This document shows positions 1-64,000 of a DNA stretch of 64,000 nt, piece after piece. The DNA comes from Meandrina meandrites (lineage: Eukaryota > Cnidaria > Anthozoa > Scleractinia > Meandrinidae). Where the stretch lies: positions 11,402,102 through 11,466,101 of the forward strand of contig OY855906.1 in the NCBI GenBank assembly GCA_963693305.1, given 5' to 3'. Within the stretch, counting starts at the first letter, position 1. Every line of letters begins with the position of its first letter. Below the pieces are notes generated by a model, which worked only from the letters and a program-made list of their open reading frames with translations, made no database searches and was not told the DNA's origin. The position numbers were made by a program, and so were the translations under genes.

Positions 1-1199
1 TGAATTTGTCACAAAAATCCTCTAGAATACTTCTTGCTGTTAATAAAATATTTCAAAGTAGAATATTGTTGAATATTCCTTACATTATTGGCCATGATTC
101 GCCATGAATGAGCTGAAAACAGCTGAAATCCGCTCGATGCTATTCATGTAACTGGCTTCGTGTTTTAAAGTCGTTTTGACGTTTTGAAATATAAATTATC
201 GCTAAAAGTTTATTACAGGACCAAAGCAAACTGGCTTAGATGAAATTCAAGCGAAAATGTACAAAGTTTTTAAACTTTAAGATCATCTTTTAATCAAAGC
301 CTCTTTGAGGCTACGACTATTTTGCATGATGAAGTACATGCATCATTATAAGCAGAAAAGATGAAAATAGTTCCAAAAATAAATTTCTTTCTTCTGTCCC
401 TTCTTTAAACCTCTAAAATTCACACTCAAATCACTGCCCTGACTCCGGTGGTGATGTTTTTGCGATGAATTGCGTGACAATGAAATTAATACGGCTACAG
501 GTGAGGCAAGGTCAACTTCAGCTTGGTGACGTGGGTGTTTTTGATCTTCTAAAGCCGTAAGGCTTGCGCAAATACATTGCTTAAACCCGTATAATATGTA
601 CTGTTAGGACACAGCATTTAAAGTTCTGCTATCCCATGTCGTTCTCGGCAAATTTCCCCCATCGAGGGAAAGGACAAAGGAAAGATGAAGATCCCTGGTT
701 GTTCGCCAATTAACACAGTCAACAAACAAGTGCTTGAGTGTTAACTGTGAATCAATAATCAACATTTTGGCAAAGATTCGATAAGATTTACATTGTTCGC
801 CACCTCGACGTAAATTAAATTCCTTTGAATTTAGTCGCGACGCTTTTCAAAACGTACGGTCAAAATGCAAACTTTCTAGTAACTGAAGTTGTCAACCCCG
901 TTTACGAAGACTACGAAGGAATGGTAAAACAATTTATTTAATCTGGATTATCGATCAAATCTAGAGCAAATATATGCCTCTGTACTATCCCCCAAATATA
1001 TAAACAGAACACAACATTGCGGCTGCGGTGTAAACGATACGTAGCAGGCGAGGCACGGGAAGACGCGTTTAATACAAATTTAATGCATAAATTAATACGG
1101 TAAACTTGAGAAAGGGCCAACGGACAAAGCAAAGGACCCGGATCCTAGTGGATCTGATCAGCAAAATTTGGGATACAAAAAACTGAAAAAAAGAAAGGC
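1..1199. other. Intergenic DNA, no gene recognised
   Basis: I see no coding exon, RNA gene or clear repeat boundary here. If the minus-strand O-methyltransferase exon at 3010-3219 is real, this stretch may be its first intron. The open frame at 938-1132 has no recognisable protein features. Confidence 0.5.
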
Positions 1200-1785
1200 T
1201 GACCATACGGTTGGATTGAACTATATTATATATTTTCCAATATTTCGTCAGGCACGGCCTGACTTCTTCAGGGAATGAAGAACTGAAGAAAAAACGTTAC
1301 AATTTAAACAACCAAGACAATAGGTAATAAGATACAATTCAAAAAAAATATACCGTTGAAACAAAACCAACGGGTAAACAAACAAGTCCTAATTAACAAA
1401 ATAATGTGTAACTATAGATAAAATACATAGATAGTTTTACATATTACATTTCCTCGCGTTTGTTTATACCCTTGGGTTGAAGGGTTTGACCTCTTTCGAT
1501 AAGGTACGCTTCCCTGGCTTTGCGTATAGCGTCACGTGATGAATGTATGAGTTCTAGGGGGATAAGTTCTATGTCGTTAGTTGTATGATCGTCGGAAAGA
1601 AAATGGTCTGAAACTGCATTAGGTCTGGAGGTGGGGGTGGGTCTGTCTACGGGTCGTCGGTGTTCATTAAAACGGTCTTTGAGTCGTCTTTTAGTCTCGC
1701 CTAGGTATTGTTTGTTACAACGTCGACGAATGGACATTAATAGTTTAACAGGAATGGACATTTCAGGAATGGACAAAAGCCCCAT
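1200..1785 (-). mobile_element. Penelope-like retroelement, 3' end
   Basis: A truncated Penelope-like element reading leftward: the end of its endonuclease frame (1444-1785) followed by a 3' untranslated tail. The tail holds a 7-bp perfect hairpin (1247-1253 with 1257-1263, loop ACG) and a CTTCTTCAGGG box. The same tail and hairpin recur at 55541-55640. The reverse transcriptase part is absent, as is usual for 5'-truncated copies. Confidence 0.7.
1444..1785 (-). pseudogene. GIY-YIG endonuclease fragment of a Penelope-like element
   Basis: A 113-codon frame whose middle reads YLGETKRRLKDRFNEH, typical of the GIY-YIG nuclease domain at the C-terminus of Penelope-like reverse transcriptases. 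It keeps the family's C-terminal block AYLIERGQTLQPKGINKR. The GIY half of the motif is degenerate and there is no reverse transcriptase upstream, so this is a remnant and not a working gene. The same C-terminal block appears on the plus strand at 51624-51695. Confidence 0.72.
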
Positions 1786-2508
1786 CTAAACTCCTATTTT
1801 GCATAATGCAAAATAGTAACTAAACTTTCACATACTATATTTATAGACACATATTCCATTTTCTTTTGTTTAGTTTTGACTATAACGCACTAGTTGTTAG
1901 ATGTTGTTTCATTGAGTAAATATGATCACTCGATCAATTGTTCAAAAAATAATTTGAACTTCAAATGAGGTCTGGCATGCAATTAACATAAACATAAAAG
2001 AATAATAAACAGCGTGTAAAGGCGCCATACTTGTCTGCTTATCGAGAAGAAAAAACCCGTCTTTATTTTTTATCAATACTCATTGCATTTGCACGCAAAT
2101 TTGACTACATGCAAGAAAGGGTTTACATCGATATAAAAACCCATGAAGTTTTTCCCTGCTTTGGAGCTTCTAAACTCACAGCCCGCTATTTTCACGTATT
2201 TTTCCTAGAAGACCAGGAAAGTCAAGGTCGCTCAACAGTAATAGGCTTTATCACGGTTTTCGATGCCATGTTGACGGGTATAGGCAACGCTGTTAGCAAT
2301 AACAGTGTTTGTATGGGAATCCGATGACGAATAATTTTTTCAAAAAATGAATTCTGGACAACTTTTGAATCGTTAAGTAAACATACTAGTCAAAAGTGGA
2401 TTACAAAATTTCTCAGTGCCAAGATGGCGTACAGGTTTTTACGACTATTTCACTGGTTAGTAAAAACCATTCTAATCAATACGTGTTGCTCTGAATGTTT
2501 TCTATGCG

Positions 2509-2890
2509 CACAGGCAGCCCAAGCTCACGTTTTGAGCGGTTGGTGGGTATAAATTGGTGTTGCGTAACACTAGACCGTTGAGAATATTATAAGGCTTTGT
2601 ATGGGATTTGGGTCCATTTTGGCCGTATTTATGCTTAAAATACAGGAAGGAACAGGGAAGAGAAAAATCGACTAAAACACCACTTCAAGACGCAAAACAG
2701 GCAAAATGACACAGCAAATGGCAAAAGTAAGTTTATTTTGTATATTTACTGTATTTTAAGCATAAATACGGCCAAAATCGACCCAAATCCCATACAAAGC
2801 CTTATAATATTCTCAACGGTCTAGTGCTACGCAACACCAATTTATACCTACCAACCGCTCAAAACGTGAGCTTGGGCTGCCTGTGCTATG
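2509..2890. repeat. Foldback MITE with ~130-bp arms
   Basis: Bases about 2509-2640 are repeated inverted at about 2755-2890 with few mismatches, around a loop of about 115 bp. Outer ends are related to GCACAGGCAGCCCAAGCTC and its complement. No transposase frame is present. The transcript could form a long hairpin. Confidence 0.75.
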
Positions 2891-3009
2891 CGCGAAAGTA
2901 TTATGTACAATGTACAGTGAACTATCTCTTAGCCGGTACACCCTCAGGACCGACTACAGACACTACGTATTTCTTTATGCATGTACCATCATCACATCTT
3001 GCTTCTTAC

Positions 3010-3219
3010 CTGTCTAAGTTTCGTGAGCGGTGCCGGCTCGCGGATTCCATATTCCATGACATACTTGGTGACAGGGCTGTGTTCAGAGTTGACTTTAAAT
3101 GGCGCATTAAACGAGCTTCTTCGTCTTAAAACCTGACTTATAACAAATCCTGCTGCTGCAGATGATAGCGCAATCCCCACTGCCCCCCAACATAGCTTGT
3201 TTTCGACCCAAAATGACAT
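3010..3219 (-). CDS. Probable first exon of a membrane-anchored O-methyltransferase (partial gene)
   Basis: A 70-codon exon starting at an ATG (3219) and ending at a good splice donor (GTAAGA at 3009-3004) in phase 0. The protein has a hydrophobic helix at about residues 11-30, a basic stretch (LRRR), then SPVTKYVMEYGIREPAPL and TKLRQ. That block resembles the start of class I SAM-dependent O-methyltransferases of the caffeoyl-CoA/COMTD1 type. The catalytic SAM-binding exons are not found in the remaining 3 kb and would lie beyond the left edge. The functional call is an inference from this short block only. Confidence 0.48.
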
Positions 3220-4133
3220 CGCTCGGACATTTATTGACGCCAGTCAGCGGCTACGCAGACCAGTCGGGTAGCAGTTTTTGCCTGGCAAGGTATCACATGA
3301 ATGGCTTGCTACTTTTTGAGAGAATAGAACAAACAACAGGAACAATGCCCCTTGCGCCAACTGTGTTTTAGTTATGCTTTTGACTGTTTTTCGAGTGGAA
3401 TTTGAACTTAACACCTGTACGTACAACAACACAGAATAATTTAATAAACCAGGATGGGTTTGCAAAGCGACGAAAACTTGGCAAAAATACCTGGCAAACT
3501 GTCCATCACAGAGAGGTGTCAGCAACCGGTGTCTTTGGGGGAAGGAGAGAGAGACCCTGGAAACGAGGTTGAGATGTCAGCCGAAATAAATAGAGTTCAA
3601 GTTACAGGTAAACAAGTGAAATTTACACTCAATTTAGTCAGGACCAGCCACCTAACCACCGCCTCAGGGAAGTGACGACCTTGTATTGATGCTCGCTTTG
3701 AGAGAATTGCCTGTAAACGACATTTTTGTGACGACTGAATGTCCAGGCTCATTTACCAGCCAAGTGAATTTCGCGATATTTGGTAACACTTTGTGACTGA
3801 TACGGGAATTATTGTTTTGAGAGAAGAACTCAGAAAAAAAACCTGTGTTCACAGATGGTTATTGTGACTGTTTTAGGAAAACGATCTGGCGAATTTACGG
3901 TATTCAGTTCCGTACAGGGTAACGGTAAATTTTTGCGTCGTATCAGCAAGCTTGATACTAGTGAATTCATGTCAACACTTTAATATTCTAACTGAAATCG
4001 GGGGGTCCGGGATTTAAAAGTCCCGTTCTGACCCGCCACTAGCTTGAGTAGGTTCACAGTAGGCCCCAGTCAATTCCTCGGTTACGTTTTGTAAAAAGCC
4101 AACTTTTATTCGCCTCCTGTCAGGTCTGTCAGT

Positions 4134-4486
4134 CCCAGGGGTGGGGGGGGGGGGGGGGGAGAGTACTCGGGATTTCAAGTGACTGGGATGATCGAATGGG
4201 AGGAAAAATCAAGACCCCTCAAATTTCCCTAGGGCTTCCAACACAACCCCAAAAAATCCCTGGACCAAAACTTAACCCCCAAAAAATCCCATGCCGAATT
4301 TCTGACCCTTTATATTTTAAACATTAAAACATAAGCAATTCAATGTTTGTGTTTGTTTTCATCTGGTAGTCTTAAATCAAGCCACCCATAAAATACTTCA
4401 ATTTCAAACCTTCAAAAAATCCTTCTATTATCCCTGTCACTTAAAAAGCCGAGTAACGCTCCCCCCCCCCCCCCCCCCCCCCCGGG
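4134..4486. mobile_element. hAT-type MITE with homopolymer G/C ends
   Basis: A non-coding element running from a G tract (about 4141-4160) to a C tract (about 4460-4483). Just inside, GAGTACTCGG and AAGTGACTGGGAT are matched by inverted partners at the right end. It is flanked by CTGTCAGT (4126-4133) and CTGTCAGC (4487-4494), an 8-bp target duplication with one mismatch, as expected for hAT elements. Confidence 0.65.
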
Positions 4487-5092
4487 CTGTCAGCTGGGAT
4501 ATTTAATCTTGTTATGTTTGATTTGTAGTACTTGTTTCTAAGTGTTTGAATGCTCGGTGCCATTGACACTTGTGCCAAATAACCAAGGGTAAACAAATGC
4601 CATTTCTTTGTTTTCTTCCAGGAACTTTTTTCGTGAAAAATTCGTCAGCATATATTTTACACGCAAGTTGACGCTGTGGAAAACAGAGTGCGGCCGCATA
4701 TAGCAAAGTTAGGTGTGCAGTGTTAGTCAAAGAAAAAGTCCACTTAAAATCAACACAAGTCAGATCGTCCGACACTTGCTTGGCGGAAATCTTTTCTATC
4801 TACGTTCTTCCTCTTTTGACTATTAAAAAATCTACCCCGCCAACAGGATGTGCTCTCACACTGTGAAAAATCTATCTTCTTCAACAAAAAACGTTTTGCT
4901 TAGCCTTCCCATGCCAGCTAAATGGAGCGGAGGTTTTTTTTTTACTTTTGCAAGCTAGCTTTGGTGTTTATTTTTAGCGCATTCCTTATTGCAAAAGATA
5001 CGCAGTGATTGGTCTGCCTTACTATTTCACAGACCTAACATAAAACGCGCTCGTAGCTCTTTGCCCGTCAACCAAAGCTTGATTGCTGTTAA

Positions 5093-5475
5093 AGGGGCAC
5101 TGTCACGAGCCTACCTTCAAAAATTCAACAGCCCAAAAACATGTTTACACCATTGAAAACCTATTAACAGTGGTCAAGTTTTCTTAAAATTACTATACCA
5201 GTGTACTGAAGCTAAATATAAAGTGAAATCACTGCGATACCATCGGGAGCTTTAGATCTCAACTTGAAAAAGTCAGCCTGACTTTTTCAAGTTCTGTCCT
5301 TGTGGTTTGAAAAAATTGATGAAAACTATTTACGGTCACCCTCTTCTTTAAACAATTTACTAGATATCCTTCCCTTTATGTTTTAGGAGCGTTTCCTCCA
5401 TGGTTGAAACTACTTAGTTGTAATTTTGGTGCCGTTTTACTGAAAAAGCCAAAAAATGTCCGTGACAGTGTCCCT
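5093..5475. mobile_element. TTAA-flanked MITE abutting the PAAF1 stop codon
   Basis: A 383-bp element with terminal inverted repeats AGGGGCACTGTCACG (left) and CGTGACAGTGTCCCT (right), flanked on both sides by TTAA (5089-5092 and 5476-5479). This is the duplication made by piggyBac and Kolobok transposases. No coding capacity. It ends 12 bases from the PAAF1 stop codon and so probably forms most of that gene's 3' untranslated region. Confidence 0.8.
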
Positions 5476-5486
5476 TTAAATAGACA

Positions 5487-8400
5487 CTAACTGGAGAGTT
5501 CAGACTGTTTGAAGACATATTTTCTAATGCTTGCGTCCCGACAAGCAGAGTACACCGTATTTGCAGATCGACAAATGCTATAAACTGGGTCACAATCGGG
5601 TCCAATCAACTCCCAGCTAGTGACTTCGTCTCTTCTTCCTTGCGTTAACAGTTCTGCACTCCAAAAGAAACAGGAACCATCTCCTGTAAAACAGAATCAG
5701 TTCATACACTGTAAGAGAATAGCTAGTTTGTATGTTTCTGTAGGGTACGGTGATTAGGAGTGCGGCTACTCACCAGGACTCCTCGGGAACGAGAGTATAC
5801 TCCGTCTCCGCCCTTACATTCAGGTACTTCTGCCATGCACTATGTTGGACTTGATACCATATAAAACCCGAGCTACCCTAAAGACAAATTAAATGCCGGC
5901 TTTTTGTCGACTGATAGGCAAACCAGCTGTTTCAACTCACCAGTGGAAGCCAGAAATCCACGATCGCCAAGTGCTGAGAGAGAAAGCACAGGAGAAGCTG
6001 AACGACGAAATACACCAACAGGAAAACTAACAAGAAAACACACACTCATCACTATAAAACCAATGTTCTGCGCTCCCTTATTTTGGGTGAAGGACGGCAG
6101 TTGGGAAACGTTTCTTCTTCACGCACCCTTTAATCTTATTTCCAGCCTCTTTCCCCTTCCCGCTCATTTCAGTTTTAACAACTAAAAAGTCTTGGATTCG
6201 CAACACCGCTCCTTTCATCAGGGCAGAGTTTCAGAGTTTCATCCTATTGTAAATGCACATTACAAAAACTTATACGTAAACGGGTTACTCTGCGAGCTGC
6301 AGAATAGAAATGTGCCTTTAAAAAATATTTAGGTTTCTATTTAGACAGGATGCTATCCATGATTATAAGACTACCGCATGCTAAAACTATTTAAACTTAG
6401 CGATACAAAACATCCGAAACAAGTTGTAGTCGTTAAGTAAATGTCGTGGCTTCAATTTATTTTTTGGTATAAAATTCATGCCCGCGGCCAGACTTTCTGA
6501 TAACAGAGGCAATAGGCCTTTTTTCAGCTAATGATATTGTTTTTTTTCCACTCGAACGTAAAATTCATATTTTCCCGCCATCGTCTAATATCCTCTATAT
6601 AAGTCCATCAGCTTATATTCGTGAGGGGTTATTTTCGCGTCTGAGATTTGCAGGGGGGTAACGGGGTTTCTTTGTTTTTGAAGGTGTTTATTTTCGAAAT
6701 TGCGCTGATTTCATAAAAAAAATGTGCTTGTCTTCATCAAGTTATGGAAACATCTGTTTAAGTCCGGGAGACTGGACACATCGAAGACACAGGTGAGGTT
6801 GACACAGCTGAGGAAACAAGGCTTGTATTTTCACATCCACTCGTATTACCGTAACTTTTCTTATCAATTGCCAAGTAAGATGTGCAGCTGTTAAATACTT
6901 CGCAGTGTAAGATGAGAGTTACCAAGCAGCTATACATGAGGGTATGAGAGTAAAATTAGAATATACTCACAGCCGGTAACTGAAAAAAAGTAAATTGATA
7001 GTCTCCTTCGTAACCGTTGTTTGGGCTCGTCACCCTCCATGACGAGCCCAAACAGCGGCGGCGAAGAAGACTGCACAGTTGAATGGTTTTTTTTTTGTAA
7101 AAATTGTTAACGCTAGTTAACTCCGTTCTCACCATTATTTTGGTTTGTCCCGTAATAACTGCTAAGAACGATAGTCTCAATATCTAAATAAACTTCCTGA
7201 AATTTTAGGTTTAGCCTGGTACTTGGCTTGGCAGCTACCTCATTGACAAATAATATGAAACTTCGCGTCTTCGCAGTTTCTTTCTTTTCCTAGCGTGCGA
7301 CGCAAAAACACGAATGTGAATTATCGAGACTGAGCAGCGAGAAGCGGAGCTGCGAGAAGCGCGGGCGCGGAGAGAAGGAAAAATCTCGCCTCATTCCCTC
7401 CTCGTTTTTCTCCTAATTTGCATAATTACCAAATGCTCGCAGTCTACGCTTTCAGACCCCTCTCTTTTCAATGGTTATCAATCGATATCCTTCATCCCTT
7501 TTCACAACCCACCTTGGAGATCTCACGTCTAAAATCCACAAGCATCCATCTTTCGTTCCACCAACAACTTCATGTTCCGACAAAAATGCACAGCAATTCA
7601 CAGCTGACGGGCACTTGAACTGAAAAACCTACATATTGTAGCAGAAGAAAAGTGTAAATAATTATTACACCTTTTCGCCTTTTCCATACACTTGTCTATA
7701 AATTTGATATATACAATGGAGCCGTTTTGAAGACTAATGTACAAAAAACTAAAAACTACGATCACAGGTTCCCCACCAAAGCCACATCCATCATTTTCAT
7801 CAGTAAAATAATTTAACCTAATATCTTGCACGTTAAGTTAACGATCCATAAAAATATTCACCTTGGCCATGTGGATTCTTGAAAGTAATATTTTTCATAA
7901 AAAGCACTGTGTACCTTTTTCCTATTATGTATATCAACACCATCAAAAAAGCCGTCTTCCCTTGCAAGCAGGAGTAATTTTCCCTCAGTTCCAACCTCGC
8001 GCTCACCTTGGAATTAAAGTATCTCAGATTAAACGTTTTACCCTGAAGGAAACTCGTATAACCACACAATACACCAAGTAAGATTTGTCTCCATACACAT
8101 ACCTTATTATGGGAAATTAACGCTTCATGAAATTACGCGAATTTGGAAAATTCGCGTTAAGTTAAGTCGCGTTAATTATTGTGAGCGTTAATATCCACGC
8201 CCTTAATTTAGTGGAGCGTTAATTTCCGCGCCATTAATTAAGTGGAGCGTACGTTGTTTTATCAGGGTGGAGATCCACTCGTATCGTATGCCTCTTCCTA
8301 TACCCCACCGTCTTTTAATCGGGGTTGTCCAATACACCCGCATTGTAACGATCCGTTAAAGGCATATTCAGTTCGTTCCATCCATACGGATCGTTGAGGT

Positions 8401-11400
8401 CTCTTACGCTCCGTAAAGTAGAGTTTACGGATCATGTATTGCATCTCATTAGCGAGACTTCTTGGTTCTTACTACAGTGAGGGGGGGCTGAAGGTCTAAC
8501 GATCCGTTCGATCCGTACGGATCGTAAAGGTCTCTTACGCTCCGTAGAGTAGAGTTTGCGGATCGTATATTGCATCTCATTAGGGAATTTTGACCCTGGC
8601 CGGGGATTGACTGAATTTTGTGGGCATTTACTCTTAAGAAGGAAGAATTCACACTTATAATTATTATATCTAGTATGTTCTACTAGCGCACTCTTGTTAC
8701 AATCAATATTCCCTTCGTCAGTGTTTTGTGCAAGGATTCCGAACCGCGCGCGTTTTATAGAAAGCATTTCTGGTGTTTTCCACGTTTAGAACGAAGAACT
8801 TACATCTTGTCTGTTCTACTAGCGCACTCTTGCTACGATCAATATTCCCATTCGTGCAAGGATTACGAACCGCGCGCGTTTTATAGAAAGCATTTCTGGT
8901 GTTTTCCACGTTTAGAACGAAGAATATACACTTACATCTTGTCTGTTCTACTAGCGCACTCTTGCTACGATCAATATTCCATTTCGAGCACGTATTACGA
9001 ACCGCGCGCGTTTTATAGAAAGCATTTCTGGTGTTTTCCACGTTTAGAACGAAGAATATACACTTATATCTTGTCTGTTCTACTAGCGCACTCTTGCTAC
9101 GATCAATATTCCCTTTCGAGCAAGGATTGTTGATTTAATGAGAAGCACGAACTGCGAATCGAACGATCCGTTAACACACATGGTCTCTTTGATTTGACTT
9201 AATGAGATGCACGAATTGCGAATCGAACGATCCCTTAACACACATGGCCTCTTTGATTTAATGAGATGCAACATACGATCCGTAAATTGTACTCTACGGA
9301 CCGCAAGGGCCCTTAACGATCCGTACCAATCGGACGAACTGAAACTCTTCTCTACGGACCGCAAGGGTCTTCAACGATCCGTACGGATCGAACGAACTGA
9401 ATTTGCTTTTAACGGATCGTTACAGTGCGGGTGTATTGGACATGAGTGGAGGCCCATCACCAGTCTCACTCTTCTGATCCCGTCACTTGCCCTCACTCCT
9501 TCTATATACTTATTCTTCTTGCTCAAATCCCCCCAAAACAGAATTCCTTTAGAGGAGGAAAAGAAAACTGCTCAATATTATAACATCTTTGTATTATTAT
9601 AAGTCACACCATCTTACTAGTTTGATTGTCTGATGCGGACATATTCTCCATTCCTTGAAACTCTGCCAGTGAACAACAATTTACAGGACAGTAAGTTTTG
9701 GACACAACTGCCAGACACTTGGCTTCTCCGCAATCCCACAGACGAACAGTTCCATCCCTAGAACATGCTGACATAACAAATGAAGAACATGCTTAGACGC
9801 CAAATTAAATGAGTATCCCCTGGTCATTGCCTTTCTGATAGTCATACCGGCTTCAAGTGTAGGTCCGATCAGTAACACAACTTGAAAAATTTTATATGTT
9901 ATTAACAGTGGAAGCGTGACTTTGAAATGCAGTTTAATCCTGATTCGTGAACCCTCTATTTTTCAAACCTCCCAACTTGAGTCAATCGTCATTTCCCTTC
10001 CCTCAGTCAAACACTGCAATTTCACATCTGATTTCTCAAACTACCTGATTTTTCTTACTAATTTTTGTTTCCCTTGAAGGTTTCTACTGCATGTTTCCTT
10101 TGAGAGTGACTACGAAAAGAGTTACTACAATGAAAACCAAAGGCTAGAACTATTGTTACCAAAAATGTCTACTGTGCTTTGTATAACTATACAAACACAC
10201 AATACATTCCAACAGAAGATGCATAAGCATGGTAACACAGCTTGAAAACGACAACAAGCTTCTCCTTTCCTTCAAATTGGTAAGAGAAATTAGGACTGCT
10301 TGTAAGCCTAAATGATGCAAACACAAGATGCATGGAGTGTGGGAGAATCTGAAAGTTGTGTAAGCCACAGGTGAGGGTGTACATTTTTTTTACCTAAACA
10401 TGTTGACATAGTTCCATAAATATAAACGCCTGACCATCAGGGCATGCACGCAATGTGTGGTTCCAGAAAATATCCATAATCCCCCAACAGAAGGGATTAG
10501 AAATTCCGGGGAGGAGCGGGGGTCTCAAATACCCAAAAATTTAAAGGAATGTATGAAGCTAAATTGGAATTTCCGGAGGGTTGGGGGTGTCATAGGGCAA
10601 ATCCCTTCCGTGGCGGGGGGGGGGGGGGGGGGGGGTGGGGGGGATGAATATTTTCTGGAACCACACAATCTTAAGCACAAGTTCCATTTTTGGAATATAA
10701 CCATACTTACACAAAATATTTCTTCCTCTATCAACTATTGCTGTATCAACAACTCCTATGAAAATATCACAAAAAGTATTTTAAGGTATATCAACTGACA
10801 GGCAAACTCAAGCAGGTGGTACTGTTCATGGCACTTAATAGATAAAAAAGGAAACTGTGTTCAGACATAGTGGCCCATCGGGCTGGAGTTTATTCCAGCT
10901 TATGAATCCCTGGATGGGATTCATACCATCATTAAATTCACTGGTACCCATTTTTTATACTCTTGGGTCGACCTGGGTGGAGAAAAGAACTGTGAGAGTA
11001 AAGTGTCTTGCCTAAGAGCACAACACAATGAACCCAGGAAGGGCTGGAACCCAGACTGCTTGATCTGGAGTCCAGTGCACTAGCCACTGGGCCACCACGT
11101 CTCCAATGGAACTTTAGTACCACAAAGCAAATTAGTAATTCAATAATGCTTCCACTAGAAAATAAGCCTCCATAGCATGGGACACAGCAAATAGGGTCTC
11201 ACCTCCTGTATGGCCTTTTAATGTCACAGGACAGCTTCCATCTTCAGCTGACCAGATTTTTAGCCGTAAATCAGCTCCACCACTAAGAACAACTTTCCCT
11301 GATGGGAAGAACTTACAAGTGTTTACATCTGAGATGTGACCTTGAAGATCATGCTGTAAAAAGTATGGAAAAGACAGTCAACTTCAAATATCAGGATGTC

Positions 11401-14400
11401 GCCAAAGAGCCAGTGCTGAGCTCAGTGTTGAGAGTTCTAATTAACAACTAGGGATAGTTAACACTACTGCTGCCCCTGCTGTTATTCTTTTTTTCCCAGC
11501 GCATCCGTTACTACAGTCAATTCTTTCACTTGATCTTTTGATTGAAAATCAGTTTTCTTTTAGAACAGTCTTGAAAAGAGAAGTCTTGAGAAGAAAACAA
11601 TCCAATTTTTTTCATAGTTAGCCATTTACCATCATTATGGTAGCTTGAGCAATGTGAAAGAGGTTATAAGTCCACCGAGAACACAATTTTCTGGTCATAC
11701 CCTTACAACTCCATTACTGGTGTCCCAGATAAGGAGAGTGCCGTCATCTCCACTAGACACACCCAGCCCCCCTCCAGGTGATACATCTATGCATTGGATC
11801 TGAAAGAAAGATGGATTGCAATTGACAATTTAAATTATTAAGGCATTCTGTGGTGTTATTGTCATCATTGTGAAAGGCTGAGATATATAACATAATTTAC
11901 AATAATTTATTCTGAGCAAAGACAACAAATCAAGAATTCAAGCTTGTAATCTATCCTTGCCTGTGCACCTCATATTTTTCACTGGTAACTGTCTCACAAT
12001 GAACCAAATAGAAAACACATAATGCACAGCAGTACAGAGTCCATTTATTTTGATGATGATGATCACAATAATAATAACAACAACAATCATAATAACAATC
12101 ATAATTATAATAATCATAATCCTCATTTATATAAGCACCATTTCTACTAATGTACCAACAGATCAAGTTGTAAAAAGAAAAAACGAAAGAGAACGGCTAA
12201 ATCAGGCTTCAGTTCTAATTATATTAGTAGGTTAGTTGTTCCGCAGTATTGGTGGAATTACCGAAAAAAGTGCTTAACTCCACATGACAGGATTCAAGAT
12301 AATGTGTACTTAGGAACTAACAACAGTTCTTTACTGGCAGAGCAAACTTTTCTGCTAGGAATGTATTAATTTAATGTGTCTCATAAACATTTAGGTCCAA
12401 TTTCATAACAAAGTACAACTGGAATCCTGTTTTTTGATTTCTAAAACTCCTGATTTTTTCAACCAGTTTTAATCTCCCTTGGAGATTTGGGAAATCAGGA
12501 TTCCACTGAAGTACCATTGACTTACACTTTTCTTGTGAAGATTTGGAAAAGAAGCTCTTGGTGAAACAAACTTTGTAGAACATCCCTCTTCTGGAAATGA
12601 TAGTGTGAGACTAGTCTGAAAATGGAGGGAATGACAAAACATTCTTGTCATTGAATTTAACATGGAGGTCAATGCTGATGTAATCCTATAGAAAATAATA
12701 CTGCAAGTTGGTGTATGTGTAGAGCCAGATGTAACCTGTAATAAAATAAATTAGTATATACACACTCAGTGATCTTGGCTATTCCAGAAATGTGATTGGT
12801 TCGCTATCTCGGGCTAATGCCGCATTATTCACTCGCTACCGAGTGGATAATGCATTATCCCATAAAACATAAAACAAAATGGCCGGTGTAAACTCGCGTT
12901 TCGCTAGCGTTTTAGAATCAAAAATAGTGCAAATAAGAGATGACAGCGAGCCAGAAAACACCAAGAAGGCATCAAACTCTAGCCTAAAAGTTTTTAAAGA
13001 TAAGTGAAGAAGTCATGTTTTGCAAACAAGTGTTTTTCAGTTTGTTTATCAAGATAATTACTGTGATCAATTCAACCTATCGCTAAATAGGCAGCAATAA
13101 ATCTTCACGACTACAATATTTGTCTCATTACGAGTATTTTTTGTAGACTGGTTTGCCTGACAGAACGAATTTCTCACCGAAATCGAGGAAATAGACAAGG
13201 AGGAATTGAAGTTTTGTATCTCCGCAAGAAAACAAGACAGGTCATATTACAACAAGGCAACACTCACCTCAATTCGAGCCGCCATTGACAGGCACCTTCT
13301 CAACGAGCCAAACAACAAGCCTTTCTCGATAACTTCGAAAACTTTGTTTGATCAGTTATCGATTTCCAAGCAGACTTTCAATTAAAGTTGCCGATTTGAA
13401 CTATATAAAAGGACCATTTTGACGAGGATTTTATCGAAGATTGTGTATTTGCCATGTTAAAAGAATCTGTAAATAGTTTTGTACGTGTTTCACGCATGAA
13501 GTGAGACGTCAAATTAGACGTCAATAAAATTGCCTTTCATAGGTTTCCTTTTGAAAATGTCTAGATTGTCTGCTTTGAGATCACTTCGTGTGTATATACT
13601 AAAACAATTATTCTTTTCAATCTCACATTGTTAATTAGTATATACTACACAAGTGAATAGTGCTTTCCGTGCACGCTGATTGGTTAACTCGGAGGTGATT
13701 AGCAAAGTACTATTCACCTCCGAGCAGCCGGAGGGAAACATGATGGCTTCGCAGGTCGCTTATGGGTACCGAAAGTAATGTTTTGGTGTGCTAGTTATTC
13801 AACTTGTGTGGTATATACTCAGTGTCGGTGAAAGTTGTGGATATTTACCTCCACTTCGGTGAATAATTGTTAGTTATTAGGCATAGGGAGGGAGGGCATG
13901 ATTGCAGGTTAGGCCAGATGGGTTGATGTGAACCACTCCAGAAAATGCTATCCAGCTCTTCACATGCCTTCTCAATAACTCATTACGTGTATATGTTCAT
14001 AGATATGTTGTAGTTCAATTTTACCCTTTTCCTTTGTTTTACATTCGTCATTCCACAGTATTATGGACAAAAAAAATTAAAATTCAAAGTTGTTTAACTT
14101 ACTCAAATTCCAGACAAATTGATAGCATATAAACTATAATTCATGAAAATGATAAACAATTTTTGTCGCCAATTGTTGTTTGTGCATAAATGATCATTAA
14201 TTACCATTGATAGTGAAAATTGCTGTTGCGGAGGGGAAAGTTACAAGTTTTGCTGGTAAAAAGTAGAAAACAGGAATTTTGCCGAGATGGTGTGGGACAC
14301 AAGCAACTAAAGACAAAGTAATTTTAACATTGCCCAAAATTGATATTTCTGTCAGTGTGACAGTAGCAGACGACAATCTGTATGCTGTTTTCCCCTCCGC

Positions 14401-17400
14401 AACATTTTGAGGCCTAAAAGTTTTGCTTGTTGGCTCATAATTAATACAATCAACTTCATGTTTTCACATCTTCTAATTTTGGGCTAAAGTTAAGCTTTAT
14501 TATGTTCAAAGAGAGTTAATGTTTTAAGCTGTAGCTAAGAGAGAATAATTAGATTCTGTTGCGGAGGGGAAATTCTGTTGCGGAGGGGAACTCTGTTGTA
14601 GTAACAAAGTCTCTTTTGAGAAAGATTTAACTTCAATGGTGTTTTCATGATCAATGGCAAGAGAAAACATTTGCTCTCCAAAGTTTACAACCTTACAGCA
14701 TCTTACATATACATATGCACTGACAAGCATCACATCATCTGTCTGTTGCGGAAGGGAAATTTAGAGACACTTATATTGTTATGGCTTAATAGGATTTTGT
14801 CTGTTACTTTTTATCTCTTGGGGCCATAAGTTTCCAAGAAAGCTTTCTTTAATTTGTGCTGTGCTGCATTTCTCCAAAATACATTATCTAGATCACAGAG
14901 CCTCAAAAGAAGGCTATTACAGAGAATATGGTGTGTTTTGTTTTCAAAATTCATTCTCAAAATTCACTGAATTCTAAAATTCTTTTCACCAAATAGATTT
15001 CTGGTTTTCCTCATTGTATGTTTATTAGAAAGATCACAAAAGATAACTCAAATGTTCAGTGTTTTTCCAATGAGGCTGGCTTTAAGAACATTGTTTGCTG
15101 TTGCGGAGGGGAAAAGCACATGTTAACCCGTAACTGTGAAACGTTGCCAAAAAAATGTTGAAAGGCTAAAATATTTAAATGCCATTGTGAAATTGTTGCA
15201 TAATGATTGAAATGTGAGTGTTATCACCAGCTTTTAACTACTTGTTTAATGCGAATAATGAGAAGGACAAATTTTCCCCTCCACAACTTCCCCTCTGCAA
15301 CAGCAAACAATGTTTTTAAATCCTGCCTCATTGGAAAAACACGGAACATTTGAGTTTCCATTTGTGATCTTTCTAATAAACATACAATGAGGAAAGGCAA
15401 GAATCTATTAGGCTCAGAAAAGAACTTCAGAATTCAGAGAATTTTGGGAGTGAAACTTGAAAAAAAAATACCGTATTCTCTGTTCCCCTCTGCAACAGCC
15501 CTCTTTTGAGGCTCTGTGATCTAAATAATGTATTTTGGACAAAAGCGGGTCAGTAGCAGAGAGAGCTTTCTTGAAGACTTAAGGCCTCAATAGATAATCA
15601 GAAGTAACAGACAAATACCTATTAAACTATAACACAATAAGTTCTCTAAATTTCCCCTCCACAACAGATGGAATACTGTGGAATGACCATTTTATGTATA
15701 TGGCCGTGCCTCACAAGGACTGGGAAATACCAAATTTGTGAATTTGATTGGCTAAAATCAATATTGACCATGGTCTAGATTTTCCCATCTAGACCGGCAT
15801 CTAGACTGGTTGCACTTACAGTGATAAATTTACAAATAAAAATGCAAAAAGGTTGACTTACATGTAATTCTGCTAAAAAAAAAATTATAAATGGAGGAAC
15901 CAAAAAGCTTGACAAAAAGGGTAAAAAGAATGAGCAAACTCTGGCAAATTTTTGTTTATTTCATGGGCTTAAAATCAAAGCACCAGCTACAGAGACAAAT
16001 TTGTGAAGTAATTGCAAGGTCAGAAGTTAAAAGCACAAAACACGATTAAAAGCGACTAATATTCTGTCAGCCAATAAAAGATTTGGCTCTCAATCATTTT
16101 CCATGGACCTGAAGTAAATATATTCCCATCCAGCCCTCTCATTCATGCAGTCAGTACTCTCAATAGTTTGTTTGCTAACCTTGTCAACATTTGTTACTGA
16201 GAATCCATCACATGCTCCAATAGTTACGGAGTTGTGATCATCATCATCATCTTCAATGTCAAAACCCTTGACAAGCTCTCCATAGATTGTGGGATGATCT
16301 AAATAATATGTCAGTTAATCAGGTTACTGCCAAGCTCAAAATACTAAATGTCCTCAGTTGATAAATATTTTTATTATTCCAATTTTTTACCACTTTACCA
16401 TATTAGGGCAAAAGAGCATGCAAAGTATGACACGTTATTACACTGAAGAACAGGGCAAAAATACGGACTGAAAGAACAGGGAGCAAAATGGCCGAACCAA
16501 ACTTTATTTTATAAGTGGAATAATAAATCCCTTATTCGACTGTTTACCATATAATATGAGCGGACATTTTGCTCATTGCTCATACTTTTCCTCACCCCTT
16601 TGGGGCTCGGAAAGTACTATGTTGTTCTCGCAAAAAAACTGTGCGTATTATATGTTAAACCATTGAATAAGGTGTAAATATCCTAGTTTTTAACCAATCT
16701 TATTTTTTTTATGTTTACTATATATGATGTGAAATTAGACTCTCTCTATTAAGAACCTTCATAAGGTCTTAAAAAGGAATAAGTCCACTGGAGGCTAAAA
16801 TAGAGCTTTTATGGTAAATGTTATATCTAAAAGAAAACAATTTTTATTTATTACATACTGATTCTTGAGCAAGAGATCCAAGCCTTTCCACCGGGGTCTC
16901 TACATAACAAAATGAATATATTAGCTAGATAATGGGGAGAGGGTACAGTAACCTGGAAGTAAAGAGGACTAGAGACAGGAGGAGAGAAAGAGGGAGAAAA
17001 CCAGGATCCCAAGTTGGTGGGTGCAGGAGCTGAGGGATAAAATTGCAACATTGTGTAACATTCTACAGTAGAAATACACAGTTCTAGAAAATATCCATGC
17101 CCACCCCATGGAAGGTTATTGGGAATTCTGAGGGGGGTAGGGGGTATCTCAAAAGACAAAGTCTTAAAAGGACAGTATGATGCTAAACTGGAATTTCTGG
17201 AGGTGTGTGTGTGTGGGAGGGGGGTTGGGGGGCAAACCAAAAGCCTTCAAGAGCGAGGTATACCGTAGATATTTTATAGAACAACACATTAGCACAAAGA
17301 GGAAGGAACCACGAAGGCAAGGACCCAGAGTAAAAGATATCGGAAGCGAGAAGTTCAGACCCACTTGTGTGGGTGGGGACAGGAGGGCGGGAGCCCGGGA

Positions 17401-18337
17401 GAAAAGGGGCAGGAGAAGAGAGGGCGGGAAGAGGGAGTCCTGAGACAGCAGGAACCGGGAGAAATTCTTAATTGAGAAAATTTTGCAACATTTTGTTATA
17501 TTCCGCAATAGAAATGGGGCAAAGAGGAGGGAACCACTACGGAAATGGGTGGGAAGCGAGTCAAAGGTACGGGAAGCGGGAGTTGAAAATATGGGAAGTG
17601 GGAGGTTCAGACCCCCCTGTCCCTCCCCACACTTGTCTCCCCATATAGAGGGTGGTGTTGGGATTTTCGGTTTTGGCCATTTCTTAGATCGGTTTTTCGG
17701 TTTTCGCACCAAAAAACTGCGGTTTTTCGGTTTTGGCGTCTTTTGCGGTTTGCGGGTTTTCCTTTTATTAGCATTTGGTTTTCAGTTTTCAGCAAATATA
17801 CTAGCGGTTTTCCAGATTTGGCAATCCTTATGGTTTTCGGTTTTCCCATTTGGTTTCTGGTTTCTCTGTTCCAGTGACCTCAATTATATGCCCCAACCAC
17901 ATCCCAAGATCAGACACTGTTGACCTCTTGATGGTTTTACGTGCAAAACGCAAGGTTAGAATAGCATTATTTAGCCCATTACTGATCAGAAAAGAAAACA
18001 AATGTCTTAAACCCTTTTCTCCAATCTCCAGAAATCGTCACATGTAATAGGTTAAAGTTTGGGATTTTGTGTGCGGTTTTCGCTTTTGATCGAAATTTAT
18101 TGCGGTTTTACGGTTTTGGATGATTTTTTGTGCGGTTTCTACTAGGTCCCAACGCAGCTCAACTCGGTTGCAGCCCCGGTGTTGCAGCTGTAAAGCTTTC
18201 TAAATTTATAGCAAAACTCAGACCACAAACTTTAAGACGCTACCTTGCTAAAATATATCAACATACCTTAAGGCATCTTTCCAATCCCATTGTATGTTTA
18301 ACCTAGGGATTTCAACGACGTTAATTTCTCCCGCCAT
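5487..18337 (-). CDS. PAAF1: PAAF1 homologue: proteasomal ATPase-associated factor 1 (WD40)
   Basis: Twelve coding exons, all on the minus strand: 18337-18267, 16899-16859, 16298-16180, 12615-12526, 11799-11707, 11353-11203, 10755-10711, 9767-9618, 8006-7915, 7619-7513, 7215-7133 and 5683-5487. They total 1239 bp (412 residues plus TAG). Every junction is GT-AG and every phase agrees. In mammals and yeast (Rpn14) the protein binds proteasomal Rpt ATPases and restrains 26S assembly in cytosol and nucleus. Residues about 1-107 are the family's N-terminal region; the rest is a WD40 propeller, with KIWS and RLWDCG blades at about 170-220. Family blocks include REVGTEGKLLLLARED (about 256-271), NCCAFL and DVRSPR (about 290-320) and GDGSCF (about 347-353). 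Length matches the human protein (about 392). The start ATG at 18337 gives MAGEINVVEIP, collinear with the vertebrate N-terminus. Exon 9 uses an AAG acceptor. Introns are full of MITEs, but no exon is disrupted. Confidence 0.94.
7001..7071. repeat. Short hairpin MITE in PAAF1 intron 11
   Basis: A near-perfect palindrome: TTTGGGCTCGTCA and its complement TGACGAGCCCAAA around a 6-7 base loop, with outer arms GTCTCCTTCG and CGAAGAAGAC. A related hairpin with the same outer arm sits at 46100-46167. It lies 62 bases downstream (minus strand) of exon 11. Confidence 0.6.
8327..9443. mobile_element. TIR element with internal tandem repeats, in PAAF1 intron 8
   Basis: Inverted ends TGTCCAATACACCCGCA (8327 on) and TGCGGGTGTATTGGACA (to 9443), continuing inward with an ACGATCCGTTAA box and further GATCCGT-containing repeats on both sides. 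The centre holds tandem repeats (8640-9125). No transposase is recognisable, so it is non-autonomous. Confidence 0.65.
8640..9125. repeat. Tandem repeat of 126/132-bp units
   Basis: Three to four copies of a unit containing CTACTAGCGCACTCTTG and GAACCGCGCGCGTTTTATAG. Successive GAACCGCGC boxes start at 8741, 8867 and 8999. Both spacings are multiples of three, so the repeat stays open in one frame on each strand. I see no evidence that it is translated. Confidence 0.75.
10455..10666. mobile_element. Short MITE with poly-G tract, in PAAF1 intron 7
   Basis: Inverted ends GTGTGGTTCCAGAAAATAT (left) and ATATTTTCTGGAACCACAC (right), with AATCCC-type inner repeats and a G tract at 10615-10635. The right end is 44 bases from PAAF1 exon 7. 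A one-sided relative begins near 17086. Confidence 0.65.
10862..11105 (-). repeat. tRNA-derived SINE, full head
   Basis: On the minus strand the unit starts with a tRNA-like A box (TGGCCCAGTGG) and B box (GGTTCCAGCCC). A body with GGCAAGACACTTTACTCTCA and CTCCACCCAGG follows. The body recurs at 31505-31770 and 39510-39680. It lies between PAAF1 exons 6 and 7. Confidence 0.65.
12752..13601. mobile_element. TIR unit carrying DUF3504 fragments, in PAAF1 intron 3
   Basis: Bounded by TAGTATATACACAC near 12752 and GTGTGTATATACTA ending near 13601, each with an AGTGATC box just inside. Between them lie two coding blocks of a DUF3504 protein (12879-13385). It sits antisense to PAAF1, between exon 3 and exon 4. 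Confidence 0.6.
12879..13385 (+). pseudogene. DUF3504 (Crypton/KIAA1958-like) protein remnant
   Basis: The first block (12879-13007, 42 codons from an ATG) contains ENTKKASNSSLKVFKDK, the start of the DUF3504 family found in Crypton-derived proteins such as KIAA1958, QRICH1 and ZMYM2-4. The second block (about 13170-13385) reads FLTEIEEIDKEELKF, then ARKQDRSYYNKATLTSIRAA and IDRHL, the family's next conserved segment, and ends in a stop. The recombinase catalytic domain is missing. The two blocks may have been exons (GT near 13004, AG near 13169). I treat it as a transposon fragment. Confidence 0.55.
13630..13820. mobile_element. Small MITE related to the preceding unit
   Basis: Inverted ends TATATACTACACAAGT and ACTTGTGTGGTATATA. 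These share the TATATAC terminus of the 12752-13601 unit. An inner pair (TCGGAGGTGA / TCACCTCCGA) forms a second hairpin. No coding capacity. Confidence 0.55.
14047..15687. mobile_element. Foldback element with repeated TGTTGCGGAGGGGAAA boxes
   Basis: A 1641-bp unit ending in GTCATTCCACAGTATT (14047-14062) and its inverse (15672-15687). The right 400 bp is an inverted, diverged copy of about 14740-15120. The box TGTTGCGGAGGGGAAA or a close variant occurs on the plus strand near 14224, 14558, 14576, 14744 and 15099, and inverted near 14391, 15275, 15290, 15485 and 15650. No transposase frame. It lies in PAAF1 intron 3. Confidence 0.65.
17086..17240. repeat. One-sided relative of the 10455 MITE
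   Basis: Shares CTAGAAAATATCCAT and the GCTAAACTGGAATTTC block with the 10455-10666 element but lacks the mirrored right end. It merges into a GT/G-rich low-complexity run. Confidence 0.4.
17650..18146. repeat. CGGTTTTCGG-rich low-complexity block
   Basis: More than a dozen copies of CGGTTTT or CGGTTTTCGG occur in two clusters (17664-17850 and 18070-18140). Outer ends are GTTGGGATTTTCGG and GTCCCAAC. It is probably a degenerate MITE with subterminal repeats. It lies in PAAF1 intron 1. Confidence 0.5.
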
Positions 18338-18659
18338 CGGGCCGGGGCCAAAGCTTGCAAAAGTTTCAGACAATATTCAAATGGCTCTATTTACATTTAG
18401 CCACAGGTTTAAATAAAAGGCCTTCTTGATATATTCAGCATTTAGTTTAAAGCGCTACTTAGAAGTTAAATTTGGTGTGAATATACTATAGCATCTATTT
18501 CAGAAGAGATCTCTTCAAGTCAAAAGTCGTCCGCCATGTTGGCTGCCATCTTTTATTGTGGCCGTTAAGGGACTGGGAACCAATCGGCACTTGCTATGTG
18601 TGATGTAGACTGCATGCAGTCTGTTTTTCTCTCGAACTCAGAAAGGGAATGCCGTAAAC

Positions 18660-19175
18660 TAGGGTTTAAGACGCGAGACGGGGAGATTGTTGCGAGACAA
18701 CAGCGCGCAAGGAAAAATAGACTGCGGACTCTTATGCATTTTTTGAAGATATCCGTCAGCCCAGCAACGGAGAAGCTGATTGGCCAATGTGCGCAATCTT
18801 AAGTTGCGCGCGCGCAATGGCGTTACGGATCTTATGTGTTTGCGTCAACACGTCAACGCAGTGTTTTGTTTCACGAAGTTTCTTTAAATGAGCTTGAAAA
18901 TTCATCCATTACAACCAAGCGCCTCTTAACGTCTTGTTATTAGTCTTGTAATGGAGTGGAATTTTCTTAATGTCTTGAAAGCAAAGTTTATAACGAGCTA
19001 AGGCAGCGCGCGTGCAAATAAAAAAGCAGTTAATCGCGAGATCCTTGACGCCATTCCGCGCGCACAATTTAAATTGGCCAATCAGCTTTTCCGTTGCTGG
19101 GCTGACGGGCATATCCTCAAAAATTACAAAAGAGTCCGTAGTCGGTTTTTTCTCGTCTCGTCCCAAGCCCTTCCC
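18660..19175. repeat. Inverted-repeat element upstream of PAAF1
   Basis: The left arm (about 18660-18815), containing CGTCAGCCCAGCAACGGA and GATTGGCCAAT, is repeated inverted at about 19048-19175. The spacer is about 230 bp. It lies a few hundred bases 5' of the PAAF1 start, between PAAF1 and TIAM. Confidence 0.65.
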
Positions 19176-20066
19176 GTCCATACCGCCTGGTGGTTCGCCC
19201 AGTTCCCGATATAAAAGCGCTCTCCGACCCTTAGAGAAAAGACCGACTACAAGTAGTCTATGTATGATGTTTATATTGCAAGATTTTCGCGGGAAGAAAG
19301 AGAAGAGGTTGCGAAACTTGATGGGCCAAAAGGGGTAAAATGGGAATTGAGATTTGGGAAAATTTTCACTGGGAAAATGGGATTTGGGTCACTGGGAATT
19401 GGAGGCAGACAAAAAAAACCCAATAGAACTGGGACTGGGATTTTGAAAATTTGGGAAAACAATAGGCTGGGAGAATGGGATTTACCCCCCCCCCCCCCCC
19501 CCCACACACACCATTTACCACCCTCCCTTTCAGGACCATCTTACTTGCGCGCGCTCCCAGGACAGATAGTCTATCGAAAATTACACAGCCCTTGCGTAGC
19601 CAATCAGATGGCGAATTTGCCTAATAGTCGATCAGAAAAACACACGAGTCATCACAAGCAGTTTTGTCTTGGTCCTAAATCTGAAAATGCCTATTTCTAA
19701 AACTAAGCTATTTAGCGGCATGAACTTTTCAATAATCGATAGTCAGAAACATTAAAATGTTTCTAATCGAATGACGGAAAATCAGCAGCTATCGCCGAGT
19801 GACACACTGTGCTTAGGCACAAGATTACAGCTTCGACAAAATTTTACCGAATGGAGCCCTGACAGACCGTTATAGCCAAGGTACCAGAGCTTTGTAGCGT
19901 GCCAAAATACGTTTGAGAAAATCTCTCCCAGAACCAACAGTCAAGCGAAGTACAATGCAAACGCAACAAAAAGAAAGAAAATGCACACGCTGAATCGTTG
20001 TTGAACATTATGGTTATGTGAACACACCGTGTCTGAAGACAAAGAAGGAACAGAATGGCATGGGAT

Positions 20067-20534
20067 CCCGGGGGGGGGGGGGGTACTCCCTATAATGGCC
20101 TATACGGGGAGGCTCCGCCCGAAAGGGGTACCTTTTTCAGTCTTCAGGTATATAAAAGGGTCGGGATTTCACAAGTTTAGGTATATGAAAGGGTAGGAAA
20201 ATCTTCGTTCGGGTTTTAAAAAGGGCCTTGAATTAAAACAGATCAAGCAGACGCAACTTATGACTGTTTCATTTTAATTTATTACGCGCAACGTGAAAAA
20301 AATGACAAGAAGACTTCCTGTTTTAACGATTTATTCATAAGGCGGGCCAGTGAGAGTGGTTACAAATTAAACTACAGTAGTTAGGTATATGAAAGGGGTG
20401 CCTTTTTCCAATAAAAGGTATACGAAAGGAGTGCCTTTTTTGAAAAAAATGGTATATAAAAGGGTAAGGGGTTGGACCTCGGGGCGGAGCCTCCCCGTAT
20501 AAAACTTTTTTAAGTACCCCCCCCCCCCCCCGGG
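20067..20534. mobile_element. hAT-type MITE with CCCGGGGG ends and 8-bp target duplication
   Basis: Starts with CCC plus a G tract and ends with a C tract plus GGG. It is flanked by an exact 8-bp duplication CATGGGAT (20059-20066 and 20535-20542). Inside are GGGGAGGCTCCGCCC and its inverse GGGCGGAGCCTCCCC, plus repeated GGTATATAAAAGGG motifs. No coding capacity. A decayed relative is in TIAM intron 15. Confidence 0.8.
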
Positions 20535-21603
20535 CATGGGATTAAGGTTATTATGATCTTACGCAAGAGCCGCCTTCTACCATGAAGTTAAGAGTGGTTG
20601 CTTTTAAAGGTTTTGCAAAAGTTTTGGTCTTACAACAAATTGCAAACTTCCTGACACGCTGCAATTTGAACAAATTCAGCTCTTCGATAATTCATCAGAA
20701 TAATCGGCTCATGTTAATCCGTAGTATTTATTCAGTTCTTATGTATAGATAAACTTTACCCAAATAGGTTCGTCTGGACCAGTCAGTTTAGAGGAGCTCA
20801 GTTCGTCACATGTTGGTCATGTATTCAAAAACTACGAATTCTATAAAAATATTTGTTATAAATTAATTAGCCACACAAGAGTAGTTCAGTTAACATTATA
20901 ATATATTAGGCCAAAAGTTCATTTCCAAGCTGTAGTCAATTTTTCAGAGTTATTGTGAACAAATAACCTCTAATGAACTCGTGTGGATTTAATCACGTTT
21001 TCCCTCGAGGATTCATTGGAATGTCATGCAAATCAGGCGGCGACCAATCACAGGCTGAAATCCTTTGTAACTACGAACACTTTGTGGAGTAACGAGGTGG
21101 CCTCATAAACCCATACGTGAGAGCGGGTTTTAGGCAAAAGGAACTCATAAATACTTCTTAACAGAGCGGAAAGGGATCGCTAACCTCAGGTAAATTGTTC
21201 ACTTAAAGTTCGTTAGTTTGATAGCCCTGATTTGTCAAAGTTTTTGGTTGCTATTGCGTGATACACTATTCTCCAGACAAAATGTACAATAACTCTGGAA
21301 CTTGACGTTTGAGTGTTTGATACCGATCTTATCGAATGGCTCAAAGAAAACTAAATTGAACAATTTCCAAAATTAAAGTCATGTACACACAGATTTAGCT
21401 TTAGTGGAGAATTAGAAAGCCATTAGAAAAGGTTTAACGGATCTTATTGGCTGTTCGATCTCGGACACAGCAAGCTAGCTAACTTGTGGAACATATGATG
21501 TGATCACCATCAAGCGGAACCTTAATTATTGAGCACAAAGAAACGGTTTGAAAGAAACATTCCTCTCGCATAGTTAAGAGCGTGTTTCTGTCTTCTTTTA
21601 CAG

Positions 21604-24600
21604 AGTGGTTGTCTGGCTTCGTTAACACCGCAGTGAAGTCTGACAATTTTACTAAGATCAGTGATACCCGTGGAATATTTCGTCTAGATGAAGCCGCATC
21701 GATATCGCCATGCTGCTGCCTTGACGGATCTGGTTTAACAAACGAAGACAATATTGGAAACAAAGAAAGCCATCCGTCTGGCCCCCAACTCGGGGGCCAG
21801 ATAGGCTTGTTTCCTTCAGGTACAAACGGATTTGAGTCCCATGAAGTCAAAAAATACATCGACAACTGGAGCAAAGACGGAGGCACTCAAGTCATACGGT
21901 AAACATTTTGACAACTCGATCTGCATGCACACCAATATTTGTTTACATTACCATGATGACTTTTGACTGAATTCGCAACTTGTTGAAAATGTCTGCTCAA
22001 CCTTTTGACAGCTTCAGTGGGTTTATTTATTCTCATAGCTAAATCGCTTCAAGAAATTCGTTGTTTGGTCCAATTTCACGCTTTATATCGACAATATATT
22101 TTAGCGTTTTAGTTGCAGCTTGAAGTTGCAGAAAACAATATCACCCATCGCTTTCGTGTGCTCTTTTGTTCAATAATTTCTTTCAGTGTTAACCTGTTGA
22201 CATGGGCCCCGTTGTTTTATTTTTGTTTTGTACGAAATAAGGCCTTTGCGGCTTTCAAAGAAACATATGATGTCCGATAAAGTATTTAGTCAGAGCTGTA
22301 AATCTGGAAAGTGAAGCATGCAACTATATGTAAATTAGCAGCCTATTCTAGGCGACATACCCAATACATGTATTTTGAAAATAAAAATGTCAAAAGTAAT
22401 ATAAATCTTGGTTATAGGTTAGAAGGTCTTAGAAAGATTGAAGAGTTTAAAGTATTAAACAATATTGATGAATTTAATAATTAATTTGAATCAAGATGAA
22501 CTATATGTAATTTGAAGTTTACAACATGTAATTAAACATTTTTTCTGATAAAAGTAAATTGTAAATGCTGCATTTCATTGCAAGCAAAATATAAATATTT
22601 CTTTACTCAGTTTCATTTTCTTGTCTTCAAACTCCACTTTTTGGAGAATATTAATTACAATCACAGATCAATCAATCAATCAAAACCTTTATTTAGACAC
22701 GATGCAGTAAAAAAGCTACATAGCTTGTGGGTTAAAACTGGTAGATAAAAGGCATTAAACTATATTAAGGTAAAAACGCTAAACTAGTTGCTTAAAATTT
22801 ATAAAATATTAGTGTGTAAAATCTTGGTACATCTGTTTAAAATAAAAATATTTAATTTGAAACAATTAAGATGAACCAATATTAAACTGAATGTTTTTTG
22901 AAGTTTAAATATTTTTTGTGTTATAAATAAATTGTAAATGTTACATAATTACAAGCAAAATAAAAATATTTCTTTACTCAGTTTCATTATCTTAATTTTC
23001 TTCAAAATCCACTTTTGGAGAGAATATTAATTCCAATCACAGATGGTTCTAATTTCCATCTTTTCATGCCAATATGTTATCATGAAAAATTATGTGCAAT
23101 AACATACAAATATTATCTATGTTATACATCAACGATTTTGCAGATCAGTCCTGACTTATGGTGTTTGTTTGTTATGCCTTTTTACTCTCAAATGGAGCAT
23201 AGGCCACTGACATTTCCTATCTACATTACTCTATCCTGTGCAAGTTGAACAAGGTTGTGTCAACCTGGGTGGGACTCATGCACCTTGTGATTATTAACAA
23301 TACAACGCAAAGCACAGTGCTATAAATACAGGACATGAGAAATGGACTGATGTTATGCTGAGCTCTGTTATTAGACTTATTACACACAGAGAAAAAATTC
23401 GAAAACAATTCTGCAATACAATGAGCAGCTCCACTTTCACAAAAGTTATAACAAGCTTTGCTTGCTCGGGTCAAATAAACTTAATTCAGAGTTGGAAGAT
23501 ACGGTAACAGATGGGCTTAACCAGCATGTGCACTTTATCTGTATTAGTTTATTTTTTTTGAAAGAAAAACAATATACAGCTATTTCAATTAACGTTGTCG
23601 GGTCAAAGATTAAAGCTAAAAGACAAGACCGTATGGCGTTCTGGGTATTCACTATAAATTTGCATATAAGCTTCATTAAATGTACAAATTTGTATTTCGC
23701 ACGCGAAGAATTCACAAGTTTGTTTTTCCTCTTAGGAGGCCTTTCTGTAGCTTTACTTTTAGTGTCGCTTGGCTCTGAGTTTTGAAAATTCTTCTTAAAT
23801 TCAGTGTGGTTAAAAGCACCTTGTTTCACATGTCTGAAAAGAAAGAAAACGGGCAAATCCGCGTTTGTCATGTCACTATATATTTTAGTATTCAGCACGT
23901 GCAGTTGCTCTCTTCCTCTACCCATATTGCCTTTCAGTCTTGTCTTTAAGTTTTGATCCCGACAACGTTATCTGAAATAGCTGTATATGTATTTTGATTT
24001 CCCATTGACCTAAGCACAGCAGGTTTTGGCAACACATGCTGTTTAAATTAATTAGAACTATCCAATCATTTTTTTCAGACTCCGCTGGATTTGCAATTGT
24101 CTCTAGCTCTACTTTTTATCTTGTTGAACTTTTTTCAACAAAAATTCCAACAGTGTCCTTGTAGAAGTGCCACTAATAGATTTGATGATAAATTTAAATA
24201 TTAATTCTTTAAAATTCAGTGGTCTCAACTGGTGAGAATTTTAGTTTTTATGCATGCCAACCAAATAATAATGCTTAATGAAATTTAATTATGTTAGTAT
24301 ATATAGCTTGTTGTTTATATCCTTATGATAAATTATTTGTATCTGTGATCTACATAAGAACTCTTTCAGTTCTAAGCTCATTACAGTGTATATACCAATG
24401 ATAAATATTATTTGTAAATACATTCTCTTAAATTATTTATGTAAGGTTCATTCTTTTATGATATTGGAACATCATATTGTTGTTTTAAATTAAATAATTA
24501 TTTTCAATATTTGCTTCACCTCTTTATCTGACAGTGGCTTATTCAATGATATTGTAAGGAGAAACTTAATGTTAATCAGGCTTGAAATGAAACAGTTTGA

Positions 24601-27600
24601 TAATTAATAGACAAAAATGTTGTATATTTCTGATTCCACTAACATGCATATGATGGAGGCAAAACGATTGACAGTTAATAATTATTAAGGATGAGCAGGG
24701 GGATCAGTCACAAAAATCTAAACAACTAACCATAAAATGCAACAGAATTTTGTAATAACGATTTACAGATGAAAACTGTACATAGACTCTAAAACCAAAC
24801 AACTAGATCAAGTTCAAAAGAGCTTTAGTTAAAGCTGGACCAAGCTGGATATAAAGAACAACTGAAAAACTACCGTACTCTTAAATAAAATGTGGCCAAA
24901 AAGAATGTGGAAACATGTATTCAAAACACAGCAGCAGCAGCTGCACCTGACCTCCGGAAAAGAGGTACAATATATGCTTTAGCAACTGTTATTATTATTA
25001 TTATAACTACATGTAGTATTTTATATTATTTTATGTGCAGTGATTAGAGTAAAACCATAAATATTCTTGTTGAAATACATGTAATTATCCATTTTTAAGT
25101 TTAAAATATAATTTAAGGAGAACAACATGTGTATTTATCATTAATTAATTTGTTCCACTTAACTATTTAGTAAGTTGTTGGTAACTTCAGCAATCCAACA
25201 AAACAGCTAAACTAAATGTAATTTAACAGAGAATGCATAAAACCAAGGACAGCAAAGAAGAAAATGATAAAATGATGAAAAGTCTACATTTTGATCACTG
25301 GAGGTAGGAAATAACAACTAAACTAAACTAAACTCAATAATTCCTTCTTGGACAAAATCTTAAAATTTTTATTATTTATTGGATCCTATATTGTAATAAT
25401 CATTAATCTGCTTTTGGCTATTTTGGTAATGTGCCCAGTCTTCTCTGCTCACTCTACAGCTGTAGCTATATTAGTTAGGAAATTTATGCTTCATTGATCC
25501 AAAACAATACAAACTAAATAAAGTTATGCCCTTAAACAGGATGTATAGGTTAAACTTTAGTTAATAATCAAGTAGCCAATCAGAATACAGTCTTTGACAT
25601 TTCTTTAGCAAACATTCCATGTGGCCACTATTAAATGAACCAAGAGAAACATCACTTTGAGAGCATTTAATTTTTACCACGAGACACTGTATGCAGTGAG
25701 GAAATCCAAACATATCATTAAATTTGTAACCTATCCCAGGAAGGGGACAATAAATGAACAAAGCAAATGACAGCTTCACTAAAATTATGATACAACATTA
25801 AACATTCAGATGCAAATAAAATAAAAGATTTGCCAACAACATGGACCTTATCCGCTCCTGAGAGAGAATGTAGGAATCACAACAAAGTGATAAATGTTTA
25901 TGGTGGACCAAGACAAAACCTTGTAAATTGCAAATGGCACTAGTGTGACCACAGAGTCGAAGGTATTCCGGTACTAACTGCTGTTAACTGCTGTTTGACT
26001 AACCAGGACTCTTAACTGTACATGTAGTAAATGGTGTTGATATGACAAAATGATGTTTCGCATTGCCATTGCATTATTTTAGCCTGAAAAAAATAATCCT
26101 GGCTTCAACGAGATTTGAACCCATGACCTCGCAATACCAGTGTGATGCTCTACCAACTGAGCTATAAAGCCTTGGTACGTTGAGAGCATGTCAACTGTGA
26201 GTCCTAATGTCCCGCATGTGGAGTAGATGACATAGTGAATATATGAATGACATTATATGAAATGCAGATTAATGTTGAAATTAATGAAATGATCCCCGCA
26301 GTGTGAAAGCAATTAATTTTAAAGCACTCAAGCCTACAATGGGATTTGAACCGATGACCTCCGCGATACCAGTGCGATACCTGTATGTGTTGGTTGGCCA
26401 GTCTCTCAATTTGAACAGCGCTCTTAACCACCAGGGACTACCATGGCCCTGAAGGGTGTTGTTTCTAGAATAATCCCAGGAAACATATTATGGCAGTTCA
26501 TTATGTCCTTGTTTAAAAAAGAGATTTCTCTGCATCACTGGTAAAATTGTCTGATTTATGACTATATGTTACTGAAAGTCTTGTGTTCTTATTCAGCTCC
26601 CTTGCAGAGGTCAATACTTTGTCTTCAGATGATGGTCCTTTGAGATGGGTCCCAGTGATAGAAAGTGTCATACCAATTGTCATTCACAAGAAGAAGGTAC
26701 GAGAACAATATAGAACAAACAACAAGAATAATGCCCCTAGACTAGTCCTTGGCATAAACAATAGAAACTGCTACACTAGAGAACCAGTAGAATTCCAAAC
26801 TTACAACAGAGAGCTGCTATATACTACTGTTTCAGTACAAAGCTCAAAAGTTGTATTGTTATCCCCAGTCTGCTTGACACATGAAGAAATAATTTGGTGC
26901 ACATGCCACAGACATAAGTTTTCAAAATTTTCTGTTTTTTTTCCCTGATAAAAATAACATTCACCTGACCTTATTAATAAACACAAAATGTCAGATGTTG
27001 TAGCCACCTCCAGCCTCCTCTTCCAAAAAAAAACATTGCTAAGGTCACATACTTGGATGCATGGACCTGATATGTTCCTACCAACCATGACAATAGACTT
27101 TTGGTATTATTAACCGCGCGGCCATGGGCCGAGCACGGTTCTTGCTCTGCACGGGATTTATTTTTTTTCGTCGTTTTTTTTTTGTCGGTAACCAGACCCA
27201 AACTTCCACTCGACCAAATCGCGATCGGGACTTCGGATCACGCAACCTGGGATGTTTATTCACCAAAAGCTGTCGAAACATCAATGTACAGAAAATGTTA
27301 CGGATATTGTTTTCTTTATTGTGTATAAAATATTTTTTCTTTTGGTCTCATCGAAGCGTTGGGCTCAAAGGGAATTTGAAGACACTAAAAAAGGTATTAC
27401 GTCAGCCATGGAATGCGCTGATGTTGCAGCTTTCACTTTCACTATATGACAAAAAAGATTATTTTTTCTTTGCAAGTTTATTTAGCCAGAAGCGACAGTC
27501 ATTAATTTAATTGTAATTTTGCGAGTATTTCTTGTGGGTTTAGGCAATTGAAGTGGATCCTTTGGCTGTTTCATAGAAGCGATTTGAAGAAGATTTGAAG

Positions 27601-28506
27601 CAGAATTTAATATTTGCTTAGATAAACAATTGAGCGTGCCTGAACGTGCAGGGATTACGTCATTAGTAGGGAAAAAACCTGCCAGCTAAAGATAGCATTG
27701 GATAACGTAAACCTCGGATTGTGTGACTAGCGTGACTACTTTGCTAGTCCTTTACTCAAAGTGCAATCAGATTGAATTTAACCGTGACTTTTGAGAAAGA
27801 AAGCTCTTAATGAGAAAAAAATATATAAGCGCGGTTTTAAGTTGCTATAGCAACTTCTTGTTACTAGAGAGGTGTATAATTTCAATATTCCTTGACTTTT
27901 CTTCAAAAAATGTCAATTTTCCCTGACTGACAAAATAAAATTCCCGACTTTTCAACCTTCAAGAATGTTATTTTTCCCTGACCTGAACGTTATTTTTCCC
28001 TGTGGTTCATGGTTAACTTCATGTGTTTTTTTACTTAGGTGGATACAGAAGACGTGTTTCTGGTGACAGCTTTAATGAACAATGAGACTGTCTTTAGTGC
28101 AGAAATAAACTTGAATGGTAATATTTATCATAATATATTTTCATCTTTATGTTGTAAATTAAAGCAAGAATAATCTAAGTTGACTAATGTACATATTTTA
28201 ACTAAAGTATATATGATATATTTTTTTTAGATAAATAAAACTAGAAATACTATAATTAAAATTACTTATGTAATTTGATTCAGAAATTCGGCTTAAGAAG
28301 ACATCTGAGTGTTTTGTACAGTGGAGGAATCGCAAATCAAGTAAGTTTTAGTAATTGTCAGTCTAGAAATTATAACATTAACAACTCACCATCTATTAAG
28401 AGCACCTGTATAAAACTGTTGTTTTGTTTATTACACAGAGAGCCATGCATGGGGACTCAACTTTGTCTCTGAAGAAGAAGCTAAGAAGTTCTTGGATTTT
28501 TGCAGT
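21604..28506 (+). CDS. TIAM1: TIAM exons 1-5 as placed: N-terminal segment and WH1 domain
   Basis: Exons 21604-21898, 26597-26696, 28039-28117, 28284-28340 and 28439-28506. The first encodes about 98 residues without a known domain. The other four encode a WH1/EVH1-like domain: [19 protein letters not shown], then [17 protein letters not shown], then [10 protein letters not shown] and [18 protein letters not shown]. The FVQW, WGLNF and EEAKKF pattern fits the C-terminal half of WH1 domains. Drosophila Still life carries a WH1 domain here; vertebrate TIAM proteins are not usually annotated with one. Intron 1 (21899-26596) contains a tandem duplication, a TA-flanked MITE and tRNA-like SINEs. 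Confidence 0.82.
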
Positions 28507-31500
28507 GTATGTGTCGTATACTTTGCAAGGTTTAAACAAAACAGTTATTTAGAGGAGGCAGCTAGTTTCAGTAGACTAAGAGTAACTGACTGTTTGAAAG
28601 AATTAACTTTCTTTAATTTCTTTAAATTAGGGGAAAAGTAACCAAGCAAAGTGAAGTAGAGCAAAGTAGCCAAGCCACCCATCAGGGTGCTATTAAGTTT
28701 GATGAGTATCATTAAAGAAACATACCAAACTGTTTTATTTCAATAGGCTGGACGCTTACGTTCAGTGTCCAATACTTCTTCATCAGCTCTCTCATCAACC
28801 AGTCACCTTCAACCAATATCAAGTGGACAGGCCAAGGTAGCTGCATTAGCTAAAGATAGGAGCAGTTGTCTTTCCACAAAATTAAAATGTTGATATTATT
28901 CTGACCACAGCAGCATAGTAATATTACAATTTTGGTTGTAATGAATGTAAGTTTTGTCTGAGTGTATAGCTTTCATTACCAATAATGCAAGAATTTAATT
29001 ACACAGTTGTTTTGTATTTTTGTGCATTCAGGTAAGTGCAAGGAAAGACAGCCAAGGAAGTTCTGACCAACCAACAATCCAGATCAATGACATTGAGTTA
29101 AGCATCAATAAATCACCCATTAACGGCACTCTTCATAATAGTGTCGGGGATCACTACAATTCCAGTAGCACTCTTGTTGCCAATGAAGCACACAGTTCCA
29201 TTGGTTCTCGTAGCAGTACTCCTATACCACACAAGCAAAATAGTGGTGATCCTGACAGTGGATTTGGCATGGAGGATGTTGGCAGTGACACACTTGAATC
29301 CCGCAATTTGTCTCGTATTTCTCCATTTCAAGAATCTCATTCTTCACATCTGTCTGTTGCCAGTGACTCAGATTACTCAGTTAGTTCAAGAAGTAACTTA
29401 TCTGATGCAGATGACACAGCAGAAATTAGCTACTTCAAGAATGTAGCTCGTGATTTGAATTCTAACAGTCCGGTGGTAAGTGAAATGAACATATAGGAGG
29501 TCCTGCCAGGGTATATTCCAACAAGTGACATGGCCCAACAAGTAGCGACAGCACTCAAAAAAAGTCGTAGCAAAAGACACCCTTTCTCGTTGAACGCCAA
29601 CAGCGATGTCAAGCAACGTAAAGTACAATAAAACACTGGCATGGGACATTTCTAAATTCAGACAAGCGACATGGGATCCCCCCTAGCAGGGCCTTATATA
29701 GCTCAAATGAAATTACATTGTAAAAAACTCTCAACTACATATACAGTGTACATGCATGTAGTGCGCAAGATCCATGATAATTATTTCACCAATGTCTTGC
29801 GATATAGTCCTCTGTACAGTCCTGTGGTAAGGAAATAAAGTAAAAGCCGTCCTTGTGACCACTCTCATAAGCGACCAGGTCTTGTTACAACCACCACTGA
29901 AACTAAGCAATTGCAACCGCCTTTAAAAAAAAAAACCCACTAGTATAATTTTTCCTTTGTTTCTATGCTCTTGTTATTAAAAGTGACCGCTGAAAGAATC
30001 ATTCTGATTTGCATCTGAGTCAAAAAGTAATGCACAACTTGATCACATTTTACTAATACTGTTGCTTGGTAAAGATCTCTATTTTAAAAGTTCAAGATGA
30101 TTTAGGGATTTAAAATCTCTGGCAAAAAAGTGACCAGGCACTATTGTTTGAGCATGTGCCAGCTTATGTAAAACAATCGACTAAGAGGTATTTATTGTAT
30201 CTGGCATCTCTCTCCAGGGAATTAAGGTAGCATGAAAATATTGTCAACCTTGCGCATTTTACAAGTACCATTTGAAAATATCCTGTGTGATAGGTAAATA
30301 ATTATGTTGGATCCACTTTTCCTGTATATGTTAGTAATAAGTTTTTCACTGTCATTTCTGTAGGAGATACATGCTTCATTTCATGATGATGCAGATCTAA
30401 ACAGCAGCTGTGGAACAGACTTGAAGCCACAATCTGGAATTGCTCAGTCTCGTCAGGGGGGTGCAACTCGCAAGGCGGGGTGGCTATCTGTAAAGCATGT
30501 CCTTGTAAGATTAAAGTCAAGCAAAGTTGATCTTGCTTCGGACAGGAAGTGGCGTAAATGCTGGGTGTCACTAAAAAGTGGTGCTCTGAATTTTTATTTT
30601 TGTAATGAAAAGACTGTAAGTCCTCAGGACTTGGATGAACCAAGTTTTACACTGGAAATCGATGGCTGCGTTGCTCAGGCTGTACCAGAACATGCAAAGT
30701 TAGACCATGTGTTCAGTGTCAGTTCTAGACTTGGGGAAGCATACTTCTTTCAGGTAATTAAAAGTTCCTTGCAACTCAAACACCAGCAGGCCAATATGAA
30801 TATTAAACAGACACCTGGGGTATAATCATAGAACAAAGTTGGAAACACTCTTGAAATTTTGGAGAACTTAAAATGCTGTTGAAACAGTTGCCTGCAGTTT
30901 GTGTGAAACTTGATAGAAACCATAGAAAAAATGTTCCAATTTTCTGAATGGAAAATGATAACATGTAGAGAGATTGAAGCAGTCAGTCAGTCAGTCAGTC
31001 AGTCAGTCAGTCAGTCAATCAATCAATCAATCAATCTTTAGAATCAAGTAAGTTTGTAAATGAAGGTCGCACTAGCTGTACTGTAAATATGCACATGTAC
31101 ATGATACATGTAGTTGGTAGTAATTTTTTTTTTAATTTCTTTGCTATTTAGGCATCCAATCAAACTGATCTTGAGAACTGGATAACAGCAATACATTCTA
31201 TGGCTGCATCAGTGCTGGCAGGTCCTGGACAGAGAGGAAAACATGAAATGCTGCGCATCCTTACAACAGAAATCAGTAGGGTGGAGGGAAAAATATCTTC
31301 AGACTCTAAATTAAAGAAAATGGCAGAGTTACAATCGACTGTTGTCACTGATTCCAAGAACAAGCAAGCCTTCCTTGATCAGGTAACATTTACATTTATG
31401 CAGTGAGTTTGTGCTCCAGTAATTAAGCTTCAGTTTTTGGTAGCCCTCTGACCCGTGTGGTAACATACATATTTTTATTTATTGAGCTAGTTAAGCATTG

Positions 31501-34415
31501 ATGTACTGATGTGAGTTATTGAGGGTAAATGGTCCTGGTTCGAGCCCTGGCCGGGGCAGTGCATGGTGTTCTTGGGCAAGACACTTTACTCTCATAGTGC
31601 CTCTCTCCACCCAGGTGTATTAATGGTTACCGGCAAATGTACTGCTGGGGGTAGCCCTGCAATGGACTGTGTCCCATTCAAGGGGGAGTAGATATACTCC
31701 TAGTCACTTTGTGCTACAGAACCAGGATAAGCTCCGGCCTGATGGGCCACTAGGCTATATGCAGACTTTACCTTTTACTTAAGTTAATCACTGTAGCTTT
31801 ATTTGGCGCTTGATTTATGAACTGAATAACATACCTTAATTCACTCAATAGGATGATTGTTTTTTTGTATACTTGACAATATGTTTTATCCACAGATTTC
31901 AAAGTGGGATAAAAACTTGGAGCAGCTCAACATTGACTTGTACCGGCTACACTGCTACACAGCGGCCATCCAAGGCAGTCAGCTGCCAAATCCACAAACA
32001 CTTCTAGCTTGTGTATCAAGGAACACTAAACAGATCCTTTCAAGAATGAACATTTTCTCTGTGATGTCATTCCATGCTGTTGTTAGTGCAAGAGATCCCA
32101 ACACAGATGCAGAAGTGAAAACAAGAAATAAAGCAAAGAGATCAGCCAGTTCTGTGGGCAAGCTGAAAAGTGCATTGCTTACATCACTTAGAATTAATGA
32201 TGCTGCAAGTGTCAAGTCTATTAGAGATCGTTACTCAGGAAGAGGTGCTGGAACTCCAAGATTAAAACGGTCAGTGTGGGATGAATGTCAGACCATAGGC
32301 CAATAATAAATACTAATTTAATTAAGCAATTATTGGATGAGATTAATATTCAGATGTCAATTATGTATTTTATCAATGCTAAGGTTCGATAAGGTTAGCA
32401 TTAATCACCAAAGCCAAAGGCATTTCAAAATAATGATGCCATTTGATATGCATTAAAGCCATGCAAAAATGTACATATCTATAGCTACATGCATAAATAC
32501 CATTTGTCTGTAGAAACAGATAGCACAGTGCCATCTAGAATTTTGCAGAGTGCTTTTAGGCAATCAAAATTAAGATGCTATCAGCATTTTATGTTGGAGC
32601 TTATGGAGATAATAATCATGGTAATATTACAGACAGTACAATATTAATTAACTACGAATTCATGAATTCATGAATTGTTAACGTGAGTTCTACATTTTAA
32701 TTATGTCCATTACCTTTTTTCTCCCAGTTTCAGTGGTTGCTGTTTTGAATTTTTTAAATACTAAATTTGAATTCCTCCTCCTGTCAATTCCTTTAACTAC
32801 AAAATGAATTTAAATTTTGTGTTCAACTCAGACAAGTTGTTTTTTCATTTGCAGACAGTCCAACTTAGAGGACATTGATGATATTCTAGAAGAGGAGCCA
32901 GAGGTTTCAAAGGTGGAGAGAGCTTCTTTATCATCCAGTCACTCAGATTGGAAGAGCCTTGGAAACTTTTTACGTATCAGCTTAGACAACAACCAAAGTA
33001 CTGTTATACCTTTACACAATGAAATGACTATATTAGAGGTGGTTGAAAATACTTGTAGCAAACGTCAATTTGATCCGGCAGCATACTATCTCAAACTTGG
33101 AAAGGAAGAAGCTTCGGGTGTAACAGGTGAGGAATGTAACTGAGTTTATTCAAGAAGAAAAATAGCTTTTTTTGCAAGGGTTATCAAGAGACAAGAGAAG
33201 CAAGAACTTGTACTGTATCAAGTATAGTAGTGTATGTGTAATTGTGTCAGTTATGTTTGAGTGTGCATTTGCCCTTAGATCTCCTACCGCCCCCGCCCCC
33301 CACTTAAGCTTCACCCCCGCCCCCCACTTAAGCTTCACCGCCCCCCCCCCCCCCCCCCCCCCCCCACTCATAACCTCTCTTTTCATATTGGTGGAAACAA
33401 TTTTGAGCCACGCTATTGTAAAACTGAGAATATTAATCTTACTATTGTATGCTTAGTTTCAATGTTGATGTTAACTGACTCTGTCAATATTGTTGTGCTG
33501 TAGAATACACAACTCCTCTGCAAGATTCTATGTTAGAAACCCATGTAAGTAAAAGTAATGATAGAGTTATACATGTTGTGGTTCAATTTTATCCTTGGTT
33601 CAAATTTTATTTCCCTTTGTTTTAAACTCATTATCATACATTACCATGCCCAAAAACAAAGGAAAATAAAATTTGAACCAAGGATAAAATTCAACCACAA
33701 CATACACGATTCCAAATAATGCCATATTGTCCTGATTAAATGACCTTCTGGGCATTTAAACTTAGCCTTGTGGACCAAGTGTTTATTTGACTCCTGCATT
33801 TTTTCAAGCCCAGTGATCATTATTTTGTCAGACACATAACTTGCTATTGTACCCCTAGCTTATTTAATATTATACCGTGAATAAATGATTCAGGGCTTAT
33901 TTCCAACTCAACCTTTAGAAAATTCAGTATATTATGTTGTTCATTACTTTTCATATGGCAAAACAGCGTCAGAGGTGCCAAGGCTGTGCAGACATACTCT
34001 GTCAGCATGCACAAATAGATTTAAATAATTATTGAACATTACAAATTCTGTGTGATCAATAAATTTGCAACTTATTGAGTGTTATTTTAAATACTAATAT
34101 TAATAACATCTAAATAGAGGTCTACATTTACAAAGTCAATATTTTTTTTGTCCACAGAGCTATGACTGTCTAAAGTTATGTGAAAAGTGCACCTTCACTG
34201 TCGAACTGGAGCGTTCAATGGAGATTGACAGACTTGATTTTGGTAGGTGACAAAATATCTGAAGACATTCTCACTAATAGAAAAAGAATCTATCTTATTT
34301 GTGTGAGACACTTTTATTATTAGCTCAGGTCTTGTGGGAAGTGTAAAGCTCTTACGTGTAAATTAAAGTAAATAATTACCATTGCAGATCTACACAACCA
34401 TCGCATAATTATTCT

Positions 34416-34451
<36 letters not shown>

Positions 34452-37400
34452 TTTAATATTTATATTGCGCATTTTCTATAAAATAATCAAATGTGCATTA
34501 CAATAAATACAAAAAATATGAACCTATTTACAATTTCTGTGAAATCAAAAACGGAACTTACACTATTTACAATTAACTATAAGAAAAATAATTTACAGAA
34601 GAACTATATAAAAATCTAAATATAACCTAATTGTTTTAACAAAATGCCTTCTTGATTAACATGTCTTAAGTTTCTGTTTAAAATCATTTGTGGTGCAAGC
34701 AGATCTATTGCTTATGGGAAGACTGTTCCAAAGCTGTGGTGCTGCCGTCATGAAGGATCGATCTCCCATGGTAGCTTTTGTGAAACGCTTTGGGGTGCTC
34801 AAAAGAATTCCCTTGTTATTTCGCCGTAAATCATAGCGGGATGGCGGTAAAACAGAAATTAAATCAATGAGATATTTAGGAGCTGAGCCCTGGAGTACTT
34901 AAAAGGTGATCAGAAGGATTTTAAACTTGATGTGTAGGCGGATAGGCAACCAGTGAAGTTGTTTAAGGGGCGGTGTAGTATGACAGTGTTTAGGTGCGCA
35001 GAAAATAATTTAACTTACATTTCTTTCAAACTCTCTATAATTCATGTAAGTGTGTATGTTGGCATTGTATTTGACTATATTATTTACATTTTTCATCATT
35101 TCAGGTTTATCAGTAGAGAGTAAAGGTGACGGCATTGTGGTCAGTTCAGTTGAAGAAGGAAGATTGGCACATGTTCAAGGTAAGCTTATGACTCACAAAA
35201 AGGTTATGTTCTTGTAAATAAATAACAAGTTCTATTATGGATAAGTTTTTGGCAGACAGAGGCACAGTGGCCAGAAATGCATTAGATTTTTATTTGCAAA
35301 AGAGTTTCAGAAAAATCATTTATTTCAGTAATCCCACTTGCATTCTCTCCCCCCACCTGCATATTTGACCCAAGGATAATGTAGTTGAGGGTTCTTTACT
35401 GATCATGTGATTTACTTTATTTTTGTTTATATACCAGAAATAATTTTAGAAACTCATTATTTTGGGACATGAGAACTTAACCGCAACCTTTTCTACCTCA
35501 GGTGTAAGGGCAGGAGATGAAATTCTCGAAGTAAACGATATTGGTGTTCAAGAAGTAGAAAATGCTGTTGAAGATCTCCGAGAAGCCTTGAAAGGTAAGG
35601 TGACATTTGTGGTCATACCTGTCCATTTTTTTTGGAGGGTGAGGAGGGTGGTGGGTACTCCCTTTAATGGACTATATGAGGTGGCTCCACCCAAAACGGG
35701 TACCTTCTACAGGCTGTAGGTGTATAAAGAGGTAGTGATGTTTCATAAGTTGGAGTCATTTGGGTATTTAAAAGGACCTTTTTAAGATATCTTGAACAGA
35801 CCATAGCATCTCAGCGTAATGATTCAACAATAATTATTGGAGACTATCTAACAGTGAAATTTATTGAAAAGGGTTTCTCAAGTGAAAAATAAAGAAAAAA
35901 TGGTGCAGTATCCTTCTGTAGGTATGTGAAAGCCTTTCAAAGGGTACCATTTTCTATTGAAGGCATACAAAACGGTTACCTTTTCTTTCCAAAATGGCAT
36001 AATTTGATTTAGACTTTAAGGCAGAGCCTATCCATTTAAACATTTTTCAAATAGCCTCTGCCACTCCCCCCTCTGCCAGGACCATCCTTTGCCTATGTTT
36101 GTAGGCCTAAAAAAGTATCAGAATTGTTTTGTCTTAGTTCACGTATTGCTATATTATTCAGATCCATCCATTACCTTACTATTGCGGTCATGTCGTGATG
36201 AACCACCAGTTGTGACTAAGGTGACTTCAGATGCCATTATCTCCAGCCTTGTGGTGCAGCCTCCGCCTAAAATAAGGTAATAACGGTTAAGAAACCCATA
36301 AGGGTTGAAAATCTCTTATGAGTTTCTGCCGTTACTTATACAAAGTGAGAGTGGTTTTGAGTCAATCGTGTACTTAACATCTAGTCAGCTGTACGTGTAG
36401 GGGTCATATCAAGCAGTAAGCTTAAATATAGATGTTGTTGCCTTTCCTTACCACTCAGTTGGTTAATGGTAGATGTTAAATGTCCCTTTGTTTGTTTTTT
36501 GTTTCAGTGATACAATTGCTGAGCAAGATCTGAGCGATCTGATTGTTCCTCCTCCTCAATGTGAGTTCATATTGACTTTGCTTTTAAACTTAGAACTGTT
36601 CCATGTCCAGTTTTGTACATACGTAAGCTCTTCTTTTTGACTAACTGAATTTATAGCACAGTTTGAGGTCAATTCTAACTACGGCGCAGAACAGGGAACC
36701 TTCTCATGTGATAATAAATTAAGGCCCTATTACCACGTGTAGAACTTATATCAAAATATTATCTTACGCGTTGTATTTCGTTCTTTGTGACATAGTGAAT
36801 GTATGAAATGACATATATGAACTGCGGATTAATGATGAAATGAATGATCTTCGCAGTGTGAAAGCAATTTAAGCAATTGCTTTTTTTTAGCCTGAAAAAA
36901 AAAAAATTCAAGGCTACAACGGGATTTGAACGCATGACCCATACCAACTGAGCTATGAAGTCTTGATACGTTGGGAGCAGGTCAATTGTGGGTCCTAATG
37001 CCCCGCATATCATGGAGGAGATGACATAGTAATAGTAATAGTATATCTTTATTGCGCCTACCTCCAAAGGGAGGTATTGGTCTTTTTACAATTAAGGTTT
37101 AACATTAACTAGTACGTATAGTTCATAGTGAATATATGAAATGATGAGTAGCCTTGAATTTTTTTCATTCATTGTCATTCATTTCTTCATCCTTTGGGCA
37201 GCATATGATGTCGATGAAGAAACAGTAGACAATGCGAGCGTTATAACGAGCCAGATAGACGAACCGAACTGTCCTTCGCCTCATACGCCTACCGAGAGTG
37301 TCGATGAACTTCTTCAGGTAATTTGCATTTGCTTAATTTTTTTATTGGAACTTGGGGAGCACTCATTTTGAAAGGGCAGGGGTTTTCGTTGGAAGATTTG

Positions 37401-40400
37401 AATTGAAACCTAAAGGAGATCTAGACCAATGTGGGCATTACTGAAGCTTTTGTGGCCCCTTGAAGACGCCATTTTCATGCCTTACTTTTGGTGTAGGTCG
37501 TCAACATAGTATAATGTGCTTGTTTTTGTTTCTACACAGAGAGCGGAACAGGTGACATTGTTCTGTAGACAGCAGGTAGAATATTCAGATGACGATGAAC
37601 CGAAACCGAGTGTTCATTTGAGCCAGGCACAGAAACTGCGAAAAGTTATCATTGAACTCGTCGACACGGAAAGGTCTTACGTGAAGGTAAACACAAATGG
37701 TATTACCGCGACGGCGTTAACTTACTCTTTGGCGCTTTGCATCAGGGGTAGCTGAGTTGAATCAGAGTGCTATTCATTCAAAAATTAAAAAGTCCACTTA
37801 CCATATAAAAGTACAAAGTACTTGCTGTAGTTGAATACGGAACAGAAAAACCGTCGCGAAGGAGCCATGAAGCAAGCAACGGTGTTTTCCCGCCAAAACG
37901 TGCGGGCAGCTGTGCCCTGCGTCGCCAGACAGTCAAGTTTCCCGCCAAACAATCCACCATTGATGGGTGTGGTCTGTGAGCAAAGTTCTTATTTATTTAT
38001 TTTCCAGGGATTTTATGCTCTATTTTTACTTTAGCAACTGCTTTATAATCCTTACGTTTTAGCTAATTGTGAAATATTTTTCATTGTTAGGATTTAAGAC
38101 TTCTTTTAAAACGTTATCTCGATCCCATGAAGGATGAAAATTTCATGTCACAATCTGAGGTTTGTAAATGTTGAACGCCATCGATCACTGCACTGTTTAT
38201 GGTTTAAGTTTCCATTTCTCTATTAATTTACATTGCTTGTTTTCCTTCCTGTAGGTTCAAGCTTTAGTCGCGACTGTTCACGAAATCTTAGACTTTCAAG
38301 TCAAGTTCCTCAAGGAAATCGAAAGACCCGTAGAATCCGAGACTGGGTTCGAGGAATTCAACGCCATTGAACAGTTTCAGGTATTCAGTTGGTACTGCTG
38401 TGTGTAATGGCAAAATTTGCAACGTCTCAGATCTATTTCGCGCATAGTGCGGGAAACTTTAAAATTCCAAACAAAAGCCATGAAGCCACTCGTTCTCCTT
38501 TGTGACCTCTTTCCTTTGTATTTGGATTGAGATTGGATAATGAATGTCGGGAACTCTTAGAATACTGTACAGAGATTTGTCAAAAGTGGCACGAGTATTT
38601 CTTAGCTTGCATAGCAAAACGTTCCCGTACGAACGAAGATTTCCGCATTCTGAAAAAGGTCTTCGTTCGCACGGGGTACGGTAATTATTGCTACGCAGAG
38701 TTTTTTAAGTGGAAATAATGATGTAGCAAAGCGAACTGAGCGCTTTTCGCTGTAAGTGGCTCTATCAAAGCAATATTTTCTTTTCTCGTAGAATGTTATC
38801 TACACCATTGGTGAGACGTTCTTTAACTACACTGAGCATTTCAAGCTTTACAGTGCTTTTTGTTCCAGCCACTCAAGGGTTGTGGAGCTTCTACAGTCAG
38901 GTATGCTTGAAAGCTTTTTCTGCATCTAGAACTTTTATGACAGCTACCCTTACCTTTGTTATCGCGGACACTTTTGGCTCAAACCGGTTTGCGTGTCAAA
39001 ATAATTTTGGTGATCAAATTTGGCCAAGAGTTGTAAGATGTGCTAAGAAGAATACATACAACTGTGTTACCACTTTTCCCCGCCGGTAGATTTTTTTGGG
39101 AAAAACTTGAGGGAAAATGTTCATAAACTAAAAGTAGAAAGCAGTTTGCATTTGTGAACGTTGCGAGTTTACAATAGCCGTCGTCTTGGATTGTAGGGCG
39201 CCAAAATAAGACGAACTGACTTTTTTCATATTGTACATAAGCTATTTTTTCTTTAATATACAAATTGTTCTTAATAAAGATAATTACTTTTGTTTCTCCA
39301 GGAACGAACACAGCACTGCGCGACTTTCTTCACGCCCGTAACCCCAAGAATCAACATTCGGGAACTTTAGAATCTTATCTTATTAAACCCATACAGGTAA
39401 TTAATGGAAACATTTTCTTACCGTTTGAAGCTTTATTTTCCTGTTGATTTGCACAGTTGTATCGTTGGTGTAATGTTAATTCGTTAGACTCCGGACCTTC
39501 GCTGTGTTGTGTTTTGGCCTCTCACAGTGCCTCTCTCCACCCAGGAGTATAAATGGGTACCGGCGAATTGTTGGGGCAACCTGACAAGAATACCAGAGGA
39601 TAACCTTCTCCATCTATAGGGATTGCCGATACTCCTAACTGCTTCACGCTACGCAATGGCTCCGGAAAATTCCGAAAACTCTTTACTTATGTTACCGTTT
39701 ATAAAAGTTGCACATGCGCATTATCCTCCCATAACCTTCGCTTGACGTCATAATATAAGAGATGAAGGCACTTGGTAAATTTTTTCTGTTTGTTTTTACA
39801 GCGTATTTTGAGATATCCGCTTCTATTGAGGACAATCCTAAAGCTCTTGGACGGCGCTAGTGAAGAGCATCACTGTCTTTTAGGTAACAAAACGGTTCAT
39901 ACATAATGCTTTTCTGTATTATTTACGTGTTCTTGTTCTCTTTTCTGCACAGTTTGGATTTAAACCACTTGGCAGGGGCGTAGCTAGTTTCCAAAGGGGG
40001 GAGGGGGTCACACTTTGTCACACCCAGGGTACTTACATAGTCCACTGTAGATGTTTGGTCCTTAAAATGGAGTATGTAACTATCTAGCACAAGAAAAGAT
40101 TTATGGCGTGTTGATTCTTCGGATTCGCGCTTTTTCGCCAACTTAATTATAAGGTTTGTATGTTGTTTACTTTAAAAAAAATCTCACAAAGGGGGTAGGG
40201 TGGGGTCATGGGCACCCCAGGACCCCCTGGCTATGCCCCTGCTTAGTCACCTCTAGTTATTGTTTCACAAGGTTGATTCATGTGTTTTAAATTTTCAGAG
40301 GCGGTCGTGGCGATCGAGAAAGTTGCTGAGCACATAAACGAGATGCAGAGAATCACAGAACAGTTTTCCCCAGTGTTCCACCAGTTAGTTGACGAATTTG

Positions 40401-42971
40401 GTGGATTTGAGGTAAAATAAAAAAACTTTTAACGTAACACGCCCAAACAACAATGAATGCTCCTGCAATGTTTGCCGTGACACCTTTGCGACCAGTGGGT
40501 AACGCCAAATTCTCTCCATGAGACGCACCTATAGGGAATCATGATACTCGTATCCAAACAACATGTCCAAGACTTTGGGAACGTTGATTACAACTACACG
40601 GTTCCCTGCAGGCGCGTCTTACAAAGGCGACTAGGCACTCACGATAAGTTTTGGTGTTGCACCTGATTGGCTGAAAAAAACCCTGCAATCACAGGTCTTA
40701 GCAAACACAACAAAGTGAGCCAAAATTACTGCCCGACTGAAAAATAGAAACTCACTGGCTGGATTAAATAGTCGGTATTGTTTTCATAATAACTGGAATT
40801 GTTGTTGGAGAGATCGTTTCGCTTTCTTGCCCAATCCACGCGCGCATAGAAAATGCAAAAACTGACGCAATGAATAATGAAACATTTGATTCCTCGTCGT
40901 CTTGAGGCAATGTCACGCCAGAGTCACGCAATCGCTGAAAAGGTACATTCCACAACTTTTCTCTCACAGCTCGCCGATGTTAGTATAGATCGCCTATTGC
41001 ATCATGGAAAAGCTCGTTGGCTCAATTGCCCGGATGAAGTAGCTCGAAGCGGAACGCTCAAACGGTACCCAGTCTCTCCCAGAATTGGCAAAAAGATGAC
41101 CCCAGGAACTATGCACCTCTTTGGTAAGAGAAACAGCAAGTATTAAAGATAGGGCTGGACTGCAGTTTGTACTATATATTGTACTCTTAACATAAGTTTT
41201 TAGACGTTTTGGTTTGTCTCATTGAGCTATGTGACGATATCAGGAGCCCCTGACGATATATTAAGTCATTACATAAAAGTAACCTCCCCGTAGAAGGAAA
41301 CCTCAAAACAAACTTTAGCTTGGGATAAGGTACGTTAGGTCGTTACCTAGAAAGCTACGTGTGTTCTTAACTACAAAATGAAGTTCACTGTAAAAATATC
41401 TTTGTTTCATGATTTTCTTTCTTTTATTCTGTTGTATAGCATTTGAAAAAGCACTTATTCTTCTTTATGTGGAGCGGAAACACAAAAAGAAAGAGAGAGA
41501 TAGAGTGAGTTGAAGACAATTTTTTGTGTTCTTGTTTCATTTTTCTACTTTGAGCGTGCACTTACAAGCTGCCTATTGCATTATTTTCAGCCTACAGTAA
41601 AAACTGTGGACGAAATCAAGTTTAAAACAATTATCCCCGCATCTTCGCTGGTTGTACGAGACCACTGCTGGTTAAATGACGGTAGGTATGATATGAAACT
41701 CAAATATAACACTTCACTTGAGAAGCCTTCTTCGCTGGAATCGTCACCTAAATTCTAAAGATTTGCCAACTGGTTTGGACGACTACATGACAAGGCTAAG
41801 TAACTAGCTGAGTATCTATAGGAAGGTTGTGGTAGTGTGTTTTTTGTGACTAAGTTTAGTCAAAATCTTATCACCGAATTAGCCATTGAAAAAGAAAAAA
41901 ACATAACTGAGCCGCGATTTTCGTCAAGATGGTGCTAACAGCTTCGCAAAATTACGAGTCTTCGTGGAAACAGACTGTTCTACTACGATTATCAGTTGAG
42001 TAAGGCATGAAGGAAGTTTGGGGACAACGTTTTGACGTTACAACTTCGTTGTTACCATGGGCAACTGGCTCGGTTTCCAATCGTAACTTGTCGAACACGG
42101 CCGTTCCATGATTTGGCAGGCTTTTATGGCATGTGGCGCATACGTTACCAATGGATACTATGCCGATTACTCGTGGCAATGACGTTGTTTTAACGTCAAA
42201 ACCTTGTCACCAAACTTCCCCCTTGCCGTACTCAACTGAAAATCGTAGTAAGAGGAACTTTCTTCTTTTTTTATTGTTGTTATGTGCAGTGTTTGTGTTT
42301 TAACAGGCTATTCAAATGTCTTTTATTTCAGCGTCCGAGACTCTTCACTCGTGGGAACTTGTGAACATAAGTGATACAGAAGAGATTGGCAGACAGGAAT
42401 GTAACTATCTCTTTGCCAACAAGTAAGATTCTGTTTGTTATTTTGAAGTTGTTGTTTTATTTGCAAAACATTTGTCGCACTCAACATCAGTAAGAATGAA
42501 GGTGGCGATTAGAACCGGTCGCTTCTCCCGATTAGATGGTAAGCATTTTCTAAACAGTGGTTTTATTTGATTTCCTGTAGAACCGCTGAGGAAAAGAGAG
42601 AAATGGTAAAGCACATCAAAGAAGCAATCAAGCGAAGCATCAAAGCTGGTTCTTCCTTGGCAGTCGCGCCTGCAGCTAGGTCCTCAAGCTTCCGACGTAA
42701 CAATGCTGACGACAGGCTCAATTCGTCGGACCCAGGTCCCTTTTTGCGTCCCATCAGCGACCCTGGGTCCATGTTTCGTCGATCGTTTAGTCACAATCCC
42801 GAAGGCATCCGAAATCGAAGATCTTCGCTCGAGAGCGACGCGTCCCATAGCTCCGAGGCAGACACCGAATCCATCAGCAGTGGAACGGTACGGGAGAGAA
42901 GGATCAGTTTGAAGAAAAAGAACAAGGCGGTGTCGCCTTTAGGGGTAGAAAATGATCTGATTAACTTATAA
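21604..42971 (+). CDS. TIAM1: TIAM / Still-life family Rac guanine nucleotide exchange factor (start exon missing)
   Basis: Thirty coding exons were placed with GT-AG junctions and matching phases. They total 4511 bp and encode 1502 residues before the TAA at 42969-42971 (human TIAM1 about 1590). Order along the protein: N-terminal segment, WH1 (about 105-199), serine-rich linker, PHn (about 412-530), coiled-coil extension, RBD (about 746-815), PDZ (about 825-905), DH (about 1023-1235), PHc (about 1240-1385) and a serine-rich basic tail. Family role: membrane-recruited activation of Rac, linking Ras and polarity signals to actin. The first placed exon opens with a split codon and has no in-frame ATG, so at least one upstream exon is unplaced; I found no convincing candidate in 18.3-21.6 kb. 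Symbol given for the TIAM family; cnidarians may have one pro-orthologue of TIAM1 and TIAM2. Confidence 0.92.
22425..23045. repeat. Tandem duplication in TIAM intron 1
   Basis: Bases about 22445-22667 recur with divergence at about 22840-23042, for example CTTTACTCAGTTTCATT and GAATATTAATT.CAATCACAGAT. A CAATCAATCAATCA run and a LINE-like AAACCTTTATTTAGACA tail lie between the two. No coding signal. Confidence 0.55.
23577..23983. mobile_element. Mariner-type MITE in TIAM intron 1
   Basis: A 407-bp unit starting CAGCTATTTCAATTAACG and ending in its near-inverse, flanked by TA on both sides. It is the same family as 57288-57691, with the interior in opposite orientation. The frames inside (23446-23925 minus) have no recognisable domain. 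Confidence 0.75.
26090..26445 (-). repeat. Two adjacent tRNA-derived SINE copies
   Basis: Two copies of a SINE lie head to tail on the minus strand. One has a full cloverleaf (26101-26171). The second (about 26330-26440) keeps a B box and part of the A box. Shared body motifs include GTCCTAATGTCCCGCAT and GACATAGTGAATATATGAA. A third copy is at 36770-37020. Confidence 0.65.
26101..26171 (-). tRNA. tRNA-like sequence, Thr(GGT)-like, probably a SINE head
   Basis: A 71-nt stretch folds as a cloverleaf: 7-bp acceptor stem (GGCTTTA with TGAAGCC), D arm GCTCAGTTGGTAGAGC, anticodon stem TCACA/TGCGA with one A-C mismatch, loop CTGGTAT (anticodon GGT) and T arm with loop TTCAAAT. Both polymerase III boxes are recognisable. 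Its SINE-like flanks and a decayed second copy argue that it is a retroposon head and not a working tRNA gene. Confidence 0.4.
28747..31382 (+). CDS. TIAM1: TIAM exons 6-9: serine-rich linker and PHn domain
   Basis: Exons 28747-28836, 29032-29475, 30364-30753 and 31152-31382. The first two encode about 178 residues rich in Ser, Asn and Asp with many SS and SxSD stretches, a likely phosphorylated linker. The PHn domain starts at [18 protein letters not shown] and contains [19 protein letters not shown], the TIAM signature [16 protein letters not shown] and the last helix [12 protein letters not shown]. In TIAM1 this PH with the following coiled coil recruits the protein to membrane and scaffolds. 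Confidence 0.92.
30986..31036. repeat. (TCAG)n-(TCAA)n microsatellite
   Basis: About eight TCAG units run directly into TCAA units, in the TIAM intron after exon 8. Confidence 0.9.
31505..31770 (+). repeat. tRNA-derived SINE in TIAM intron 9
   Basis: Plus-strand copy of the family at 10862-11105, with B box GGTTCGAGCCC and body motifs GGGCAAGACACTTTACTCTC and CTCTCTCCACCCAGG. It lacks a clear A box at its 5' end. Confidence 0.65.
31896..33544 (+). CDS. TIAM1: TIAM exons 10-12: coiled-coil extension and Ras-binding domain
   Basis: Exons 31896-32269, 32855-33126 and 33504-33544. Exon 10 is mostly helical ([19 protein letters not shown] and onward), ending in a Ser/Lys-rich stretch, as in the CC-Ex region of TIAM proteins. 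Exon 11 has an acidic stretch ([12 protein letters not shown]) then the ubiquitin-fold RBD, beginning [11 protein letters not shown] and ending [11 protein letters not shown]. In the family this domain binds active Ras. Confidence 0.88.
33290..33366. repeat. Tandem CCCCCACTTAAGCTTCAC repeat with poly-C tract
   Basis: Two copies of an 18-27 bp GC-rich unit precede a homopolymer C tract (about 33341-33365), in the TIAM intron after exon 11. No inverted partner was seen. Confidence 0.7.
34158..37317 (+). CDS. TIAM1: TIAM exons 13-18: PDZ domain and linker
   Basis: Exons 34158-34242, 35105-35179, 35502-35594, 36162-36276, 36508-36560 and 37202-37317. The PDZ domain begins [19 protein letters not shown] and continues [18 protein letters not shown], then [14 protein letters not shown] and [14 protein letters not shown]. 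The carboxylate-binding loop reads LDFGLSV, not the classic GLGF; variation there is usual in this family. The linker to the DH domain is proline- and acid-rich ([15 protein letters not shown]). An L2 LINE tail sits in the intron after exon 13 and a decayed MITE in the intron after exon 15. Confidence 0.9.
34414..34990 (-). mobile_element. L2-type LINE 3' end remnant
   Basis: Read on the minus strand, pieces of the L2-like reverse transcriptase C-terminus can be seen in shifting frames: [20 protein letters not shown], then [29 protein letters not shown] and FKQKLKTC. An untranslated tail and an (ATT)n tract follow (AATAAT on the plus strand, 34417-34450). This order is standard for L2 elements. 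The frames are broken, so the copy is dead. Confidence 0.68.
35637..36070. repeat. Decayed copy of the 20067 MITE family
   Basis: GGGTACTCCCTTTAATGG and GAGGTGGCTCCACCC at the left, and GCAGAGCCTATCCATTTAAA at the right, match the 20067-20534 element with many substitutions and lost homopolymer ends. It lies in the TIAM intron after exon 15. Confidence 0.55.
36770..37020 (-). repeat. tRNA-derived SINE, decayed
   Basis: Shares GTGACATAGTGAATGTATGA, CGCAGTGTGAAAGCAATT and the tRNA-like GGGATTTGAACGCATGACC block with the 26090-26445 copies. The anticodon arm is deleted. It lies in the TIAM intron before exon 18. Confidence 0.6.
37540..40411 (+). CDS. TIAM1: TIAM exons 19-25: DH (RhoGEF) catalytic domain
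   Basis: Exons 37540-37686, 38091-38159, 38255-38380, 38792-38900, 39302-39396, 39802-39883 and 40299-40411. CR1 reads [20 protein letters not shown], with the conserved Glu of the Rac contact. CR3 reads [19 protein letters not shown], the best-conserved stretch of all DH domains. The domain catalyses GDP release from Rac. An in-frame-looking stretch at 38527-38718 is not included: the 38380 donor joins the 38792 acceptor in phase and the family has no insertion there. A MITE (39972-40242) lies in the intron before the last exon. Confidence 0.93.
39510..39680 (+). repeat. SINE body fragment in TIAM intron 23
   Basis: Carries GTGCCTCTCTCCACCCAGG and TATAAATGGGTACCGGCGAA of the 31505/10862 SINE family, without the tRNA head. 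Confidence 0.55.
39972..40242. mobile_element. MITE with GCAGGGGCGTAGC ends
   Basis: Inverted ends GCAGGGGCGTAGCTAG and CTGGCTATGCCCCTGC bound a 271-bp non-coding unit in the TIAM intron after exon 24. Confidence 0.6.
40970..42971 (+). CDS. TIAM1: TIAM exons 26-30: PHc domain and C-terminal tail
   Basis: Exons 40970-41123, 41440-41504, 41591-41681, 42332-42422 and 42581-42971. PHc strands include [20 protein letters not shown], then a basic loop ([11 protein letters not shown]), [27 protein letters not shown] and a final helix [18 protein letters not shown]. The DH-PHc pair is the catalytic module. The last exon adds about 110 residues rich in Ser, Arg and Asp with repeated RSSSFRR and RRSSLES motifs, likely kinase sites, and ends at TAA (42969-42971). 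Confidence 0.92.
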
Positions 42972-44850
42972 AGCTGAACATGTGCAATGATTCGCACCAC
43001 GTTTACCACACAGAGTTTTAATTTCTAATTTTCGGAGAAACATTGTACAGTTGTATTGTAAAAAGCAAAGAGTATCGTTGTAAAAAGGTTTTTTTCTATT
43101 ATTTAAGTTGCTTTGTCAGTGTTGTCGTCGACTCAAGTTTTTCCCGTTGGTTTTCAACGTTTAAATTGCAGCAGTTGTTGTTTTATTTCATGTAGAGCCG
43201 TTTATTTATTCAGTCGAGGGAACAAGTGCATGTTTTTTTATCTTGCAGTGAAAAAACTCAGAGTGTCAGTTCTCCGTCAGCATGACGGCCGTAAGAGTTC
43301 GTGTTTCTTAGCAACGAAATTTCCACTTTGCAGTCGAAACCTTTGGCTCAGCGAACCAGAACGCACTTATTTTCCCGACTGTTTTAAGCTATTTATAGTA
43401 AGTCCACACACGATCTGTTTTAACGTAGATTAATCTAAGTAAACCACAGCCCTTTCACTCCTGACTCAAAACCTCAAAGTCAATCAAATCTTACTTTATC
43501 TTTAACGTGTCGATACGTAAGTAAGGATTTTGTTGATATCAATAGAGCTTCACTTTCATCTAGTACCCATTTGTTTTTAGGTTAAACTTAATTTTCTAAA
43601 AATCTTTTTTTTTTTTACTGTAGGAAGTTAAAGATTTCAACTACAAAGGACAGATATGGGTTACGTCCATTTTTCGAGATTGATTTTAATGTAAAGTAAG
43701 CGCATAGGTTGAAAATAAACTAATCCTTGTGATAGATAGTTTTAATTTTTCACGAACATCTTTAAATTTTTTCAAAAGCCAACATTAACACTGCAGAAAA
43801 TAAAACAGCGCGTTTTCGACGAAAACGTCATTGGAAGCGAACTTGTAGATCACTCTAACTTTCATGCCTTGTAAAGTACCTAATGTAATGGTTTTGAATA
43901 TACTTTTGAATACTGCTGTTATGAAGAAGTACAGATTAGATGATAAATTTATACAGAGTGTATTTAGGAGAACGAATGTCAGAAGCTTTTCCCATTAAAT
44001 TATTTGTTCACTTTGATAGTCTTTTGTTTTCATGTTTTGAAGGCCCAATCGTCTATTCGAGGCTCAGGGCTTCAGTGCCCCGGACTCTGTGGCCAAAATT
44101 CTCAAAGGGCCCCAAGCAGCGAAACAAAGCGGGGCCTGGTAAAACCCTTCCAACCACCCCCCCCCCCCCCCCCCCTTTTCCATCCCTTCCCTTCCGCCGC
44201 CCTTTTGTCATCCTGTGTATTAATTTGGTTTGACTTAGAAGAGTGTGCCTAGCACTGAACGTCTGGAAACGGATGGCTTACGGTTGCGAGCATTTTCCAT
44301 GTGACAAACATGATTAGCTCTGACTAATATTCTTGAAGATTTTGCAGCAAGTCTAGTTATAAAGCATCAAGCCTTAGGCAAGCACTTTTTCAGTCAGTTT
44401 GAGGGAGCAAACTCTTTCCGGGAACGTTCTCGCTTGTGTAATTGCGTTTTCGAAAATTGTGAGGAATCTAATTTTACCAGACGTATTTGCAGCATGAGTA
44501 CAATTTTGATTTTATGCAAAAACTTCCTTTTAAGCAAAACTGTGCTGTTTTATCATGTCTCTCACAAGTTTGTGTTTGCTTTCCAGATACTTATTTTCAC
44601 TCAACATATAACCATTTAAAAGTGGTAGGGCTAAAACATCTGGACATTGAAACAATTCTTAACAATTTTGGCCAAGACAAACAAGCATTAGGGGCCACTG
44701 TTCCGCCAGTTATCTTGCATATGCACCCCCGGATTTGCACGCCATCATAATAAATATAACATAGTCGTCCACGCTTGGTATACCATTCAATACAGTAAAG
44801 TATGTTAAATAAAACTACCTAAGCTCTCTTTTGAAGTTGGAAAAATTTTT
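42972..44850. other. TIAM 3' flank
   Basis: Expected TIAM 3' untranslated region, with AATAAA-type signals near 43718 and 43799, then intergenic DNA with a C tract at 44157-44174. No further gene recognised. Confidence 0.45.
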
Positions 44851-44894
44851 CTTGAGATTCTCGTTGCGAGAAACAAACTCTCATGCGACGTCAG

Positions 44895-45143
44895 CTATGC
44901 AGACACTAGAGAGCTTAAGCACAGGCGTTTTTACCACGGACGGCAGCTGGAAATGGAACCTTCTCGTCTTTAGCACTTATTGTCAGCTTTTTGTTCATAA
45001 ATGCAAGTTGTAAGTGCTAAAATGAAAGCTTTCTAACTTATTTTTTGGAGGTAAAAGTTCACCAAAACCTTAAACATTTGCCTTGCGGTTACCCGTCCGT
45101 GGCTCAAAAACGTCTGTCCGTAAGCTCTCTACTGTCTGTTGAG
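44895..45143. repeat. Inverted repeat near the hAT remnant
   Basis: GAGAGCTTAAGCACAGGCGTTTTTACCACGGACGG-like sequence at 44911-44945 is mirrored at about 45090-45140 (CCGTCCGTGGCTCAAAAACG). This is a small MITE or the end of a larger element. Confidence 0.5.
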
Positions 45144-45375
45144 GCCCCATTGAATGGCCACAAGGAGAGAACAGGCTGCTATAGACTGTTCCAGGCTCTC
45201 GGTCAGTAGGGTGAAAAGCGGGCAAGCGCGAGCAAAGGAGAATTGAACCCTGGGGTCTTGGGAAGGCGAGAAGGCACCTTCCCAATACCCCCCTCGAGCT
45301 CAATTTTCTTTTGCTCGAGCTTACCGACTTTTCACCTTAATGACCGAGAGCCTGGACAGGCAAAGGCTACTAAAC

Positions 45376-45700
45376 CTTTCGTCGTCCATCCTGGATCTAA
45401 TTCGCGTCTTTAGAGGTCAGGCAGATGAGAAAGAACGCTCGCTGGCAACGTTGGTAGCAGGATTTACACTAAGCAGCTAACAAATAGTTTGGACTTCCTA
45501 ACGAGCTTCTTCTCTGGTTCTGGAACCTTCGTCACCGCCAACAGGATGTCGTAGAAACGTGATATCTTCAACATAGCTTCTAAAACACTTAGCTGCCCGA
45601 GTAGGATCCCAGTATCAACATCTTGGCAGTACGATGCTTCAAGAAACTTGGACTCTGACTCATAGTCATCACCATTAGCAGATTTAACCTGGATACTAGA
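45376..45700 (-). pseudogene. hAT-family transposase C-terminal remnant
   Basis: On the minus strand one frame reads ESKFLEASYCQDVDTGILLG and continues to a stop at 45476. After a shift to the next frame the sequence reads NPATNVASERSFSSA, a stop, then PLKTRIRSRMDDERF. The PATNVASERSFS block with a following basic RS(T/R)M-ER segment is the dimerisation region at the C-terminus of hAT transposases. A frameshift and internal stops show it is dead. The upstream part of the 155-codon frame (to 45931) is not recognised. Confidence 0.6.
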
Positions 45701-46099
45701 TAGTCTCCATCTGGGAGTAAGAGCTAAAACTTTCGTGGTTAAAGCGCTTCTCGATAACGCTGACGATAAGATCAAAAGGCCTCGTAATACACCCCTTGAA
45801 AGTGGCGTTTGGCAGTTCGGTAGGTAGGGTGGGAACGCGTGCGAAAATAACTGCCGCCGCGCAGCTTTACCGAGCCTTTGACTTCCTGCATATGCAAGTG
45901 TAGACCTGTTCTGCCTGTTTCTTGCTTGCAATTAATAAAATATCCATGTAATCTGGAGCCCTAAAAATCAACCCAAGCAAAAAAGTGGTAGGGCTATAGC
46001 CCTACCAGCCCCTCCCCCTCCGCGGTCCCTGTTAGCTAAATATGATTAAAAATCTGATCTATGCAGAACAATCCTGTCACGTTTTGTTAAAAAATCAAT

Positions 46100-46167
46100 C
46101 TTCGCAGCCGTTTTTTCACTGTTGTCACGCAACACTGCGTGACGATCACTAAATAACGGCTGCGAAG
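46100..46167. repeat. Short hairpin MITE
   Basis: CTTCGCAGCCGTT... is mirrored by ...AACGGCTGCGAAG, and TCACGCA by TGCGTGA, around a 4-base loop. Same outer arm as 7001-7071. Confidence 0.6.
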
Positions 46168-46189
46168 GAGACTAGGCTTGGGAAGACAT

Positions 46190-48159
46190 ACAGAAAGCCA
46201 GGGGGTTGTACTCATGAGAGGGATGGCAAAAAATTTAGTCATGAGATTTTTTTCCTCGTTTTTGTACAACAAATTTTCCTTTGCTTTTTGTTTTCCCGTG
46301 ATGTCCAAGAATGTTTTTAAAAATTACCTCATTAAATTTCAGACTCTTTCAGAATCAGTAGTTTTCTTGCTTCCTAAAGTATGACTTTGTAAAATTTCTT
46401 AAAATTCTAATGACTGGTTCGTTTGAAAATGTGCCTTTCTGGTAAGACAATAAAACGCCCAATTGCAACTTTTTTATCAACCTCGCACGCGCAGCACGTG
46501 AATTTTGTTTCTCTCGGAATTTCTCTCAAAGCGCGGGCTTGCATCAGCGTTGTATCCAAAGAGCGCGCGTAAACTGTCTCCCCCCCGCCACCCTTCAGGG
46601 GACTGGAAGAAGGTTTTGCAGGTTCTGGTGAAGCAACTAAATTGGTCCCCAATTCTCTAAGCCAATCCAGATTAAAAGAAAACTACAACCTACACATTTG
46701 TCATGTCTATCATAAATTGCTACACAAGAGTATTTTACTACGTCCGTTATGGAACGACAAATCAATTTTATTTCTGTTTTATTTTTACATTATAGCTTAC
46801 AATTATTCAAATTATGCAAATTAACCTAGGTTAGCGACAACCTTCAACACGTTTGATCAAGCTTAATATACTAAACGATATCTAATGCAACTTTTTGTAC
46901 TGAAACATAGTTGTTACTTCATAATTTTTAAACATTTACATGATTACACTCTTTCCCTTTCGAAGCCGAGTTTGTAGATTTACTCAAATCAAGAACTAAG
47001 CTTTAGACTACGAGCAGTCCCTATTTATTTTCTCAAAAAATGCTCGCGTGAAAATTGGGGACGACGCGCCTTTGGGATCCTCTCTTGTGTCACATCCAAA
47101 ACTACTGAGGGCTCAGTCAATCCTTAGGGATGGGAACCCAACCAGGATTATAACTGACTGAAAAATACAGCACTAAGTACCTTAGTTTAAGTAATAATCA
47201 AAAACACATTAAATAAAAGCTTCTAATTCCTAAAGTGGAATAAGCAAAAGGAAACTAAATCCATTGTGAATTTGCATAAAAATGACAAATGCTGCAATAA
47301 ATTAAGCAAATAAAAGTGAAAGAACCAAGGAGACTTTGGGAATGTTGCTAATAATTTACTCCTCACCAACTAATCGATTAGATCATCTGCACTTACTTTA
47401 TTAAATACTTTTATTTTGTTAACTTCTATTTCCTTCAATATCTGCTAGATTTTTTTTTAATTTGGTAAATCCCAAAAATAGACTTGACTTTGAAACAAAT
47501 GTATAATGATATACAGGGTTCTCCCCACCAAGGAAGAAAACAAATACTTCATGCCTTTTCCTGGAAAGGAACCAATTATTTCTCCTTTAAATTTGCTTTA
47601 GTTTCTCTTGTAGAAAGGCATTATCCTAAAACAATTTACTGGTAAACTCAATCCTGCAGAATACCATCTGATTACTTTTTTTTTTGCTGACCAGGCCCAG
47701 GCCATATTGTGTGCAATTTCACAGCTGAGGTTTTATCATCCAACAAATTGTTGATGGAATGCATTTAACAGCTAGAAAAGCTGTGGTGAATTAATGCAGC
47801 ATTTCACAAGATTTCAGACAGATCCTGGAAAACTACATATATTGCTGGATATCTTGGTTATGTACAGATGACATGTTTAGTAACTTTTGACGATATATGA
47901 GCTTTGTGCAAATTTGTTGAATAATAACAAATGGAAGGGCAGAACCCGGTACATATTTGAGAATTGGCATTATTTGTAAAGCTATTTCTTAGTTTAAGAC
48001 AACACATACATCATTATGCATGCTTCACAAAGAGAGCAGCAAGGCCAATGGCCATTTCAATCAAATTGCTCTTGACAAAGAAGCTACATGTTTTAACTTC
48101 TCACATTGTAAGAAATACAGGAAATTGAAGGATTAAAAATAAATAGTAGTAGATGAGCT
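46190..48159. other. Intergenic DNA 3' of RCAN
   Basis: Expected to include the RCAN 3' untranslated region at its right end. I recognise no exon or repeat boundary. Confidence 0.4.
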
Positions 48160-50939
48160 CTATATTTTTCTATCTGGTCTTCTAGTTTGCGTAACTTCCC
48201 TTGGTAATGCTTTCAAGGGATGAAACTTGCTCCTTTCACCATCCTCCACTTCCTCCTCTCCTTCTTCATCGCACAAGTGCACTACAATGCTAGGTGCATC
48301 TTCAGCGGAGGTGTGTAGCTGGTAAGGCTGTGAGGTATCCAAGCTGGCTACTGCAGCCAGCAGATCGTAGTTGATAACAGGGTGGGACTCTGGAGTCTGC
48401 TCCCAGCCAAAAGGAGGGGATGCAGGAGGGGATATCAAGAACTGCTTTGTTAGAGGTGGAGGCTTGAGGTTAGAGTTGTTGTTAAGGGAGGAACGTCTCT
48501 GCAAAACAACACACAGTGTTGCACATTGTCAAATTGATGGAGATTATCAGCAAGTCTGTTCCAATGCTAGAGATTGGAAATACAGCTGCCTCAACAGTGC
48601 TGGCAAGAAAGAAAGAGTACTCCCAGCAGGAGTCAGATCTATGACCTCCCAAATGGTACATGTACATTGGATGCTCTACCACTGAACCACTGTCTTGATG
48701 AAAACTCAACTAGGTTTATGGAACAAACATCCTGCAGATAAACATCTTGCAGACTGCTAGGATTTTAAATGTCAGTGTGATGCTCTTGCACAAAGATGGA
48801 AATCTTCATTTTCATAATTTGTGCAATTTAAGCATGACATATATATTCAAATCTAAGCAGTATATAGGATCACCAAGAATCTCCTATTGCTCATTGGTAA
48901 AGCACCTGAAGTACTAACAGGAGTTCATAGGTTCAACACCTGTTGGGAGCACTCAGAATTTCTTTTTCTGAGTACCGTATTGACCTGAGTATAAGTTGAT
49001 CCCGTGTATAAGTCGGCCCCCTATTTTTGACGCCATGAACTAAGCTTTTTTTCTATTTCTGGGTAAGAATTTTCTTGGAAAACTAACCTTGTTTTTCTTA
49101 AAATTTCCCTTTGTTAACATAAAACAATCGTTATGCTAATTGTGCATAATTTATTTAACTGGTGTTTGGGTGGAAAATCTTCACTCATGTATAAGTCAAG
49201 GACGATTTTTTGGACAAATTTCTAGGTAAAAAAAGGTTGACTTATACACGGGTAAATATGGTATCTACATGTACATGTACCTCTGTCATCCGCTGAAAAA
49301 TATCATCTTTCAATTTTCGAGAAGCAAGTTCCCAATTATTATACTCTCATAGCAATACCAGCTGGGACTCAAACCTAGACCCCCAGGGACTGAAGTGCAT
49401 TGACTAAAAGGCCACTGTGCCCCCCACTATCTGCATGAATGGAAAATTATTATTTTTAAGGGAAAATGTTGTAAATAATCACCTGAACAAGAAAGACACC
49501 AAGTTCGTAGCCCAAGAAAAGCTGTCCGTGTAGATCTTTCTTAGCTTCTTTAGCATTCTCTTCCTTGCTAAAAGTAACCCTTGCTCTGTGGAAAGTTTTT
49601 AAGTAGATGAAGCTTATGTCACTTTCACTTCCATAAGGGGAGAAAAACTTTTCAAATAATTTCTGAAAAGAGAAAATATTATGACTGGTAAGTATAAAAA
49701 AATCAATAATTTTGAACCCAAGAAACATCCAGAGTACATATATTTATTTTTGCTTCTTGCTGAATATTTTGTGCACTGGTTTATTCACACCTTGGTGACT
49801 TGGACATGCTTCCGTGAATTAGTCGCCCCGGTACCATCAGCCACGCAGACGAAACTGAACCAGCATTTTAAGAGCTTTAATCCTACGAGCTTCACATATT
49901 CACAAAGTATTCCATAAGTTTTTAGTTTTTAACTGCCTTTGTTTACTTGTGTACTGCCTTCGTTTACTTGTGCAGCCCGTTGTGCAGCTGCATGTACGTG
50001 CTTCTTGCCAAATTTTGCACCTCAGTGACTTTGAAAGGTTTTTAGCAAGTATTTTGAGAACTTTTCGTCAGGCCTTGCACGTATTCCCACAACATTCGAT
50101 TATTTGGAGCAACTGCAGAATACCCTGCCACTTTAGTCCACCTCATTTACATGGGTCGGTACCTTTTGAAGAACGAGGGATAACACAATAGATGCTATTC
50201 TCATTCAATGACATGTAAATAAGTGGCGGGGTATTCTGCAGTTAAGCCGATTATTTTTTTAAATTTGCTTCGTTGTTTTGTTGCTTTGTACTTTGTACTT
50301 GTGCAGCAGCTGCCACTGATGTGCTTCTTGCTGAAAAATTTGTGCATAGGATTTTTCACACCTTGGTCTACGCAATCCTTGTTCCAATCTGCAGACTACA
50401 TCCAAATTTCCGCAGCAATTTCATAGCCCTGGCTACACTTGTTAATATTATCCAACAAAACTTTGGTATATATGACTTCACTGACTTGTGCAGGCGCTAA
50501 TCGATAAGCCTATTTCCTCACATTAACAAACAAAATAGAGCACTTGGCTAATATCTCTCACCTACATTTATAAGGGTTTAATTCACACTATTCAAAATGA
50601 TCCACAGTTGGGTTCACGTCGACTTTTACAAGACGAATTTTCCATTAAATACCACAGTTGTTTTGGTAGGAAAAAAACTGATATTTACAAAAACGTACCG
50701 GTTTTGTTTACGAAAGAGCTAGTCCATCACATAACTATTAAACAGCTTGAAATTGAGAGCTGTAACAAAGACTAAACAAGGTACTGCTAATTAAAGTATC
50801 GACATACCTTCGCTTTTTCATCGTCAAAGACATCGTTTGGAAGATTAGTAACTGACACACTCCACGATTGTTCCTCGTCTTCTTCGCCATTGCTGTTTGT
50901 CGGGAATGATGTGTCTATATTTTCCACGGACGGCTTCAT
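48160..50939 (-). CDS. RCAN: RCAN / calcipressin, regulator of calcineurin
   Basis: Three coding exons on the minus strand: 50939-50808, 49662-49483 and 48498-48160, all phase 0, encoding 216 residues (vertebrate RCANs about 197-250). Residues about 27-104 form the RRM-like domain (WSVSVTNLPNDVFDDEKAK; YLKTFHRARVTFSKEENAKE). The calcineurin-interacting part has the family signature FLISPPASPP (124-133), PVINYDLLAAVASL, the PxIxIT-like PSIVVH (173-178) and the C-terminal QTRRP (208-212). In the family, the signature serines are targets for GSK3 and MAPK-type kinases. RCAN binds and modulates the phosphatase calcineurin in the cytosol. The start ATG opens an acidic leader (NGEEDEEQ) and is the first in frame. 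The introns contain three tRNA-like SINE heads and a MITE. Confidence 0.97.
48600..48715 (-). repeat. tRNA-like SINE head in RCAN intron 2
   Basis: On the minus strand, GTGGTTCAGTGGTAGAGCAT (A box) followed by GGTCATAGATCTGAC (weak B box) and a CTGGGAGT tail. Decayed. Confidence 0.5.
48880..48960 (+). repeat. tRNA-like SINE head in RCAN intron 2
   Basis: Plus-strand TTGCTCATTGGTAAAGCACC (A box) and AGGTTCAACACC (B box), ending GGGAGCACTCAG. Confidence 0.5.
48975..49261. mobile_element. TA-flanked MITE with GTATAAGT boxes
   Basis: Ends CCGTATTGACC (left) and AATATGG (right), with TA on each side. GTATAAGT or its inverse occurs about five times close to the ends. The terminus resembles that of 62058-62667, suggesting the same transposase class (Tc1/mariner/pogo-like, TA target). 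Confidence 0.6.
49362..49432 (-). repeat. tRNA-like SINE head in RCAN intron 2
   Basis: Minus-strand GCACAGTGGCCTTTTAGTCAA (A-box region) and GGTTTGAGTCCC (B box). Confidence 0.5.
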
Positions 50940-51404
50940 TTTGAAGACAACCAAATCACTTTCCGTATGAGAAATCCAAGTACGAAATGTAAAATCATAC
51001 GCAGTATGATCTCATTAAATAAGTTGTCCACATCGAAAGAATTTCGCAAAGAATTTTACGCCATATATGTACAGGCTTTTGACAGTCAGTGCAATCGAGT
51101 AACTGGGCGCACAAGGCTTGCTGGGTAATTCGGCAAGTGAGAGCTTGGACGCGATCGAACAGGAATTTTCACAGAACGCTTTGAGGTAATTTGCTCATAA
51201 AATTTAATGATAAATACGATACAATGAATAAATGTATATTTTCAAGTGCCAAATTATAAAATCGTCTCTGAAAAAGTCTGTCAAGCGTGACAAACCATTT
51301 CACATGAATTCCTATTAAAAAGATTGCGTGACACTGCTCAAAACAGATCATTTCGAAAAGCTTTCATGACGTGTGACACTAACATAAATGCAGACAAGAT
51401 CGAC

Positions 51405-51560
51405 GTACAGTAGAAGCCCGCTCTACGGACACCAGCCTAATACGGACACCCCTCAGTTTTGTTTGTCCCGACGAAAAGTTCATATATTTTCTCTAAAATC
51501 AACCCGCTTATTACGAACACCGGCCAATACGGACAATGGACACTTTTCTGTGTCCCGAGT
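51405..51560. repeat. One end of a CTACGGACACC-type MITE
   Basis: TACAGTAGAAGCCCGCTCTA followed by repeated TACGGACACC motifs, typical of one end of a widespread animal DNA-transposon MITE. The other end is not seen here. It is followed by an AGAGA-rich run (51585-51628). Confidence 0.5.
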
Positions 51561-51623
51561 GGCAAAGACTGGTCAAGAAGAAGAGAGAAGCACGAAGCAG
51601 AGAAGAAGAGAGAAGAGAAGAGA

Positions 51624-51695
51624 AGAGAAGCATACCTCATTGAAAGAGGTCAAACTCTTGAACCTCAAGGTTTAAATAAGAAAGATGAAACTTAG
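51624..51695 (+). pseudogene. Penelope-like endonuclease C-terminus (second copy)
   Basis: EAYLIERGQTLEPQGLNKK is the same C-terminal block as in the 1444-1785 fragment, on the plus strand. The nuclease core is missing. Its 3' untranslated tail should follow to the right but is interrupted at 51870 by element A. The matching tail is found reversed at 55541-55640. Confidence 0.65.
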
Positions 51696-52275
51696 TACGT
51701 TATTTTAGTATCAGCATTCTACCTTTTGTGCCATTTATAGCTTTTTCACAGCATTTCATACTGTAACGTTTCTCCATATTTTTAAATTTCAAATTTTAAC
51801 GTTTCTTTCTACCGTTACTTATCTCTTAGCCGCGTCACTTAGTACGTAATCATTATTTGCTTGTTATATGAGGGTGTCAATGGGGTTAACTGTTTAGCGT
51901 ATAATGACGTTTTTTGGCTACCGTAACCATATAAATAACTAAATGTGAACTGTCTAACGTATAAAAGGAGATCGACTTTTTAGCGTATGCAGTATTTAAC
52001 GACCAAAGGTTGGCGATTTTTGAGAAACAAAATGTAAATTTCAGTTTACTTTGACCTCGTCTAACTCTTCTGGAGACCCTTTGTAGTCTTTGTAGACCTC
52101 CATTTTCTGTCTGTTGCGTGTCACGTTGGAGATTACATGACTTTCTTTAAATTTCGTGACATCCTCCGCGCCTGCACTCTGCCTGCGGTTTTAGTTACCA
52201 GGCGTGCGTTTCTCAAAAGACCCGAAAACTTCTCGGCCCCGAAAACGGTCCTGGACTTATTTTGTCGCCATAAAG

Positions 52276-54010
52276 CAGAGGCTTCCCAAGCTCAAAAGTC
52301 GTCTTTTTGATGTGTTTTTGAGAGCCCTTCGAGCGGCCGACTCTACATACGTGGTGTATGCGACAGCTTGTGTATATAGAGAAATGTATGGGAAAATCAC
52401 GGAGTCTCTAAAATCGGGTAAATAACTATCTATTTTAAAATAAAGTTTACCTACCTCAAATGTGTCGCTTACTTGTGTCTAATGTGCCGAATTTGAAGCC
52501 ATTCCGACGTCATTTAGCGAAGTTATTCGAAGTCGTTGTCTCCCCTTCTAAAAAGAAGGAAAGGCAGACCACTCCATCGATCGCTGGCCAGAGCTCACTC
52601 CACAAATCGCTCTCTCCTCAAAAGGAAAAGTCCCGAATCGCAATAAAACCAACAGTTCCATAAAGCCCAATAAATTTCACTCCACATACGTGTTCTTCGG
52701 CGGTCGAAAGACTCGTAAAGAACGAGAAATTTTGCTTTAATTTCGCCTATTAGGCTTTCCAAATATGCTTGTGACCGACCCCGCGACAACGGTCGTTACT
52801 CAACGAATAGTATCTGATCTCTGATTGGTCCATTTGAACCAAGTCACGCGCTGACAACACGACACTCCACCGGAGGGAAAGTACATTTTGTCACGATTCA
52901 AGTTTCACGCTAGGGCTCCCAAGGGATGTTTTCTGAAAGCTGTATTGTTCGCAATAGCCAATCACAGCCATGTTTACATATTCAAATTTGTATTGAGTGT
53001 ACAGTTTTCCCTGAGCTGAAGAAATTCACTGAACTCCATCGTTGCGCATTGGCTCGATATGTTTTCTTAATATGTCTTCGGTCATAAAAACGAATGCCTC
53101 AGCTTTGCGGGAGAAGAACGATCGTGACTTGCCGCGGAACTCTCTAAACGTAAACAGTAAGAGAGGGTCGCCTGTGTCTGAAAACGAACACGAAAAAGAC
53201 GATGCACTTTATGCGAAATGGAAGCTTTGGGTGATTTCTCATTGCCAGTTTAAGTACGAATCGACAACGGCCATCAGAAGAATAGTTGAACATTCGACGA
53301 GCGAGAAGGAGAATTTCGAGTCCGGAAAAGATGGTATATCGCCTGATGTGTTGGGAAAACATCCCTTGGGAGCCCTAGCGTGAAACTTGAATCGTGACAA
53401 AATGTACTTTCCCTCCGGTGGAGTGTCGTGTTGTCAGCGCGTGACTTGGTTCAAATGGACCAATCAGAGATCAGATACTATTCGTTGAGTAACGACCGTT
53501 GTCGCGGGGTCGGTCACAAGCATATTTGGAAAGCCTAATAGGCGAAATTAAAGCAAAATTTCTCGTTCTTTACGAGTCTTTCGACCGCCGAAGAACACGT
53601 ATGTGGAGTGAAATTTATTGGGCTTTATGGAACTGTTGGTTTTATTGCGATTCGGGACTTTTCCTTTTGAGGAGAGAGCGATTTGTGGAGTGAGCTCTGG
53701 CCAGCGATCGATGGAGTGGTCTGCCTTTCCTTCTTTTTAGAAGGGGAGACAACGACTTCGAATAACTTCGCTAAATGACGTCGGAATGGCTTCAAATTCG
53801 GCACAAGACACAAGTAAGCGACACATTTAAAGTAGGTAAACTTTATTTTAAAATAGATAGTTATTTACCCGATTTTAGAGACTCCGTGATTTTCCCATAC
53901 ATTTCTCTATATACACAAGCTGTCGCATACACCACGTATGTAGAGTCGGCCGCTCGAAGGGCTCTCAAAAACACATCAAAAAGACGACTTTTGAGCTTGG
54001 GAAGCCTGTG
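52276..54010. mobile_element. Foldback element with ~655-bp arms inserted in element A
   Basis: Ends CAGAGGCTTCCCAAGC and GCTTGGGAAGCCTGTG. Arms 52276-52932 and 53356-54010 are nearly identical inverted copies around a 423-bp centre. Flanked by an exact 7-bp duplication CATAAAG (52269-52275 and 54011-54017); the empty site is present in element B (GCCATAAAGTGGC on its minus strand, near 61475). The CAGRG-like terminus suggests hAT or P relatives, but this is uncertain. Confidence 0.88.
53072..53383 (+). CDS. Hypothetical ORF in the centre of the foldback element
   Basis: A frame of about 103 codons from an ATG at 53072, rich in Lys, Glu and Ser with a KWKLWVISHCQF segment. It ends inside the right arm. 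Not recognised. It is the only unique sequence between the arms and could be a captured exon fragment or chance. Confidence 0.2.
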   Translation: MSSVIKTNASALREKNDRDLPRNSLNVNSKRGSPVSENEHEKDDALYAKWKLWVISHCQFKYESTTAIRRIVEHSTSEKENFESGKDGISPDVLGKHPLGALA

Positions 54011-54872
54011 CATAAAGTGGCATTGTCCGAAGAACTTTTTTGGAAAAAAAAGACGGCGAAGGCCTTAGTTGAAAACAAAAGGACGAAAGTAGAAGATATG
54101 AGAGAGAATGACTGCTGTCAGAATTCGAAGACAAATTTCAAAACGGGGTGGGCCAAGAACAAATCTCACTTCGCGAAAAGAACGCAGCGCGATTTACAAA
54201 AGTACTTGATGGTCGACTTTCCCGTTTGTTTACAGAAACTTCCAAAATTCATTCAGCTTGTGTGCAGCAAGTTCGCCATTGTACTGAGCGACAATGATAG
54301 CGAAGAATTCAACCAAAATTAACTTTGACCAAATTTCAAGGCTCATAAAACAAGATTAGAAAAGTTTATTAGCTCGTGCTTTGTAAATTATAAGCTGGGA
54401 ATAAACAAAGTTAAACACAAAATGACGCTTTAAGCACTTACATCAGGCTGCCTTTACGTTCAGTAGCCCATAGAGGTGAATCAGTGTTAAAAACTTAACG
54501 TTGCTAGAACTGTACAAATCGCCAAAGATAAAACTTTGCGGGCGATTCATCGAAAAAGTCTTGAATTTGATGCGTACGTGACGAACCCAACTCAGTGCAA
54601 CGGTGTCAATTGCAATTTTTGAACCAATCAAAGGCTGGAAAATTGAAGCTCACGCTATTCCTTGCGTTACATTTCCCGAAAACATCCCCGAAAATCTCGG
54701 GAGAAAATCGGGCGCTTTGAGAAACGCTTTCCGGGACCCAAGAAACGCACCCAAAAACTACCCCGAAAACTTTTCGGGTACGAGAAGTTTTCGGGACTTT
54801 TGAGAAACGCACGCCTGCCCTGAAAAGTTTTCGGGTACGAGAAGTTTTCGGGACTTTTGAGAAACGCACGCC

Positions 54873-55001
54873 AGTTCCGACCTGTCATTATCTGGTAATG
54901 AGGCTGAAGAGGATGAAGATGTTGGAATGTATGTTGTGCCCAATACACTGACCACTCGACATGGGAGGCAAATTAGAGCGGTGGTTAGACTGGACTTGTA
55001 A
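54873..55001 (+). pseudogene. C-terminal coding end of element A's lost transposase (candidate)
   Basis: A short frame ends GNEAEEDEDVGMYVVPN, then TLTTRHGRQIRAVVRLDL and TAA (54999-55001). The acidic stretch followed by a basic TTRHGRQIR and a short hydrophobic end looks like a genuine protein terminus. The same stretch is in element B on the minus strand (55997-56125). Suggests both copies are internal-deletion derivatives of an autonomous element. Confidence 0.35.
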
Positions 55002-55351
55002 GACAAGAATGGGTAATTGGGACAAACATTGCAGAAATTACTGTTCAGTGTGCTTTTTTGGCTATAAATGGTGATAACATTCTTGAAAATCGCTCATAGG
55101 AGCCCACAGGAGATCATAGGAGTGCTAATTGTGCCAATACATTGAATAGAACCTGTTTTTATTTCAATAATGGCTTACTTTGCAAAAACATACCATCTAC
55201 AGCTTCTAAAAGTCATATAATCATACAAATTTACTGTTTAATCTCCTTTTTTGCTGTTTACTGACTAAAGCCACTTTTTTTAACAGTTTACTGACTAATT
55301 GGCTTTTTTTTAGCTGTTTACTGACTAGAGCTATACCCCATTGACACCCTC

Positions 55352-55646
55352 ACATCACTTTCAAAATTAAGAAAAACTTACTATAAAAATCATTTGAGAC
55401 ATTTCGTGGAGAATTAGGCTAAAAGTGGCCTTCCCCAAAGTGGCGCTCAAAAAACATAGTGTCCCTCCCCCAGCTAAATGCTGACCAGTCTTTAGTAAAC
55501 GAAGAAAAGCAAGGCTGATTGAACAGTTGGGAACTATATATATTTCCAATATTTCGGAAGGCACGGCCTTCCTTCTTCAGGGTGTTACAAAGAATGGCTC
55601 TAAAAGTTAAACGTTACAAATTTAAAATATAGGAAATACGATATAA
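55352..55646. other. Segment between elements A and B, apparently inverted
   Basis: Begins with ACATCA and ends with ATATAA. These are the inverses of the outer flanks of B (TGATGT, 61877-61882) and A (TTATAT, 51864-51869). It contains the reversed Penelope-like 3' tail. Confidence 0.75.
55541..55640 (-). mobile_element. Penelope-like 3' tail, reversed relative to its coding end
   Basis: Read on the minus strand it matches the tail of the 1200-1785 element: CCTGAAGAAG, a 7-bp hairpin with loop CGT, then CGAAATATTGGAAA.TATATA. The coding end of the same element is on the plus strand at 51624-51695. Confidence 0.75.
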
Positions 55647-57287
55647 GAGGGTGTCAATGGGGTATAGCTCTAGTCAGTAAACAGCTAAAAAAAAGCCAAT
55701 TAGTCAGTAAACTGTTAAAAAAAGTGGCTTTAGTCAGTAAACAGCAAAAAAGGAGATTAAACAGTAAATTTGTATGATTATATGACTTTTAGAAGCTGTA
55801 GATGGTATGTTTTTGCAAAGTAAGCCATTATTGAAATAAAAACAGGTTCTATTCAATGTATTGGCACAATTAGCACTCCTATGATCTCCTGTGGGCTCCT
55901 ATGAGCGATTTTCAAGAATGTTATCACCATTTATAGCCAAAAAAGCACACTGAACAGTAATTTCTGCCACGTTTGTCCCAATTACCCATTCTTGTCTTAC
56001 AAGTCCAGTCTAACCACCGCTCTAATTTGCCTCCCATGTCGAGTGGTCAGTGTATTGGGCACAACATACATTCCAACATCTTCATCCTCTTCAGCCTCAT
56101 TACCAGATAATGACAGGTCGGAACTGGCGTGCGTTTCTCAAAAGTCCCGAAAACTTCTCGTACCCGAAAACTTTTCAGGGCAGGCGTGCGTTTCTCAAAA
56201 GTCCCGAGAACTTCTCGTACCCGAAAAGTTTTCGGGGTAGTTTTTGGGTGCGTTTCTTGGGTCCCGGAAAGCGTTTCTCAAAGCGCCCGATTTTCTCCCG
56301 AGATTTTCGGGGATGTTTTCGGGAAATGTAACGCAAGGAATAGCGTGAGCTTCAATTTTCCAGCCTTTGATTGGTTCAAAAATTGCAATTGACACCGTTG
56401 CACTGAGTTGGGTTCGTCACGTACGCATCAAATTCAAGACTTTTTCGATGAATCGCCTGCAAAGTTTTATCTTTGGCGATTTGTACAGTTCTAGCAACGT
56501 TAAGTTTTTAAGAGGCTGTCCGCGTAACAGCGGATAAGGCAAATTTTGGACCTTCACCGATTTCTCTAATATTTTCAGTGAAAGTCGACCATTATATCCC
56601 ATGAACAAATATCACATTTATTTGGATCAAATATTTTATTTTTATTTTTTGCGAGGCGGTTTTCATTGCAACCTCAAAACCACCCAATTTGCATTTGAAG
56701 ACTCCATAATTTAGCATTAAATGTCGGTCGCTGCCAAAGCGTATTTCCTTAACCAAACAAGCTAAATATTTTATATAGCAAGGTTTTATGTTTCTTCTAT
56801 ACTTTAACGGTTAAACAATTGTATTCTATAAAATTTTGACTGAGTTATGAATTTTCAAAAACACTGACTAACGGACTCAGGAATGCGTGACACGTAACAT
56901 ACCTGTAGTTGAAAGCGATTTTCTCGAATGTGGGACCTGATCAGAAGTCAAGTCTATTGTATTTCGAAAGTACTAATACCAGCCTAGAAACCTATCGAAT
57001 AAAATTTGTGGGCACTCTACACTTCGCGCCGTACAGAGCAGCAAGATTTTCCCAAATTTTCGCCATTTTGATTAAAACCAAAGATAACGACGGTCCGATT
57101 TCTTTACAGGGAACGCCTATAGATACGATCATTACCACTAAACACCACACTGTGGTATGCAAATAAATAATATTTGTCGATTTAGCCGTCGTTTGAGGAA
57201 AAAATCTATCGTTGTTGCAGGATTTTCAACAGAAACAGCGATAAATATCAATATGCAAATTAGCTCCGAAAACGATATTTTGCTATA

Positions 57288-57691
57288 CAGCTATTTCAAT
57301 TAACGTTGTCGGATCGAAGCTCAAAGCTTAAAGACAAGACCGAAAGGTAGTATGGGCGAAGAAAGAGTGTTCCACGCGTGCTGAATACTAATGAGATACA
57401 GCGATATAGCAAACGAGATGTTTTTCGTTTCCTTTCTCTTCAGACATGTGTAGAAAAGATCCTTTTTCGCCTCATTTCATTTAAAAAGAATAGTCCAAAC
57501 CACATAACGGCGAAGGAAAAGATACAAGAAAGGTTTCACGGAAAGAAAAACAAAATATTCCACGTGCAAAAATACAAACTTGTAGATTTCCTCAATGGTG
57601 ATATGCAAATTGCAGTAAATACCCATGGCACCATTCGGTCTTGACTTGTAGGTTTGAAGATTTAATCCGACAACGTTAATTGAAATAGCTG
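57288..57691. mobile_element. Mariner-type MITE nested in the giant foldback
   Basis: 404 bp starting CAGCTATTTCAATTAACG and ending in its inverse, flanked by TA. The right arm of the foldback (near 60222) shows the empty site, TTTGCTATATTTATC on the complementary strand, proving insertion after the palindrome formed. Same family as 23577-23983. Confidence 0.82.
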
Positions 57692-59045
57692 TATTTATCT
57701 CTGTAATTCCCGAAAACTTTTTTTTCTTAAAAATTATTTTACAAGGCAAAGAAATGTTCCTTACCTGAGAAAAGATGCCTTTCAGACTATGTAAAAGCGT
57801 TTCAGTTTTGCTGTGAGTGATTATTTTCCTTTCCCACGCTGCGGCCGGTAACACAGTGTTTGTTTTTAAGGCTGTTGGTTTCACTCTAATTCAATTAAAA
57901 GCAGGCAAGTTGTCTACATTTTCAAAGCTCTCTCAGCTCATCCTTAAAATGTCTGAGGTACCTGACCATTTTTGTCAATAAAAAGTTTATTAAAATGTCG
58001 TGATAAAATCTATCTAGTCCACCTCTGTTTTGTACGTACTCAGTAACATGCGGATCATTGGAATTCACGGGAGCGGGGTGGGAGGCGAGGTGGGGGGGAC
58101 GGTGACAAATTAATTTCCCCCTATAAATGTCGAAAAAAAATCCTAAAGCTAAGCGGAAGTATATATTAAAACGAAACGTCGTTAAGTAGTGGATCTTAAT
58201 AAGGTTAGCCGTTAGCCGTAAAGCGACCAAAAAGTTAAGTCTTAGGCGTACCAGTCTTTGGCCGAAAAAAATATGTTAACCGTAAAAAGAAAGTTCTAGC
58301 CGCAAAAGTGAAAGTCTCAGGATTTCTTGTCAAGACTTTTACGTGTTTTGGTACCGAGAAGTGTTACATTTGCTCCAAGTCGTTCGCTTTTTCTTTGTGT
58401 CAACAGAGTTATTTGAATTAATCATTCTGGCCCCCAGAGCCCGCGATCCTTCTTGTCTCCATCAGGGATCGAGAACTCAAATTTCTGGGCATTAACATGC
58501 GCAGAGCACTCGTTCTGTATCTTTCAGCCAATCATATTTGTCAGATTTGACAATGAGTCCGTTAATCGCGGACTAACGGTTTTGGAGGGGGCCAGATGTC
58601 TTGATTCCTGGCGCAGACGAGAAGGATCGCGGCCTCTGGAGACGAGACTGTGAATTGATCACTTACAAAAAAGGAAACAAAATCGCGCATTGAAGTGTTC
58701 GCGCGCGAAGCGCACTATTAAATTCCAGCAATGGCTCGTTCCGCGAATTTTTGATTTTCAAGCCAGACTGTGCACCCTCCTTATCCAGCGGTCTTTTGCG
58801 AATCAAACGAGGAAGCAACTTGGAGCAAGTGCTATGAATTACAATGTGCTACGGCACTTGCTCCAAGTTGCTCGCTCGTTTGATTCGCAAAGGACCGCTG
58901 GATAAGGAGGGCGCACAGTCTGGCTTAAAAATCAAAAATTGCGTCTGATCGTGGAATGAGCCATTCCTGGAAATCCTGCGTTTCGCGCGCGAACACTTCA
59001 ATGCGCGATTTTGTATCCTTTTGTATCCTTTTTTGTAAGTGATCA

Positions 59046-59417
59046 ATAGACCTTTTTCGCTTGGGCGGTTTGTTTTCCCATTACAGACCACGTGATATTC
59101 TCTAGAGAATTTTTCTTTTATTCACACAAAATGTATTCATTCATATACACGCGACTATTTGAAAATTTGAAAGCAAGAATTCTCAAGAGTATCATCAAAT
59201 GGTCTGTAATTGGGCAACAAGTCGCCCAAGCGCAGAAAGTCTATAGGCCATCTCCGAGTTGCCTTTACCTCAGATTCAAAACGAGTCTTCGTGCGAAACC
59301 ATTCAAATAAAAAGAGGTTTGATTTGCACGAAAATGGACGTGAAAGTGGAAGGCATTTTCATATGAATAGCTTTGCACGTAGATTCGTTTTCAAATGGAG
59401 GCAAAAAAGTAGCTCGA
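59046..59417. mobile_element. Insertion in the right arm of the giant foldback
   Basis: Sequence absent from the left arm. It starts with ATAGACCTTTTTCGCTTGGG; an inverted relative (CGCCCAAGCGCAGAAAGTCTAT) lies near 59221-59244, so part of it is a MITE of about 200 bp. It replaces a short piece of the palindrome; exact ends are uncertain. Confidence 0.5.
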
Positions 59418-61165
59418 TCCTTCTGCTCTGCGCCAGGAATCGAGACCTCTTTCCGCCTCCAACACTGCAAGTCCGCGATTCACGGACTCATTGTCAAATC
59501 TGACAAATCTGATTGGCTTAAAGATACAGAACGAGAACTCTGTGCATGTTCATGCTAATGCTTAGAAATTGGGAACGGTCAGGGTTCTCGAACCCTGATG
59601 GAGACCAGAAGGATCGCGGGCTCTGGGGACGAGAATGATCAATTCAAATACAGTAGCTCTGTTGAAACAAAGAAAAAGCGAACGACTTGGAGCAAATCTA
59701 ACTCTTCTCGGTACCAAGACAAGTGAAAGTCTTGACACGAATTCCTGAGACTTCTGCTTTCGTGGCTAGAATTTTCTTTTTACGGTTAACATTTTTTTTT
59801 CGGCCAACGACTGTTACGCCTAAGGCCTACGGCTAACCTCATTAAGACCCGCTACTTGAAGTTTCGTTTTGATATGATACTTTCAGGATTTTTTTCCGAC
59901 ATTTATTGGGGGAAATTGTCAATAAACTTTTTATTGACAATTAGTCAGGTACCTCAGACGTTGTAAGGATGAGCTGAGAGAGCTTTGAAAAAGTAGACAA
60001 CTTGCCTGCTTTTAATTGAATTAGGGTGAAACCAACAACCTTTCAAACAAAACAAACACCGTGTTACCGGCCGCAGCGTGGGAAATGAAAATAATCACTC
60101 ACAGCAAAACTGAAACGCTTTTACATAGTCTGAAAGGCATCTTTTCTCAGGTAAGGAACATTTCTTTGCCTTGTAAAATAATTTTTAAGAAAAAAAAGTT
60201 TTCGGGAATTACAGAGATAAATATAGCAAAATATCGTTTTCGGAGCTAATTTGCATATTGATATTTATCGCTGTTTCTGTTGAAAATCCTGAAACAACGG
60301 TAGATTTTTTCCTCAAACGACGGCTAAATCGACAAATATTATTTATTTGCATACCACAGTGTGGTGTTTAGTGGTAATGATCGTATCTATAGGCGTTCCC
60401 TGTAAAGAAATCGGACCGTCGTTATCTTTGGTTTTAATCAAAATGGCGAAAATTTGCGAAAATCTTGCTGCTCTGTACGGCGCGGAGTGGAGAGTGCCCA
60501 CAAATTTTATTCGATAGGTTTCTAGACTGGTACTAGTACTTTCGAAATACAATAGACTTGACTTCTGATCAGGTCCCACATTCGAGAAAATCGCTTTCAA
60601 CTACAGGTATGTTACGTGTCACGCATTCCTGAGTCCGTTAGTCAGTGTTTTTGAAAATTCATAACTCAGTCAAAATTTTATAGAATACAATTGTTTAACC
60701 GTTAAAGTATAGAAGAAACATAAAACCTTGCTATATAAAATATTTAGCTTGTTTGGTTAAGGAAATACGCTTTGGCAGCGACCGACATTTAATGCTAAAT
60801 TATGGAGTCTTCAAATGCAAATTGGGTGGTTTTGAGGTTGCAATGAAAACCGCCTCGCAAAAAATAAAAATAAAATATTTGATCCAAATAAATGTGATAT
60901 TTGTTCATGGGATATAATGGTCGACTTTCACTGAAAATATTAGAGAAATCGGTGAAGGTCCAAAATTTGCCTTATCCGCTGTTACGCGGACAGCCTCTTA
61001 ACACTGATTCACCTCTATGGGCTACTGAACGTAAAGGCAGCCTGATGTAAGTGCTTAAAGCGTCATTTTGTGTTTAACTTTGTTTATTCCCAGCTTATAA
61101 TTTACAAAGCACGAGCTAATAAACTTTTCTAATCTTGTTTTATGAGCCTTGAAATTTGGTCAAAG

Positions 61166-61609
61166 TTAATTTTGGTTGAATTCTTCGCTATCATTGTCGC
61201 TCAGTACAATGGCGAACTTGCTGCACACAAGCTGAATGAATTTTGGAAGTTTCTGTAAACAAACGGGAAAGTCGACCATCAAGTACTTTTGTAAATCGCG
61301 CTGCGTTCTTTTCGCGAAGTGAGATTTGTTCTTGGCCCACCCCGTTTTGAAATTTGTCTTCGAATTCTGACAGCAGTCATTCTCTCTCATATCTTCTACT
61401 TTCGTCCTTTTGTTTTCAACTAAGGCCTTCGCCGTCTTTTTTTTCCAAAAAAGTTCTTCGGACAATGCCACTTTATGGCGACAAAATAAGTCCAGGACCG
61501 TTTTCGGGGCCGAGAAGTTTTCGGGTCTTTTGAGAAACGCACGCCTGGTAACTAAAACCGCAGGCAGAGTGCAGGCGCGGAGGATGTCACGAAATTTAAA
61601 GAAAGTCAT
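61166..61609 (-). CDS. 147-codon ORF of the 1740-bp element (intact in B)
   Basis: An uninterrupted lysine-rich frame on the minus strand, from MTFFKFRDILRA to DNDSEEFNQN. It contains KVALSEELFWKKKTAKALVE and a C-terminal half that looks globular (LQKYLMVDFPVCLQKLPKF). In element A the same frame is cut at codon about 45 by the foldback insertion but is otherwise kept. I do not recognise the family. It could be an accessory protein or an exon of the transposase gene. Confidence 0.4.
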   Translation of the reverse strand: MTFFKFRDILRACTLPAVLVTRRAFLKRPENFSAPKTVLDLFCRHKVALSEELFWKKKTAKALVENKRTKVEDMRENDCCQNSKTNFKTGWAKNKSHFAKRTQRDLQKYLMVDFPVCLQKLPKFIQLVCSKFAIVLSDNDSEEFNQN

Positions 61610-62057
61610 GTAATCTCCAACGTGACACGCAACAGACAGAAAATGGAGGTCTACAAAGACTACAAAGGGTCTCCAGAAGAGTTAGACGAGGTCAAAGTAA
61701 ACTGAAATTTACATTTTGTTTCTCAAAAATCGCCAACCTTTGGTCGTTAAATACTGCATACGCTAAAAAGTCGATCTCCTTTTATACGTTAGACAGTTCA
61801 CATTTAGTTATTTATATGGTTACGGTAGCCAAAAAACGTCATTATACGCTAAACAGTTAACCCCATTGACACCCTCTGATGTCTGTCTTTTTTTCGTAAT
61901 ATATATAAGTTGGGTACTTTTCATGTTTGGCAATTTTTTCTTCAAGCCCCACACAATCGAATACAATATGTTACAAACAGTTTCTGAAGTAGTAAATAGC
62001 TAAAATCTCCACCAAAGAATGTATGTAATCAATAATGGTCCCAGAAACAGTATTTTA

Positions 62058-62667
62058 CCGTATTTTCTCAATTAAACGCCCCCGGCGTTTATTTCAAAAT
62101 TGGCCTTGTAGCGCCGGCGTTTATTTGAAGCTGGCGTTTAATCGGGGCCCGGCGTTTATTTATGAAGTTTAATTTTCCGTAATTTTTTTACGTTGATTTA
62201 TTATCACCAATCCTCCGAGATCTGGGGCAGTTTTTCAACGCGGAACGAGTTTTCCCTTCGTGCCGCCCTGGCAAACTGTTCTTGAGTATTTGAGAATGAT
62301 AATTACCAAAAATTACAGCATATAATATTATACAGCACATGAATGTTGCAAGCAGGATATGCGGCGAACAAAACACAAGGAATATCTATAAAAATTGGAG
62401 CAAGTATGGTTACAAAGTTTAAAGTACCGCAAAAACGTTTATTGAGATTATCAAAATACCATAGCGTATTAGTATGTCGCAGTAGTGCTTTTAATATGGG
62501 AAAAATTAACTTGTTGGTTCGAACGCAAATAAGCGCCGGGGCCTCGAACAAACGCCGGGGCCTCTATTAAACGCGACGGCGTTTATTTAAAAAACAATCG
62601 TTTTTACCCGGCGTTTATACGAGGCCGGCGTTTAATCGGGGTCCGGCGTTTAATTGAGAAAATACGG
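62058..62667. mobile_element. TA-flanked MITE with GGCGTTTA boxes
   Basis: Ends CCGTATTTTCTCAATTAAAC and its inverse, flanked by TA (62056-62057 and 62668-62669). GGCGTTTA or its inverse occurs at least ten times in the terminal 120 bp on both sides. The interior has no recognisable gene. Confidence 0.75.
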
Positions 62668-63243
62668 TACTATTTTTTGCGTTTTATACCTTCTTTAATA
62701 TGAATAACTCGCACAGCTAGAAAAGTTAAAACAGGGATCTAAATAGCTTTGTGGAAAGATTTAAGAGGAAGGTGAGGGGGGAGGAGGAGGGGGTTAGTCA
62801 CTCCCTGAGCAGCCACACAACCCCAATCCAGCACAGCCCGGGGGACTTTCGCATTTAATTCCCGACAGAGATGTTTACATACTTGTGTCTTGAGTTGAGT
62901 TTTCTTATCAAATGAACTGCGCAAGACTTCAAAGAACATCACAACAGCGAACCAATCAAAGAGCTCAAAAAGCAGACAAAAACACGAGAGTGGAACATAA
63001 AAAAAATGATATTTTATTGTGCCGAGTGCGTGACATAAAAATTTCTAGCTTTATGTTTCATTACTAAAATGCAATATAATTTTAACATTTCTTATTGAAG
63101 CCTCGTCACAATTTTGAACTTTTCAAAGTTTGTCTGGACAGTACATACTACCTGCAAGATTCAAAAACTGCCTCGGGAAAGAACCCGAATTTTACGGCTT
63201 CATAAAATTGAACTACTTTTTTTTGCACTATGCAATACTTCAG

Positions 63244-63682
63244 TTCGTATAGTGTGATTGTCCGGGTGAGTAGTTCTGAGAAGAACTGTTGTTTGTGACT
63301 GACGTTTCGACAACCTGTGCGGAAGTCATCTTCAGAGTCAATCGAAAAGTTGTTGTCAGTCGATGATGTTATTAGTCTGGTCCGTTGAAACTGATTGGTC
63401 AGTTTAGCCGTGATGTTATTGGCTGTTAAGACTCGTGTTAAGTCCGTCAACAGTAATTGGTCAGTTTCGATCCGTCTATTGTTAGTCAAATTAAGTCGTT
63501 CTGTTCTGTTTGTGGTCTGTTCGTCGGTTTTGTTTATGTCGTTAATTGGTCGTTTGTAAGGTGCCGGTAGTTGTTGACATCTGTTGAAAGGCGTTTGTTC
63601 GTTTGTTCGGTTTGTTCGTCAGTCACAAACAACAATTCTTCTCAGAACTACTCTCACCCGGACGATCACACTATACGAACTA
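63244..63682. repeat. Inverted pair of retroelement-like ends
   Basis: About 58 bp at 63244-63301 (TAGTGTGATTGTCCGGGTGA...) is mirrored at 63617-63682. Next to the left copy lies GACGTTTCGACAACCTGTGC and a GAAGTCATCTTCAGAGTC box, reminiscent of Penelope-like 3' ends. Assignment to that class is tentative. Confidence 0.4.
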
Positions 63683-64000
63683 CTGATACTCATGGGTTCA
63701 AGCCATTTACTATGCAATACTTTGCGTGACGTACCACGAACTCTTTTCATAAGTTTGTCACGCAAGCATCTGTGTTCGAACCAATATGGTAATGGTTTCT
63801 TTCGTACAAAATATCATTGCTGGGATTCGAACTAATAATTATTAAATTGTGACACTTCCAGGTACGGTAAAAAAGTAAATCATAGCTTACTAATTATTGT
63901 GTAAAATGGTAATACCATCGAATAAGAGAATTATTTTTCCAACACATTTTTCTTGTCACTGACAAATACAAAATGAGACACTACAGTGTAATACGGAATT

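Follow-up and report, generated by a model that had tools for sequence, protein, structure and literature searches.

The short segment between two opposed copies of one transposon in the window (the whole stretch of 64,000 nucleotides from the coral Meandrina meandrites that was analysed) appears to stand in a derived order in the assembly, i.e., inverted relative to the ancestral one, and this reading of the sequence is well supported. The locus is best explained as a new example of a type of inversion that transposons are known to make, as in the Drosophila Galileo inversions. The two copies, the segment and the flanks are located as follows:

51864-51869, plus strand: TTATAT, the left flank of element A, present a single time at the junction of all 29 fetched retroelement loci
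51870-55351, plus strand: element A, a 1740-bp backbone with one private nested insertion and termini GAGGGTGTCAATGGGGT
55352-55646, minus strand: the apparently inverted segment between A and B, 295 bp, starting with ACATCA and ending with ATATAA
55647-61876, minus strand: element B, a 1740-bp backbone inverted relative to A, with one private nested insertion
61877-61882, plus strand: TGATGT, the 6-mer forming the right flank of B

The 17-bp terminus GAGGGTGTCAATGGGGT occurs four times (at 51870, 55335-55351, 55647 and 61860-61876). Once the private insertions are removed, the backbone measures 1740 bp in both A and B, with four differences between them, in agreement with the first-pass annotation, which had described a 1740-bp element in two copies. 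That annotation had also given the flanking 6-mers, and these are found exactly as described: TTATAT to the left and ACATCA to the right of A, ATATAA to the left and TGATGT to the right of B. The two left flanks are reverse complements of one another and so are the two right flanks, so that a single flip of 55352-55646, as had been proposed, restores both 6-bp duplications from what are at present exchanged flanks. When two million pairs of places in the window were sampled, the two 6-mers were identical in a fraction of 0.000396, and the chance agreement of both flank pairs is therefore about 1.6e-7; a chance origin of the match was rejected on this figure. On the B side, the TGATGT match is the one piece of evidence for the flip. 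Of the 40 genome matches scored for the segment, one is full-length.

The first-pass annotation had cautioned that other copies of the element might lack a 6-bp duplication, which would remove the argument from the flanks. Among the 17 other fetched copies with both ends, the 6-bp duplication is perfect in 15, agrees at five of six positions in one and is absent from one. Two of these copies, L007 and L008, have the same composite build as A and B and came from the first genome search, in which 40 of 291 candidates were scored, giving 75 matches, and 30 loci were fetched; L008 is 1881 bp long with TAATAG on both sides, and L007 is 1855 bp long with flanks ACGCTT and ATGCTT. A search with the left end (59 candidates, 40 scored, 41 matches, 20 loci fetched) returned loci that include A, B, L007 and L008, together with L083, which shows no right end within the locus. 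The remaining 15 loci carry a perfect 6-bp duplication in 14 cases and none in L079. The target 6-mers are varied among the 17 copies. Since 15 of 17 copies are perfect, mismatched flanks are uncommon in the family, and at A and B each flank has its match at the other copy instead. As for L079 (1019-1829; C3 near 12726771), its flanks ATAGAC and ACCTTA, read in the orientation of the element, are unmatched, and no exchanged partner for it was established by a pattern search that returned two loci on another contig with one 6-mer mismatch each.

A second and separate signal comes from the retroelement fragment that A interrupts, the two pieces of which lie on opposite strands:

51623-51863, plus strand: upstream piece of the Penelope-like fragment, its reading frame ending at 51693-51695
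55494-55646, minus strand: 3' tail of the Penelope-like fragment

The coding end (...AYLIERGQTLEPQGLNKKDET*) is located on the plus strand at 51630-51695, and the flip predicts a junction in which 51863 is joined to the complement of 55646. A genome search with the reversed segment (662 candidates, 40 scored, 43 matches, 30 loci fetched, one of them the window itself) provided 29 non-window retroelement loci, which correspond to 27 places given the overlaps L044/L063 and L054/L064. The predicted 40-bp junction, with at most five edits and one TTATAT, is present and uninterrupted in all 29 (27 places), which bears out the earlier claim that coding end and tail become collinear after the flip and makes the retroelement argument a strong one on the A side. 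A single alignment extends 50 bases or more beyond the junction in both directions in 28 of these loci (L065 has 43 on one side). It covers the coding end completely, starting from 51623, in 18 of the 29, the other 11 beginning further in. At the locus itself, once the segment is turned, the two pieces meet at TTATAT without a missing base or an overlap. Judged from these alignments, the junction in the relatives is the empty site of A, as seen in paralogous copies rather than at the allelic site. The junctions as assembled were found in none of the 29 loci, a count that is uninformative because one half of each lies outside the repeat. The window holds a second fragment of a like retroelement (1515-1180, minus strand), with coding end and tail on one strand.

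We take the retroelement to be Penelope-like from the motif YLGETKRRLKDRFNEHRR (the putative end of a GIY-YIG endonuclease), recognised in the copy at 1.4-1.7 kb; the 87-residue piece of that copy retrieved no match at E 1 in either Pfam or PDB. The argument for the flip requires only that the retroelement copies be one family, not that the label be right.

The retroelement probably also supplies a third, weaker signal in the form of its own target duplication:

51564-51575, plus strand: left copy of a probable 12-bp target duplication, AAAGACTGGTCA, its sole plus-strand occurrence in the window
55482-55493, minus strand: right copy of the probable 12-bp duplication, reversed, where the homology of the relatives ends

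The homology of most relatives stops near base 154 of the reversed segment, where AAAGACTGGTCA sits, and elsewhere in the window this 12-mer is found only at 51564-51575, in the opposite orientation in the present order. The same flip would right the pair. This reading is somewhat weakened because 47 GA-rich bases (51576-51622), which the relatives do not have, separate the left copy from the start of homology. The 12-bp match alone is weak, because a shared 12-mer turned up in 40 of 3000 random draws of segment pairs, draws less than 2000 bases apart having been skipped yet counted in the 3000.

Between A and B there are 4 differences in 1740 positions, and either of them differs from L007 or L008 at 24-34 of 1723-1734. 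They have a 136-column and a 6-column gap in common where L007 and L008 carry sequence, and because of these gaps the two copies A and B seem to derive from a single shortened element. At all four sites of difference A agrees with L007 and L008, and the variant in B is private. On these comparisons A and B group as sisters relative to L007 and L008. The left 329 bp are identical in A and B; this is no proof of a joint origin, because L081 and L085, which lie on different contigs, are also identical over that stretch. No sign of chimaerism between A and B was seen at the four difference sites, a comparison with little power if the parents were sisters.

Each copy further contains a private insertion, and A and B share an older nested element:

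52202-54871, plus strand: older nested element, GCGTGCGTTTCTC...GAGAAACGCACGC, between two CAG trinucleotides (52199-52201, 54872-54874)
52276-54010, plus strand: A-private insertion, foldback-like, with CATAAAG at 52269-52275 and 54011-54017; its empty site is in B
56512-60997, minus strand: B-private insertion, a large foldback, with TTAA at 56508-56511 and 60998-61001; its empty site is in A

The ends of the older element, which we take to be Harbinger-like, are also found in B, L007 and L008, and in A the element is split by the private insertion. Other copies of this element account for the bulk of the weaker matches in the first genome search, and many of them adjoin CTG or CAG. Each private insertion lies wholly inside one copy, since its own duplications are intact; the order in time of these insertions and the flip is not fixed. 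The A-private insertion has foldback arms of 0.65 kb around a middle of about 420 bp, which holds most of a 116-codon open frame (53033-53383) with no match in Pfam and is possibly captured sequence. The B-private insertion is almost entirely one long imperfect palindrome in TTAA, and is presumably Kolobok- or piggyBac-like, an assignment by target only. Inside it, a 404-bp element at a TA (57288-57691) has its empty site in the other foldback arm, and a 72% relative of this element lies at 23574-23987.

Pfam and PDB searches with the frames of the region retrieved nothing above the curated cut-off or of note. Two superfamilies were considered for the outer element and rejected. IS3EU is described with a 6-bp duplication and TA..TA termini (PMC10045372); the duplication fits, but the termini here are GAGGG..CCCTC. 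Dada is described as targeting multicopy RNA genes, with Dada-U6 and Dada-U1 families that have no terminal inverted repeats (PMC3706591), whereas the outer element has clear terminal inverted repeats and varied 6-mer targets in 17 copies. A scan of viral contigs with the 17-bp terminus was also set aside, its 5 matches being at about chance level by a rough estimate without a control.

How the segment came to be turned is a matter on which we hold graded views. Recombination between the two inverted copies is the explanation we prefer, at a probability just short of even. By this route, A would first have inserted into the Penelope-like fragment at TTATAT, a local jump of A into TGATGT would then have given rise to B, and recombination of A with B would have flipped the middle, either by crossing over or by template switching between arms 295 bp apart. 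The pair is a good substrate for recombination because arms of 1740 bp, with four differences, lie beside a spacer of 295 bp, and the observed order is what recombination of inverted copies yields when checked symbolically. According to a survey of human inversions (PMC3961182), 11 of 16 located between inverted repeats showed signs of recurrence, and the prior for recombination is raised because inverted-repeat pairs can flip repeatedly. Chimaeric copies are the published mark of recombination (PMC2775673), but their absence here counts little against it, as chimaerism would be invisible if A and B were already sisters. The first-pass annotation had named recombination and assembly error as the two causes; both are possible, but its list omits hybrid-element insertion, which leaves the same flanks.

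Hybrid-element insertion is a serious rival, to which we give a probability somewhat further below even. Here the two ends of A, the left from one sister chromatid and the right from the other, would together have entered the adjacent TGATGT, and this single event may, with like probability, have produced the inverted second copy, the flipped segment and the exchanged duplications. Its symbolic product is the observed order, as for recombination, and it needs one event and one starting copy where recombination needs two events. The short spacing suits a local reaction, and no base is lost on the A side. As described for Drosophila, the outcome is strikingly like that of recombination, with two copies that are identical and not chimaeric (PMC2775673). 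The near-identity that hybrid-element insertion predicts is seen in A and B, which differ at only 4 of 1740 positions and share the gaps that L007 and L008 lack. This identical-copy mark slightly favours hybrid-element insertion, with no power if B is a local copy of A. Nevertheless, a local jump followed by recombination gives near-identical neighbours too, gene conversion could homogenise them, and the L081/L085 pair, on different contigs, is likewise identical over 329 bp. Hybrid-element insertion is also rarer than ordinary transposition.

An error of assembly, in which the segment has its ordinary order in the animal and was turned round by the assembler between the long inverted repeats, seems improbable to us. 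Inner arms of 865 bp that have four differences and lie 295 bp apart form a classical trap, and the assembly does contain N (1830 of 291988 bases of the fetched loci from its own genome, as gaps or withheld stretches). Even so, the 64-kb window contains no N despite several long inverted repeats in it, and the total of 551 Mb in 56 contigs suggests long reads; on these two counts the error is disfavoured. Moreover, the private insertions lie 865 bp (B) and 1341 bp (A) from the segment, so that a read of about 1.2 kb or longer fixes its orientation, and no second full-length copy of the segment appeared among the 40 matches scored.

Inverted terminal repeats have been described for Penelope elements (PMC3846280), and the two-strand structure of 15 relatives (within loci L038-L066) resembles the inverted Penelope structures described there. 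These 15 of the 29 fetched loci (e.g., L044, L052 and L058) have pieces on both strands; in L041, L049, L061 and L066 the piece on one strand is nearly or wholly tail alone, and in L058 an upstream piece is present without its tail. Inverted pairs are thus common, and one might suppose that a reversed tail is typical of such elements and that the flanks match by chance, but we consider this very unlikely indeed, as the pieces in those 15 loci stand head to head, their tails pointing outward, which is the reverse of the arrangement at this locus, none of the 29 loci shows an upstream piece with a reversed tail after it and no transposon, the junction is uninterrupted in all 29 and its pieces meet here without loss or overlap, and both flank pairs would arise by chance at about 1.6e-7. 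Two further candidates failed the symbolic check: macrotransposition of the block of A, segment and B, which leaves the outer flanks TTATAT and TGATGT unmatched, and two ordinary insertions without a flip, which do not reproduce the pattern.

Among known systems, the closest is the Galileo inversion 2z3 of Drosophila buzzatii, in which, as described in PMC2775673, two opposed TIR copies likewise bound a segment that is inverted, their target duplications are exchanged, and the secondary insertions nested there keep their own duplications, as in A and B. In contrast to the present case of 295 bp between near-identical copies, 2z3 involves a chromosomal segment and visibly chimaeric copies, and its duplications are 7 bp long rather than 6 bp. 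Uninverted chromosomes were sequenced for 2z3, whereas here the ancestral order is seen at one end only, through paralogous retroelement copies. Sister-chromatid transposition of maize Ac has been linked to inverted duplications and composite insertions (PMC8225341). Ends on sister chromatids act together in this system and in hybrid-element insertion as set out in PMC2775673, the latter predicting exchanged flanks and identical copies; both come from known transposase systems, whereas the route here is inferred from one old product. In the recurrent human inversions (PMC3961182), too, a unique segment is bounded by inverted repeats that are long and similar, and the inversion reported here is known from one assembly.

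No effect on a gene was shown at the locus. The case is unusually well documented in that the original order can be seen in many relatives of the sequence that was interrupted, and it offers a small, fully readable example of nested mobile elements orienting a rearrangement. Such inverted pairs are spots where an assembly deserves checking, and mismatched flanks on a copy need not mean an old or degraded insertion. Recombination and hybrid-element insertion are hard to separate, and they predict different things for relatives. If hybrid-element insertion is the true route, it could be read in animal genomes from close inverted pairs of short TIR elements whose flanks are exchanged.
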